A DNA stretch of 48,189 nucleotides from Bacillota bacterium (GTDB lineage: Bacteria > Bacillota > Sulfobacillia > RBS10-35 > JAJYVN01): the NCBI GenBank assembly GCA_021791815.1, contig JAJYVV010000005.1, positions 1-48,189 of the forward strand, written 5' to 3'. The notes under the pieces were generated by a model. That model did not search any database. It was not told where the DNA came from and was given only the letters and a program-made list of their open reading frames with translations. Shown piece after piece: positions 1 through 48,189 of this stretch; positions within the stretch are counted from its first letter, which is position 1; each line of letters begins with the position of its first letter. Position numbers and translations under genes: made by a program.

Positions 1-384
1 CGGGACCGGCGGATCCGCCCGGAGGGCGCGACCATCAAGACGTGCTGCCGGAACCTCCAGACGACGAGGGCGGGAGCGCGCCCCCGGGGCCCGCCGTCCC
101 GGGGCGCCGGCACGCGGATGATCGGCCGGGGTTCCGCGCCGCGCCGACGGCGGCCGGCCCGTGTGCGCGGGACCAACCAGCACCCTCGCACGGCGCCCCG
201 GGCGGCCGCGCCCCGGTCCCTGGCAGGAGGAACGTCCGCGGGCCCCGTAGTCTCGTCCGGCCTCGTGCCGCGCCTCCCCGCGAGGCGGCGGCCGGCCGGT
301 GCGGAGGCGGGGAGCCGGGAGGCGGGCGCCATGCCCCGCGCCGGCGCGAGCCTCCGCGAACGGACGTGGAGGTTGGCGGCGTCC
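1..384. other. Window edge, no confident gene
   Basis: I cannot assign a gene here. Plus-strand frame 1 is open from the edge into the FAD oxidoreductase gene, but the translation upstream of about 331 is Arg/Pro/Ala/Gly-rich and looks like GC-driven open frame. Frame 2 closes with TGA at 119-121, overlapping an ATG at 118 as ATGA, so an upstream plus-strand gene could end there. Too little is inside the window to tell. Confidence 0.4.
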
Positions 385-1707
385 ATGGAGCGCCGGCTGA
401 GCGCCGAGGTCGTGGTCGTGGGCGGCGGGAGCGCCGGCGTGGCGGCGGCGGTCGCGGCGGCCCGGCTCGGCGCCGATGTGCTGCTCGTCGAGCGGTACGG
501 CTTCCTCGGCGGCGCCGGCACGAACAGCGGCGTCAACTGCTTCGCCGGTTTCTACACCAGCGGCGACGACCCCCGTCCCGTCGTCGCCGGAGTCGGCGGC
601 GAGATGGTCGAACGCCTGCGGGCGGCGGAAGGCTGCCTGCCGCCCTTCCGCGCGGCCGGCAGCCGCAACACGGTGGTGCCCTTCCTCCCGGAGGTCGCCA
701 AGTGCGTGCTGGACGAGATGCTGGCCGACGCCGGCGTTCGCCTGCGGCTCCACACGTGGGTCACCGGCGCCGAGGTGGCCGGCCGGACCGTCCGCGCGGC
801 GGCGCTCTGGAGCAAGGGCGGCCCGGAGCGCGCCTGCGCCCAGGTGTTCGTGGACTGCACCGGGGACGCCGACCTGGTCGCGTTCGCGGGCGGCGCCTTC
901 GCGTTCGGGAACGAGGACGGGACGCTGCAGGCCGCCTCGATGTACTTCACGGTGACGGGCGTGGACCGCGAGCGCCTCGCCCGGCTGACCCGCCCGGAGA
1001 TCGCCGACCTCGTGGGCCGCGCCCACGCCGAGGGCTGGCCCATGATCGCGCCGCAGCCGGGCCTCTTCGTGCCCCTGCCGCACACGGGCGAGGTGCTGTG
1101 CGCGTTCCACCGCGACCTCGGCGTCAACGGGCTGGACGCGGAGTCCCTCACGCGCGGCGAGGTGCACGCGCGCAGGGCCGCCGCCTCGTACCTCCGGCTG
1201 TTCCGGGAGCGCTTCCCGGGCTTCGAGGGGGCCCGGCTATGCCGGACCGGGCCCCAGCTCGGGATCCGGGAAACCAGGCGCGTCATGGGGCGGTACGTGC
1301 TCCACGGGCGCGAGTGCATGGAGGGGGCCCGGTTCGCGGACGCGGTCGCCCGCGGCGGGTGGCCGATCGAGATCCACGACCGGGACGAGGGCCGGGCTTA
1401 CGCCCGCTATGGATATATCCGCGGCGACGGCTACTATGACATCCCGGCGCGGGCCCTGATCGCCCGGGATCTGGACAACGTCCTGACGGCCGGGCGGTGC
1501 CTGTCGGCCTCGCACGGGGCCCAGGCCTCGGCACGGGTCATGGGCACCGCGTGGGCCACCGGCCACGCCGCGGGCGCCCTGGCGGCCGTTCAGTCGCGGG
1601 GAGCGCGCGATCCCCTCCCGAATCCGGCGGGCCGGGCACGGCCCGACGACGAGGCCTGGTACGGGGCGGCGCAGGAGGCGCTGCGCTCCCAGGGGGCCCT
1701 GATCTGA
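385..1707 (+). CDS. FAD-dependent oxidoreductase (FAD_oxidored type)
   Basis: A 440-residue flavoprotein. It opens with a Rossmann dinucleotide motif VVVGGGSAGVAAA about 8 residues from the start, followed by the acidic VER segment that contacts the FAD ribose. Near the C-terminus GIRETRRVMG and DLDNVLTAGRC...ASARVM match the second FAD-contacting region of the family whose members are usually annotated only as FAD-dependent oxidoreductase. The substrate cannot be read from the sequence. ATG 385 was chosen because it puts the nucleotide-binding motif at the usual distance from the N-terminus; GGAGG lies 12 nt upstream. ATG 331, with GGGAGG 8 nt upstream, is a real alternative that adds 18 residues. 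It lies upstream of a small membrane protein and a molybdenum hydroxylase on the same strand, so a shared oxidative catabolic role is possible but only inferred. Confidence 0.82.
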   Translation: MERRLSAEVVVVGGGSAGVAAAVAAARLGADVLLVERYGFLGGAGTNSGVNCFAGFYTSGDDPRPVVAGVGGEMVERLRAAEGCLPPFRAAGSRNTVVPFLPEVAKCVLDEMLADAGVRLRLHTWVTGAEVAGRTVRAAALWSKGGPERACAQVFVDCTGDADLVAFAGGAFAFGNEDGTLQAASMYFTVTGVDRERLARLTRPEIADLVGRAHAEGWPMIAPQPGLFVPLPHTGEVLCAFHRDLGVNGLDAESLTRGEVHARRAAASYLRLFRERFPGFEGARLCRTGPQLGIRETRRVMGRYVLHGRECMEGARFADAVARGGWPIEIHDRDEGRAYARYGYIRGDGYYDIPARALIARDLDNVLTAGRCLSASHGAQASARVMGTAWATGHAAGALAAVQSRGARDPLPNPAGRARPDDEAWYGAAQEALRSQGALI

Positions 1708-1817
1708 GGGGGCGTGTGGGCCGGCCCCGGGTTGCCCTCGCCGGACGGCCCGGGTACGCTGGCGGGGCACGCCCCGCCGGTGGCGGGCGATGGGACCGCC
1801 GGGGCGCGCGGACGGGG

Positions 1818-2261
1818 GTGCCGGGTACGGCGGATCCGCGGGCGGGCCTGCTCGCCCTGTCCAGCGTCGTGGGCTTGCTGGCGGCCGCCTTCCTGCTCAT
1901 GGTCGGCGGCCATGCTTGGGCGTTGCCCGTGCCCATCGCCGCCCTCTCGGTCGCCCTCCTCGTCAACCGGCGCGGCGGCCCCCTCCGCACGGCCCTCGCC
2001 ATCGCCCAGGCCGTGCTGCTCGGCCTGGTGACGCTTCCCCTGATGCTCAACGGGTCCGGCGTCATCACCCTCATCGGCTGCATTGCGGCGGTGGCCGCGC
2101 TCGCCTACCGCGACCCCGCCCCCGGCTCGTCCATGCCGACCTGGCTGGAGGCCCGGCGCGTGCACGGTCGCCGGGGCACGCGGGCCTCCGGCGGGCCGGC
2201 GGGGGAGCCGGCGCCCGCCCCGGACGGCGCCGCGCCAGACTCCCCCGTCCCCCCGTCCTGA
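1818..2261 (+). CDS. Small hypothetical membrane protein
   Basis: A 147-residue protein from GTG 1818. About 85 residues are strongly hydrophobic and form three or four membrane spans: LLALSSVVGLLAAAFLLMV, then PVPIAALSVALLV, ALAIAQAVLLGLVTLPLML and VITLIGCIAAVAALAY. A short hydrophilic Pro/Ala/Gly-rich tail follows. I do not recognise the family. The first in-frame usable start is the GTG; its ribosome site is poor (GGACGGG just upstream). The coding case rests on clean alternation of hydrophobic helices with short charged loops (NRRGG, YRDPA), unlike the Arg-rich shadow frames. It lies between two redox-enzyme genes on the same strand. Confidence 0.6.
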   Translation: MPGTADPRAGLLALSSVVGLLAAAFLLMVGGHAWALPVPIAALSVALLVNRRGGPLRTALAIAQAVLLGLVTLPLMLNGSGVITLIGCIAAVAALAYRDPAPGSSMPTWLEARRVHGRRGTRASGGPAGEPAPAPDGAAPDSPVPPS

Positions 2262-2310
2262 GGCTCCCGCGGCCGTTCCGCCTGCGCCGCGCGCCCCGGC
2301 AGGACTCGCG

Positions 2311-2335
2311 CCGCTTCCGCGGGAAGCCGCTTCCC
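2311..2335 (+). repeat. Interleaved direct and inverted repeats upstream of the molybdenum hydroxylase gene
   Basis: CCGCTTCC occurs at 2311-2318 and again at 2327-2334. A complementary GGAAGC lies between them at 2322-2327 and can pair with either copy. The 5-prime pairing leaves a 3-nt loop; the other leaves a 1-nt gap and is sterically implausible as RNA, so a DNA operator is the likelier reading. It sits about 97 nt before the start at 2432. Confidence 0.35.
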
Positions 2336-2431
2336 GGGATACGGTGAGCCGCGCCGGGACGGGAAGCCCCCCGCCGGCGGCGACGGACGAGCCGCGTGGC
2401 GCGGCCGGGCGGCAAAGGAACGGTGTTGGGC

Positions 2432-5125
2432 ATGGATGGCCGGATACGGCTGCGCGTGAACGGCGGCGACCACGACGTCCAGACGGCGCCCGGCAAGCAC
2501 CTGCTGCATGTCCTCCGTGAGGAGCTGGGCCTCACCGGGGCCAAGCCCGGATGCGGCGAGGGCGAGTGCGGGGCGTGCACGGTCCTCCTCGACGGAGAGC
2601 CGGTGCGGGCCTGCCAGGTGGCCGCGGGAGACGCCGCCGGACGCTCCGTGACCACGATCGAGGGCCTCTCCGCGCCAGGGCGCCCCCATCCGGTGCAGCG
2701 GGCTTTCGCCGAGGTCTCCGCCATGCAGTGCGGCTACTGCACGCCCGGCATGACCCTGGCGGCGGCGGCGCTGCTGCGCCGCAATCCGGCGCCGGACGAG
2801 GCCGAGGTGCGCCAGGCGCTGGGCGGCAACCTCTGCCGCTGCGGCACCTACACCCGCATCCTGGCCGCGGTCCGCCGCGCGGCGGACATCGCCCGCCTGG
2901 GGACGGACGGCGGGGCGGGCCCGGACGCGGCCGCCCCGCTGTTGCCGGCGCCGGTCCTCGCGCCGTTCGGGGACGCGGACCCCGGGACCCTGGCCTTCCC
3001 CGGCCGGCCCGGGCCGTGGGATATGCTGCCGCCGGAGCGGCGCGACTACTTCGAGGCGCTGGGCGACGGTCTCGTCGCGCACGCGGGGGCCGAGCCCGAA
3101 CGCACCGGTGGCCGCCACGGCGGCGCGTGGGTGCACGTGGGCGCCGCCGGCCGCGTCCGGGCCTTCACGGGGAAGGCGGACGTCGGCCAGGAGACGGGCG
3201 CCGCGTTGGGGCTGCTGGTGGCGGAGGAACTGCGGGTGCGGCCCGCGGACGTGACCGTGGTCATGGGCGACACGGACGTCTGTCCGTTCGACTTCGGCAC
3301 CTTCGGCAGCCGCTCCATGCCGGACGCGGCGCCGCGCATGCGGGCGGCCGCGGCGGCGGCGCGCGAGGCCCTGATCGAGATCGCCGCCCTGCGCTGGGGG
3401 ATGGCCCCTGGGGACCTCACGGCGGAGGCCGGGCGCGTCCTCACCGCCGGGGCCGCGCAGGCGGCGCGCGGCATCCCTTACGCCGAGCTGCTCCGGGGCC
3501 AGCGCCGCCTCGTGGCCGCCGGGCCGGAGACCGCCGTGACCCCGCCCGCCCGGTGGGTGACCGCGGGCCGGGCTCTGCCGGGCGTGACCGACGCCGCCGC
3601 GGCCGCCGCTTCGGGCGCCAAGCGGTACGCGACGGACGCCTCCATGCCCGGCATGCGCCACGGGCGGGTGCTGCGCGCCCCCGCGATCGGGGCGCGCCTG
3701 CTGCGGGTGGATACGGCCGCGGCGCGCGCCATCCCCGGGGTCACCGTGGTCGAGGACGGCGAATTCGTGGGCGTGGTGGCGCCGGACCGGCTCACGGCCC
3801 TGCGGGCGATCGAGGCCGTGCGGGCGGAGTGGGAGGCCGGGCCCGGAACGGACAACGCCGGCCTGGAGGCCTACCTGCGCGGCCACCCGGCCGCGGGCCG
3901 CGGCCAGGGCGCCGGCTTCCATCACGCCGAGGGCGATGCCGACGCCGCGCTCGCGGCGGCGGCGCGGCGTGTCGCCGCCACCTACACCGCCGCCTACATC
4001 GCGCACGCGCCGCTGGAGACCCGGGCCGCCCTCGCCTGGTGGCCCGCGGGGGGCCGCCTCACGGTCTGGACGGGTTCGCAGCGCCCGTTCGGCGTGCGGG
4101 GCGAGGTCGCGGCCGCGCTCGGGATTCCCGAAGAGCAGGTCCGCGTCGTCATCCCGCCGACCGGGTCCGGATTCGGCGGCCGGCACAACGGCGCGGCGGC
4201 CGTGGAGGCCGCGAGGCTCGCCCGGTCGGCGGGCTGCCCGGTCAAGGTGGCCTGGACGCGCCAGGAAGAATTCACGTGCGGCTACTTCCGCCCGGCGGCC
4301 GTGATCGACGTCGAGGCCGGCCTGGACGGTTCCGGCCGCCTCAGCGCCTGGACCTTCAAGAATTTCAACTCGGGTGCCCCGGGGATCCAGTGCCCGTACG
4401 ACGTGCCCAACCAACGGATCGACCACCAGCCGTGCGACTCGCCGCTGCCCCAGGGATCCTACCGCGCCCTGGCGGCCACCGCGAACACGTTTGCCCGCGA
4501 GTCGCACATCGACGAGATGGCCCGCGAGGCCGGTGCCGACCCCCTCGAGTTCCGGCTGCGCCACCTCACCGACGACCGGCTGGGGGCCGTGCTCCGCGCC
4601 GCCGCGGCCCGCTTCGGATGGGGCACGCCGCCGCCGGGCCGCGGCCGGGGGGCGGGCATCGCGGCCGGGGCGGAGAAGGGCGGGCGGATCGCCACCTGCG
4701 CCGAGGTCTCGGTGGACGAGGAGGGCCGCCTGCGGGTCCTCCGGATCGTCGCGGCGTTCGAATGCGGCGCGATCGTGCACCCGGACGGCCTGAAGAACCA
4801 GGTGGAGGGCGCGCTCGTCATGGGCCTGGGCGGCGCCCTCTCCGAGGCCATCCGCTTCGAGGGCGGACGCGTCCTGAACGCGTCCTTCTCCGGCTACCGC
4901 GTGCCCAGGCTCGGGGACGTGCCGCCGATCGACGTCATCCTCATCGACCGTCCCGACGTCCCCTCCGCCGGGGGGGGAGAGACCCCGATCATCGCGATCG
5001 CGCCCGCGATCGCCAACGCGATCCGTGCCGCGACGGGCGTTCGGCCGCACGCGCTGCCCCTGGCTCCGGAGGGGTTCGTGACGGTTGCCCGCAGGACGGA
5101 GGCGGCGTCGGCGGGCCGCGCCTGA
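2432..5125 (+). CDS. Single-chain molybdenum hydroxylase: 2Fe-2S domains fused to permuted Moco domain
   Basis: An 897-residue xanthine-oxidase-family enzyme. Residues 1-75 are a plant-type ferredoxin domain (Cys41, 46, 49, 61). Residues 76-155 are the helical second 2Fe-2S domain (C100GYC103, C135RC137). The Moco part begins near residue 200 with RRDYFEALGDGLV. The segment GKADVGQETG...GDTDVCPFDFG (about 247-290) comes before the hammerhead domain (YATDASMPGMRHGRVLRAP). In ordinary XDH large subunits the equivalent segment follows it; this permuted order is that of isoquinoline 1-oxidoreductase/nicotinate dehydrogenase B-type subunits. GSGFGGRHNG (Moco contact) and the catalytic Glu in GGGETPI (Glu850) are present. 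There is no FAD domain, so electrons probably go to a cytochrome or other acceptor. Start ATG 2432 has AAAGGA 12 nt upstream. The substrate is unknown. Confidence 0.87.
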   Translation: MDGRIRLRVNGGDHDVQTAPGKHLLHVLREELGLTGAKPGCGEGECGACTVLLDGEPVRACQVAAGDAAGRSVTTIEGLSAPGRPHPVQRAFAEVSAMQCGYCTPGMTLAAAALLRRNPAPDEAEVRQALGGNLCRCGTYTRILAAVRRAADIARLGTDGGAGPDAAAPLLPAPVLAPFGDADPGTLAFPGRPGPWDMLPPERRDYFEALGDGLVAHAGAEPERTGGRHGGAWVHVGAAGRVRAFTGKADVGQETGAALGLLVAEELRVRPADVTVVMGDTDVCPFDFGTFGSRSMPDAAPRMRAAAAAAREALIEIAALRWGMAPGDLTAEAGRVLTAGAAQAARGIPYAELLRGQRRLVAAGPETAVTPPARWVTAGRALPGVTDAAAAAASGAKRYATDASMPGMRHGRVLRAPAIGARLLRVDTAAARAIPGVTVVEDGEFVGVVAPDRLTALRAIEAVRAEWEAGPGTDNAGLEAYLRGHPAAGRGQGAGFHHAEGDADAALAAAARRVAATYTAAYIAHAPLETRAALAWWPAGGRLTVWTGSQRPFGVRGEVAAALGIPEEQVRVVIPPTGSGFGGRHNGAAAVEAARLARSAGCPVKVAWTRQEEFTCGYFRPAAVIDVEAGLDGSGRLSAWTFKNFNSGAPGIQCPYDVPNQRIDHQPCDSPLPQGSYRALAATANTFARESHIDEMAREAGADPLEFRLRHLTDDRLGAVLRAAAARFGWGTPPPGRGRGAGIAAGAEKGGRIATCAEVSVDEEGRLRVLRIVAAFECGAIVHPDGLKNQVEGALVMGLGGALSEAIRFEGGRVLNASFSGYRVPRLGDVPPIDVILIDRPDVPSAGGGETPIIAIAPAIANAIRAATGVRPHALPLAPEGFVTVARRTEAASAGRA

Positions 5126-6324
5126 GCCCGGGGCGCCTCCGGCCCCGCCGTGCCGCGCGTCCGGTCGAGCAGCGCCAGGATGCGGTCCGCGGCCGCGAGG
5201 GCGGCGTCCGGCGCCGCGAGGCGGAGCGCGGCGGCGCGCATGGCCCCGACCGTGGCGGGAGCCGCGAGGGTCCGCTCCAGGTGCGCGACGAGCGAGGAGG
5301 CGTCCGCGGCGATGACGGCCGCACCCCCCTCCGCCAGCCGGAACGCGTTCTCCCGCTCCTGTCCGGGCGCGGGCGAGAGCACCATCGCAAGGCCGGCGCA
5401 GCACGCCTCCGCCGTCGTCGCCCCGCCGGCCTTGCCCACGAGAACGTCGGCGGCGGCGAACAGCCGCGCCATGTTGCGCACGTAGCCGAACACGCGGATG
5501 TTGCGCTGCCCGCGGACGGCCCGGGCGACGCGGCGGGCGGCGCGACGGCTGCCGGCGACGGCCACGGCCTGGACGGGGAGCGGCAGCGCCGCGACCGCGC
5601 GGCAGGCCGCGATCACCGACCTCGCCTCGTCGAACGCGCCGGGCGTGATCACGACCGTGGGCAGGGTGGGATCGAGACCGAGGTCGGCGCGCACCACGCG
5701 GCCGTCGGGCAACTCGCGGAAGGCGCGGCGCACGGGGATGCCGGTCACGGCCACGGCGTCCGGGGGGCAGCCCAACGCCCAGAGCGCCGTGGCCACGGCG
5801 GCCGACGGCGCGCAATACAGGTCGACGCCCGGATGCACCCATTGGCTGTGCGCCGCATGGTCGGTGAGCACGACCGCGGTGGCGCCCGACCAAAGCCCGT
5901 GGCGCCGGAGGGCGGACAGCGTGCCGGCCTGCTCGGGGAAGGTGCAGACCGCAAGGCGCGGGCGATGGCGGCGCAGGATGGCGAGCAGGCGCCGCTGGCC
6001 GAGGCCGTGGAGGCCGCGGTGCAGCCAGGACCCCGGCGCCAGGCGCGCGGTGCCGGTGTAGAACCACTGGAAGGCCGCACGCCAATAGCGCAGGGAGAAG
6101 GCATAGCCGTCCCGGATCAGGCGGTGGAGGGCGGGGCCCAGGATCTCGGCCTCGTCCGTGGTCGCGATGCGCAGACCGGGGCGGCGAGCCGCCAGGGCCT
6201 CGGCGAGGGCGAGCGCCACCGTGCGGTGGCCCCGGCCGAGGCTCGCCGTGAGCAGCAGGATGTCGGCGGCGACACGGTCCCGATCACCCCGCCCGCGCCC
6301 CCACACCTCCGGCCCTCGCCGCAT
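4894..6324 (-). CDS. MGDG-synthase/UgtP-like glycosyltransferase (GT28 fold)
   Basis: A 476-residue GT-B glycosyltransferase. The N-terminal half carries LLLTASLGRGHR, the family signature TAS-x-G-x-GH of processive diacylglycerol glycosyltransferases and MGDG synthases. It also has VLTDHAAHSQWVHPGVDLYCAPS, typical of that acceptor-binding domain. The C-terminal half has VFGYVRNMARLFAAADVLVG, then KAGGATTAEACCAG and an ENAFRL sugar-nucleotide site as in MurG/UgtP. It probably adds a hexose to diacylglycerol at the inner membrane face. ATG 6324 is preceded by GGGAGGGG at 6-7 nt. The reading frame does not stop at the likely domain end (about 5130) but runs 232 bp antisense into the molybdenum hydroxylase gene, giving a roughly 75-residue low-information tail. 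Confidence 0.8.
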   Translation of the reverse strand: MRRGPEVWGRGRGDRDRVAADILLLTASLGRGHRTVALALAEALAARRPGLRIATTDEAEILGPALHRLIRDGYAFSLRYWRAAFQWFYTGTARLAPGSWLHRGLHGLGQRRLLAILRRHRPRLAVCTFPEQAGTLSALRRHGLWSGATAVVLTDHAAHSQWVHPGVDLYCAPSAAVATALWALGCPPDAVAVTGIPVRRAFRELPDGRVVRADLGLDPTLPTVVITPGAFDEARSVIAACRAVAALPLPVQAVAVAGSRRAARRVARAVRGQRNIRVFGYVRNMARLFAAADVLVGKAGGATTAEACCAGLAMVLSPAPGQERENAFRLAEGGAAVIAADASSLVAHLERTLAAPATVGAMRAAALRLAAPDAALAAADRILALLDRTRGTAGPEAPRAQARPADAASVLRATVTNPSGARGSACGRTPVAARIALAIAGAIAMIGVSPPPAEGTSGRSMRMTSIGGTSPSLGTR

Positions 6325-6475
6325 GCGCGCCCCTCCCGGGGCCGGCGCCCCGCGGGCCGTGCCCCTCCCCGCCGCCACGGCCGCGGTCCCGCGCCGCGGC
6401 GGCGCGGCCGGGCTTGTTCTGCCGCGGGCGCCCGGCTTCCTCCGCCGCGGGGGCGCCCACCGGGCCCCGGACCGG

Positions 6476-8131
6476 TCAGTCGGCGATCTTCTCCGCGGGC
6501 CGCTCCTCGGCGAAGAAGTCGTCTCGCTTGAGGCGGGCCTGCGGCAGGAAGAACGTCGCGACCAGCGCCGCCAGGCCGAAGAAGAGCGCGATGAGGAAGA
6601 GCCGCTGCATGCCGTGGGCGAGCGCCACCCGCACCGCCGAGACGAAGGCGCGGTAGAGGGCGTCGCCGCCGGGAAGGCGCGTGAATTGGGACTGGATGGC
6701 GGCCTGCGCCTGCGCGTTGATCAGATTCTGCGGATTCGCCGCGGCCGGGGGCAGGGAGGAGGCCGCGGGCAGCAGGACCTTGAGGCGGGAGGTGAACGCA
6801 GCCGTCAGGATCGTCCCCAGGATGGGGGACGCGATGACGCCGCCCAGGGAGGTGACGAACTGCTGCGTGGCGGTGACGGTCCCCATCTCATGGTACGGAA
6901 ACGCGTTCTGGACGGCGAGGCTCATGATCGGCATCAGCAGGCCGATCCCCACGCCCATGACCAGCATGTCGCGCACGACGGCCCCCCAGTACGCCCCGGG
7001 CCCGAGGCGGCTGAGCAGGAACAGCCCCGCGCTCATCAGCAACCCGCCGGCCACGGCCAGGGCCTTGTAGCGCCCGGTGCGGGTCATCACCGGGCCGCTG
7101 ACGAGCGCTCCGATCATGAAGCTCAGCATCATCGGGGTCATGATCGCCCCCGAGTTCTGCGCCGACATGCCGATGACACCCTGCACGTAGACGGGCAGGA
7201 AGAGCATCACGCCGAACATGCCCATGGTCATCAGCAGGCTGATGACGTTGGTCGCCAGGAAGATGCCGTTGCGGAAGAACCGCGTGGGCAGCACCGGCTC
7301 GGCCGCGCGGCCCTCGGCCCAGGTGAACAGGGCCAGTACGGCCACGGAAGCGGCGAGCAGCGCCACCACGGGGGCGCTGCCCCAGGCGAAGCGGCTGCCG
7401 GCCCAGGTGAAGCCGAGCAGCATCGGGACGATGCCGACGACCAGCAGCAGGCTTCCCGTCCAGTCCACGCGCGCCCGCTGGGCCGTGCGGACGCGGGGCA
7501 GCGCGACGCTGATGGCGGCGAGCGCCGCCGCGGCCACGGGGAGATTGATGTAGAAGACCCAGCGCCACCCCCAGTGGTCGGTGATCCAACCGCCCAGGAA
7601 CGGACCCACGATGGTCGCCAGCCCGAAGACGCCGGTGATGATGCCCATCCAGTTGCCGCGCTCGCGCGGGTTGAAGATGTCGCCGATCGTCGCCCGCGGC
7701 ATGCTGAGCATCGCACCGGCGCCGATCCCCTGCAGGCCGCGGAACAGGACGAGCTCCAGCATCGTATGCGCCTGCCCGGAGACGGCGGAACCGACCATGA
7801 ACACCGCGAGCCCGAAGACATAGAACGGCTTGCGACCGTAGATGTCCGACAGGCGGCCGTAGATGGGCACCGTCACCGCCGACGTCAGCATGTAGGCCGT
7901 GAACACCCAGGCGTAGATGGCGACGCCCCGGAGGTCCGCCACGATCGTCGGCATGGCCGTGGACACGACCGTCTGATCGAGGGACGAAAAGAACATGGTC
8001 AGCAGCACCGCGCCCAGCGCCCACCAGCGCGCGCTCCCCACGATGCGGTTGGTGGTCTGGGCCTCGCCCGCGGACGCGGGCTCCTCCGCCCCCCGCGCCG
8101 CCGCGCCGTCCGTGATCGCCTCACCCGTCAT
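6476..8131 (-). CDS. DHA2-family MFS drug:H+ antiporter (14 TM)
   Basis: A 551-residue EmrB/QacA-type exporter. The first helix carries the acidic antiporter motif SSLDQTVVSTAMPTI. The loop after helix 2 is motif A (GRLSDIYGRKPF). Motif C is GPFLGGWITD in helix 5, and the length suits 14 helices. The hydrophilic N-terminus (about 30 residues) and the KRDDFFAEERP tail are cytosolic. Its start overlaps the end of the upstream marR gene by 11 nt, so the two are translationally coupled. The pair is the classic regulator-plus-efflux arrangement, and expression should respond to a ligand of the MarR protein. Substrates cannot be predicted. Confidence 0.92.
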   Translation of the reverse strand: MTGEAITDGAAARGAEEPASAGEAQTTNRIVGSARWWALGAVLLTMFFSSLDQTVVSTAMPTIVADLRGVAIYAWVFTAYMLTSAVTVPIYGRLSDIYGRKPFYVFGLAVFMVGSAVSGQAHTMLELVLFRGLQGIGAGAMLSMPRATIGDIFNPRERGNWMGIITGVFGLATIVGPFLGGWITDHWGWRWVFYINLPVAAAALAAISVALPRVRTAQRARVDWTGSLLLVVGIVPMLLGFTWAGSRFAWGSAPVVALLAASVAVLALFTWAEGRAAEPVLPTRFFRNGIFLATNVISLLMTMGMFGVMLFLPVYVQGVIGMSAQNSGAIMTPMMLSFMIGALVSGPVMTRTGRYKALAVAGGLLMSAGLFLLSRLGPGAYWGAVVRDMLVMGVGIGLLMPIMSLAVQNAFPYHEMGTVTATQQFVTSLGGVIASPILGTILTAAFTSRLKVLLPAASSLPPAAANPQNLINAQAQAAIQSQFTRLPGGDALYRAFVSAVRVALAHGMQRLFLIALFFGLAALVATFFLPQARLKRDDFFAEERPAEKIAD

Positions 8132-8546
8132 GGGCGCCGTCCTCCTCGCCGACCAGTCGCTGCATCAGGCGCTCCAACTCGGCCCGTTCCTCGGACGTCA
8201 GGCGGCCCAGACGCCGCTCGACGCCGGCCTCCAGGAGTCCGTGGATCACATCCCTCAACTCGCTCCCGGCCGGCGTCAGCCGGAAGCGGTGGCGGCGCAG
8301 GTCCTCGGGCACTCCCTCGCGCACGACATAGCCTTCCGCCTCCAGCGTCTTGAGCAGGCGGCTCGCGGTGGGCGGCGGCATGCCCAACTCGCGGCACATT
8401 TCGGACGGGAAGGGATAGCGGTCCACCAGGTCCAGCATGAAGGCGGTGCTGGTGGCGAGACCGCGCTCCCGGAGGGCCGGTTGGACCTCGGCGGCCAGGA
8501 ACAGCCGCAGGCGCTGGAAGTGGTGCAGGAGCCCGGTAGGAGTCAC
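8121..8546 (-). CDS. MarR-family transcriptional regulator
   Basis: A 141-residue winged-helix regulator. The helix-turn-helix is FPSEMCRELGMPPPTASRLLKTLEAEGYV, followed by a wing with the Asp-Arg-type DLRRHRFRLTPAG and a C-terminal dimerisation helix. The start is forced: an in-frame TGA lies only three codons upstream of GTG 8546, and the next in-frame Met (about residue 37) would delete the first helices. No Shine-Dalgarno sequence precedes the GTG. The predicted promoter places the transcript start within about 2 nt of it, so it is probably read as a leaderless mRNA. It likely represses itself and the efflux pump that overlaps its 3-prime end. Confidence 0.85.
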   Translation of the reverse strand: MTPTGLLHHFQRLRLFLAAEVQPALRERGLATSTAFMLDLVDRYPFPSEMCRELGMPPPTASRLLKTLEAEGYVVREGVPEDLRRHRFRLTPAGSELRDVIHGLLEAGVERRLGRLTSEERAELERLMQRLVGEEDGAHDG

Positions 8547-8554
8547 GGGAGGTC

Positions 8555-8584
8555 ATGATAGTCGCCGCCGCCGGGTAGTGTCAA
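8555..8584 (-). promoter_or_regulatory. Sigma-A-type promoter of marR-mfs (leaderless)
   Basis: On the minus strand a perfect -35 TTGACA (8584-8579) is followed, after an 18-nt spacer, by -10 TATCAT (8560-8555; 5 of 6 to consensus). The predicted start point is 8548 plus or minus 2, against a GTG start codon at 8546, so there is essentially no 5-prime UTR. Confidence 0.65.
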
Positions 8585-8592
8585 GCGAAAAT

Positions 8593-8660
8593 GTTCTGCA
8601 TGGAACGATATCCCCGCGGAGCGCGGGGGCGGCGCGCCGCCCCCGGGGCCCGAAGGGCCC
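8593..8660. repeat. Cluster of dyad-symmetric sequences between two divergent promoters
   Basis: Four symmetrical elements lie between the marR and aminotransferase promoters. They are GTTC/GAAC arms at 8593-8606; CCCCGCG/CGCGGGG around GAG at 8612-8628; a perfect 20-bp palindrome at 8625-8644; and GGGCCC-GAA-GGGCCC at 8646-8660. The less GC-rich first dyad is the most MarR-operator-like. The others may be hairpins or simply GC-rich chance symmetry. Confidence 0.4.
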
Positions 8661-8661
8661 A

Positions 8662-8691
8662 TTGACACTGCGTTTCGGGCCATGCTAGGTT
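8662..8691 (+). promoter_or_regulatory. Promoter of the aminotransferase-serA operon
   Basis: A perfect -35 TTGACA at 8662-8667, an 18-nt spacer and a weaker -10 TAGGTT at 8686-8691. The octamer TTGACACT that starts this promoter is the same as the one that starts the divergent marR promoter. The predicted start near 8698 gives a leader of about 200 nt before the GTG at 8900. Confidence 0.55.
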
Positions 8692-8787
8692 GCCCTTTGG
8701 GCTGCGGGCCGCGGGCACCGACGGTGGCGGCGGGCGTGTGCCGGAGCCGCGGGCCCTGCTGTTCGCCCGGCGACGCCTCGCCTCTCT

Positions 8788-8842
8788 GGCCGGCCTGGAC
8801 GACCTGGCCGGGCCTCGGGCGGGGTCTTTGTTTTTTCCCGCC
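8788..8842 (+). promoter_or_regulatory. Leader hairpins with a T-rich run (possible attenuator)
   Basis: Within the long leader, CCGGCC (8790-8795) can pair with GGCCGG (8806-8811), extended by two pairs across a bulged G. GGCGGG (8818-8823) can pair with CCCGCC (8837-8842), enclosing a loop with a run of six T at 8831-8836. I saw no other six-T run in the window. It could be an attenuator or a protein-binding loop. No T-box consensus was seen. Confidence 0.35.
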
Positions 8843-8899
8843 GGGCGCCGGCCGCCGGGTTGCGCCGTCCCAGCGGAGCCGCCCGAGGGAGGGACATCC

Positions 8900-10081
8900 G
8901 TGGCCGTCGATCCCGCGATCCCGGACCAGCTGCTCATGGTCCCGGGCCCCACTCCCGTGCTCCCCGAGGTGCGCGCGTACGGCGCCCGGCCGCTGATCAA
9001 CCACCGCAGCCAGGACTTCCGCGAGCTCTACCGGCGGCTCCACGAGGGCCTGCGCCAGGTCTTCCAGACGGAGCACGACGTCTTCGTGTGGCCGGCGTCC
9101 GGGACGGGCGCCCTGGAGTGCGCGGTCGTGAACTGCTTCAGCCCGGGGGAGCGGGTGCTGGTCCTCCCGATGGGCGCCTTCGGCGAGCGGTTCGCCGAGA
9201 TCGCCGAGGCCTTCGGGCTGCGCGTGGAACGGATGCCCGCCGAATACGGCGCCGCCCCGGATGCGGAGGCGGTGGCCGAGCGCCTCCGGCGCGAAGACGG
9301 AGCGTTCGCGGGCGTGCTCTGCACCTTCAACGAGACGTCGACGGGCGTCCTCCTCCGGCAGGCCGCCATCGCCGCCGCCGTCCGCCGGCACGCCCCGGAT
9401 GCGCTCCTCCTGGTGGACGCCGTGAGCGGCCTCGGAGGAGCCGACCTGCGGACCGACGAGTGGGACTGCGACGTCGTGATCGCGGGCTCGCAGAAGGCCC
9501 TGATGATCCCCCCCGGTCTCGGCGTCCTGGCCGTGGGCCCGCGGGCCCTCCGCGCCGGCGAGCGGGCGCGGCTGCCCCGCTCGTATTGGGACTGGCGCCC
9601 GTACAAGGCGATGCAGCACCACGGAGAGACCCCTTACACGCCTGCCGTGTCGCTCTGGTACGAGCTGGACGCGGCGGTGCGGCGCATCCTGGCGGAGGGC
9701 CTGCCCGCGGTGTTCGAGCGGCACAAGAAGATGCGCGCCGTCGCGCGGGCGGCGTTTCCGGCCGCCGGGTTCCCCCTGCTGGCCTCGGAGGCCGACGCCT
9801 CGCCCACCGTCACCGCGGCGTGCCTGCCCGCCGGCCTGGCCTTCCCTGCCCTGCAGGAGGGGTTGGAGCGCCGCGGCGTCCAGGTGGGCGGCGGCATGGG
9901 CCCGCTGCGCGGGCGGATGATCCGCATCGGCCACATGGGCGCCCTGGGCGCCGCCGACCTGCTCCGCTTCTTTGCGCTGTTCGACGACGTCCTGGCGGAC
10001 CTCGGCGCCGGCGGCGCCGGACGGGCGCACGCGGCGGCGGCGGCCGCCGCCGCGCGCGTCGGCCTCGCCCCGGAGGGCTGA
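8900..10081 (+). CDS. Class V aminotransferase, serine/alanine-glyoxylate type
   Basis: A 393-residue PLP enzyme of fold type I. It has the family N-terminus LLMVPGPTPVLPEV, a PLP-phosphate/ring region WPASGTGALE, FNETSTGVL and LLVDAVSGLGG (the Asp that contacts the pyridine nitrogen). The Schiff-base lysine is Lys199 in GSQKALMIPPG. GTG 8900 has an excellent GAGGGAGGGA site 5-6 nt upstream; the longer frame upstream is untranslated leader. The next gene is serA, 67 nt downstream. In several Bacillota and archaea this pair supplies serine from 3-phosphoglycerate (established association), so serine-pyruvate or phosphoserine-type activity is more likely here than photorespiratory or purine functions. 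Substrate choice remains inferred. Confidence 0.88.
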   Translation: MAVDPAIPDQLLMVPGPTPVLPEVRAYGARPLINHRSQDFRELYRRLHEGLRQVFQTEHDVFVWPASGTGALECAVVNCFSPGERVLVLPMGAFGERFAEIAEAFGLRVERMPAEYGAAPDAEAVAERLRREDGAFAGVLCTFNETSTGVLLRQAAIAAAVRRHAPDALLLVDAVSGLGGADLRTDEWDCDVVIAGSQKALMIPPGLGVLAVGPRALRAGERARLPRSYWDWRPYKAMQHHGETPYTPAVSLWYELDAAVRRILAEGLPAVFERHKKMRAVARAAFPAAGFPLLASEADASPTVTAACLPAGLAFPALQEGLERRGVQVGGGMGPLRGRMIRIGHMGALGAADLLRFFALFDDVLADLGAGGAGRAHAAAAAAAARVGLAPEG

Positions 10082-10148
10082 ACGATCGGGCCCCGGCGCG
10101 GGAGTGCGGGTGCCGCCGCGGCGGATGCCAGGTGGGGAGTGGGACGGC

Positions 10149-11753
10149 GTGGCGCGCATCCTGGTGACCGAGCCGATCGACGAGGGCGGCCTGGAGGTGC
10201 TGCGCCGGGGGCACGAGGTGGTGGCGCTCGGCTCCTGCACGCCGCGGGAACTCCTCGAGCACATCCCCGCCTTCGACGCCCTCGTCGTGCGCAGCGCCAC
10301 CGACGTCACCGCGGAGGTCATCGCCGCCGGCCGCCGTCTGCAGGTCATCGGCCGGGCCGGGGTCGGCGTGAACAACATCGACGTCGAGGCCGCCACCGCC
10401 CGGGGGATCGTGGTCGTCAACGCGCCCGACGGCAACACCATCGCGGCGACGGAGCAGACCTTCGCGCTGCTCCTGGCGCTCGCGCGGCACACCCCGGACG
10501 CGGTGGCGTCGCTGCGGGCGGGTCGTTGGGAACGCCAGCGCTTCATGGGCACCGAACTGCGCGGCAAGACGCTGGGCGTCATCGGGCTGGGACGCATCGG
10601 CCAGGAGGTGGCCCGGCGCGCCCAGGCCTTCGGCATGGACGTCTGCGGCCACGATCCGTTCCTTCCGGCCGAACGGGCGGAGGCCCTCGGCATCCGTTTT
10701 CTACCCATCCCCGACGTGCTCGGGCGCGCGGACGTGCTCACCGTCCACACGCCGCTGACGCCGCAGACGCGGGGCATGATCGGCTCCGCCGAACTGGCGC
10801 GCATGAAGCCGTCCGCCCTGGTGCTGAACTGCGCCCGGGGCGGCATCATCGACGAGGCCGCCCTGTACGAGGCCCTGGCGGCTGGGCGGCTCGGCGGCGC
10901 GGCCCTCGACGTCTTCGACCGCGAACCCGCCACGGACAGCCCGTTGCTGCGGTTGCCCAACGTGGTGGCGACCCCGCACCTCGGCGCCTCGACTCGCGAG
11001 GCCCAATCGGCCTCGGCGCTGGAAGTGGCGCGCTCGGTGGCCGCCATCCTGGCGGGCGACCCCGTGCAGACGGCGGTCAACCTGCCGGGGCTCTCGGAAC
11101 GCGAGTGGGAGCAGGTCCAGCCGCTCGTGCGGCTGGGCGAGCTCCTGGGGCGCGTGTACGTGCAGGCGATGGGCGGGCGGCTCGGCGACGTGGAGGTCGT
11201 GGCGCCCGAGCTGCCGGGCCGGGGCGGCGAGTGGGTCGCCGCGGCCGCGATCCGCGGCCTGATGGTCGGCGTGGTCGACGACGTGGTCAACCTGGTGAAC
11301 GCGCGCCGCGTCGCCGCGGCGCACGGAATCCGGGTGACGCTCGCCACCTCGCCCTCCGCCGACCCACGCGCTCTGGCCCTGCGCGTCGCGGCCGCCTCGG
11401 CCGGCGAGGCCGCGCGCTCGGTCGGCGGCCACGCGCAGCCGGACGGCACCCTGCGGCTGACCGACCTGGACGGGATGCCGGTCGACCTGGCGGCGGCCCG
11501 CTTCATGCTCGTGACGCGGCACGACGACCGGCCGGGGCTCATCGGCCGGGTGGGCACCGTGCTCGGCCGGGCCGGTGTCAACATCGCCGCGATGCTGGTC
11601 GGCCGCCGCTCGGTGCGCGGCGCCGCCGTCATGGTGCTGTGCGTCGACGACGCGGTGCCGCCGTCCGCGCTCGGCGAGATCCGCGCCATCGGCGAGGTGT
11701 CCTCGGTGCACAGCGTCGAACTGCCGGCCTCCCTCCTGGATGCGGGCCGGTAG
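10149..11753 (+). CDS. serA: D-3-phosphoglycerate dehydrogenase
   Basis: A 534-residue SerA of the long form, which oxidises 3-phosphoglycerate to 3-phosphohydroxypyruvate with NAD+. The catalytic module has VIGRAGVGVNNID, the Rossmann motif GVIGLGRIGQEVA, and the Arg/Glu/His triad in NCARGGIIDE, FDREPA and TPHLGAST. After residue 310 come an allosteric substrate-binding domain (VQTAVNLPG..., GRLGDVEVV) and a C-terminal ACT domain (ARFMLVTRHDDRPGLIGRVGTVLG). This is the Mycobacterium-type architecture usually inhibited by serine. GTG 10149 starts the conserved ARILVTEPID, with GGTGGGGA about 10 nt upstream. It probably shares the promoter of the upstream aminotransferase. Confidence 0.95.
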   Translation: MARILVTEPIDEGGLEVLRRGHEVVALGSCTPRELLEHIPAFDALVVRSATDVTAEVIAAGRRLQVIGRAGVGVNNIDVEAATARGIVVVNAPDGNTIAATEQTFALLLALARHTPDAVASLRAGRWERQRFMGTELRGKTLGVIGLGRIGQEVARRAQAFGMDVCGHDPFLPAERAEALGIRFLPIPDVLGRADVLTVHTPLTPQTRGMIGSAELARMKPSALVLNCARGGIIDEAALYEALAAGRLGGAALDVFDREPATDSPLLRLPNVVATPHLGASTREAQSASALEVARSVAAILAGDPVQTAVNLPGLSEREWEQVQPLVRLGELLGRVYVQAMGGRLGDVEVVAPELPGRGGEWVAAAAIRGLMVGVVDDVVNLVNARRVAAAHGIRVTLATSPSADPRALALRVAAASAGEAARSVGGHAQPDGTLRLTDLDGMPVDLAAARFMLVTRHDDRPGLIGRVGTVLGRAGVNIAAMLVGRRSVRGAAVMVLCVDDAVPPSALGEIRAIGEVSSVHSVELPASLLDAGR

Positions 11754-11770
11754 GGCGCGTCGGGGCGCCC
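11753..11770 (+). terminator. Stem-loop at the serA stop codon
   Basis: GGGCGC pairs with GCGCCC around a 6-nt loop and begins at the last base of the serA stop codon. There is no following U tract, so it may be a 3-prime stabiliser rather than a true intrinsic terminator. Confidence 0.3.
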
Positions 11771-11931
11771 CGGATGGCGAGCCGTCCGCCGCCCTGGTAG
11801 CCTGGGCGGAAGGTCTCTCGCTCCGGCCGGTCTGCGCCGCCGCCGGGGGGAGCCCGGTCCCGCCGCTCCCGGTATAGGTCGCCGGGCTTGGGGCAAGCTG
11901 GCAGTCCGCAAGGGCGCTCCACCCCGCGCCG

Positions 11932-11960
11932 GCGCCGCCCCGGCGGGCCGGGGGCGGCGC
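11932..11960 (+). terminator. Strong GC hairpin between serA and the next operon
   Basis: Ten consecutive G-C pairs, one bulged G and two more pairs close a CGGG loop. It is 60 nt before the GTG at 12019 and 180 nt after serA. It could end serA transcription or structure the leader of the following pair. No T run follows. The rest of the 11771-12018 gap shows only a small GCTTG/CAAGC dyad at 11886-11898. Confidence 0.35.
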
Positions 11961-12018
11961 GAGCCACCGCCGCCGCACGACATGGGAGCCGTCGCGGCCG
12001 CCCCGGGAGGTCGTACCC

Positions 12019-13218
12019 GTGCCGCCGATGGACATGGCCCGCCTCACGCCCGCGGTCGCGGTGCACCTCTTCTATAGCGACGTCCTGTGGACCGGCTCCG
12101 GCCTGCTGGTCGCCGCCTACGTCGTCTGGATGCTGCGGAGGTTTGCCCGCCCGCGGTCGGGCGCGCGGCCGCCCGCGGCCACGCCCCGCCCGGCACCCGA
12201 CCTCGCCCGCCGGGTCCTCGTCGTCGGCCTCGGGTCGCTCTGGGTGCTGGACGGATTGCTCCAGCTCCAGCCGGGCATGGTCACCAGCTTCCTGAGCGGC
12301 GTCGTGGCGCCGCTGCTGGCCGGCCAGCCGGCGCCGGTCGCCGCCGCGATGGAGGCGGGGGTGCGCCTCTGGGGCGTCAACCCCATCGTCTGGAACGTCG
12401 TCGCGACCTACGCGCAGCTTCTCATCGGGCTGTCGATCCTGTTCGGGGCCGAGGGCGGCCTCCGGCGGGCCGGGCTGTGGGCGTCGCTTTCCTGGGGGCT
12501 CATCGTCTGGATCTTCGGCGAGGGGCTCGGCGGGCTGTTCGTGGGGGGCAGCTGGTTCACGGGTCTCCCCGGTTCGACCCTGCTCTACTCCGTGGCCACC
12601 GTCCTGCTGCTGCTGCCCCCCGAGTCCTGGCGCCGCGGCGCGTGGCTCCGGCCCCTGGCCGCCGGACTCGCGGCCTACTGGCTGCTCAGCGCGGCGCTGC
12701 AGGCCTGGCCGCCCGCCGGCTGGTGGAGCGCGACGGGCCTGCCCTCGGAGATCGGCGGCATGGCCGACATGAACCAGCCGGCGTTCTTGGCGGCATCGCT
12801 CCACGCGTTCGCCCAGGTGGTCTCCCGGGCCCCGGCGGCGTGGAACGCCGCCATGGTCCTCGGCCTCCTCGGCCTGGCCCTCGCCTGGTGGCGGTGGCCC
12901 GACAGCCCGGCGACGTGGGCGGCGACGCTGGTCTGGGAGTTCCTCGGGTGGTGGCTGGGCATGGACTTCGGCGTCCTGGGCGGTATGGGCACCGACCCGA
13001 ACAGCGGGCCCATCCTCATGCTCCTCGTCGTCGGCCAGGGCGCGGCCCGCCGGGCCCTGGCCGGCCGCAGGGCCGGGACCTGGGATGGCGCGCCCGCGCT
13101 CGCGGCGGCCTCGCCGGGGGCCGGCATGGCGCCGCCCGACATGCGGCTGGCGGATTGGGCCGGGCCCATCGTTCCGGACGACCGCGGCGGTATCGCCCAG
13201 CGAGGCGCGCGCCGGTGA
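12019..13218 (+). CDS. Polytopic membrane protein of unknown function
   Basis: A 399-residue protein with about eight or nine hydrophobic segments. These include LFYSDVLWTGSGLLVAAYVV (about 17-36), RVLVVGLGSLWVLDGLLQ, NPIVWNVVATYAQLLIGLSI, LWASLSWGLIVWIFGEGLGG, STLLYSVATVLLLLP and a late TWAATLVWEFLGWWLGMDFGV. The loops WVLDGLLQLQPG, GEGLGGLF and GTDPNSGP look conserved-family-like and remind me of uncharacterised actinobacterial membrane proteins. That is from memory; no function is known to me. GTG 12019 has GGGAGGT 7 nt upstream. The stop overlaps the next gene's start as GTGA, so it is made stoichiometrically coupled to the SCO-propeller protein and may be its membrane partner. Confidence 0.8.
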   Translation: MPPMDMARLTPAVAVHLFYSDVLWTGSGLLVAAYVVWMLRRFARPRSGARPPAATPRPAPDLARRVLVVGLGSLWVLDGLLQLQPGMVTSFLSGVVAPLLAGQPAPVAAAMEAGVRLWGVNPIVWNVVATYAQLLIGLSILFGAEGGLRRAGLWASLSWGLIVWIFGEGLGGLFVGGSWFTGLPGSTLLYSVATVLLLLPPESWRRGAWLRPLAAGLAAYWLLSAALQAWPPAGWWSATGLPSEIGGMADMNQPAFLAASLHAFAQVVSRAPAAWNAAMVLGLLGLALAWWRWPDSPATWAATLVWEFLGWWLGMDFGVLGGMGTDPNSGPILMLLVVGQGAARRALAGRRAGTWDGAPALAAASPGAGMAPPDMRLADWAGPIVPDDRGGIAQRGARR

Positions 13219-14921
13219 GGTGGAATTGGCGCTGGTCCGTGGGCGTATGCACGGGCGCGGCGGTGGTCCTGTTCACGTCGCAGTACCTGCGCCGCGCCCC
13301 GTCGGCACACCTGACCCCCCAGGCCACGGTGGCCCTCGCGGCGACGGGGATGACCCCGCTGGGCGGCGGGCCCGCGCCGAACTTCACGCTCACCGACCAG
13401 AACGGCGCCCCGGTCTCTCTGGATGCGTTCCGCGGCCGGGCCGTGATCCTGGCGTTCCTCGATCCCGTGTGCTGGTCCGAATGCCCGATGCAGGCCCAGG
13501 AGATGAAGGCCGTCGACGGCCTCCTGGGCCCGGCGCGCGCATCGCGCGTCGCGCTCGTCGCGGTGGCCGCCAACCCGATCTACCACAGCGTCACGGACGT
13601 CCTGCGCTTCACGCAACAGGAGGACCTCGCCGGCGTCGGCAACTGGACCTTCGCGACGTCGTCCTCGCTCCCCGCCCTGCAGAAGGTCTGGGCCTCCTAC
13701 TACGAGACGGTGACCGTGCCCCAGAACGACATGGTGGACCATACCCAGCTCTTCTACATCATCGGACCGGGCGGTACCCTCGACTACGTCAGCAACCCGG
13801 AGACCGAGCCGGCCTACTTCCAGGGCACGATCCAGCTCCTCGCCGCATACGTGCTGAAGGTCCTGCACGCGTCGCCCCAATTGGAGCCGACCCAGCCCGC
13901 CATGCCGGCCCCCGCCCCGTCCAACCCCATCCAGACTCCGGGGCCCGTGGCCGCCGACTTCTGGTCGCCGACCCAGGGGCTGCTCATCGTGAACGCGCCG
14001 CCGTACCAGCTCGTGTACTCGACGACGGACGGCGGGGCGACCTGGACCGACGAGGGACCGCCGGGGATCGGCAAGCAGGGGGGGCTCGCCTGGTCCTGGG
14101 GCGCCCCGGGCAGCGCGTGGATCCTCATCCGCCCCTTCTACTGGATGGCCAACACGAGCGTCGACGCCACCAGCACCGCGGGCGCCACCTGGGTGCCGCC
14201 TGCCGTGCTGGCGGGGGCCCCGCCGTCCGGCTCCACGTCCCCCGTCGCGGGCGCCGGGCCGGAACGCGCGGGGGTCCTCTCCGGCGGCCGGCTCTGGACG
14301 ACGGACGACGGCGGCCAGCACTGGAGCGCGGCGGCGGTCCTCCCCTCCGGGGTGACGGAGCCCGGGCTGGGCTGGGCCCCCTCGGGCGGGACGCCCTGGC
14401 TGGGCGGCGGCGGTGCCGCGCGCGGCACCGCCTGGCTGTGGTCGGGGCAGGGCCCGGGTTGGACGTCCGTCCGCCTGCCGGTACCCGCGGCCATGGCCGG
14501 CGCGTCGGTCGTGTCCCTCGCGCCTTCTTGGACGTCCGCCCAGGACGGTCTCGACGTGCTCGCGGGCACGCTCGGCTCCGAGACCATGGTCTGGGCCGAC
14601 ACCACGAACGACGGCGGGCGGAGCTGGACGGCGGCGCTGCCGCCCCTGGCGGCGGTGAACCCCTTCGGCGGGGGCGTCCAGGAGGCCGGCGGAGACGTGT
14701 ATGCGCTGTCGGCGCGTGGCCAGGTGGAGATCGGCGCCCCCGGGACCGGCACGTGGGCCCCGGACGGCGTCCCCGTGCCGGCGGGCGGCGTCCGGGCGCT
14801 GGATTTCCTGAGCGCCCGCCAGGGTTGGGTGATCGCCGGCGGACGGGCCGGCACCGATCTCTACCGCACCACGGACGGCGGGGCGCATTGGCAGCGGGTC
14901 GTGCTGCCGGCCGTGGGCTGA
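13215..14921 (+). CDS. Membrane-anchored SCO-like redoxin fused to an Asp-box beta-propeller
   Basis: A 568-residue exported protein starting at GTG 13215 (GTGA overlap with the previous stop). WSVGVCTGAAVVLFTSQYL is an uncleaved anchor. Residues about 55-220 are a thioredoxin-fold SCO1/SenC-type domain: FTLTDQNGAPVSL, a C-x3-C pair at Cys86 and Cys90 (DPVCWSECP) and the copper-ligand-type His176 (VDHTQLFYIIGPGG). A Pro-rich linker (about 225-245) leads to a propeller with Asp boxes TTDGGATW, TDDGGQHW, TNDGGRSW and TTDGGAHW near residues 270, 361, 463 and 551, plus a degenerate TSTAGATW. SCO proteins deliver copper to, or reduce, cytochrome oxidase CuA. The propeller is not a normal part of them. 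It may be a docking or copper-sensing module; that is inference. Confidence 0.85.
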   Translation: MRWNWRWSVGVCTGAAVVLFTSQYLRRAPSAHLTPQATVALAATGMTPLGGGPAPNFTLTDQNGAPVSLDAFRGRAVILAFLDPVCWSECPMQAQEMKAVDGLLGPARASRVALVAVAANPIYHSVTDVLRFTQQEDLAGVGNWTFATSSSLPALQKVWASYYETVTVPQNDMVDHTQLFYIIGPGGTLDYVSNPETEPAYFQGTIQLLAAYVLKVLHASPQLEPTQPAMPAPAPSNPIQTPGPVAADFWSPTQGLLIVNAPPYQLVYSTTDGGATWTDEGPPGIGKQGGLAWSWGAPGSAWILIRPFYWMANTSVDATSTAGATWVPPAVLAGAPPSGSTSPVAGAGPERAGVLSGGRLWTTDDGGQHWSAAAVLPSGVTEPGLGWAPSGGTPWLGGGGAARGTAWLWSGQGPGWTSVRLPVPAAMAGASVVSLAPSWTSAQDGLDVLAGTLGSETMVWADTTNDGGRSWTAALPPLAAVNPFGGGVQEAGGDVYALSARGQVEIGAPGTGTWAPDGVPVPAGGVRALDFLSARQGWVIAGGRAGTDLYRTTDGGAHWQRVVLPAVG

Positions 14922-15017
14922 CGGGGGCGTGCCGCCCGTTCCGCCGCCGACAGGACCCGGGCCGCGCCGCGCGAACGCCGGTCGGGGACCGGGGCGGCGC
15001 GGAAGGCGGGGATCGAG

Positions 15018-15338
15018 GTGCAACCGATCCGGGGCAACGTGGAGGCCGTCGAAGGCGCCCTGCGCTCCTTCGCGGGAGGGCCGGCCTGGGTCCACGCCGA
15101 GTGGATCCCCGGCGGATTCCTGCGCAACATGCGCGTCGACGTGACGGCGGCCTACGTCCGGGGCGGCGGCCCCTATCGCGTCGCCCTCCGCTGCGCCGGC
15201 GACGCCTGGGTCCGCATCGAGGACGTCACGGACTGGGAGCTCGACCCCGAAGGGCGGCTGTGCCTGCTCGCCTGGGGTGACGCGGAGCAGCGGTTGTCCC
15301 GCACGCTGGAGATCAGCCCGCGCCCCTTTCCGGCGTGA
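15018..15338 (+). CDS. yojF: YojF-like (DUF1806) protein
   Basis: A 106-residue protein matching, from memory, Bacillus YojF in the arrangement MQPI...V..AL..F, GGFLRNMRVDVTAAYVRG, GPYRVALR, and the C-terminal WVRIEDVTDWELDPEGRLCLL...ISPRPF. YojF has no established enzymatic role; it is encoded directly upstream of the bacillithiol deacetylase gene bshB2 in bacilli. Here the same neighbour follows 37 nt later, which is the strongest support for the call. GTG 15018 has GGGGA 5 nt upstream. No membrane segment or signal peptide; it should be cytosolic and may be an accessory of BshB2. Confidence 0.8.
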   Translation: MQPIRGNVEAVEGALRSFAGGPAWVHAEWIPGGFLRNMRVDVTAAYVRGGGPYRVALRCAGDAWVRIEDVTDWELDPEGRLCLLAWGDAEQRLSRTLEISPRPFPA

Positions 15339-15375
15339 ACGCCGGGGCCCCGCGCGGAGGGGGAGGGCGAGGCCG

Positions 15376-16149
15376 GTGGGGCGGCGCCTGTTGGTGGTCC
15401 TGGCCCATCCGGACGACGAAACGTTCATCTGCGGCGCGGCCATCGCGGCGTTCGCCGCAGCCGGGGGCAGCGTCCGGCTGCTCTGCGCCACGCGGGGCGA
15501 GCACGGGCGGCGCCTCGGCAAGCCCCCGTTCGCCACCCGGGAGCGGCTGCCGGAGGTGCGCGAGGCCGAGACGCGCGCGGCCTGCGCGGCGCTCGGCGTG
15601 GCCGACGTCGCCTTCCTCGGGCTGCGCGACAAGTGCCTGGAGTTCGAGGACGCGGACGCCCTCGCCGCCGCCGTCGCGGTCCACATCCGGCGCTGGCGGC
15701 CGGAGGGCGTCGTGACGTTCCACGAGGCGCGCGGCGGACACACCGACCACTGCGCCATCGGGCGGGCCGCCACGCTGGCCTGGCAGCGCAGCCCGGAGCC
15801 CGACTGGCATCCGGAGCAGTGGGACGGCCTCGCGGCCGGCGCCGCCCCGGGGCCCCGCCTCTACTGGATCGCGGGCCGGGAGCTCTCCGAGCATCCGGAG
15901 CGGTTCGGGTCGACTTCGGCCGCCGTCACGACCGTCTCCGGATCGCAGGTGTCCCGGCGCGTCATGGAGGCCCACAGAGCCCACCGGACGCAGACGGAAC
16001 TCGACGCGGGGCTGTGGGGCGAGGACGCCCCGGTCCTGGAGCGCTTCGCCCGCCGCCGGGAGATCTACCAACAGGCGGCGCCGCCGTTCGCCGCGGGGGA
16101 GCGGGGCCTGCTCGGCACCCAGACGGACGGGAGCGGCGACACGGCGTAG
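15376..16149 (+). CDS. bshB2: PIG-L family deacetylase, probable bacillithiol biosynthesis BshB2
   Basis: A 257-residue LmbE/PIG-L zinc hydrolase. AHPDDE (residues 10-15) supplies the His and Asp zinc ligands and the general base. The third ligand is in GGHTDHCAIG. LCATRGEHGRRLGKPP and REAETRAACAALGV are typical of BshB2-type members. The reaction would be removal of acetate from N-acetylglucosaminyl-malate to give glucosaminyl-malate, the amine to which cysteine is added. The upstream yojF neighbour argues for this role rather than mycothiol or GlcNAc-PI deacetylation. GTG 15376 has GGAGGGGGAGGG about 8 nt upstream. The C-terminus is some 30 residues longer than the Bacillus protein. bshA, bshB1 and bshC are not in the window. 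Confidence 0.82.
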   Translation: MGRRLLVVLAHPDDETFICGAAIAAFAAAGGSVRLLCATRGEHGRRLGKPPFATRERLPEVREAETRAACAALGVADVAFLGLRDKCLEFEDADALAAAVAVHIRRWRPEGVVTFHEARGGHTDHCAIGRAATLAWQRSPEPDWHPEQWDGLAAGAAPGPRLYWIAGRELSEHPERFGSTSAAVTTVSGSQVSRRVMEAHRAHRTQTELDAGLWGEDAPVLERFARRREIYQQAAPPFAAGERGLLGTQTDGSGDTA

Positions 16150-16273
16150 AGGCGCGGACGGCCCTGCGGCACCTTTCCGGGCGGGCCTGGTCGGGATCCC
16201 CCGCCCCGAGGTACCATGGGCGCAGAGCACCGACACCCGCGCCAGCCCGCGGGGAGGAAGGAGGTGAACAGGT

Positions 16274-16633
16274 ATGCGCAGCGTCCGCTCCGGCGCGGTC
16301 GCGGCGGCCATCGCCCTCGCGGCGTTCCTGGCGGTCGCCGCTCCCGTCGCCGCCGCGTGTCCCGGAATGGGCGGGCCCGCCCAGACGCAGTCCACCGCCG
16401 GAAGTTCGGCCGGGACCTCCGCCACGCCCCTCGCGATGGCCACCACCCCGGTCGCCGTGGCCGCCGCGACTCCGTCCCCCACGCTCCCGCAGCCCCCGGC
16501 GGCACCCCGGTCGTGGGAGGCCCGCGCCGCCGCCGTCCTCGGCCGCGTCGGCCGCGCCCTCCTCGGGTCCCTGCGTTCCGCCCTCGCGGTCTTCGCGCGC
16601 ACGATGGCGCTGGCGCCGCTCCGCCCGGTCTGA
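16274..16633 (+). CDS. Small exported hypothetical protein
   Basis: A 119-residue protein with a textbook signal peptide: RSVRSG, then a 17-residue Ala/Leu/Val core, then PVAAAC. The single cysteine is Cys29, so it could be a lipoprotein, although Ala at -3 is not the preferred lipobox residue. A Ser/Thr/Pro/Ala low-complexity stretch (about 36-80) precedes an amphipathic basic helix (WEARAAAVLGRVGRALLGSLRS). The ribosome site AAGGAGGTGA at 16258-16267 is a perfect anti-SD match 6 nt before ATG 16274, the strongest in this half of the window, which is the main reason for believing it. Family not recognised. Confidence 0.65.
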   Translation: MRSVRSGAVAAAIALAAFLAVAAPVAAACPGMGGPAQTQSTAGSSAGTSATPLAMATTPVAVAAATPSPTLPQPPAAPRSWEARAAAVLGRVGRALLGSLRSALAVFARTMALAPLRPV

Positions 16634-16652
16634 TCCCTCCCGCCGCCGCGAG

Positions 16653-16692
16653 GCCCGGGCGGACGGCCGGCAGCCGCCGGGTCCGCCCGGGC
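16653..16692. terminator. Bidirectional terminator-like hairpin between convergent genes
   Basis: A perfect 12-bp stem (16653-16664 with 16681-16692) encloses a 16-nt loop. It lies exactly between the stop of the small exported protein gene and the stop of cbiA on the opposite strand. No T run flanks it on either side, as for other candidate terminators here. Confidence 0.5.
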
Positions 16693-16710
16693 GCGCGGGG
16701 CCCGCTGGGC

Positions 16711-18114
16711 TCAGGGGAAGCTGCGGCCCGGCGAGCACGCGGCGCAGGCCGCGGCAAGGCGCGCCGCGGCGGCGGGACAGCTGCCCAGGTGGAGGTGGAC
16801 GTAGCCCGCGAGCACGGAACCCCGGGCGAAGCCATCCGCGACCGGAGGCCCGCCCGCGGGCCGGCCCAGCTCCCAGGCGGGCTCCCACGCCCCGTCCCAC
16901 TCCACGCGGCTCCAGTGGAACTCATGGCCCCGGGCCAGGCCGCCGTCCGGCAGCAGCAGGTTGGGGCGCCGGGCCCGCACCTCGCGGTAGCCGAACCCCG
17001 CCGGTCCCGGCGTCATGACCGTCCTGGCCGGGATGACCCCGGCCATGGCATGGCTCCGTCCGTCCTCGTCGACCAGCTCGCGGCAGAGGTATTGGAAGCC
17101 GCCGCACTCCCCCCACACGGGGAGGCCCGCCGCGGCCGCCGCGGCGACGGCCTGGCGCGCCCCCACGTTCGCGGCGAGCCGCCCGGCGAAGCGCTCCGGG
17201 AACCCGCCGCCGAAGTACAGGCCGGCGACGCCCGCCGGCGGGGCCGGGTCGCGGAGCGGGCTCCAGGGCACGAGATCGAGGCCCTGCGCCCGGAGCAGGT
17301 CGAGGTTGTCCTCGTAATAGAAGTGGAAGGCCTCGTCGCGCGCGACCGCCAGCCGGGGGCGCGATCCGCCCGACGCCCCGCCGGGGTGGGGCCGGCCTGC
17401 CGGCCGGGGCGGATCGAGCGCGCCCGGACCCCGGGCGCGGAGGGCGCGCAGCAGGCCGTCCAGATCGACGCCTGCGGCCACGGCGCGCGCGGCGGCCGCC
17501 ACCCAATCGGCCCCCTCCGCCGCCGGACGGAGGCCCAGGTGCCTCTCGGGAACGCGGATGGCCGGGTCCGGGGCGATGCAGCCGAAGACCGGCAGGCCCG
17601 TGGCGTCCGCGACGGCCGCGCCGAGGGCCTCGGCGTACGGCCCGGGCCGCACGCGATTGACGATGAAGCCGGCGAAGGGCAGGTCGGGATCGCAGCGGCA
17701 AAGGCCCAGCGCCACGGCCCGCAGCGTCCGGCCGGCCGTGTGGCCGTCGAGGACGGCGACGACCGGGGCGCCGAGGAGGCGGGCCACGTGGGCCGTGCTC
17801 GCCTCGTCGGACCCGGGCGACATGCCGTCGAACAGGCCCATGACGCCCTCGATGACGCAGACGTCGGCCTGGGCGGCCGCGGCGGCGTACGTCGCGCGCA
17901 GGCAATCGGGCGGCACCATCCAGGAATCCAGGTTGCGACTGGGGCGGCCCGCGGCCGCCGAGTGGTGTCCGGGGTCGATGAAGTCCGGACCGACTTTGAA
18001 GGGCTGAACCCGCAGGCCCCGCGCCCGCAGGGCGCCGATCAGCCCGACGGCGGCGGTCGTCTTCCCGGCGCCGGTGCCGGCCGCCGCCACGACCACGGGC
18101 GCGGCGCCGCTCAC
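16711..18114 (-). CDS. cbiA: Cobyrinate a,c-diamide synthase
   Basis: A 467-residue ATP- and glutamine-dependent amidase of the CobB/CbiA family. It amidates the a and c acetate side chains of the corrin precursor. The N-terminal dethiobiotin-synthetase-like ATPase shows AAAGTGAGKTTAAVGL, QPFKVGPDFIDPGHH and VIEGVMGLFDG. The C-terminal class I glutamine amidotransferase shows LYFGGGFPERFA, the nucleophile Cys in WGECGGFQYL, and a late GYVHLHLGS. GTG 18114 overlaps the argF stop as GTGA, so it is translated from the argF message. No other cobalamin gene is present in the window and no cobalamin riboswitch was seen, so a related macrocycle or another acceptor cannot be excluded. Confidence 0.88.
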   Translation of the reverse strand: MSGAAPVVVAAAGTGAGKTTAAVGLIGALRARGLRVQPFKVGPDFIDPGHHSAAAGRPSRNLDSWMVPPDCLRATYAAAAAQADVCVIEGVMGLFDGMSPGSDEASTAHVARLLGAPVVAVLDGHTAGRTLRAVALGLCRCDPDLPFAGFIVNRVRPGPYAEALGAAVADATGLPVFGCIAPDPAIRVPERHLGLRPAAEGADWVAAAARAVAAGVDLDGLLRALRARGPGALDPPRPAGRPHPGGASGGSRPRLAVARDEAFHFYYEDNLDLLRAQGLDLVPWSPLRDPAPPAGVAGLYFGGGFPERFAGRLAANVGARQAVAAAAAAGLPVWGECGGFQYLCRELVDEDGRSHAMAGVIPARTVMTPGPAGFGYREVRARRPNLLLPDGGLARGHEFHWSRVEWDGAWEPAWELGRPAGGPPVADGFARGSVLAGYVHLHLGSCPAAAARLAAACAACSPGRSFP

Positions 18115-19079
18115 AGGATCGCGGCGAGGATGGCCTTCGCGGCGTGCAGGCGGTTGCCGGCCTGCTCGAACACCACCGACGCCGGACCGTCCATGACCTC
18201 GTCCGTGACCTCCTCGCCGCGGTGGGCGGGAAGGTCGTGCAGGAAGACCGCATGCGGAGCGGCCAGGGCCATGAGCGCGGCGTCCACGCGGTAGGGCTCG
18301 AGGGCGCGGCGGCGCGCGCCGGCTCCCGCCTCGAACCCCATGCTGACCCACGTGTCGGTGTAGACGGCGTCGGCACCGGCCACGGCCTCGCGCACGTCCG
18401 CCGTCACCTCGATGGATCCCCCGGTGGCGCGCGCGTCGGCGCGCGCCGCCTCCAGCACCTGCGGGTCCGGGCGGAACGCCTCCGGAGCGCCCACCCGCAG
18501 CGCGAAGCCCGCCTTGGCGGCGGCGAAGCACAGGGAGTGGCAGACGTTGTTGCCATCGCCCACGTACGCCACGCGAAGCCCGCCGAGGTGCCCGAATCGC
18601 TCGCGCAGGGTCAGCATGTCGGCCAGGGCCTGCGAGGGATGGAGCAGGTCCGTGAGCGCGTTGACGACGGGCACCGACGCGGCCGCGGCCAGCTCCTCGA
18701 TCTCGGCGTGGCCGAACGCCCGGATCACGATGGCGTCGACGAGCTGGCTCAGGACGCGGCCCGTGTCCGCCACCGTCTCCCCGCGCGCCAGCTGCATCTC
18801 GCCGCCCTGGAGGCACACCGCATGCCCCCCGAGCGCCGCGGTCGCCACCTCGAAGGACACGCGGGTGCGCGTCGACGGCTTCAGGAACAGGAGGGCGACG
18901 CTCCGTCCCGCGAGCGGGCGGGCCCCGGCGGCCGCGCCCCCCCGCTTCCAGGCCAGGGACGAGGCCACCAGGCCCTCGACCTCCGCAGGTGTGAAATCAT
19001 GCAGCGAAAGGAAGTCGCGGCCGCGCAGCGCTCCCGCCTCGGGCACCGCCGCGGTCGCGATCGCAGCCGCCGGCCGCAT
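18111..19079 (-). CDS. argF: Ornithine carbamoyltransferase
   Basis: A 322-residue OTCase that makes citrulline from ornithine and carbamoyl phosphate in arginine synthesis. Carbamoyl-phosphate motifs are PSTRTRVSFE and LLHPSQALADMLT; the ornithine-closing SMG loop is DTWVSMGFE. The usual HCLP motif reads HDLP (FLHDLPAHRGEE), a Cys-to-Asp change at a substrate-contacting position. ATG 19079 was chosen over ATG 19130 because a consensus promoter puts the transcript start at about 19125, inside the longer frame. GAAGAGGGG lies about 6 nt before ATG 19079, giving a 45-nt UTR. cbiA follows with a 4-nt overlap. Confidence 0.9.
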   Translation of the reverse strand: MRPAAAIATAAVPEAGALRGRDFLSLHDFTPAEVEGLVASSLAWKRGGAAAGARPLAGRSVALLFLKPSTRTRVSFEVATAALGGHAVCLQGGEMQLARGETVADTGRVLSQLVDAIVIRAFGHAEIEELAAAASVPVVNALTDLLHPSQALADMLTLRERFGHLGGLRVAYVGDGNNVCHSLCFAAAKAGFALRVGAPEAFRPDPQVLEAARADARATGGSIEVTADVREAVAGADAVYTDTWVSMGFEAGAGARRRALEPYRVDAALMALAAPHAVFLHDLPAHRGEEVTDEVMDGPASVVFEQAGNRLHAAKAILAAIL

Positions 19080-19131
19080 GGCCACCCCTCTTCCCGCTCC
19101 CGGATCGCCCGCCCGCGCGGAAATGTGCATA

Positions 19132-19159
19132 ATTATACCGTCCGGCGGAAGGGTGTCAA
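19132..19159 (-). promoter_or_regulatory. Consensus sigma-A promoter of argF-cbiA
   Basis: Minus-strand TTGACA (19159-19154), a 16-nt spacer and TATAAT (19137-19132): both hexamers match consensus perfectly. The predicted start is near 19125. I saw no ARG-box-like operator that I would trust. Confidence 0.75.
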
Positions 19160-19306
19160 CGCGCGTGCGGCCGCGGGCCGTCCCGAGCCGTGGCGGAAGG
19201 GACGCGCCGGGGCCGGCCCGAACGGAGAGGCGGCCGGGGAGCGCCGCGCGCCCGGACCCGCCGCAGGGCGGCGGGAACGCCCGGGTACGGGGAGAGGTAC
19301 GCGCCG

Positions 19307-20665
19307 ATGTATCAGAAGATCCTGATCGCCAATCGGGGCGAGATCGCCGTGCGGGTCATCCGGGCCTGCCGCGAGCTCGGCGTCCGTACCGTCGCGGTGT
19401 ACTCCGAGCCCGACCACGACGCCCTGCACGTGCGGCTCGCCGACGAGAGCGAGGCCATCGGCCCGGCCAAGGCGGCCGAGAGCTACCTGAACGTGCAGGC
19501 GATCCTCGGCGCGGCCACGCGCCACCACGTCGACGCGATCCACCCCGGCTACGGATTCCTCGCGGAGAACTCCCACTTCGCCGCCGTGTGCAAGACCTGG
19601 GGGCTCGATTTCATCGGCCCGGAACCGGAGACGATCGAGCGCATGGGCAGCAAGACGGCCGCCCGGCAACGCATGCAGCAGGCCGGTGTACCGGTGGTGC
19701 CGGGCACCCCGGGGGCCTGCTCGGAGGAGGAGGCCGTCGCCTTCGCCACCGAGGCCGGATTCCCCGTGCTGATCAAGGCGTCGGCGGGGGGCGGGGGCCG
19801 GGGCATCCGCGTGGCGCAGACGCCCGACGAGCTGCGCGCCGCGTTCGGCTCGGCGGCGCGGGAGGCCGCGGCGTCCTTCGGCAGCCCGGAGCTGTATGTG
19901 GAGCGGTATCTGAGCAGCCCCCGCCATGTCGAGTTCCAGGTGCTCGCCGACCGCCACGGCCACGTCCTGCATCTTTTCGAGCGGGACTCGTCGCTCCAAC
20001 GGCGGCGGCAGAAGGTCCTGGAGGAGGCGCTGTCCCCCCGGCTCACCCCGCGCCTGCGGGCCGAGATGGCGGCCGCGGCCGTGGCCGCGGCGCGCGCCGT
20101 GCACTACGTGGGGGCGGGCACCGTCGAGTTCCTGGTCGACGGGGACGACCGGTTCTACTTCCTCGAGATGAACACCCGCATCCAGGTGGAGCACCCGACG
20201 ACCGAGATGATCACCGGGATCGACATCGTCAAGGAGCAGATCCGGGTCGCCGCCAACGAGCCCCTGCGGATCGGGCAGTCGGAGGTTGAGGCGCGCGGGT
20301 GGTCCGTCGAATGCCGCATCAACGCCGAGGATCCGGACAACCGCTTCGCGCCGTCGCCCGGGACCATCACGCGCTGGTCGCCCCCGGCGGGACCATGGGT
20401 GCGGGTGGACGACGGCGCCTACCCCGGATACACCGTGCAGACGCATTACGATTCGCTGCTCTGCAAGGTGATCAGCTGGGGCCGGGACCGGCCCGAGGCG
20501 ATCGCCCGCATGTCGCGGGCCCTCGCCGAATTCGAGGTCGAGGGGATCCGGACCACCCTGCCGATGCACCGGCGGATCCTCGCCGACCCGGATTTCCTCG
20601 CGGGGCTGTACGACACGGGCTGGCTGGAGAACACCTTCATGGCGCGCGGCGCCCAGCGGGCCTAG
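19307..20665 (+). CDS. accC: Biotin carboxylase subunit
   Basis: A 452-residue ATP-grasp enzyme that carboxylates biotin on a carrier protein. MYQKILIANRGEIAVRVIRA opens the preATP domain. The Gly-rich ATP loop is KASAGGGGRGI. EFLVDGDDRFYFLEMNTRIQVEHPTTE carries the Mg and biotin residues, and VECRINAEDP marks the C-terminal domain. The usual ERDCS-x-QRRHQK segment reads ERDSSLQRRRQK, replacing both the Cys and the His. ATG 19307 has GGAGAGG 10 nt upstream. There is no biotin carboxyl carrier gene (accB) or carboxyltransferase gene nearby, so whether this serves acetyl-CoA carboxylase or another acyl-CoA carboxylase is open. No obvious promoter was seen in the 19160-19306 gap. Confidence 0.86.
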   Translation: MYQKILIANRGEIAVRVIRACRELGVRTVAVYSEPDHDALHVRLADESEAIGPAKAAESYLNVQAILGAATRHHVDAIHPGYGFLAENSHFAAVCKTWGLDFIGPEPETIERMGSKTAARQRMQQAGVPVVPGTPGACSEEEAVAFATEAGFPVLIKASAGGGGRGIRVAQTPDELRAAFGSAAREAAASFGSPELYVERYLSSPRHVEFQVLADRHGHVLHLFERDSSLQRRRQKVLEEALSPRLTPRLRAEMAAAAVAAARAVHYVGAGTVEFLVDGDDRFYFLEMNTRIQVEHPTTEMITGIDIVKEQIRVAANEPLRIGQSEVEARGWSVECRINAEDPDNRFAPSPGTITRWSPPAGPWVRVDDGAYPGYTVQTHYDSLLCKVISWGRDRPEAIARMSRALAEFEVEGIRTTLPMHRRILADPDFLAGLYDTGWLENTFMARGAQRA

Positions 20666-20779
20666 GTCGGCGGCGCATGGCCGCCCCGAGTGCGGGTACG
20701 CTGGACGAGGCGCCGCGGCCCGCGGCGGGACGTTCCGACGGTTCGGCACCGGAAGTCAGGGATGAGGGAGGGACGGCGC

Positions 20780-21556
20780 ATGATGAGCGCGGTCCTGGAC
20801 GCGTTCCGCCTCGACGGGCGGGTGGCCTTCGTCACCGGCGCCTCCCGGGGCTTCGGCCGGGTCATCGCGCAGACCTATGCGCGGGCCGGCGCCGACGTGG
20901 TCCTGTGCAGCCGCAGCGCCGCCGACATCGGCGCCGCGGCCGAGGAGATCGCGGGCGAGACCGGGCGGCGCTGCATCGGCGTCCCGGCCGATGTGACGGA
21001 TCCGGCGGCGGTGGACCGGGCGGTGGGGACGGTCCTGGAGACGTTCGGCCGCCTCGACATCCTGGTCAACAACGCGGGCGTCAACATGCGCCGCTCCATC
21101 GAGGAGTTCAGCGACGAGGAGTGGCGCCGCGTCGTGGGCACCAACCTCGACGGCACGTTCCACTGCTGCCGCGCGGCGGCGCGGCCCATGAAGGAACGGC
21201 GGTACGGCCGCGTGGTGAACGTCTCCTCCATGATGGCCGCGGTCTCCCTCGCCGGCCGCGTCCCCTACACGGCCGCGAAGGCCGGCGTCTCCGCCCTGAC
21301 GCGGACCCTCGCCCTGGAGTGGGCGCCCCACGGCATCAACGTGAACGCCCTCTGCCCCGGACCCTTTCTCACCGAGATGAACCAGCCGCTCACGCAGAAC
21401 CCGGAGATGTTCGAGTTCTTCCGCAGCCGCATCCCCCTCGGCCGCTGGGGCAACCCGCCCGAGATCGCCGGCGCGGCGCTGTTCCTCGCCTCCGAGGCCG
21501 CGAGCTTCGTCACGGGCTCCAGCCTCTACGTCGACGGGGGCTGGACGGCGCAATAG
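20780..21556 (+). CDS. SDR-family oxidoreductase
   Basis: A 258-residue classical short-chain dehydrogenase. It has the cofactor motif TGASRGFG, NNAG, the catalytic Ser in NVSSMMA, Tyr and Lys in YTAAK, and the CPGPFLTEMN and SSLYVDGGW end segments. Arg after the first strand (LCSRSAADI) suggests NADP(H) preference. It resembles 3-oxoacyl-ACP reductases and gluconate/sorbose-type dehydrogenases; the substrate cannot be chosen. GAGGGAGGGA lies 6 nt before ATG 20780. It follows accC by 114 nt on the same strand, so a lipid or acyl-CoA role is conceivable but not shown. Confidence 0.88.
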   Translation: MMSAVLDAFRLDGRVAFVTGASRGFGRVIAQTYARAGADVVLCSRSAADIGAAAEEIAGETGRRCIGVPADVTDPAAVDRAVGTVLETFGRLDILVNNAGVNMRRSIEEFSDEEWRRVVGTNLDGTFHCCRAAARPMKERRYGRVVNVSSMMAAVSLAGRVPYTAAKAGVSALTRTLALEWAPHGINVNALCPGPFLTEMNQPLTQNPEMFEFFRSRIPLGRWGNPPEIAGAALFLASEAASFVTGSSLYVDGGWTAQ

Positions 21557-21578
21557 GGATGAGGCAGCCGCCCAGGGC

Positions 21579-22436
21579 TCAGTATGGGTTGGCGACGGCG
21601 CCCGGGACCGCGCCTCCCCCGGGTGCAAGCGCCGCCGTGGCGCCCGGGACGGCCGGCGTGGACGGGGCGGGCGACGGCGCCTGGGGGAGCCGCGCGAACC
21701 ACAGGGCGAGGGCCCGATAGATGGCGAAGGCGATCCGCTCCTGGTAGCCCGGCTCCGCCAGCATCCGAGCCTCGCGCGGATTGGAAAGGAATCCGATCTC
21801 GACGGTCACGCCCGGCATGTCGGCGTGGTTGAGCACGTAGTGGTCGATGTGCTCGGAGATGACGCGCCTGGTCTCCCCGGTCACGCGCTGGAACTGCTCC
21901 TGCATCACGGTCGCCAGTTCCTTGCTTTCGCGGAAGCGCTGGGCGTTGTAGAAGGTCTGGGCGCCGTGCTCGGCGGGGTTCGAAAAGTGGTTGGCGTGGA
22001 TGCTGACCACGACGTCCGCGGCGGAAGCGTTGATCAACGCCACCCGGGACCGCAGATCGACCCGCTTGCGGGCCGTCGGGCCGCCCTCCGTCTGGGCCGC
22101 CAGGTCGCTGTCGCCGGTCCGCGTGAGGACGACGATGGCGCCGGCCTGTTGGAGCATGGCCGCGACGCGCAGGCTCACGGCGAGGACCACGGTGTCCTCG
22201 TTCGTGCCCGAGGCGGCGATCGCGCCCGGATCGATGCCGCCGTGGCCGGGATCGACGGCCACGACGCGGCCGCGCAGGCTGTAGACGGCGGCCGCCCACG
22301 CCTTGGCCCGCGCCCGTTGCTGGGCCCACCATCCCCCTGTGACCAGGAGCGCCGCCACGCAGAAGCCGGCGAGGGCCCTCGTCGCCCCGAGACCGACCCG
22401 GGCCCGCGGCCTGCCCGCCCCGCTTCCGCCGCCCAC
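21579..22436 (-). CDS. cwlD: N-acetylmuramoyl-L-alanine amidase CwlD (spore cortex)
   Basis: A 285-residue Amidase_3 zinc enzyme. An N-terminal signal anchor (ALAGFCVAALLVTGGWW) precedes the catalytic domain: VVAVDPGHGGIDPGA (zinc His), NEDTVVL (zinc Glu), VVSIHANHFS (zinc His) and VTVEIGFLSNPREARML (catalytic Glu). CwlD removes peptide side chains so that muramic-delta-lactam can form in the spore cortex. Its position downstream of rpsI is the usual one in spore formers. GTG 22436 has GGGAGGGGTG about 6 nt upstream. A Pro/Ala-rich tail of about 30 residues ends the protein. The SDR gene converges on it, leaving 22 bp between stops. Confidence 0.9.
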   Translation of the reverse strand: MGGGSGAGRPRARVGLGATRALAGFCVAALLVTGGWWAQQRARAKAWAAAVYSLRGRVVAVDPGHGGIDPGAIAASGTNEDTVVLAVSLRVAAMLQQAGAIVVLTRTGDSDLAAQTEGGPTARKRVDLRSRVALINASAADVVVSIHANHFSNPAEHGAQTFYNAQRFRESKELATVMQEQFQRVTGETRRVISEHIDHYVLNHADMPGVTVEIGFLSNPREARMLAEPGYQERIAFAIYRALALWFARLPQAPSPAPSTPAVPGATAALAPGGGAVPGAVANPY

Positions 22437-22492
22437 GCGGACACCCCTCCCGCCCCTCGTATGCGGGGACGGGGGTGGCCATGCCGCGACGC

Positions 22493-22900
22493 TCAGCGCT
22501 TGCTGAACTGGGGCGCCTTCCGGGCCTTCTTCAGACCGTACTTGCGCCGCTCCTTGGCCCGCGGGTCCCGGGTGAGGAACCCGGCCTTCTTCAGGACGCC
22601 GCGCAGCTCGCCGTCGACCTTGAGCAGGGCCCGCGCGACGCCGTGGCGCACGGCGCCGGCCTGTCCGGAGACGCCGCCGCCTCCGACGCGCACCAGCACG
22701 TCGTACCGCGCCTCGGTCTCCGTCAACTGCAGCGGCGCCCGCACCAGGGCCTGCAGGGTCGGAAGGGGGAAGTAATCCTCCACCGGACGGCCATTGACGA
22801 TGATCCGCCCGTTACCCGGCACCAGCCGAACGCGCGCGACGGCTTCCTTGCGCCGCCCCGTTCCCCAATATTGGAGCGCGACCTTCCTCGAAGCGGGCAC
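22493..22900 (-). CDS. rpsI: 30S ribosomal protein S9
   Basis: A 135-residue S9 with the conserved [42 protein letters not shown] and the tail [25 protein letters not shown] ending in Lys-Arg, which reaches the P-site tRNA. GTG 22900 gives the normal length and follows a run of five or six G about 8 nt upstream; the longer open frame to 22993 is intergenic. It follows rplM by 40 nt, and cwlD comes 56 nt later. Confidence 0.96.
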
Positions 22901-22940
22901 GGCGCTTCCCCCCTGCGGGTGTGGGTCCGGGTCGGCCGGG

Positions 22941-23369
22941 CTAGAGGCCGGATACGGGCTGCTGCGCCTGGTGCGGGTGCTCCGGCCCCGCATACACCTT
23001 CAGCTTGCGGAGCATGGCGCGGCCGAGCGGCGTCTTGGGCAGCATGCCGCGCACGGCTAGGCGCACCACGCCCGTGGGGTCCTTGGCCAGGAACTCGCGG
23101 TACGGCATCGTCTTCAGGCCGTCCATGTAGCCGGTGTGCCAATAGTGGAACTTGCGGTCGAGCTTGCGGCCCGTGAGGGCGACCTTGGCGGCGTTGACGA
23201 CCACGACGTAGTCGCCGGTGTCCATCGACGGCGTGTACATCGCCTTGTGCTTGCCCCGCAGCACCATCGCGACCCGGGACGCGAGCCGTCCCAGGACCTC
23301 GCCGTCCGCGTCGACGACGTGCCACTTGCGTTCGATGTCCGCCGGTCGGGCCGAGTAGGTGGCCTGCAC
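22941..23369 (-). CDS. rplM: 50S ribosomal protein L13
   Basis: A 142-residue L13: [55 protein letters not shown] and [20 protein letters not shown] all match the family. GTG 23369 lies 8 nt after AAGGAGTGA, which overlaps the end of truA. A promoter inside truA can supply extra transcript, so L13 and S9 need not depend on the ecf-truA message. Confidence 0.96.
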
Positions 23370-23375
23370 CCCGTG

Positions 23376-24266
23376 TCACTCCTTGCGAAAGGACAGCCGA
23401 TATACTTTACGGCCCGAGACCCCCGCGGTCAAGAACGGACCGCCGGGCGGCCATGGAGCCGGGGCGGCGGGGGGCAGCCCGAACCGCCGGGGATAGCGCA
23501 CGTGGAGCAGGCAGAGCCCCCAGGGAGGGAGGCTGGGGCCGGCCTCCGCGCGACGGCCCTCGGCGAGGATGCGGGGTACGTCCGCCGGGCGGAGCGCGCC
23601 GCGGCCCACCTCGACGAGGGTGCCGGCGATGGCCCGCACCATCCGATACAGGAACCCGTCCGCCTCCACGTCGATCGCCAGCCAGGGGGGCGCGCTGCGC
23701 ACGGTGCACTCCAGCACCGTGCGGGTGGCGTCGGCAACGGGCCGCGCGCTCCCCGCGAACGCGGCGAAGTCGTGCCGGCCCGCCAGGGCCCGGGCGGCCT
23801 CCGCCATCGCCGCCACGTCCAGCGGTCCGGCGCGGTGCCACGCGCAGTCCCGCCAGAACGGCGAGGCCACGGGATCCCGCCAGATCAGGTACCGGTACCG
23901 CTTCGAGAGGGCGCTGAAACGCGCGTCGAAATCCGGCGGCACGTCCCACGCGGCCACGGCGGCCGCATCCGCGGGCAGCCGGGCCTGGAGCGCGAGAGGC
24001 AGCCGGGCAGCGGGCATCCGCACCGACGGCGGGAGGCGGCAGTCGACGACCTGGCCGAGGGCGTGGACGCCCGCGTCGGTCCGACCGGCCCCGCGGACCG
24101 CCACCGCCCTGCCCGCGAGGTCGCCCAGGGCCGCCTCCAGGACCTGCTGCACCGTGCGCGGGCCGGCCTGGCGCTGGAAGCCGGCGAAGCCCGCCCCGCG
24201 GTAGGCGCAGACCAGCGCGACGGGCCGCCCCTCGCCCCGTGCGGGCGTCGCCGTGCCGGGCCTCAC
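23376..24266 (-). CDS. truA: tRNA pseudouridine(38-40) synthase
   Basis: A 296-residue TruA that isomerises uridines 38-40 of the anticodon arm. It has CAYRGAGFAGFQRQ, the catalytic Asp in GRTDAGVHALGQV, RYRYLIW, HDFAAFAG, DGFLYRMVRAIAGTLVEVGRG and GPSLPPWGLCLLHVRYP. GTG 24266 overlaps the ecfT stop as GTGA, with GGAGGGG 8 nt upstream. The stop is 7 nt before the rplM start, and an rplM promoter lies within its last codons. The last residues (GRKVYRLSFRKE) are encoded by distinctly AT-richer codons than the rest. Confidence 0.95.
   Translation of the reverse strand: MRPGTATPARGEGRPVALVCAYRGAGFAGFQRQAGPRTVQQVLEAALGDLAGRAVAVRGAGRTDAGVHALGQVVDCRLPPSVRMPAARLPLALQARLPADAAAVAAWDVPPDFDARFSALSKRYRYLIWRDPVASPFWRDCAWHRAGPLDVAAMAEAARALAGRHDFAAFAGSARPVADATRTVLECTVRSAPPWLAIDVEADGFLYRMVRAIAGTLVEVGRGALRPADVPRILAEGRRAEAGPSLPPWGLCLLHVRYPRRFGLPPAAPAPWPPGGPFLTAGVSGRKVYRLSFRKE
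23404..23432 (-). promoter_or_regulatory. Internal promoter for rplM-rpsI within the 3-prime end of truA
   Basis: Minus-strand TTGACC (23432-23427), a 17-nt spacer and TAAAGT (23409-23404). It is part of an unusually AT-rich patch at the end of the truA coding sequence. The predicted start near 23397 leaves a UTR of about 28 nt containing the rplM ribosome site. Confidence 0.5.
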
Positions 24267-25081
24267 GCGCCGCCCCTCCAGCCCACCGACGCCGCGACCA
24301 CCGAGACCGCGAGCGCCAGGGCGGCGCCGGCCGCGACAAGGTCTGCGCGGCCGAAGCGCGACTGGCGCCATCGGCTCCGGCCCTCCTCGCCGCGATAGCC
24401 GCGGGCCTCCATCGCCAGCGCCAACTGGTCGGCACGGCGGAAGACGCTGAGGAGCAGGGGCACGACCAGGGCGACGAGGGCCCGCAGCCGGGCGCGGCCG
24501 GGCGATTGCAGGTCCGCCCCCCGGGCGGCCTGCGCCGCGGCGATCCGCTGGGCCTCCTCCGCGAGGACGGGAATGAAGCGCAGGGCCAGGCCGGTCATCA
24601 GGGCCAGCTCGTGAGCCGGCACGCCGATCCGGCGGAACGGCCGGAGGAGGCGCTCCATCCCGGCGACGAGGTCCAGCGGCGCGGTCGTCGCCGTGACGAG
24701 GGCGGCCTGCAGGACCAGGAGCCCGAGGCGCACGGCGGCGGCCAGCGCCTCCGACAGGGCGAGCGACGAGACCAGCAACGGGCCGATCCGCCATTCGACG
24801 CCCGGCCGCTGCCCGGGGGCGGGCACGGGGCCGAGCAGGACACCCAGGGCGAACGTCGCCACCACAAGGTAGGCGAGGACGCGGTTGCCCCGCCACAGGG
24901 CCCCGAGGGGCGGCCGCGCGGCCACGAGCCACGCGGCCGTGAAGGCGGCGCAGGCGCCGAGGGCCCACGGGCCCCGCCCGGCGAGCAGGACCACCATGTA
25001 CGCGAGGCTGGCGAGGATCTTCGTCCGCGCGTCCAGGCGGTGCACGGGCGAATCCCCGGGCAGGAACTGGCCGAGGCTCAG
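24263..25081 (-). CDS. ecfT: ECF transporter transmembrane T component
   Basis: A 272-residue EcfT, the shared membrane scaffold linking the ATPases to vitamin- or metal-specific S components. It has the family start LGQFLPGDSPVHRLDARTK, several hydrophobic helices, and the coupling-helix motifs (AQAARGAD and AMEARGYRG, both Ala-x-Arg-Gly) that dock on the two ATPases. No ATG, GTG or TTG lies in frame upstream of the conserved LGQFLPGDSP. I place the start at CTG 25081, whose CTGA overlaps the ecfA stop; GAGGAG is 14 nt upstream. The first normal start, GTG 25045, would remove the conserved N-terminus. truA follows with a GTGA overlap. No S component is in the window. Confidence 0.83.
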   Translation of the reverse strand: MSLGQFLPGDSPVHRLDARTKILASLAYMVVLLAGRGPWALGACAAFTAAWLVAARPPLGALWRGNRVLAYLVVATFALGVLLGPVPAPGQRPGVEWRIGPLLVSSLALSEALAAAVRLGLLVLQAALVTATTAPLDLVAGMERLLRPFRRIGVPAHELALMTGLALRFIPVLAEEAQRIAAAQAARGADLQSPGRARLRALVALVVPLLLSVFRRADQLALAMEARGYRGEEGRSRWRQSRFGRADLVAAGAALALAVSVVAASVGWRGGA

Positions 25082-26910
25082 GCGGGGGAGCGTGGCTCCT
25101 CGCCTCCCTGCGCCGCGCGCCGCGCCCCGGCGGCCACGATCGCGGCGACCGCCTCGTCCAGCGACAGGACCCCGTCGGGGACAGCCCAGCCGCGGGCCCG
25201 CAACGCCGCGAGGAGGGCCGCCCCGTCCGGCGGTTCGAGCCCCCAGGCCCCGAGGCGCGCCGCTTGCGCGAAGACCTCCCGTACGGGCCCGCTCCCCACC
25301 AGGCGCCCGTCCTGGATGACCGCGGCGCGATCCGCCAGGGCCGCCGCCTCCTCCATGCGGTGCGTGATGAGCAGGATCCCTACTCCGGCGGCCCGCAGGC
25401 GCCGCACCAGGGCGGTGACGCCCGCCCGGCCGTCGGCGTCGAGCCCGGCCGTGGGCTCGTCGAGCACCAGGTATGCCGGGCGCGCCGCCAGGACCGCCGC
25501 GATCGCCACCCGGCGCATCTGCCCGCCGGAGAGCTCGAAGGGCGAACGGCCGGCGACCTCGGCAGGCACCCCCGCCAGGGCCAGCGCATCCCGCGCGGCG
25601 GCCGAGGCCTGCTCCCGCGTGGCGCCGAAGTTGCGCGGCGCGAAGGCCACCTCGTCCAGGACGCGTTCCTCGAAGAACTGTTCCTCGGGGTGCTGGAACA
25701 CAAGACCGCAGCGGCGGCGCACGGCCTGCAGCGCCCGGGCGCGGGCGCCCCGGCCGCGGACGAGCCAGGGATCGACCCCGTCGATGGTCACGACGCCGCC
25801 GTCCGGGCGGAGGATGGCGGCGCAGTGGAGCGCCACGGTGCTCTTGCCGGAGCCGCTGCGGCCCAGCAGGGCGACGCATTCACCCGCGGCGACACGGATG
25901 CCGAACCCGTCCAGGGCCGGGCGCCGCGCCGCCCTGGGCAGCGCGGGGTCCGCGTAGGTGTAACGGACGTGGGCCAGGGCGACGCCCCGCGGCGCGTGGG
26001 CCGGGTCCGGGGCAGGGCCCGCCGGCCGGGTGGCGTCCGGCGCGACGGATCGCTCCGGATCTCCCGCGCCCGGCCCGGTCCTCGCCTCCGGCGGGCGGCC
26101 CAGGCGCCTGACGACATCGTCCATCCGCAGGCACGGCTCCGCCCCGAGGAGACCGCGGGCGCGGAGCGCGGCCCACACCGTCACGGCGGGAGGCGGCTCG
26201 ACCCCCCACCGGCGGAGGCGCTCGGGAGCGCCGAAGACGTCGGTCGGGGAACCGTCCGCGAGGACCCGCCCGGCCCCGAGGACCAGCACCCTGTCCGCCG
26301 CTACAGCCTCCGCGGCGTGGTGCGTGATCAGCACGACCAGGTGCCGCGCGGCCGCGAGGTCCCGCACGACCCGGCCCACCTCGGCCCGCGACGCCGGGTC
26401 GAGCAACGAGGTCGGCTCGTCCAGGCAGACGCAGCGCGGGTCCAGGGCCAGGATGCCCGCGATCGCCACCCGCTGCTTCTGGCCGCCCGACAGGCGGTGG
26501 GGGTCGCTGCGCCGGTGATCCGACATGCCCACGGCGGCCAGGGCCCGGCCGATCCGCGCACCGATCTCCTCCGGCGGCAGGCCGAGGTTTTCGGGCCCGA
26601 AGGCCACGTCGTCCTCGACGACGGGGGCCACGATCTGGTTGTCGGGGTTCTGGAACACGGTGCCGACGAGGCGCCGGACGCGGGCCCGGCCATCCGCGTC
26701 GCGCGTGTCGTACCCGCCCACCAGCACGGTGCCCGTGTCGGGGACCAGGAGGCCGGAGATGAGGCGGGCCAGGGTGGACTTGCCGGAGCCGTTCCCCCCG
26801 AGGACGGCCACCAGCCCGGCCGGCGGCAGGACGAGATCGAGCGCATCGACGGCGGGCGCATCCGCGCCGGGATAGCGAAAGGACACCCCGCGGAGTTCCA
26901 TCAGGCCCAT
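25078..26910 (-). CDS. ecfA1A2: Fused ECF transporter ATPase (EcfA1-EcfA2 in one chain)
   Basis: A 610-residue protein with two complete ABC ATPases. Domain 1 has Walker A GGNGSGKST (38-46), Q-loop FQNPDNQ, signature LSGGQKQR (about 140-147), Walker B CVCLDEPTSLLD and switch LITHH. A roughly 45-residue acidic/Pro-rich linker joins it to domain 2: GRSGSGKST (about 350), FQHPEEQFFEE, LSGGQMRR, YLVLDEPTAGLD and LLITHR. In most Bacillota these are two adjacent genes. ATG 26910 starts just before the first strand. The frame is open up to GTG 27054, 1 nt after the rplQ stop, which would add 48 low-complexity residues. Neither start has a good ribosome site, so the N-terminus is uncertain. Confidence 0.9.
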   Translation of the reverse strand: MGLMELRGVSFRYPGADAPAVDALDLVLPPAGLVAVLGGNGSGKSTLARLISGLLVPDTGTVLVGGYDTRDADGRARVRRLVGTVFQNPDNQIVAPVVEDDVAFGPENLGLPPEEIGARIGRALAAVGMSDHRRSDPHRLSGGQKQRVAIAGILALDPRCVCLDEPTSLLDPASRAEVGRVVRDLAAARHLVVLITHHAAEAVAADRVLVLGAGRVLADGSPTDVFGAPERLRRWGVEPPPAVTVWAALRARGLLGAEPCLRMDDVVRRLGRPPEARTGPGAGDPERSVAPDATRPAGPAPDPAHAPRGVALAHVRYTYADPALPRAARRPALDGFGIRVAAGECVALLGRSGSGKSTVALHCAAILRPDGGVVTIDGVDPWLVRGRGARARALQAVRRRCGLVFQHPEEQFFEERVLDEVAFAPRNFGATREQASAAARDALALAGVPAEVAGRSPFELSGGQMRRVAIAAVLAARPAYLVLDEPTAGLDADGRAGVTALVRRLRAAGVGILLITHRMEEAAALADRAAVIQDGRLVGSGPVREVFAQAARLGAWGLEPPDGAALLAALRARGWAVPDGVLSLDEAVAAIVAAGARRAAQGGEEPRSPA

Positions 26911-27055
26911 GGCGCAGGGCGCGCCCGGGCCGTGCGCCGCCGCGGTGGATGCGCCCCGGGCTCCCGGGGCTTCCGAGATCGGCCCGGCGCCGGCTTCGGA
27001 CCGCTCGGGTGCCCGCTCGCCGGCGCCCCGCGCTCCGCCATCGCGGCCCGCCACG

Positions 27056-27394
27056 TCACACCAACTCGAAGATGCAGAGGGGCGCGGCATCGCCGATGCG
27101 CGGGCCCACCTTGATCAGCCGGGTGTACCCGCCCGGCCGCTGCTCGTAGCGCGGGGCGAGCGTCGCGAAGAGCTTGGTCACGACGTCCTCGTCCAGCAGG
27201 TAGCTCAGCGCCTGGCGCCTCGCGTGCAGGTCGCCGCGCTTGCCGAGGGTGATCATGTGCTCCACGGGCCCGCGCAGTTCCTTGGCCTTGGCCACGGTCG
27301 TCCGGATGCGCTCATGTCGCAGGACGGAAGTCACCTGGTTGCGCAGCAGGCTCCGCCGGTGGTCCGAGCGGCGCCCCAGCTTCCGATAGCCCAT
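27056..27394 (-). CDS. rplQ: 50S ribosomal protein L17
   Basis: A 112-residue L17: [47 protein letters not shown] and [27 protein letters not shown] cover the whole family fold. ATG 27394 begins the conserved N-terminus, with GGAGAC 4-6 nt before it. It is the last ribosomal gene of the alpha-operon part; rpoA lies 141 nt upstream and ecfA follows. Confidence 0.96.
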
Positions 27395-27535
27395 CGGTCT
27401 CCAGCCTCCATACGGGGCGCGACGAGCGCACCCTCCGATTCGCCCTGAGACCCCCGCCATCCCGGGCCGGCCGGGGCCCTCCCCCGGGACGAGGGACGGC
27501 GGCGGATGTCGGGGGGGCCGCGCCGGGGCCCTCGC

Positions 27536-28489
27536 CTATTCCTCGGTGGGCTTGAGCCCGAGGCCGATGCTCTGCAGCTTCTCCTCGACCTCTTCCAGCG
27601 ATTTTCTCCCGAGGTTGCGGACCCGCATCATGTCGTCGGCGCTCTTGCCGACCAACTCGCCGATCGTGTTGATCCCGGCCCGCTTCAGACAGTTGAACGA
27701 GCGCACCGACAGCTCCAGGTCCTCGATCGAGCGATCCAGCAGGCGCGCCCGCTCGTCCTCCGGCTTGTCCGCCAGGATGCTGCTGGCGCTGCCGCCCTCC
27801 GTGAGCCCGATGAACAGGTCGAGGTGCTCCCGCATGATCTTGGCGGCGGTGGCGGCCGCCTCCTCGGGGCTGACGGAGCCGTTGGTCCAGATTTCGACCG
27901 TGAGGCGGTCGAAATCGGTGACCTGCCCGACCCGCGTGTCCTCCACCGCATAGTTCACCCGGCGGACCGGGCTGAAGATCGAGTCGATCGGAATGATCCC
28001 GATCGGCTGCTCGGGCCGCTTGTTCCGTTCGGCGCTCAGGTAGCCGCGGCCGCGCTCGGCGGTCAGTTCCATGACGAGGCGCCCGGTGCGGTCCAGCTGG
28101 GCGATGTGCAGCCCCGCGTCCAGGATCTCGGTGTCCGGCCCGCATTTGATATCGCCCGCGGTGACGGCGCCCTCTCCCTCCGCCTCGATCCGCAGCACCT
28201 GCGGCTCGTCGGAGTGGATCAGCAGACCGAGCCGCTTGACGTTGAGGATGATGTCCGTCACGTCCTCGCGGACGCCGGGGATGGTGGAGAACTCGTGGAG
28301 CACGCCCTCGATGCGGATCGAGGTCACGGCCGCCCCGGGGAGGGAGGAGAGGAGGATGCGGCGCAGGGAGTTTCCGAGCGTCGTGCCATATCCGCGCTCC
28401 AGCGGCTCGATGACGAACCGCCCGTAGCGGCCGGACTCATCCGTCCGGCGATCGACGCACTCGATCGTCGGCTTCTCCATCTCCAGCAT
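27536..28489 (-). CDS. rpoA: DNA-directed RNA polymerase subunit alpha
   Basis: A 317-residue alpha subunit. The N-terminal dimerisation/assembly domain shows [31 protein letters not shown] and [18 protein letters not shown] linker leads to the helix-hairpin-helix C-terminal domain [20 protein letters not shown]...[15 protein letters not shown], which binds UP elements and activators. ATG 28489 is used with GGGAGG 8-10 nt upstream; ATG 28480 is the alternative. The 223-nt gap to rpsD holds nothing I can support. Confidence 0.97.
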
Positions 28490-28712
28490 CGACGACCGCC
28501 CTCCCGCCAGCGAGACTGCAGCCCCGACGTCCACCGCAGGCATCGACACCGCCTTCGCACCCCTTCCCACGCCCGACGGGCGGGAGTCGGTCCGGCCGCG
28601 GCTCCGTCACCCCCCGGAAGCGGAGGCAGCGGCTGCGCCGCGCGAACCTCCGCCCCCGCCGCCCCGGGACCGCCATGCCGGCGGAAGCCCCGGAGCCCCA
28701 GACGGGCCCGCG

Positions 28713-29342
28713 TCAGCGGGAGTAATACTCCACGATCAGGCGCTCCTGGATACTCGGATCCAGCGCCGCGCGGTCCGGCAGCGCCACGACCGTGCCGCTC
28801 ATGGTGGACAGGTCGCGGGACAGCCATGGCGGAACCGAGCGGGACTCCGCCTCGGCGGCCCGATCCTTGAAGACCGGCCGCGCGCGGCTCTTCTCGGCCA
28901 CGGCGATGACGTCGCCGGCGCGAAGGAGGAACGACGGGATGTCGACCCGGCGGCCGTTGACGGCGACGTGGCCGTGCCGTACCACCTGGCGCGCCTCCGG
29001 GCGGGAACTCGCAAAGCCCAGCCGGAACACCACGTTGTCCAGGCGCCGCTCCAGGATCGCCAGCAGGGCCTCCCCGGTGACGCCCTTGCTCTTCGACGCG
29101 ATGCGGAAGTAGCGGCCGAACTGCCGTTCCTGCACGCCGTAGATGCGGCGCACCTTCTGCTTCTCCCGGAGATACGGGCGGTAGGCGCTGTTGCCCCGTG
29201 GGCGCTTGTCGCCGTGCTGCCCTGGCGGGTTCCGCCGCCGCTCGATCGCGCACTTGGGGCTGTAACAGCGGTGGCCCTTCAGGAACAGCTTCGTCCCCTC
29301 ACGGCGGCACAGGCGACACACGGGATCGGTCTGCCTCGCCAA
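28713..29342 (-). CDS. rpsD: 30S ribosomal protein S4 (zinc-binding form)
   Basis: A 209-residue S4 with an N-terminal zinc site: Cys9 and Cys12 in CRLC, then [16 protein letters not shown], the S4 domain [34 protein letters not shown] and the C-terminal VEYYSR complete the match. It starts with TTG 29342, 8 nt after a strong AAGGAGGT, the only start that keeps the [12 protein letters not shown]-terminus. S4 nucleates 30S assembly and can act as a repressor of this operon in other bacteria; no matching leader structure was identified here. Confidence 0.96.
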
Positions 29343-29400
29343 ACGCGCGGACCTCCTTAAGCCGATGCGTCGAACGGTCCCGGCCCGCCGAAGGCGCGGC

Positions 29401-29802
29401 CTAGATGCGCCGCCGCTTCGGCGGGCGGCAGCCGTTGTGGGGGATGGGCGTCACGTCGCGGATCTGCGTGACCTCAAGCCCCACGGACTGCAGCGAGCGG
29501 ATCGCGGCCTCGCGCCCAGGCCCCGGACCTGTCACGCAGACCTCGACCTCGCGCATCCCATGTTCCATGGCGGCCCGACCCGCCTTCTCGGCGGCGACCT
29601 GGGCGGCGAAGGGGGTGCCCTTCTTGCTCCCCTTGAAGCCCTCCGTGCCGGCCGTGCCCCAGGAGATGGCGTTGCCCTGCGGGTCGGTGATGGTCACGAT
29701 GGTGTTGTTGAACGAGGAACGGATGTGGGCCACGCCGCGCTCGACGTGCTTCCGCTCGCGCCTCTTCAACCGCTTCTTCTGCTGCGCCTGTTCCTTCGGC
29801 AT
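29401..29802 (-). CDS. rpsK: 30S ribosomal protein S11
   Basis: A 133-residue S11: [61 protein letters not shown] and [23 protein letters not shown] 29802 has GGAGGG 8 nt upstream. A basic N-terminal extension ([15 protein letters not shown]) is usual in Gram-positive S11. The 210-nt gap to rpsM contains only GC-rich sequence without a supportable gene or hairpin. Confidence 0.97.
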
Positions 29803-30012
29803 CCGCCGATCCCTCCAGACCCGTCCGGGCACCGTGCGCTTCGACCGGACCCCCTGCCGCCGTGGCCGACCCGCGGCACGCCGGGCGCCGCCCACCCCGC
29901 GCAGCGCTCCTCCGGCCCACGGTCCGGCCACGGCAGCGTCGGCCTGATGGCCTGGACGCAGGGTGGGCCGGCGCCCTGGCCGTCCCCCACCGGTGCCCGG
30001 CCGCCATGGCCG

Positions 30013-30384
30013 CTACTTCTTCCGGCGGACCCCCACCGTCTTCGGCTTTCCCTTGCGGGTTCGGGCGTTCGTTTTGGTGCGCTGGCCCCGGACCGGCAGG
30101 CCGCGCCGGTGGCGCAGGCCCCGGTAGCACCCGATGTCCATCAGGCGCTTGATGTTGCGCTGCACCTCGGCACGCAGGTCGCCCTCGACCTTGTAGTCGC
30201 GGTCGATGATCTCCCGGAGTCGGCCGACCTCGTCGTCGCTGAGGTCGCGGACGCGCGTGTCGGGGCTGATCCGGGCCTTGGTGCAAATCGCACGCGAGGT
30301 GGACCAGCCCACGCCGTACAGGTACGGCAACGCCGCCTCCACGCGCCTGTCGCGCGGCAGATCCACACCGGCGATGCGAGCCAC
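30013..30384 (-). CDS. rpsM: 30S ribosomal protein S13
   Basis: A 123-residue S13: [25 protein letters not shown], then the helix-two-turn-helix region with [52 protein letters not shown]. The basic tail reaches the P and A sites. GTG 30384 follows GGGGGAGC by about 5 nt. It is 43 nt from rpmJ upstream. Confidence 0.97.
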
Positions 30385-30427
30385 GGGCGCTCCCCCTTCC
30401 GGCCGGACGGCCCGGCCGCCCTGCGGT

Positions 30428-30541
30428 CTACCCCTGGGCCTGCTTGTGCTTCGGGTTCTCGCAGATGACCATCACGCGGCCGTGCCGCTTGACGATCTTG
30501 CACTTCTCGCACATCCGCTTCACAGACGGACGCACCTTCAT
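30428..30541 (-). CDS. rpmJ: 50S ribosomal protein L36
   Basis: A 37-residue L36 too short for routine ORF listing: [20 protein letters not shown], then [17 protein letters not shown]. The zinc ligands Cys11, Cys14, Cys27 and His32 are all present, so this is the zinc-binding form. ATG 30541 has GGAGGG 8 nt upstream. It sits in the standard infA-rpmJ-rpsM order. Confidence 0.97.
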
Positions 30542-30612
30542 CGCGGTTCCCTCCTCGGGCGGACACAGCCCCGCCGTGCGCCGGACCCTGGGCGGCACAG
30601 CGGCCGGCCCGG

Positions 30613-30885
30613 CTAGCCCCGATGGCGGTACGTGATCCGGCCGCGGGTCAGATCGTAAGGGGACAGCTCCACCGTCACACGATCGCCCTTCAGGATGCGG
30701 ATGTACACGCCGTTCCGGCGCATGCGCCCGCAGATGTGGGCGATGACCTTGTGCCCGTTGTCCAGCTCGACCCGGAACAGCGTGTTGGGCAACGGCTCTG
30801 TGACCGTGCCCTCGACCTCGACGGCATCCTTGGCCGCGGGACGCGGAGGTGCCGCCGTCGCGGCCACCGGTCGCCTCGCCTTCAC
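30613..30885 (-). CDS. infA: Translation initiation factor IF-1
   Basis: The OB-fold core is complete: [68 protein letters not shown]-1 blocks the A site during initiation. The protein is 90 residues because GTG 30885 adds an 18-residue basic Ala/Pro-rich leader before the usual KDAVEVEG start; no ATG, GTG or TTG codon occurs closer to the core. GTG overlaps the stop of the KOW-protein gene as GTGA, with GAGGGAGGGCGAGG upstream. Confidence 0.93.
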
Positions 30886-31166
30886 GCCTCGCCCTCCCTC
30901 GCTTCCCCCGCCCCCGTCACGGCGGCGATCCACACGCGCAGTTCAGGGTCCGCAGGCACGGTTCCGGCGGCGATCCCGGGATGGACCGCCTGGGCGGCCT
31001 CCAAGTGGCGGACGTTCTTCCGCTTGGGGCGGGACCCCGGCCGCACCGCGCCGTCGCTGCACACCGCATACCGGTCGCCCTCGATGGCGACCACCACCAG
31101 GGGCCGGCCCGAATCCCGGCCCGCCCGGGAATACACCAACTGCCCCACGCGCGGCAGCCCCGTCAT
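30882..31166 (-). CDS. KOW-domain RNA-binding protein (L14E/L6E/L27E-like)
   Basis: A 94-residue protein beginning [36 protein letters not shown], the KOW-type SH3 barrel start seen in a small family encoded between map and infA in many Bacillota (B. subtilis RlbA/YbzG, from memory). [11 protein letters not shown] follows, then a variable tail. Its role is not established; it presumably binds ribosomal RNA or tRNA. ATG 31166 has GAGGGG about 11 nt upstream. It is coupled to infA by a 4-nt overlap. Confidence 0.85.
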
Positions 31167-31332
31167 GGCCGTCGTCCCCTCGACCTCCGGGCCTCCGAGG
31201 CCCGTCCCGGCGCCGCGCGGCGGCCGGGCGCGCCGCCCCCCGCGGGCGCCGAACGGACGGCAAATCCCCCCGGAGCGGCGGCAGACCCGTCGCCCCCGGC
31301 CGCGGCGGGAAACATGGGGCGTCCAGCCTCCC

Positions 31333-31362
31333 AGTATACACGATCCACGGCCGTTGTATACT
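31333..31362. promoter_or_regulatory. AT-rich inverted repeat with -10-like TATACT on both strands
   Basis: AGTATACA (31333-31340) and TGTATACT (31355-31362) are exact inverted repeats 14 nt apart, inside an otherwise GC-rich 284-nt gap between map and the KOW-protein gene. Each arm contains TATACT, a good -10 hexamer, on opposite strands; neither has a good -35. It could be an internal promoter for the infA-to-rplQ part (start near 31326), an operator, or both. Nothing else in the gap is supportable. Confidence 0.5.
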
Positions 31363-31450
31363 CACGTTTCCCCCGCACCCCGCACCGTCCCGACGGGTCC
31401 GGATGGGCGCCTTCGCGGCCGGGCGCCGCGGCCTTCTTGCCCAGGATCGC

Positions 31451-32257
31451 TCAGGGCACGGTGAGAATCGCCGGTCCGTCCGGCCCGAGCGCCACGGTGT
31501 GCTCGAAGTGCGCCGAGCGGCTGCCGTCGGCCGTGCGCACGGTCCACCCGTTCGCATCGACCCGGACGTCGTACCGTCCGACGTTGACCATCGGCTCGAT
31601 GGCCACCACCATCCCCGGGCGCAGCCGCGGGCCCCGGCCAGGCGTGCCGTAGTTCGGCACCTGCGGCTCCTCGTGCATGCTGGTCCCGACCCCGTGCCCG
31701 CAGAACTGCCGCACCACCGAGAAGCCGGCGGCCTCGACCACCGCCTGGACGGCCGCGGACACGTCGCCCACGCGGGCTCCGGGCCGTGCCGCGGCGATGC
31801 CGGCATCCAGCGCCTCCCGGGTGGCCGCCAGCAGCCGGGTGGCCTCGTCGTCCAGCGGCGGCAGCGCGAAGGTGCGGGCCCCGTCGCCGATATAGCCGCC
31901 CAGCGTCACGCCGACGTCGCAGCTGACCAGGTCTCCACCCTGCAGCCGCCGGGCCCCGGGGATGCCGTGGACCACCTCGTCGTTGACCGAGACGCAGATC
32001 GCCGCCGGAAAGCCCCGGTAACCCTTGAACGTCGGCACGCCGCCCGCGGCGCGGATCCAGTTCTCGGCGGCGGCGTCCAAGTCGGCCGTGGTGATGCCCG
32101 GCGCGACCAGCCGCTCCAGCGCGTCCAGCACGCCGGCCACCGCCCGGCCGGCGTCGCGCAGGAGGCCGATCTCCCGGGCCGAGCGCAGGACGATGGCCGT
32201 GGGCTCGCCCGCACCGCCCACCCGCGCCGCGCCCCGGCCGCGCGCCTTCGCCGTCAT
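31451..32257 (-). CDS. map: Type I methionine aminopeptidase
   Basis: A 268-residue MetAP that trims the initiator Met from nascent chains. The five metal ligands are in SCDVGVTLGGYIGDGARTF (two Asp), CGHGVGTSMHEEP (His), VAIEPMVN (Glu) and SAHFEHTVAL (Glu). ATG 32257 overlaps the adk stop as ATGA, giving a 20-residue basic extension before the usual IVLRSAREIGLLRDAG. The gap after map holds the AT-rich symmetrical element. Confidence 0.96.
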   Translation of the reverse strand: MTAKARGRGAARVGGAGEPTAIVLRSAREIGLLRDAGRAVAGVLDALERLVAPGITTADLDAAAENWIRAAGGVPTFKGYRGFPAAICVSVNDEVVHGIPGARRLQGGDLVSCDVGVTLGGYIGDGARTFALPPLDDEATRLLAATREALDAGIAAARPGARVGDVSAAVQAVVEAAGFSVVRQFCGHGVGTSMHEEPQVPNYGTPGRGPRLRPGMVVAIEPMVNVGRYDVRVDANGWTVRTADGSRSAHFEHTVALGPDGPAILTVP

Positions 32258-32901
32258 GCGCCCACCGCCGCCGCGCGCAGCCGGGCGGCCACCTCGTCCA
32301 CGGCGCCCTCGCCGGACACCCGCACCAGCCTCCCCGCGGCCGCGTAAAAGGGAACGAGCGGCTCGGTCAGCGTCCGGTAGGTCTCCAGGCGCCTGCGCTG
32401 GACATCCTCGCGGTCGTCGGCGCGCTGCACGACGGTGGCGCCGCAGCGGAGGCAGGCGCCGCCCGGGCCCGGGGGCGCCGACGCCATGTGGTACGTGGCC
32501 CCGCACGCCGGGCACGTGCGCCGCCCGGTCAAGCGCGCGAGCACCACGGCCTCCGGCACATCGAGCAGCAGCACGCGGTCCAGCCGCGCCGCGGCCCGTC
32601 CGAGCAGCCGATCCAGCGCCTCCGCCTGCCCGACCGTGCGGGGGAAGCCGTCCAGGACGAAGCCCGGCGCGCAGTCCGGCTGCCGGAGCCGCTCCTCCAC
32701 GAGCGCGATGGTCAGCCCGTCGGGCACGTAGGCGCCCGCCTCCACCACCGCCTTGACCTGCAGCCCGACGGGAGTCCCCGCGGCCATGGCCTCGCGGAAC
32801 ATGTCGCCCGTGGCCACGTGCGGCACGCCCAGAACTTCGGCCAGCCGCGCCGCCTGCGTCCCCTTCCCGGCACCGGGAAGCCCCAACAGCACGATCCGCA
32901 A
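32254..32901 (-). CDS. adk: Adenylate kinase (zinc LID form)
   Basis: A 215-residue kinase interconverting ATP, AMP and ADP. It has P-loop GLPGAGKGTQAARLAE, AMP site ATGDMFREAMAAGTPVG, FVLDGFPRTVGQAEAL, and a LID with CPAC and CLRC forming a Cys4 zinc site, as in Gram-positive enzymes. It starts with TTG 32901: an ATG at 32909 is out of frame and TTG keeps the conserved RIVLLG strand. GGGGGG lies about 11 nt upstream. map overlaps its stop. Confidence 0.96.
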   Translation of the reverse strand: MRIVLLGLPGAGKGTQAARLAEVLGVPHVATGDMFREAMAAGTPVGLQVKAVVEAGAYVPDGLTIALVEERLRQPDCAPGFVLDGFPRTVGQAEALDRLLGRAAARLDRVLLLDVPEAVVLARLTGRRTCPACGATYHMASAPPGPGGACLRCGATVVQRADDREDVQRRRLETYRTLTEPLVPFYAAAGRLVRVSGEGAVDEVAARLRAAAVGA

Positions 32902-32961
32902 ACCCGCATAGCCCCCCGGCGGGCACCGCGCCCCGCCCGCCCGTCCGGTCGCTGCGCCCGG

Positions 32962-34236
32962 CTACCGGATGAAGCCCTGGTAGTGCCGCATCAGCAGGTG
33001 ACCCTCGATCTGCATCATCGTGTCCAACGCCACCCCGACCACGATCAGGAGGGCGGTGCCGCCGAAGTTGATGTTCGGGATGTTCGTCGCGCTGGAGAAG
33101 ATCACGGGCAGCACGGCGATGGCGGCGAGGAAAATCGCGCCCAGCACCGTCACGCGTTCGAGGACGCGGCCGAGATACTCGGCCGTGGGCCGCCCGGGAC
33201 GGAGCCCGGGAATGAAGCCGCCGTACTTCTTGATGTTGTCCGCGACGTCGTTCGGATTCCAGACGATGGACGTGTAAAAGAATGTGAACGCGATGATCAG
33301 GGCCGCGTAGATCAGCCAATACCACACGTACTGCGGGGAGAAGGCGGCCGCCACCCGGCTGAGCCACGCGGACTTCGTGAACGAGGTCAGCGTCAGCGGC
33401 ACGGTCAGGACCGACGCCGCGAAGATGACCGGGATCACGCCGGCCTGGTTGACCCGGATCGGGATGTAGCTGGAGGCGCCGCCGTACATCCGCCGGCCGA
33501 CCACGCGCTTGGCGTACTGCACGGGCACGCGCAGGGCCGCCTGTGTCACGGCCACGACCGCCGCGACGATCAGCACGGCCAGCGCGCAGAACAAAAGCAG
33601 GTTCCACCAGGTGATGCGCCCCGACGTAATGTAGGTGTAGAGGTTCCCGATGCCGGTCGGGATGCGCGAGATGATCCCGGCGAAGATCAGCAGCGATATG
33701 CCGTTGCCGATCCCCGACTCCGTGATCTGCTCGCCGATCCACATGAGCAGCACCGTGCCCGCCGTGAGAACCACGACGACGACCGCCATCGAGGCCAGGT
33801 TGGGGCTCAGGAACGCCCCGCCGTCCCGCAGGTAGACCGTCAGGGCGACGGCCTGGATCAGCCCGAGGATGACGGTGCCATAGCGCGTCCACTCATTGAT
33901 GCGCTTCTGGCCTTCGGGGCCCTCCTTCTGCCAGGCCTCGACCTGCGGGATGACCAGCGTCAGGAGCTGCATGATGATGGACGCGTTGATGTAGGGGGTG
34001 ACGCCCATGGCGAACACGGCGAACACGCCCAGGGCACCGCCCGAGAACAGGTTCAGCAGGCCGAAGAAGGTGCCCTGCTTGAACAGGCTCGGCAGCACCG
34101 ACTCGTTGATGCCGGGTACGGGGATGTGCACCCCGAGCCGGAAAACGGCGAACATGAGGATCGTATAGAGGATCCGCCGCCGGAGGTCACCAAGCTGCAT
34201 CGCCCGGCCCATGCTGCTCGCAACCTGGGTGGCCAT
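32962..34236 (-). CDS. secY: Protein translocase subunit SecY
   Basis: A 424-residue channel with ten hydrophobic helices. Landmarks are RRRILYTILMFAVFRLGVHIPVPGI (TM1), the plug region LNLFSGGALGVFAVFAMGVTPYINASI, GIGNGISLLIFAGI, and the cytosolic SecA/ribosome loops RRMYGGASSYIPIRVNQAGVIPVIFA and DNIKKYGGFIPGLRPG. ATG 34236 has GAGGAGGG 7 nt upstream. It is in the standard rplO-secY-adk order; secE and secG are elsewhere. Confidence 0.97.
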   Translation of the reverse strand: MATQVASSMGRAMQLGDLRRRILYTILMFAVFRLGVHIPVPGINESVLPSLFKQGTFFGLLNLFSGGALGVFAVFAMGVTPYINASIIMQLLTLVIPQVEAWQKEGPEGQKRINEWTRYGTVILGLIQAVALTVYLRDGGAFLSPNLASMAVVVVVLTAGTVLLMWIGEQITESGIGNGISLLIFAGIISRIPTGIGNLYTYITSGRITWWNLLLFCALAVLIVAAVVAVTQAALRVPVQYAKRVVGRRMYGGASSYIPIRVNQAGVIPVIFAASVLTVPLTLTSFTKSAWLSRVAAAFSPQYVWYWLIYAALIIAFTFFYTSIVWNPNDVADNIKKYGGFIPGLRPGRPTAEYLGRVLERVTVLGAIFLAAIAVLPVIFSSATNIPNINFGGTALLIVVGVALDTMMQIEGHLLMRHYQGFIR

Positions 34237-34302
34237 CGGCAACCCTCCTCGGACGGCCTCCGCGCCCGCGTCGGCGCGCATGGAACCCTGCACCGAGGGC
34301 GG

Positions 34303-34839
34303 TTAGGGGGTTGGTGCCGTCGGTGGGCCGTCCCCGCCGCCGGAGCCCTCCGCTGGCGCGTCGGCACCCTGGGACGCCGCGCCCGGCCGCGGGAGGAGGA
34401 TGGCGGTGCCCCCGGCGGCCTCGATCTTGCGGCGGGCCGCCTCCGAAAACGCGTGGGCGCGCACCGTGCGCGGCGCCCCGGCGTCGCCGTCGCCCAACAC
34501 CTTGAGCGGGAGCGTGCCGCGCGCCACGATCCCGGCCTCGGCCAGCGTGTCCGGGGTCGCGTCCACGCCTTCCGGCAGGCGGGAGAGGAACCCCAGGTTG
34601 ACGATCCGCCACTCCTGGGCAAAGCGCGCGTTGGTGAAGCCCCGCTTGGGCAGTCGCCGCTGCAGCGGCAGCTGGCCGCCCTCGAACGCCGGACCCTTGA
34701 CGCCGCCGGAACGCGCCTTTTGACCCTTGTGCCCCTTGCCGGACGTCTTCCCGTGCCCGGACCCGGGCCCGCGGCCGACCCGCTTGCGCCCATGGTTGGG
34801 CGCGGCCGGCCGGAGAGACTCCAGCCCGATCTGCGGCAT
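34303..34839 (-). CDS. rplO: 50S ribosomal protein L15
   Basis: A 178-residue L15. The family core is complete ([62 protein letters not shown]). A roughly 30-residue Ala/Gly/Pro/Asp-rich C-terminal tail makes it longer than the usual 145-150. ATG 34839. Upstream it is separated from rpsE by only 98 nt with no room for rpmD, which normally lies there. Confidence 0.96.
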
Positions 34840-34937
34840 GCTGCTCCCCGCCCTTCACGGGCAGGCCGGATGCGGCCGTGTGCCGCCGCTCCGCGGCCCG
34901 CCGTCGCGTCGCTCTGCCTCGCCCGCGGCCCGGGTCG

Positions 34938-35447
34938 TCAGGCCCGCAATTCCTCCACCGTCTTGCCGCGCAGCCGCGCCACATCCTCGGCGCGCTGGAG
35001 CCGCTGCAGGCCGTCGAAGGTCGCATGGACCACGTTGTTGGGGTTGTTGGTTCCGAGGGACTTCGACAGCACGTCGCGGATCCCAGCCAGCTCCAGCACC
35101 TCGCGCACGCCGTGGCCCGCGATCAGCCCGGTCCCGGGCGAGGCCGGCTTCAACAGCACGCGACCCGCGCCGAAGCGGCCGATCACCTCATGCGGGATGG
35201 TGGTGCCGACGCGGGGCACCTCGATCAGGGCCTTGCGCGCGGAGGCGATGCCCTTCGGAATCGCGTCCGCCGGCAGGGGCGCCTTGCCCAGGCCGACGCC
35301 GACGCGGCCGTTGCCGTCGCCCACCACCACAAGGACGGAGAAGCTCCGCCGCCGGCCGCCCTTCACGACCTTGGAGACGGGATTGATGTTGATGACGCGC
35401 TCTTGAAACTCCCGGTCCGCTCCCCTCGGGATGACCGCCACCTCCAC
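34938..35447 (-). CDS. rpsE: 30S ribosomal protein S5
   Basis: A 169-residue S5: [46 protein letters not shown] and [31 protein letters not shown], then the [19 protein letters not shown] region. GTG 35447 gives a normal length, but its ribosome site is weak (GCCGAGG). GTG 35441 lies two codons later, and the best-looking GGAGGTG (35444-35438) lies inside the first codons. The true start is therefore uncertain by a few residues. Confidence 0.93.
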
Positions 35448-35523
35448 AGCCTCGGCCGCGCCCGCCCAACCGCGCCCCCGGGCCCGACGCCGAACCGAAT
35501 CCGCGCCGGGGACGGGGCCTCCG

Positions 35524-35883
35524 CTAGAATTGCAGCCCGGCCTTGCGCGCGCCCTCGGCCACGGCCGCCACCCGGCCATGGTAGAGGTAGCCGCCGCGAT
35601 CGAAGACCACGGAGGCGACGCCGCGCTCCAGGGCACGGCGGGCGACCAGTTCGCCGACCCGGCGCGCGGCCTCCACGGTCGCCGTCGACCCCAGCGCGCC
35701 CCGCAACTCCCTGTCGAGCGTCGATGCCGCGGCCACGGTGTGGCCGCGCGCGTCGTCGATGACCTGCGCGTACATGTGGCGCGAGCTGCGGAACACGTTC
35801 AGCCGCGGGCGCTCCGCCGTTCCCGCCACCCGTTTGCGCACGCGCCGGTGCCGGCGCAGCCGAAGCTCCCTCCGATGCAACAC
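35524..35883 (-). CDS. rplR: 50S ribosomal protein L18
   Basis: A 119-residue L18: basic N-terminus [41 protein letters not shown], then [41 protein letters not shown]. It binds 5S rRNA. GTG 35883 gives the family length, with GGGGTG about 9 nt upstream; the open frame upstream to 35922 has no good start signal. Confidence 0.95.
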
Positions 35884-35961
35884 GCCCTGCGCACCCCTCT
35901 CGCCCAGCTGCGAACCCGCCAAGCCCTCCGGCGCGCGGTCCCGCCCGGACGGCGGACCGCG

Positions 35962-36510
35962 TCACTTGCCGGTCTTGCCTTCCTTGGTGCGGACGCGTTC
36001 TCCAGTATACCGAATGCCCTTGCCCTCGCCGTACGCCGAGGGCTTCCGCACCGCGCGGATGTCGGCGGCCACCTGGCCCACCAGCTGCTTGTCGATGCCC
36101 CGGATGATGATGCTGCTGACCGCGGGCACCTCCAGCTCGATGCCCGGCGGGGGCACAACCTCGACCGGGTGGGAGTACCCCACGGTGAGCACCAGCTTGC
36201 CGCCGTTCTTGGCCGCCCGGTAGCCGGTGCCGACCAGGTCGAGCGACTTGGAGAAGCCGCTGGTCACGCCCTCGACCATGTTGGCCACCAGCGTGCGGGA
36301 CAGACCATGCAGCGCGCGCGACCGCCGCTCGTCATCCGCACGGGCCACCCGTGCGGTCTCCCCGTCCACGGTGACGGCGATGCCGGGCGGCAGGCTGTGC
36401 GCCAGCTCGCCCTTCGGGCCCCGCACGGTCACCCGGCTGCCCTCGACGTGCATCTGCACGCCCTTGGGCACTCCGATGGGACGCCTCCCGACCCTCGACA
36501 ACCCGGCCAC
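35962..36510 (-). CDS. rplF: 50S ribosomal protein L6
   Basis: A 182-residue L6: [62 protein letters not shown], the second repeat with [19 protein letters not shown], and [21 protein letters not shown]. It supports the base of the GTPase-associated centre. GTG 36510 is the only start ahead of the conserved SRVGRRPI that has purine-rich upstream sequence. Confidence 0.96.
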
Positions 36511-36567
36511 CCCCAGGACTCCGGTCCGGGATCCGCCGGCCGGCCCGCTGCGCCGGGCCGGCCCTGC

Positions 36568-36960
36568 TCACCAGATGTAGCAGAGCACCTCGCCGCCGAC
36601 GCCCTCGCGGCGCGCCCGCTTGTCCGTCATGACGCCCCGCGAGGTGGACAGGACGGCGATCCCGAGTCCCCCGAGCACCCGGGGGACCTCCGCCCGCCCG
36701 ACATACACGCGCAGGCCGGGCCGCGAGATGCGCCGCAGGCCGGTGAGCACGCGGCGCCGTTCCGGGCCGTACTTGAGCGTGAGGCGCAGGGTCCGCCGCA
36801 CGCCATCCTCCAGCCACTGGAAGTTCTCGATAAACCCTTCCTCACGCAGGATCTGGGCCACGGCCCGCTTCAGCCGCGAACCGGGCACATCGACCTGGTG
36901 TCGGCGCACGATGTTGGCGTTGCGGATCCGCGCCAGCATGTCGGCCAGTGGATCGGTCAT
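36568..36960 (-). CDS. rpsH: 30S ribosomal protein S8
   Basis: A 130-residue S8: [58 protein letters not shown] and the RNA-binding end [30 protein letters not shown] 36960 has GGAGAGGGG 9-10 nt upstream. In other bacteria S8 represses its own operon by binding mRNA near rplE; such a site was not searched for here. Confidence 0.97.
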
Positions 36961-37090
36961 GCCGGGATGCCCCTCTCCTTCATCGCCGCGCACGGGTCGC
37001 GCCCCAGCCGCGCGGCCGGCGGCGGCCCGTCCGGGCGCGCCGTCCCCGCGCCGCCGCCATGGCAACCACCGGACCCGTGGCCCGGCGGCC

Positions 37091-37276
37091 TCACCAGCTG
37101 GCCTTCCGCAGGCCGGGGATGAAGCCGGAATGGGCGAGGTCGCGCAGGCACAGGCGGCACAGGCCGAACTTGCGGAGATACCCCCGCGGCCGCCCGCACC
37201 GGTGGCAGCGGTTCCGCCTCCGCGTCGCGAATTTCGGCTTGACCTTCATCCGCTCCATGTCGTTCTTCGTCGCCAA
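37091..37276 (-). CDS. rpsN: 30S ribosomal protein S14 type Z
   Basis: A 61-residue zinc-type S14, the same length as the B. subtilis protein, with the Cys4 site in [27 protein letters not shown] and the end [14 protein letters not shown] 37276 is chosen because GGGGAGGT lies 8 nt upstream and it gives the family length; the earlier TTG 37285 is too close to that site. Confidence 0.95.
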
Positions 37277-37316
37277 GCGCCACAACCTCCCCGTCGCGAA
37301 CGGCCGCCGCCCGGGC

Positions 37317-37859
37317 TCAGCCCGCCTTGCGGAACGGCATGCCCAGCAGCTGCAGCAGCTCCCGGGCCTCCTCGTCGGTGCCGGCGCTGGTCACGACCAC
37401 AACGTCCATCCCGCGGACCTTCTGCACCTGGTCGTAGTCGATCTCCGGGAAGATCAGCTGCTCCCGCAGGCCGAGCGTGTAGTTCCCGCGCCCGTCGAAG
37501 CTGTCCGGGTTGCACCCGTGGAAGTCGCGCACGCGGGGCAGCGCCAGCTGGATCAGCCGCTCCAGGAAGTCGTACATCCGCTGGCCGCGCAGGGTGACCA
37601 TGACCCCGATCTTGTCTCCCTCGCGCAGCTTGAACGACGCCACCGACTTCTTGGCCCGCGTGACGACGGGCTGCTGCCCGGCCACGGCCCGGAGCTCGGC
37701 GACCGCGGAATCGAGCAACTTCTCGTTCTGGACGGCGTCGCCGACGCCCATGTTCAGAACGATCTTGGTCAGCCGCGGGACCTGCATGGCGCAGGAATAC
37801 CCGAACCGCCGCTGCAGCGCCCCGACGATCTCCCGCTCGTACCTCTCCCGGAGCGTCAC
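37317..37859 (-). CDS. rplE: 50S ribosomal protein L5
   Basis: A 180-residue L5: [97 protein letters not shown] and [21 protein letters not shown]. It contacts 5S rRNA and P-site tRNA. GTG 37859 has GGGGGGAGTG 5-8 nt upstream. Confidence 0.97.
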
Positions 37860-37954
37860 CGCCGCACTCCCCCCTGCGCCCCTCCGCCGCCGGAGGCCGA
37901 TGGCCCCCGCCGCGGCCCGCGGAGCGGCGCGCGAGCATCCGCGCGCCACCCGGC

Positions 37955-38311
37955 CTACTTGCCGTCGATCGCCTTCCCGCACAGGATGCAGCGCCGCCGG
38001 CGGTTGCCGTCCGCGTCCACCAGGTGCCCGACCCGCGTGGGCTTCTTGCACGCCGGGCAGACGACCATCACGGTGCTCGCCGCGACCGCGTTCTCCTGAT
38101 CCACGACGCCGCCCTGAAGCAGCTTCTGGTTCGGCTTCTGATGGCGGTGCGCCACGTTGACGCCTTCGACCACCACCCGGCCCTTGTCGCGATCCACCCG
38201 CAGGACGCGTCCGCGCTTGCCCCGGTCCTTGCCCGAGATCACCACGACCTCGTCCTGCGAGCGCACAAACAGCTTGTGCTTCACATGGCTCCTCGGTCTC
38301 GGCAGCCGCAT
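37955..38311 (-). CDS. rplX: 50S ribosomal protein L24
   Basis: A 118-residue L24 with the KOW motif [41 protein letters not shown] and a C-terminal CPAC...CILC zinc-ribbon-like segment. ATG 38311 has GGAGGAGG 8 nt upstream. GTG 38284, with GAGGAG at 5 nt, is nearly as good and would give 109 residues, closer to the family length. Confidence 0.93.
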
Positions 38312-38366
38312 GCTCCCCGCCTCCTCCGCCGAAGGGTCTCCGCCACCCCCGCCCGGCCGCGGCGAC

Positions 38367-38735
38367 TCAAAGGACCTCGGGCGCCAGGCTCACGATCCGC
38401 ATGAAGTCCCGCTCGCGCAGCTCCCGGGCCACGGGCCCGAAGATGCGCGTCCCGCGGGGTTCCTTGGCGTCGCGGAGCACGACGGCCGCGTTCTCGTCAA
38501 AGCGGATGCGGCTCCCGTCCTCGCGCCCGGTGCCGCCGACGGACCGCACGATCACGGCCCGGACGACCTCGCCCTTCTTCACCATTCCGCCGGGCGCGGC
38601 GGCCTTGACGGAACAGACCACGATATCGCCGACGTTCGCGTAGCGGCGGCGCGACCCGCCCAGCACCTTGATCACCTGCAGCCGCCTCGCGCCGCTGTTG
38701 TCCGCCACGGTCAGCCTGGTCTGCTGCTGGATCAC
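38367..38735 (-). CDS. rplN: 50S ribosomal protein L14
   Basis: A 122-residue L14: [89 protein letters not shown] and [12 protein letters not shown], matching the family over its whole length. It forms part of the subunit interface. GTG 38735 is preceded by GAGGAAG; it is 7 nt from the rpsQ stop. Confidence 0.97.
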
Positions 38736-38742
38736 GGCTTCC

Positions 38743-39009
38743 TCACTCCGCCCGCGCCAGGATGGAGCCGACGCGCCACCGCTTCTCCCGGGACAGGGGG
38801 CGCGTCTCGACGATCTCCACGCGGTCGCCCAGCTTGGCGATGCCCTCGGCGTCGTGCGCCTTCAGGCGGCGCGTGCGGCGGATGCGGCGCCCATACAGCG
38901 GGTGCGCGATCAACCGCTCCACCGCGACCACGACCGTCTTCTGCATCTTGTCGGACACGACGACGCCGACCAGGGTCTTGCGCTGCGTACGCTCCGTCGC
39001 CTCCGTCAC
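38743..39009 (-). CDS. rpsQ: 30S ribosomal protein S17
   Basis: An 88-residue S17: [68 protein letters not shown] fold binding 16S rRNA helix 11/7 region. GTG 39009 overlaps the rpmC stop as GTGA, so its translation depends on rpmC. Confidence 0.97.
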
Positions 39010-39248
39010 GCCCGTGCCTCCTCCCCGCCCCGACCGGCCGCCGCCGCGTCCCCGCGCGCCGCCAACTCCCGCATGCGCTGCACCGTCAGGACGCGGGCGA
39101 TGTCGCGCCGCACATGGCGCAGCCGGATCGGGTTTTCGAGCTGGCCCGCCGCGGTCTGGAAGCGGAGGTTGAAGAGCTCCGCCTTGAGATCCGCCAGTTG
39201 CTTCTCCAGCTCCGCGTCGCTGCGCTCCCTGAGGTCCTTGCCGGTCAC
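39006..39248 (-). CDS. rpmC: 50S ribosomal protein L29
   Basis: An 80-residue L29: [52 protein letters not shown], two long helices near the nascent-chain exit. A Gly/Ala/Glu-rich tail of about 17 residues makes it longer than the usual 62-70. GTG 39248 overlaps the rplP stop as GTGA. Confidence 0.96.
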
Positions 39249-39670
39249 TGCGCCTCACCGCCGTCGTCGCGCCGGATGAATCGCGTCTTGATCGGCAGCT
39301 TGTGCGCCGCGAGGCGCATCGCCGCCCGCGCCGCCTCTTCGGTCACCCCGGCCATCTCGAACATGACCCGCCCGGGTTTGACGACCGCCACCCAGTGGTC
39401 GGGCAGCCCCTTGCCGCTGCCCATGCGGGTCTCCGCCGGCTTCTTCGTCACGGACTTATCGGGAAAGATCGTAATCCAAAGCTTTCCGCCGCGGCGGACG
39501 CTGCGGGTCATGTTCACCCGCGCCGACTCGATCTGCCGGTCCGTGATCCAGGCGGGCTCAAGCGCCTGCAGGCCGAACTCGCCGAAGCTGATCTCGTTGC
39601 CGTCGTACGCGAGCCCCGTCCGGCGCCCGCGGTGCTGCCGCCGGTGCTTGACGCGCTTGGGCATGAGCAT
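39245..39670 (-). CDS. rplP: 50S ribosomal protein L16
   Basis: A 141-residue L16: [94 protein letters not shown] and [18 protein letters not shown] 39670 is preferred over ATG 39664 because it keeps the family MLxPKR start; GGGAGG is 10 nt upstream. Confidence 0.97.
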
Positions 39671-39735
39671 GGGCCGCCAACCTCCCAACCGTCCCGGCCG
39701 ACGCCGGGGTTCGGACCGCGCCGTCGAGCCCCGAC

Positions 39736-40413
<678 letters not shown>

Positions 40414-40428
40414 GATGCTTCCCTCCGC

Positions 40429-40854
40429 TTACAGGCCGCGCTGCCGCACGACGACCGTGATGTGGGTGGTCCGCTTCAGGATCGGGAACGCCTGCCCACG
40501 GGCCCTGGGATGGATGCGCTTGGCCACGGGCCCCTGGTCGGCGGTGGTCGCCGCCACATACAGGAGGTCCGCGTCCAGGTCGTAGTTGTGGGTCGCGTTG
40601 GCGATGGCGGAACGGAGCACCCCGTCCACCAGCCGCGCCGCCCGGTTCGGGACGAAGCGCAGGATGGCCAAGGCCTCACCGGCCGGCTTGCCCCGGATCA
40701 GATCCAGAACGATCCGCACCTTGCGCGGTTGCGCGCGCACATGCCGCAGCACCGCCCGCGCCTCGCGTACCAGATCGGCGTCCCGCTCCAGGTCCGCGCC
40801 GCCGCCGTGCCCCTCGGCCTCGCCCGGCCGCGCGTCCGTGGCACCCATGCCCAC
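40429..40854 (-). CDS. rplV: 50S ribosomal protein L22
   Basis: A 141-residue L22. The core is clear (AVLRHVRAQPRKVRIVLDLIRGKPAGEALAIL, ANATHNYDLDADLLYVA, RIHPRARGQAFPILKRTTHITVVV). About 25-28 extra acidic/Gly-rich residues precede it relative to the usual 110-115. GTG 40854 has GGAGG at the ideal 6 nt; ATG 40857 and ATG 40848 are close alternatives. No ATG or GTG closer to the core has a plausible ribosome site, so the extension seems real. Confidence 0.93.
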   Translation of the reverse strand: MGMGATDARPGEAEGHGGGADLERDADLVREARAVLRHVRAQPRKVRIVLDLIRGKPAGEALAILRFVPNRAARLVDGVLRSAIANATHNYDLDADLLYVAATTADQGPVAKRIHPRARGQAFPILKRTTHITVVVRQRGL

Positions 40855-40917
40855 CATCACCCTCCGCTTGCTTCGCCGCGCGCCCCCGGGTCCGCCCGCC
40901 TCGCCGTCGCGCGCCCG

Positions 40918-41202
40918 TCACCGCAGAGCGGTCGACCGTTCCGTGTGGTGGCCGTGGCCGCGGAACGTCCGGGTGGGCGCAAACTCCCCCAGCTTGTGCC
41001 CGATGAGCTCCTCGGTCACCAGCACCGGCACGTGCTTGCGGCCGTCATGCACGGCGATCGTGTGTCCCAGCATCTCGGGGACGACCGTGCAGTCGCGCGC
41101 CCAGGTCTTGAGGACCCGCTTCTCGCCCCGGGCGTTCATGGCCTGGACCTTGCGCAGCAGGCTCTCCGTGACGTAGGGGCCCTTCTTGAGCGATCGCGAC
41201 AT
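40918..41202 (-). CDS. rpsS: 30S ribosomal protein S19
   Basis: A 94-residue S19: [51 protein letters not shown] and ITEEL-like [23 protein letters not shown], full length and canonical. It sits in the 30S head with S13. ATG 41202 begins the conserved N-terminus, with GGAAGGGG about 7 nt upstream. Confidence 0.97.
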
Positions 41203-41244
41203 GGGAATCCGCCCCTTCCGTTCCGCGCCGCGGCGCCCGCAACC

Positions 41245-42072
<828 letters not shown>

Positions 42073-42138
42073 CGCGCGCCACCTCCACAGCCGTCCACGG
42101 CATCCGGGTCCCGCGCGCCGGGGGGCGCTCCCCCCGGC

Positions 42139-42426
42139 CTACAGCAGGCCTTCGAAGAACTGGATCCGCTCGCCCGAGCGGAGCGTGACGACGGCCTTCT
42201 TCCAGTCCGGGCGGTGGCCCGCGCTGCGGCCGACGCGGCGCGGCTTCCCGGGCATGATGGCCGTGTTCACGGCCCGCACGTGCACGGGCCAGATCGACTC
42301 GACGGCCTGCTTGATCTGCACCTTGTTCGCCCCAAGCGCGACCTCGAACGTGTAGCGCCCGTCGTGCGTGCCCGCCATCGTCTGTTCGGTGATCAGCGGG
42401 CGGCGGATGACGTCGTGCGCATTCAC
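42139..42426 (-). CDS. rplW: 50S ribosomal protein L23
   Basis: A 95-residue L23: DVIRRPLITEQTMAG, YTFEVALGANKVQIKQAVESIW, VRAVNTAIMPGKPRRVGR and KKAVVTLRSGERIQFFEG. It forms the docking site for trigger factor and SRP at the tunnel exit. GTG 42426 overlaps the rplD stop as GTGA. Confidence 0.96.
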   Translation of the reverse strand: MNAHDVIRRPLITEQTMAGTHDGRYTFEVALGANKVQIKQAVESIWPVHVRAVNTAIMPGKPRRVGRSAGHRPDWKKAVVTLRSGERIQFFEGLL

Positions 42427-43052
42427 GGCTGCAGCACCCCTTCGATCGCGGCGACGGCGTCCTGCGTGAGAATGAGGGAGCGGGACCGCAGCACCGCAAG
42501 GGCGTTGAGGTTCGGCGCCGGCGTGACCTCGACGCCGGGGAGGTTGCGCCCGGACAGGTACACGTTGGGCTCCGAGGCGGCGGTGACGACCAGGGTGCGG
42601 CGGTCGGCGAGCGTCAGGCGGTCCAAGACCTGCACCATGTCCTTGGTGCGCGGATGCTCGAAGGCCAAGCGGTCCAGCACGCGCAGGCCACCCTCGGCGA
42701 GGCGGGCCGAGAGGGCGCTGCGGAGGGCGCCGCGCCGCGCCTTGACCGACAACCGCTGGCGGTAGTCGCGCGCACGCGGGCCGAAGACCACGCCGCCGCC
42801 CTTCCAGTGCGGCGCCCGGATGCTCCCCTGGCGGGCCTTACCGGTGTGCTTCTGCCGCCAGATCTTCCGCCCGCCGCCGGAGACCATCCCGCGCGTCCTC
42901 ACGCCGACGGTGCCCTGGCGCGCGTTGGCCAGGTATCCGGTCACGACCTGATGCATGAGGGCGACGTTCACCGGTGCCGCGAACACGGCGTCGGAGAGGT
43001 GGGCCTCTCCCACCGTGTCGCCCTGCATGTTGTACAGCGGAACTATCGGCAC
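42423..43052 (-). CDS. rplD: 50S ribosomal protein L4
   Basis: A 209-residue L4: VPLYNMQGDTVGEAHLSDAVF, LMHQVVTGYLANARQGTVGVRTRGMVSGGGRKIWRQKHTGKARQGSIRAPHWKGGGVVFGP (the tunnel-lining loop) and the C-terminal LDRLTLADRRTLVVTA...LNALAVLRSRSLILTQDAV. GTG 43052 has GGGGAGGCG 7 nt upstream. In E. coli L4 represses its own S10 operon; compare the palindrome upstream of rpsJ. Confidence 0.97.
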   Translation of the reverse strand: MPIVPLYNMQGDTVGEAHLSDAVFAAPVNVALMHQVVTGYLANARQGTVGVRTRGMVSGGGRKIWRQKHTGKARQGSIRAPHWKGGGVVFGPRARDYRQRLSVKARRGALRSALSARLAEGGLRVLDRLAFEHPRTKDMVQVLDRLTLADRRTLVVTAASEPNVYLSGRNLPGVEVTPAPNLNALAVLRSRSLILTQDAVAAIEGVLQP

Positions 43053-43150
43053 CGTCGTCGCCTCCCCAGGTCGGATGCGGGCCCCTTGCACGGGTTGCCC
43101 GCCCGCCGCCTCGCGCCGGGACGGGTCCTGCACGGACCCCGGCCCGCGCC

Positions 43151-43816
43151 TCAGGCCCTCGCCGCGGCCCGCAGGGCCTTGGCCGCCGTCCGGATCGCGA
43201 CCACCGACCCGGGCACGCCCGGCACGCCCCCGCGGAGCAGCAGGACCTGCCGCTCGCGATCCACCCGCACGATCTCCACGTCGGACACCGTGGCCCGCCG
43301 CCCGCCGAGCCGGCCGGGCATCTGCCGGTTCTTGAAGACGCGCGACGGGGTCGTGCCGGAGTTCAGCGAACCGACCCGCCGGTGGTACTTGCTGCCGTGG
43401 CTCATTGGCCCGCGCCGGGCGTGGTGCCGCTTGATCACGCCGGCGAAGCCCTTGCCCTTGCTCTTCCCGATGACGTCCACGCGCTGGCCCGCCTCGAACA
43501 GATCGACGGAGACGTCGCTCCCCAGCGGGGGCACGTCGCCGTCCCAGGCGAACTCGCGCAGCACCTGGCGCGGCGCGACGTTGACCTTCCGGTAATGCCC
43601 CTGCATCGGACGGTTGACGCGGGAGGGCTTCCGCGTCCCGAACCCCACCTGCACGGCCTCGTACCCGTCCCGTTCGCTCGTCCGGTGCTGCACCACCACG
43701 CAGGGCCCCGCCTGCACGGCGGTCACGGCCACCTGGCGGCCCCGTTCATCGAATACGCGGGTCATCCCCAGCTTGCGGCCGAGGATGCCCCTGCGCACCA
43801 CCGCCGTGCCCGCCAC
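43151..43816 (-). CDS. rplC: 50S ribosomal protein L3
   Basis: A 221-residue L3: [71 protein letters not shown] and [28 protein letters not shown]. The loop [12 protein letters not shown] approaches the peptidyl-transferase centre. GTG 43816 has GGGGGATG about 5-6 nt upstream. Confidence 0.97.
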
Positions 43817-43889
43817 CTGCGCATCCCCCTCTTGCCGGATTCGGGCCGGCGCCCGGGACGGCGGCGACCGCCCGCCGTCCGCGCGCGGC

Positions 43890-44198
43890 CTACAGCTTGA
43901 TCTCGATATCCACGCCAGCCGGCAGGTCGAGCCGCATCAGCGCGTCGACCGTCCTGGGCGTCGGTTCCAGGATGTCGATGAGCCGCTTGTGGGTCCGCAT
44001 CTCGAACTGCTCCCGGATGTCCTTCTCGCCGTTCGGGGCGGTGAGGACCGTGTAGACGGCCTTCTCCGTCGGCAGCGGGACCGGACCGGCCACGAACGCG
44101 CCGGTGCGGCGCGCCGTCTCCACGATCTTGCCCGCGGACGCGTCCAGGATGCTGTGATCGAAGGCCCTCAGGCGGATCCGGATCTTCTGCGCGGCCAT
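43890..44198 (-). CDS. rpsJ: 30S ribosomal protein S10
   Basis: A 102-residue S10: [71 protein letters not shown], with the end [15 protein letters not shown] 44198 has GGGGGC 6 nt upstream. S10 is also the NusE component of antitermination complexes. A perfect 30-bp palindrome precedes the gene. Confidence 0.97.
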
Positions 44199-44219
44199 CG
44201 ACTGCCCCCTCACCCGCGA

Positions 44220-44249
44220 CCGGGCGGTGCCCGGCCGGGCACCGCCCGG
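44220..44249. repeat. Perfect 30-bp palindrome between tuf and rpsJ
   Basis: The two 15-bp halves (44220-44234 and 44235-44249) are exact inverse complements built of CCGGGCGGTGCCCGG. It begins 14 nt after the tuf stop and ends 22 nt before the rpsJ start codon in transcription order. In RNA it would form a very stable all-GC hairpin with a small forced loop. There is no U tract, so an mRNA-processing, attenuation or protein-binding site is as likely as a terminator. Confidence 0.6.
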
Positions 44250-44262
44250 CCGGGCACCCGGC

Positions 44263-45462
<1,200 letters not shown>

Positions 45463-45544
45463 CCTGTGCATCCGCCTCCCCGCGACGTGTGGCTGCGGCC
45501 CCGCGGCCGCGTGTCCGCGCCTCCCGGATCCCCCCGGCGGCCGT

Positions 45545-47647
45545 TCAGGTCCGGCCGCCCACCCCGGCCCGGCCCCTGATCAGCGTCTCGGCGATGTGCC
45601 GCGGCACTTCCTCGTAATGGTGGAAGTCCATGCTGTGCGTCCCGCGGCCCTGGGTCCGGGAGCGGAGGTTCGTGACATACCCGAACATCTCCGCCAGGGG
45701 CACCAGCGCGCGGATCACCTGCGAGCCCGCGCGCCGCTCCATGCCCTCCACGTGGCCCCGGCGCGCGTTGAGGTCGCCGATCACGTCGCCCATATACTCC
45801 TCGGGCACGGCGCACTCCACGCGCATCACCGGTTCCAGGAGGCACGGACCCGCGCGCTGCGCGGCGTCCTTCAACGCAAGGGACCCCGCGATCTTGAAGG
45901 CCATCTCCGACGAGTCCACCTCGTGGTACGACCCGTCGTGGAGCGTGGCGCGCACGTCGACGACGGGGAAGCCCGCGATCAGCCCGCCCGCCATGGCCTC
46001 CCGGATGCCCTGGTCGACCGCCGGAATATACTCCTTCGGAACGACCCCGCCGACGATCTTGTTGACGAACTCGTAGCCCTTGCCCCGCTCCAGCGGCTCG
46101 AAAAGCACGACGCAGTGCCCGTACTGGCCGCGGCCGCCCGACTGCCGCACGAAGCGGCCGACGGCGTCCGCGGACCGGGTGAAGGACTCCTTGTAGGCCA
46201 CCTGGGGCTTGCCGACCGTCACGTCGACCTTGAACTCGCGCCGCATGCGGTCGACCATGATCTCCAACTGGAGCTCACCGACGCCTGCGATGATCGTCTG
46301 ACCCGTCTCATGGTCGGTGAAATAGCGGAACGTCGGGTCCTCCTCGGCCAGCTTCGCCAGCGTCTCGCTCATCTTGTCCTGGTCCGCCTGCGTCTTCGGT
46401 TCGATGGCCTCCGAGATGACGGGCTCCAGGAACTGCATGGCCTCGAGCTGGATCGGGTGCTCCTCGGTACAGAGCGTGTCGCCCGTGCCCGTGTCGCGCA
46501 GGCCCACCGCGGCGGCGATATCGCCCGTGCGCACCTCGTCGATGTCCTCACGGTGGTTGGCATGCATGAGCAGGAGGCGGCTGATCCGCTCCCGGCGCCG
46601 CCTCTTCGCGTTCCACACGTAGCTGCCGGCCTTGAGCGTGCCGGCGTAGACGCGGATGAACGTGATCCGGCCCACGTAGGGATCGGTGGCGATCTTGAAC
46701 GCGAGGGCGGTGAAGGCCTCGTCGTCCGAAGGATGCCGCGCCTCCGCCTCTCCGGAATCCGGCTGGATGCCCTCGATGGCCGGCACGTCGAGGGGCGACG
46801 GCAGGTAATGGACCACCGCGTCGAGCAGCGGCTGCACGCCCTTGTTGCGGTAGGCCGCGCCGCAGGTGACGGGCACGATGCGCCGCGCGCAGGTGCCGCG
46901 GCGGAGGCCTTCCCGGATCTCCTCCGGGCTCAGCGCGCCGCTGTCGAAATACCTGGCCATCAGGGCATCGTCCTGTTCGGCCGCCGCCTCCATCAGCCGC
47001 TCGCGGTAGCGGGCGACCTGCTCCTCCATCTCGGGCGGAACGCTGGTCTCCTCGCTGTGCGTGCCCAGGTCGTCCGTGTACACGACCGCCCGCCCGGTCA
47101 CGAGGTCCACGACGCCGCGGAAGGCGTCCTCCGCCCCGATGGGCAGCTGGATGGGCACGGGGTGGGCGCCGAGCCGCTCCCGGATCTGTTCCACGACGCG
47201 TTCGAACTCGGCGCCGACCACGTCCATCTTGTTGATGAACGCGATCCGCGGCACGCGGTAGCGGTCCGCCTGGCGCCAGACCGTCTCCGACTGCGGCTCC
47301 ACGCCTTCCTTGGCGGCGAACACGGCGATGGCGCCGTCGAGCACCCGCAGCGAGCGCTCCACCTCGACGGTGAAGTCCACGTGCCCGGGCGTATCGATGA
47401 TGTTGATGCGGTGATCCTTCCAGAAGCATGTGGTGGCCGCGGAGGTGATGGTGATGCCCCGCTCCTGCTCCTGGACCATCCAGTCCATGGTCGCCGCGCC
47501 CTCGTGCACCTCCCCCATCCGGTGGACTCGCCCCGTGTAGAAGAGGATGCGCTCGGTGGTTGTGGTCTTGCCCGCGTCGATGTGCGCCGAGATCCCGATA
47601 TTCCTCAGGCGGCGCAGCGCTTCCAGCCGATCGCCCGTCGTGGCCAT
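45545..47647 (-). CDS. fusA: Elongation factor G
   Basis: A 700-residue EF-G catalysing translocation. The GTPase motifs are [56 protein letters not shown] and [12 protein letters not shown]. Domain IV shows [16 protein letters not shown] and [24 protein letters not shown], and the end is [28 protein letters not shown] 47647 has GGGGGAGGTGA 7-8 nt upstream. Length and domain set are those of canonical ribosomal EF-G, not the FusB/tetracycline-protection paralogues. Confidence 0.98.
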
Positions 47648-47682
47648 CGCCCGTCACCTCCCCCTTGTGCGAGGACGCGTCT

Positions 47683-48153
47683 TCACCACCGGTAGTGGGC
47701 GAAGGCGCGGTTGGCCTCGGCCATACGGTGGATGTCTTCCTTCTGGCGGACGGCGGCGCCGGAGTTGTTCGCCGCGTCCATGATCTCGGCGGCCAGCCGG
47801 GCGGACATGCCGCGGTCGCTCCGCCGCCGGGCGAAGCCGACGAGCCAGCGCATGGACAGGCTCACCCTGCGCTCCGGGCGCACCTCGCTCGGCACCGGCA
47901 GGGTGGACCCGCCGACGCGGCGCGGCCGCACCTCCAGCGACGGCGAGATGTTGCGCAGGGCGGCCTCATAGACCTCGAGCGGGGCCCGCTTGGTCCGGTC
48001 GGCGATGATGTCGAACGCCCCGTACACCAAGCGCTGGGCGACGCCCTTCTTCCCGTCCTGCATCACCTTGTGGATGAGGCGAGTCACGACCTCGCTCCCG
48101 TAGACGGGGTCCGGGCCGATCTCCCGCCTGCTCGTCGTCCCGCGCCTCGGCAC
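47683..48153 (-). CDS. rpsG: 30S ribosomal protein S7
   Basis: A 156-residue S7: [87 protein letters not shown] and [35 protein letters not shown]. It is the 16S 3-prime-domain assembly protein. GTG 48153 has GGGAGGG 7 nt upstream. rpsL would be expected just beyond the right edge; the last 36 nt show no identifiable gene. Confidence 0.97.
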
Positions 48154-48189
48154 GCCGTGTCCCTCCCGCCACCGTCCCCGCCTGGCGGC

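Follow-up and report, generated by a model that had tools for sequence, protein, structure and literature searches.

How copper is supplied to the extracytoplasmic CuA and CuB sites is understood only in part, and the factors involved differ between bacteria. In another setting, Ycf48 acts as a docking and assembly factor for a photosystem II precursor, and membrane proteins of the MauE/DoxX type accompany thioredoxin-like proteins. The CuA site of subunit II receives copper from Sco proteins or is reduced by them, and these proteins are also able to act on thiols (PMC9145763). Assembly of caa3 in Bacillus subtilis involves both Sco and Caa3_CtaG, and in B. halodurans their genes are adjacent (PMC9145763).

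The window, the whole 48,189-nucleotide stretch of Bacillota DNA that was analysed, contains two genes, P0001 and P0002, which combine known and apparently new parts. SCO, CtaG and the propeller fold are known, and the literature searched gave no description of an SCO-propeller fusion or of the P0001 family. Both open reading frames and the overlap reported in an earlier note on this DNA were confirmed by sequence.

12019 to 13218, forward strand: P0001 gene, an open reading frame with a GTG start, 399 amino acids, polytopic membrane protein
13215 to 13218, forward strand: GTGA stop/start overlap of the two genes, within ...CGCCGGTGAGGTGG...
13215 to 14921, forward strand: P0002 gene, GTG start, 568 amino acids, SCO domain plus Ycf48-like Asp-box propeller

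The overlap suggests translational coupling. We consider it rather likely that P0001 and P0002 are translationally coupled and work as a unit that assembles an extracytoplasmic copper site, most likely CuA of a caa3-type cytochrome c oxidase.

The SCO domain and propeller of P0002

P0002 is similar to Sco, SenC and YpmQ (PF02630) in its thioredoxin-like domain, CxxxCP motif, distal histidine and, plausibly, a membrane anchor. In contrast to Sco proteins, which are described as small and singly anchored (PMC9145763), P0002 adds a seven-box propeller and appears to be coupled to a polytopic partner.

13380 to 13778, forward strand: SCO1/SenC domain of P0002, residues 56-188, Pfam PF02630
13470 to 13484, forward strand: C86-x3-C90 of P0002 (DPVCWSECP), predicted copper or thiol ligands
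13740 to 13742, forward strand: H176 of P0002 (MVDH), predicted third SCO copper ligand
13905 to 14918, forward strand: Asp-box propeller of P0002, residues 231-568, from profile A4 against PDB
14022 to 14045, forward strand: Asp box TTDGGATW of P0002, strict pattern
14301 to 14324, forward strand: Asp box TDDGGQHW of P0002, strict pattern
14604 to 14627, forward strand: Asp box TNDGGRSW of P0002, strict pattern
14868 to 14891, forward strand: Asp box TTDGGAHW of P0002, strict pattern

The Pfam match of the SCO domain (E=4.7e-12, 46.5 bits against a curated cut-off of 22.8) is accompanied by matches to PDB 4hde and to the B. subtilis Sco (YpmQ) structures 1on4 and 1xzo, and C86, C90 and H176 are invariant in 7/7 full-length homologues. 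The N-terminal stretch at about residues 7-25 is moderately hydrophobic, with no 19-residue window reaching the 1.4 Kyte-Doolittle cut, and a membrane anchor in this region is plausible. Single sequences of the P0002 type match the Pfam BNR and PSII_BNR families below the curated cut-off. Profile A4, which was built from twelve propeller regions, matched the Ycf48 structures 5ojp (E=3.3e-11) and 2xbg (6.4e-11) and the HCF136 structure 5oj3 (4e-7). Strict Asp boxes of the form [ST]x[DN]xGxxW occur four times (residues 270, 363, 464 and 552), against 0.03 expected in shuffled sequences, and three degenerate boxes around W326, W416 and W514 bring the total to seven, spaced about 47 residues apart. 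The propeller is probably seven-bladed (W277, 326, 370, 416, 471, 514 and 559). From the Pfam and PDB matches, the invariant ligands, the Asp-box counts and the Ycf48 profile match, the earlier domain calls therefore hold, namely a fusion of an SCO-type domain bearing C86, C90 and H176 with a propeller of at least four Asp boxes. AlphaFold2 gave pLDDT 30.1 for P0002 (alignment of three rows) and 43.8 for P0001 (single sequence input), and because both predictions are of low confidence the blade number and exact anchor of P0002 are inferred.

The propeller is like Ycf48 and HCF136 in its Asp boxes and profile match and, by analogy, in a possible extracytoplasmic assembly role; it is unlike them in being fused to SCO, at a locus with no sign of a photosystem. 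P0002 and Ycf48 propellers probably share a fold rather than a target. No description of an SCO fusion to a Ycf48-like propeller was found in the literature searched, which is weak evidence of absence. A pattern-based genome scan returned just generic Asp-box proteins.

The membrane protein P0001 and its family

The partner of P0002 was previously described as an uncharacterised membrane protein of eight or nine spans. Searches of Pfam, NCBIfam and PDB gave no match for P0001 and none above chance level for its 29 homologues, and no description of the family was found in the literature searched.

12028 to 12036, forward strand: N-terminal MxM of P0001 (M4 and M6), predicted extracytoplasmic
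12202 to 12633, forward strand: first half of the P0001 internal repeat, residues 62-205, from hhalign
12277 to 12279, forward strand: M87 of the P0001 QPxM motif, predicted near the outer face
12634 to 13053, forward strand: second half of the P0001 internal repeat, residues 206-345, from hhalign, containing MADMNQP and GMDFGVLGGMGTDPNSG

The two halves are homologous to each other in alignment A1 of the P0001 family, which has 30 members (hhalign probability 99.2, E=2e-18). Nine spans were assigned by hand from this repeat and the positive-inside rule, whereas just six segments exceed the strict 1.4 Kyte-Doolittle cut (19-residue window), so that the span number is to be read as a hand assignment. 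The probable topology, TM1 followed by four plus four spans, puts the N-terminus on the outer side and the C-terminus on the inner; it agrees with the two types of fusion found in relatives, to SCO (G086) and to sulfocyanin-like domains (G079, G059).

Orthologues have the consensus SMAxMPQP where the window protein has MADMNQP, and GMDFGVLGGMGTDPNSG corresponds to the consensus GQDFGVLGGMGTDPNSG. In the family motif GQDFGxLGGxGTDP the window protein carries M instead of Q at position 315. M87, E168 and D326 are each conserved in 28/30 rows and, among family rows reaching the N-terminus, M6 is kept in 13/15 and M4 in 9/12. The MxM, QPxM, SMAxMPQP and GGMGTDPN motifs are predicted to lie outside or near the outer face. 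P0001 contains no cysteine and the family no conserved histidine, so any copper handling would rest on methionine, aspartate and glutamate. P0001 has the features by which the family is defined here (internal repeat, D78/M87/E168, and the SMAxMPQP and GQDFGxLGGxGTDP motifs) and, judged by these, is a member of a new membrane protein family. This family is largely restricted to one class: of 398 genomes sampled across the phylum eight matched, six of them in the class, and a plasmid search returned no P0001 relatives and one plain SCO match.

DoxX/DoxD and CtaG were both considered as relatives of P0001 and rejected. The span order is similar to that of DoxX/DoxD, with a weak collinear 'G..W..DGL.Q.QP' at the start of the first repeat, but P0001 is twice as long and has no significant profile match (hhalign probability 2.1% or less, and no Pfam match in the 30 members). 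Like Caa3_CtaG (PF09678), a polytopic partner in oxidase copper assembly, P0001 is polytopic, and a CtaG gene follows the SCO-propeller or propeller gene in three relatives; unlike CtaG it has no conserved histidine, and the two are without sequence relation (hhalign probability 0.4% or less).

Conserved methionine motifs predicted on the outer side would also suit a copper transporter or Cu(I) channel, with P0002 as its extracytoplasmic receptor and a target that need not be an oxidase. Paralogues of P0001 are numerous, up to nine per genome, and a G079 paralogue has a heavy-metal ATPase gene nearby (L104), both of which would fit such a role. We nevertheless regard it as very unlikely, given that P0001 is unrelated to any known transporter family in Pfam, NCBIfam or PDB, that its 4+4 repeat is not transporter-specific, and that several paralogues have no copper gene nearby.

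Some paralogues have other partners. In G079 and G059 a helix and a sulfocyanin-like (SoxE) domain come after the P0001 core (L103:10225-11880 and L106:9754-11439). On first impression these fusions were strong evidence for copper; they were weighted down because the fused domains are without the type-1 copper cysteine and histidine.

As a separate observation, a P0001 paralogue of the window genome lies 48 nucleotides behind a lipoprotein gene with a COX2/CuA-like loop (WQCMAACGTGESGW..M; L090:9017-10597, G000:C277), and genes for a paralogue and a lipoprotein with a CuA-like loop are likewise adjacent in G072 (L110:10200-11887).

Conserved pairing and linkage to oxidase and copper genes

A search of 154 genomes of the class found SCO-propeller genes in the window genome and in G043, G059, G079, G413, G422, G426, G427 and G405, with partial genes as two pieces in G414 and one piece at a contig edge in G012. 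The P0001/P0002 pair is kept in nine genomes of the class at 33-48% identity, and a P0001 homologue is immediately upstream of the SCO-propeller gene in 9/10 judgeable loci, the exception being G043. Four-nucleotide overlaps were present at six of the eight junctions examined, across a GC range of 48-73%: GTGA in the window and ATGA in G427, G426, G059, G413 and G079. Those in G059, G413 and G079 were read directly from the DNA. Short gaps separate the genes in G422 and G405 as called, called gene starts in relatives being approximate. This conserved pairing bears out the tie to the membrane protein that the overlap had suggested.

In G086, P0001 and SCO form one polypeptide, in the order P0001 core, basic stretch, anchor helix and SCO domain with CxxxCP and MVDH, and the propeller is encoded by the next gene. 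Where the SCO and propeller halves occur apart they are thus not unrelated genes, the separate propeller lying directly beside the membrane protein-SCO fusion. P0001-like genes also adjoin plain SCO genes in G079, G059, G426 and G002. In a maximum-likelihood tree of the P0001 family, a single clade of 16 rows (support 96/94) takes in 9/10 SCO-propeller partners together with members that have other or no known partners, and the G086 fusion sits in a neighbouring clade. Plain-SCO partners from Sulfobacillus-type genomes and third genes of the cluster make up two more clades, and the sulfocyanin fusions likewise group apart. Because plain-SCO and SCO-propeller partners fall in separate clades, the association of the membrane protein with SCO probably arose more than once.

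This conservation bears on the idea that a ligand-binding or cell-surface propeller was joined to SCO by chance, leaving an ordinary SCO chaperone and a pair without joint function. Unrelated Asp-box propeller proteins are frequent in these genomes, and the propeller (about 30% identity) is less conserved than the SCO part, as might be expected of a chance fusion. Against this, the SCO-propeller architecture is conserved in several families, the split propeller of G086 still adjoins the SCO fusion, and the overlap with P0001 is conserved; an accidental joining is accordingly thought highly improbable.

In the window the pair has neither copper nor oxidase genes next to it; its neighbours are what we take to be a serA-like gene upstream and an LmbE-like gene downstream. 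A promoter and terminator scan found nothing. Relatives are more informative. In G086 the fusion and propeller lipoprotein genes are followed by genes for a small membrane protein, Caa3_CtaG (E=3e-39), a DsbD_2 protein (E=2e-36) and a heavy-metal P-type ATPase with an HMA domain, after which a FixH/YtkA-like gene lies on the other strand. CtaG comes after the SCO-propeller gene in G413 (E=1e-40) and after the propeller end in G414 (E=3e-42), where the gene start is on a different contig. The window genome itself has two caa3-type oxidase operons elsewhere, with CtaG at two places away from the pair, and its COX2 proteins carry the CuA loop CAEFCGxSH (CxxxCGxSH) and a C-terminal CxxCH cytochrome c domain. 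The stand-alone module that the earlier note suggested from the lack of an adjacent oxidase gene is thus not supported, because Caa3_CtaG occurs at orthologous loci (E 1e-39 to 1e-42) and the genome has caa3 operons of its own. COX2 was found in 12/12 SCO-propeller genomes, a co-occurrence that discriminates little as COX2 is common.

The second SCO1-SenC match of the window genome (C258) was set aside as a TlpA-like CxxC protein without the SCO ligand set. No SCO other than P0002 is therefore recognisable in the assembly, although at 87% completeness another could be missing.

Two loci lie beside cydAB, which encodes a copper-free bd oxidase: the pair in G422 and, in G043, a P0001 homologue (L136:10807-14769 and L092:9109-13947), the SCO-propeller gene of G043 having no adjacent P0001. 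Such neighbourhoods could indicate a thiol-redox or sensing module, in which SCO would be a thiol-disulfide reductase or a PrrC/SenC-like redox sensor and P0001 would relay electrons or quinone status, on the model of the MauE/DoxX-type proteins. In many relatives SCO is fused with another thioredoxin-like domain and VKOR or CcdA-like genes lie nearby, and the capacity of SCO proteins to act on thiols (PMC9145763) points in the same direction. However, P0001 has no cysteine, its profile gives a probability of about 2% or less against DoxX and DoxD, genes for CtaG and a heavy-metal ATPase accompany the orthologous cluster, and H176 is invariant, as expected of copper binding. This explanation is on balance unlikely.

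At window positions 16711-19085, a cobyrinic acid synthase-like gene and an ornithine carbamoyltransferase-like gene are unusual neighbours that overlap by four nucleotides.

A possible copper-site assembly unit

The conserved pair probably helps to build the copper sites of respiratory oxidases. As an assembly unit for CuA, P0002 would sit anchored in the membrane, with its SCO domain binding copper, or reducing the CuA cysteines of subunit II, through C86, C90 and H176. The propeller may serve as a docking scaffold, by analogy with Ycf48 and the photosystem II precursor. P0001, with its conserved methionines and acidic residues outward-facing or buried, would tether the chaperone to the membrane, and may bind Cu(I) and present or pass it to P0002. 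Points against such a unit are the lack of copper or oxidase neighbours in the window, the cydAB neighbourhoods, the absence of cysteine and conserved histidine from P0001, the loss of ligands in the sulfocyanin fusions, and G043 without an adjacent P0001.

A broader and rather doubtful proposal is that P0001 is the founding member of a new family of conduits or insertases for copper(I) in the membrane, each paired with a particular extracytoplasmic copper protein. The partners of the paralogues would then be SCO, SCO-propeller, sulfocyanin-like and CuA-like lipoprotein clients, to which copper would be passed straight from the membrane.

As an assembly unit, P0001/P0002 would offer an SCO chaperone with a built-in propeller like that of an assembly factor and a dedicated membrane partner. 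The unit is probably also present in cultivable biomining bacteria, in which case the roles of both proteins would be directly testable.

Other features of these clusters were also observed. Sulfobacillus-type clusters also contain genes for a small membrane protein and for a further, divergent paralogue of P0001 (L134:11475-12934, L074:10706-12129, L075:8500-9935, L137:7515-8902). The small membrane protein of the G427 and G086 clusters retains a cysteine (GC-[IL]-x-PH) and has WC at its end. Proteins of about 380 amino acids combining SCO and thioredoxin-like domains are common in this class, and at L087:11536-13110 one protein has SCO and SoxE domains as well as a second thioredoxin-like domain.
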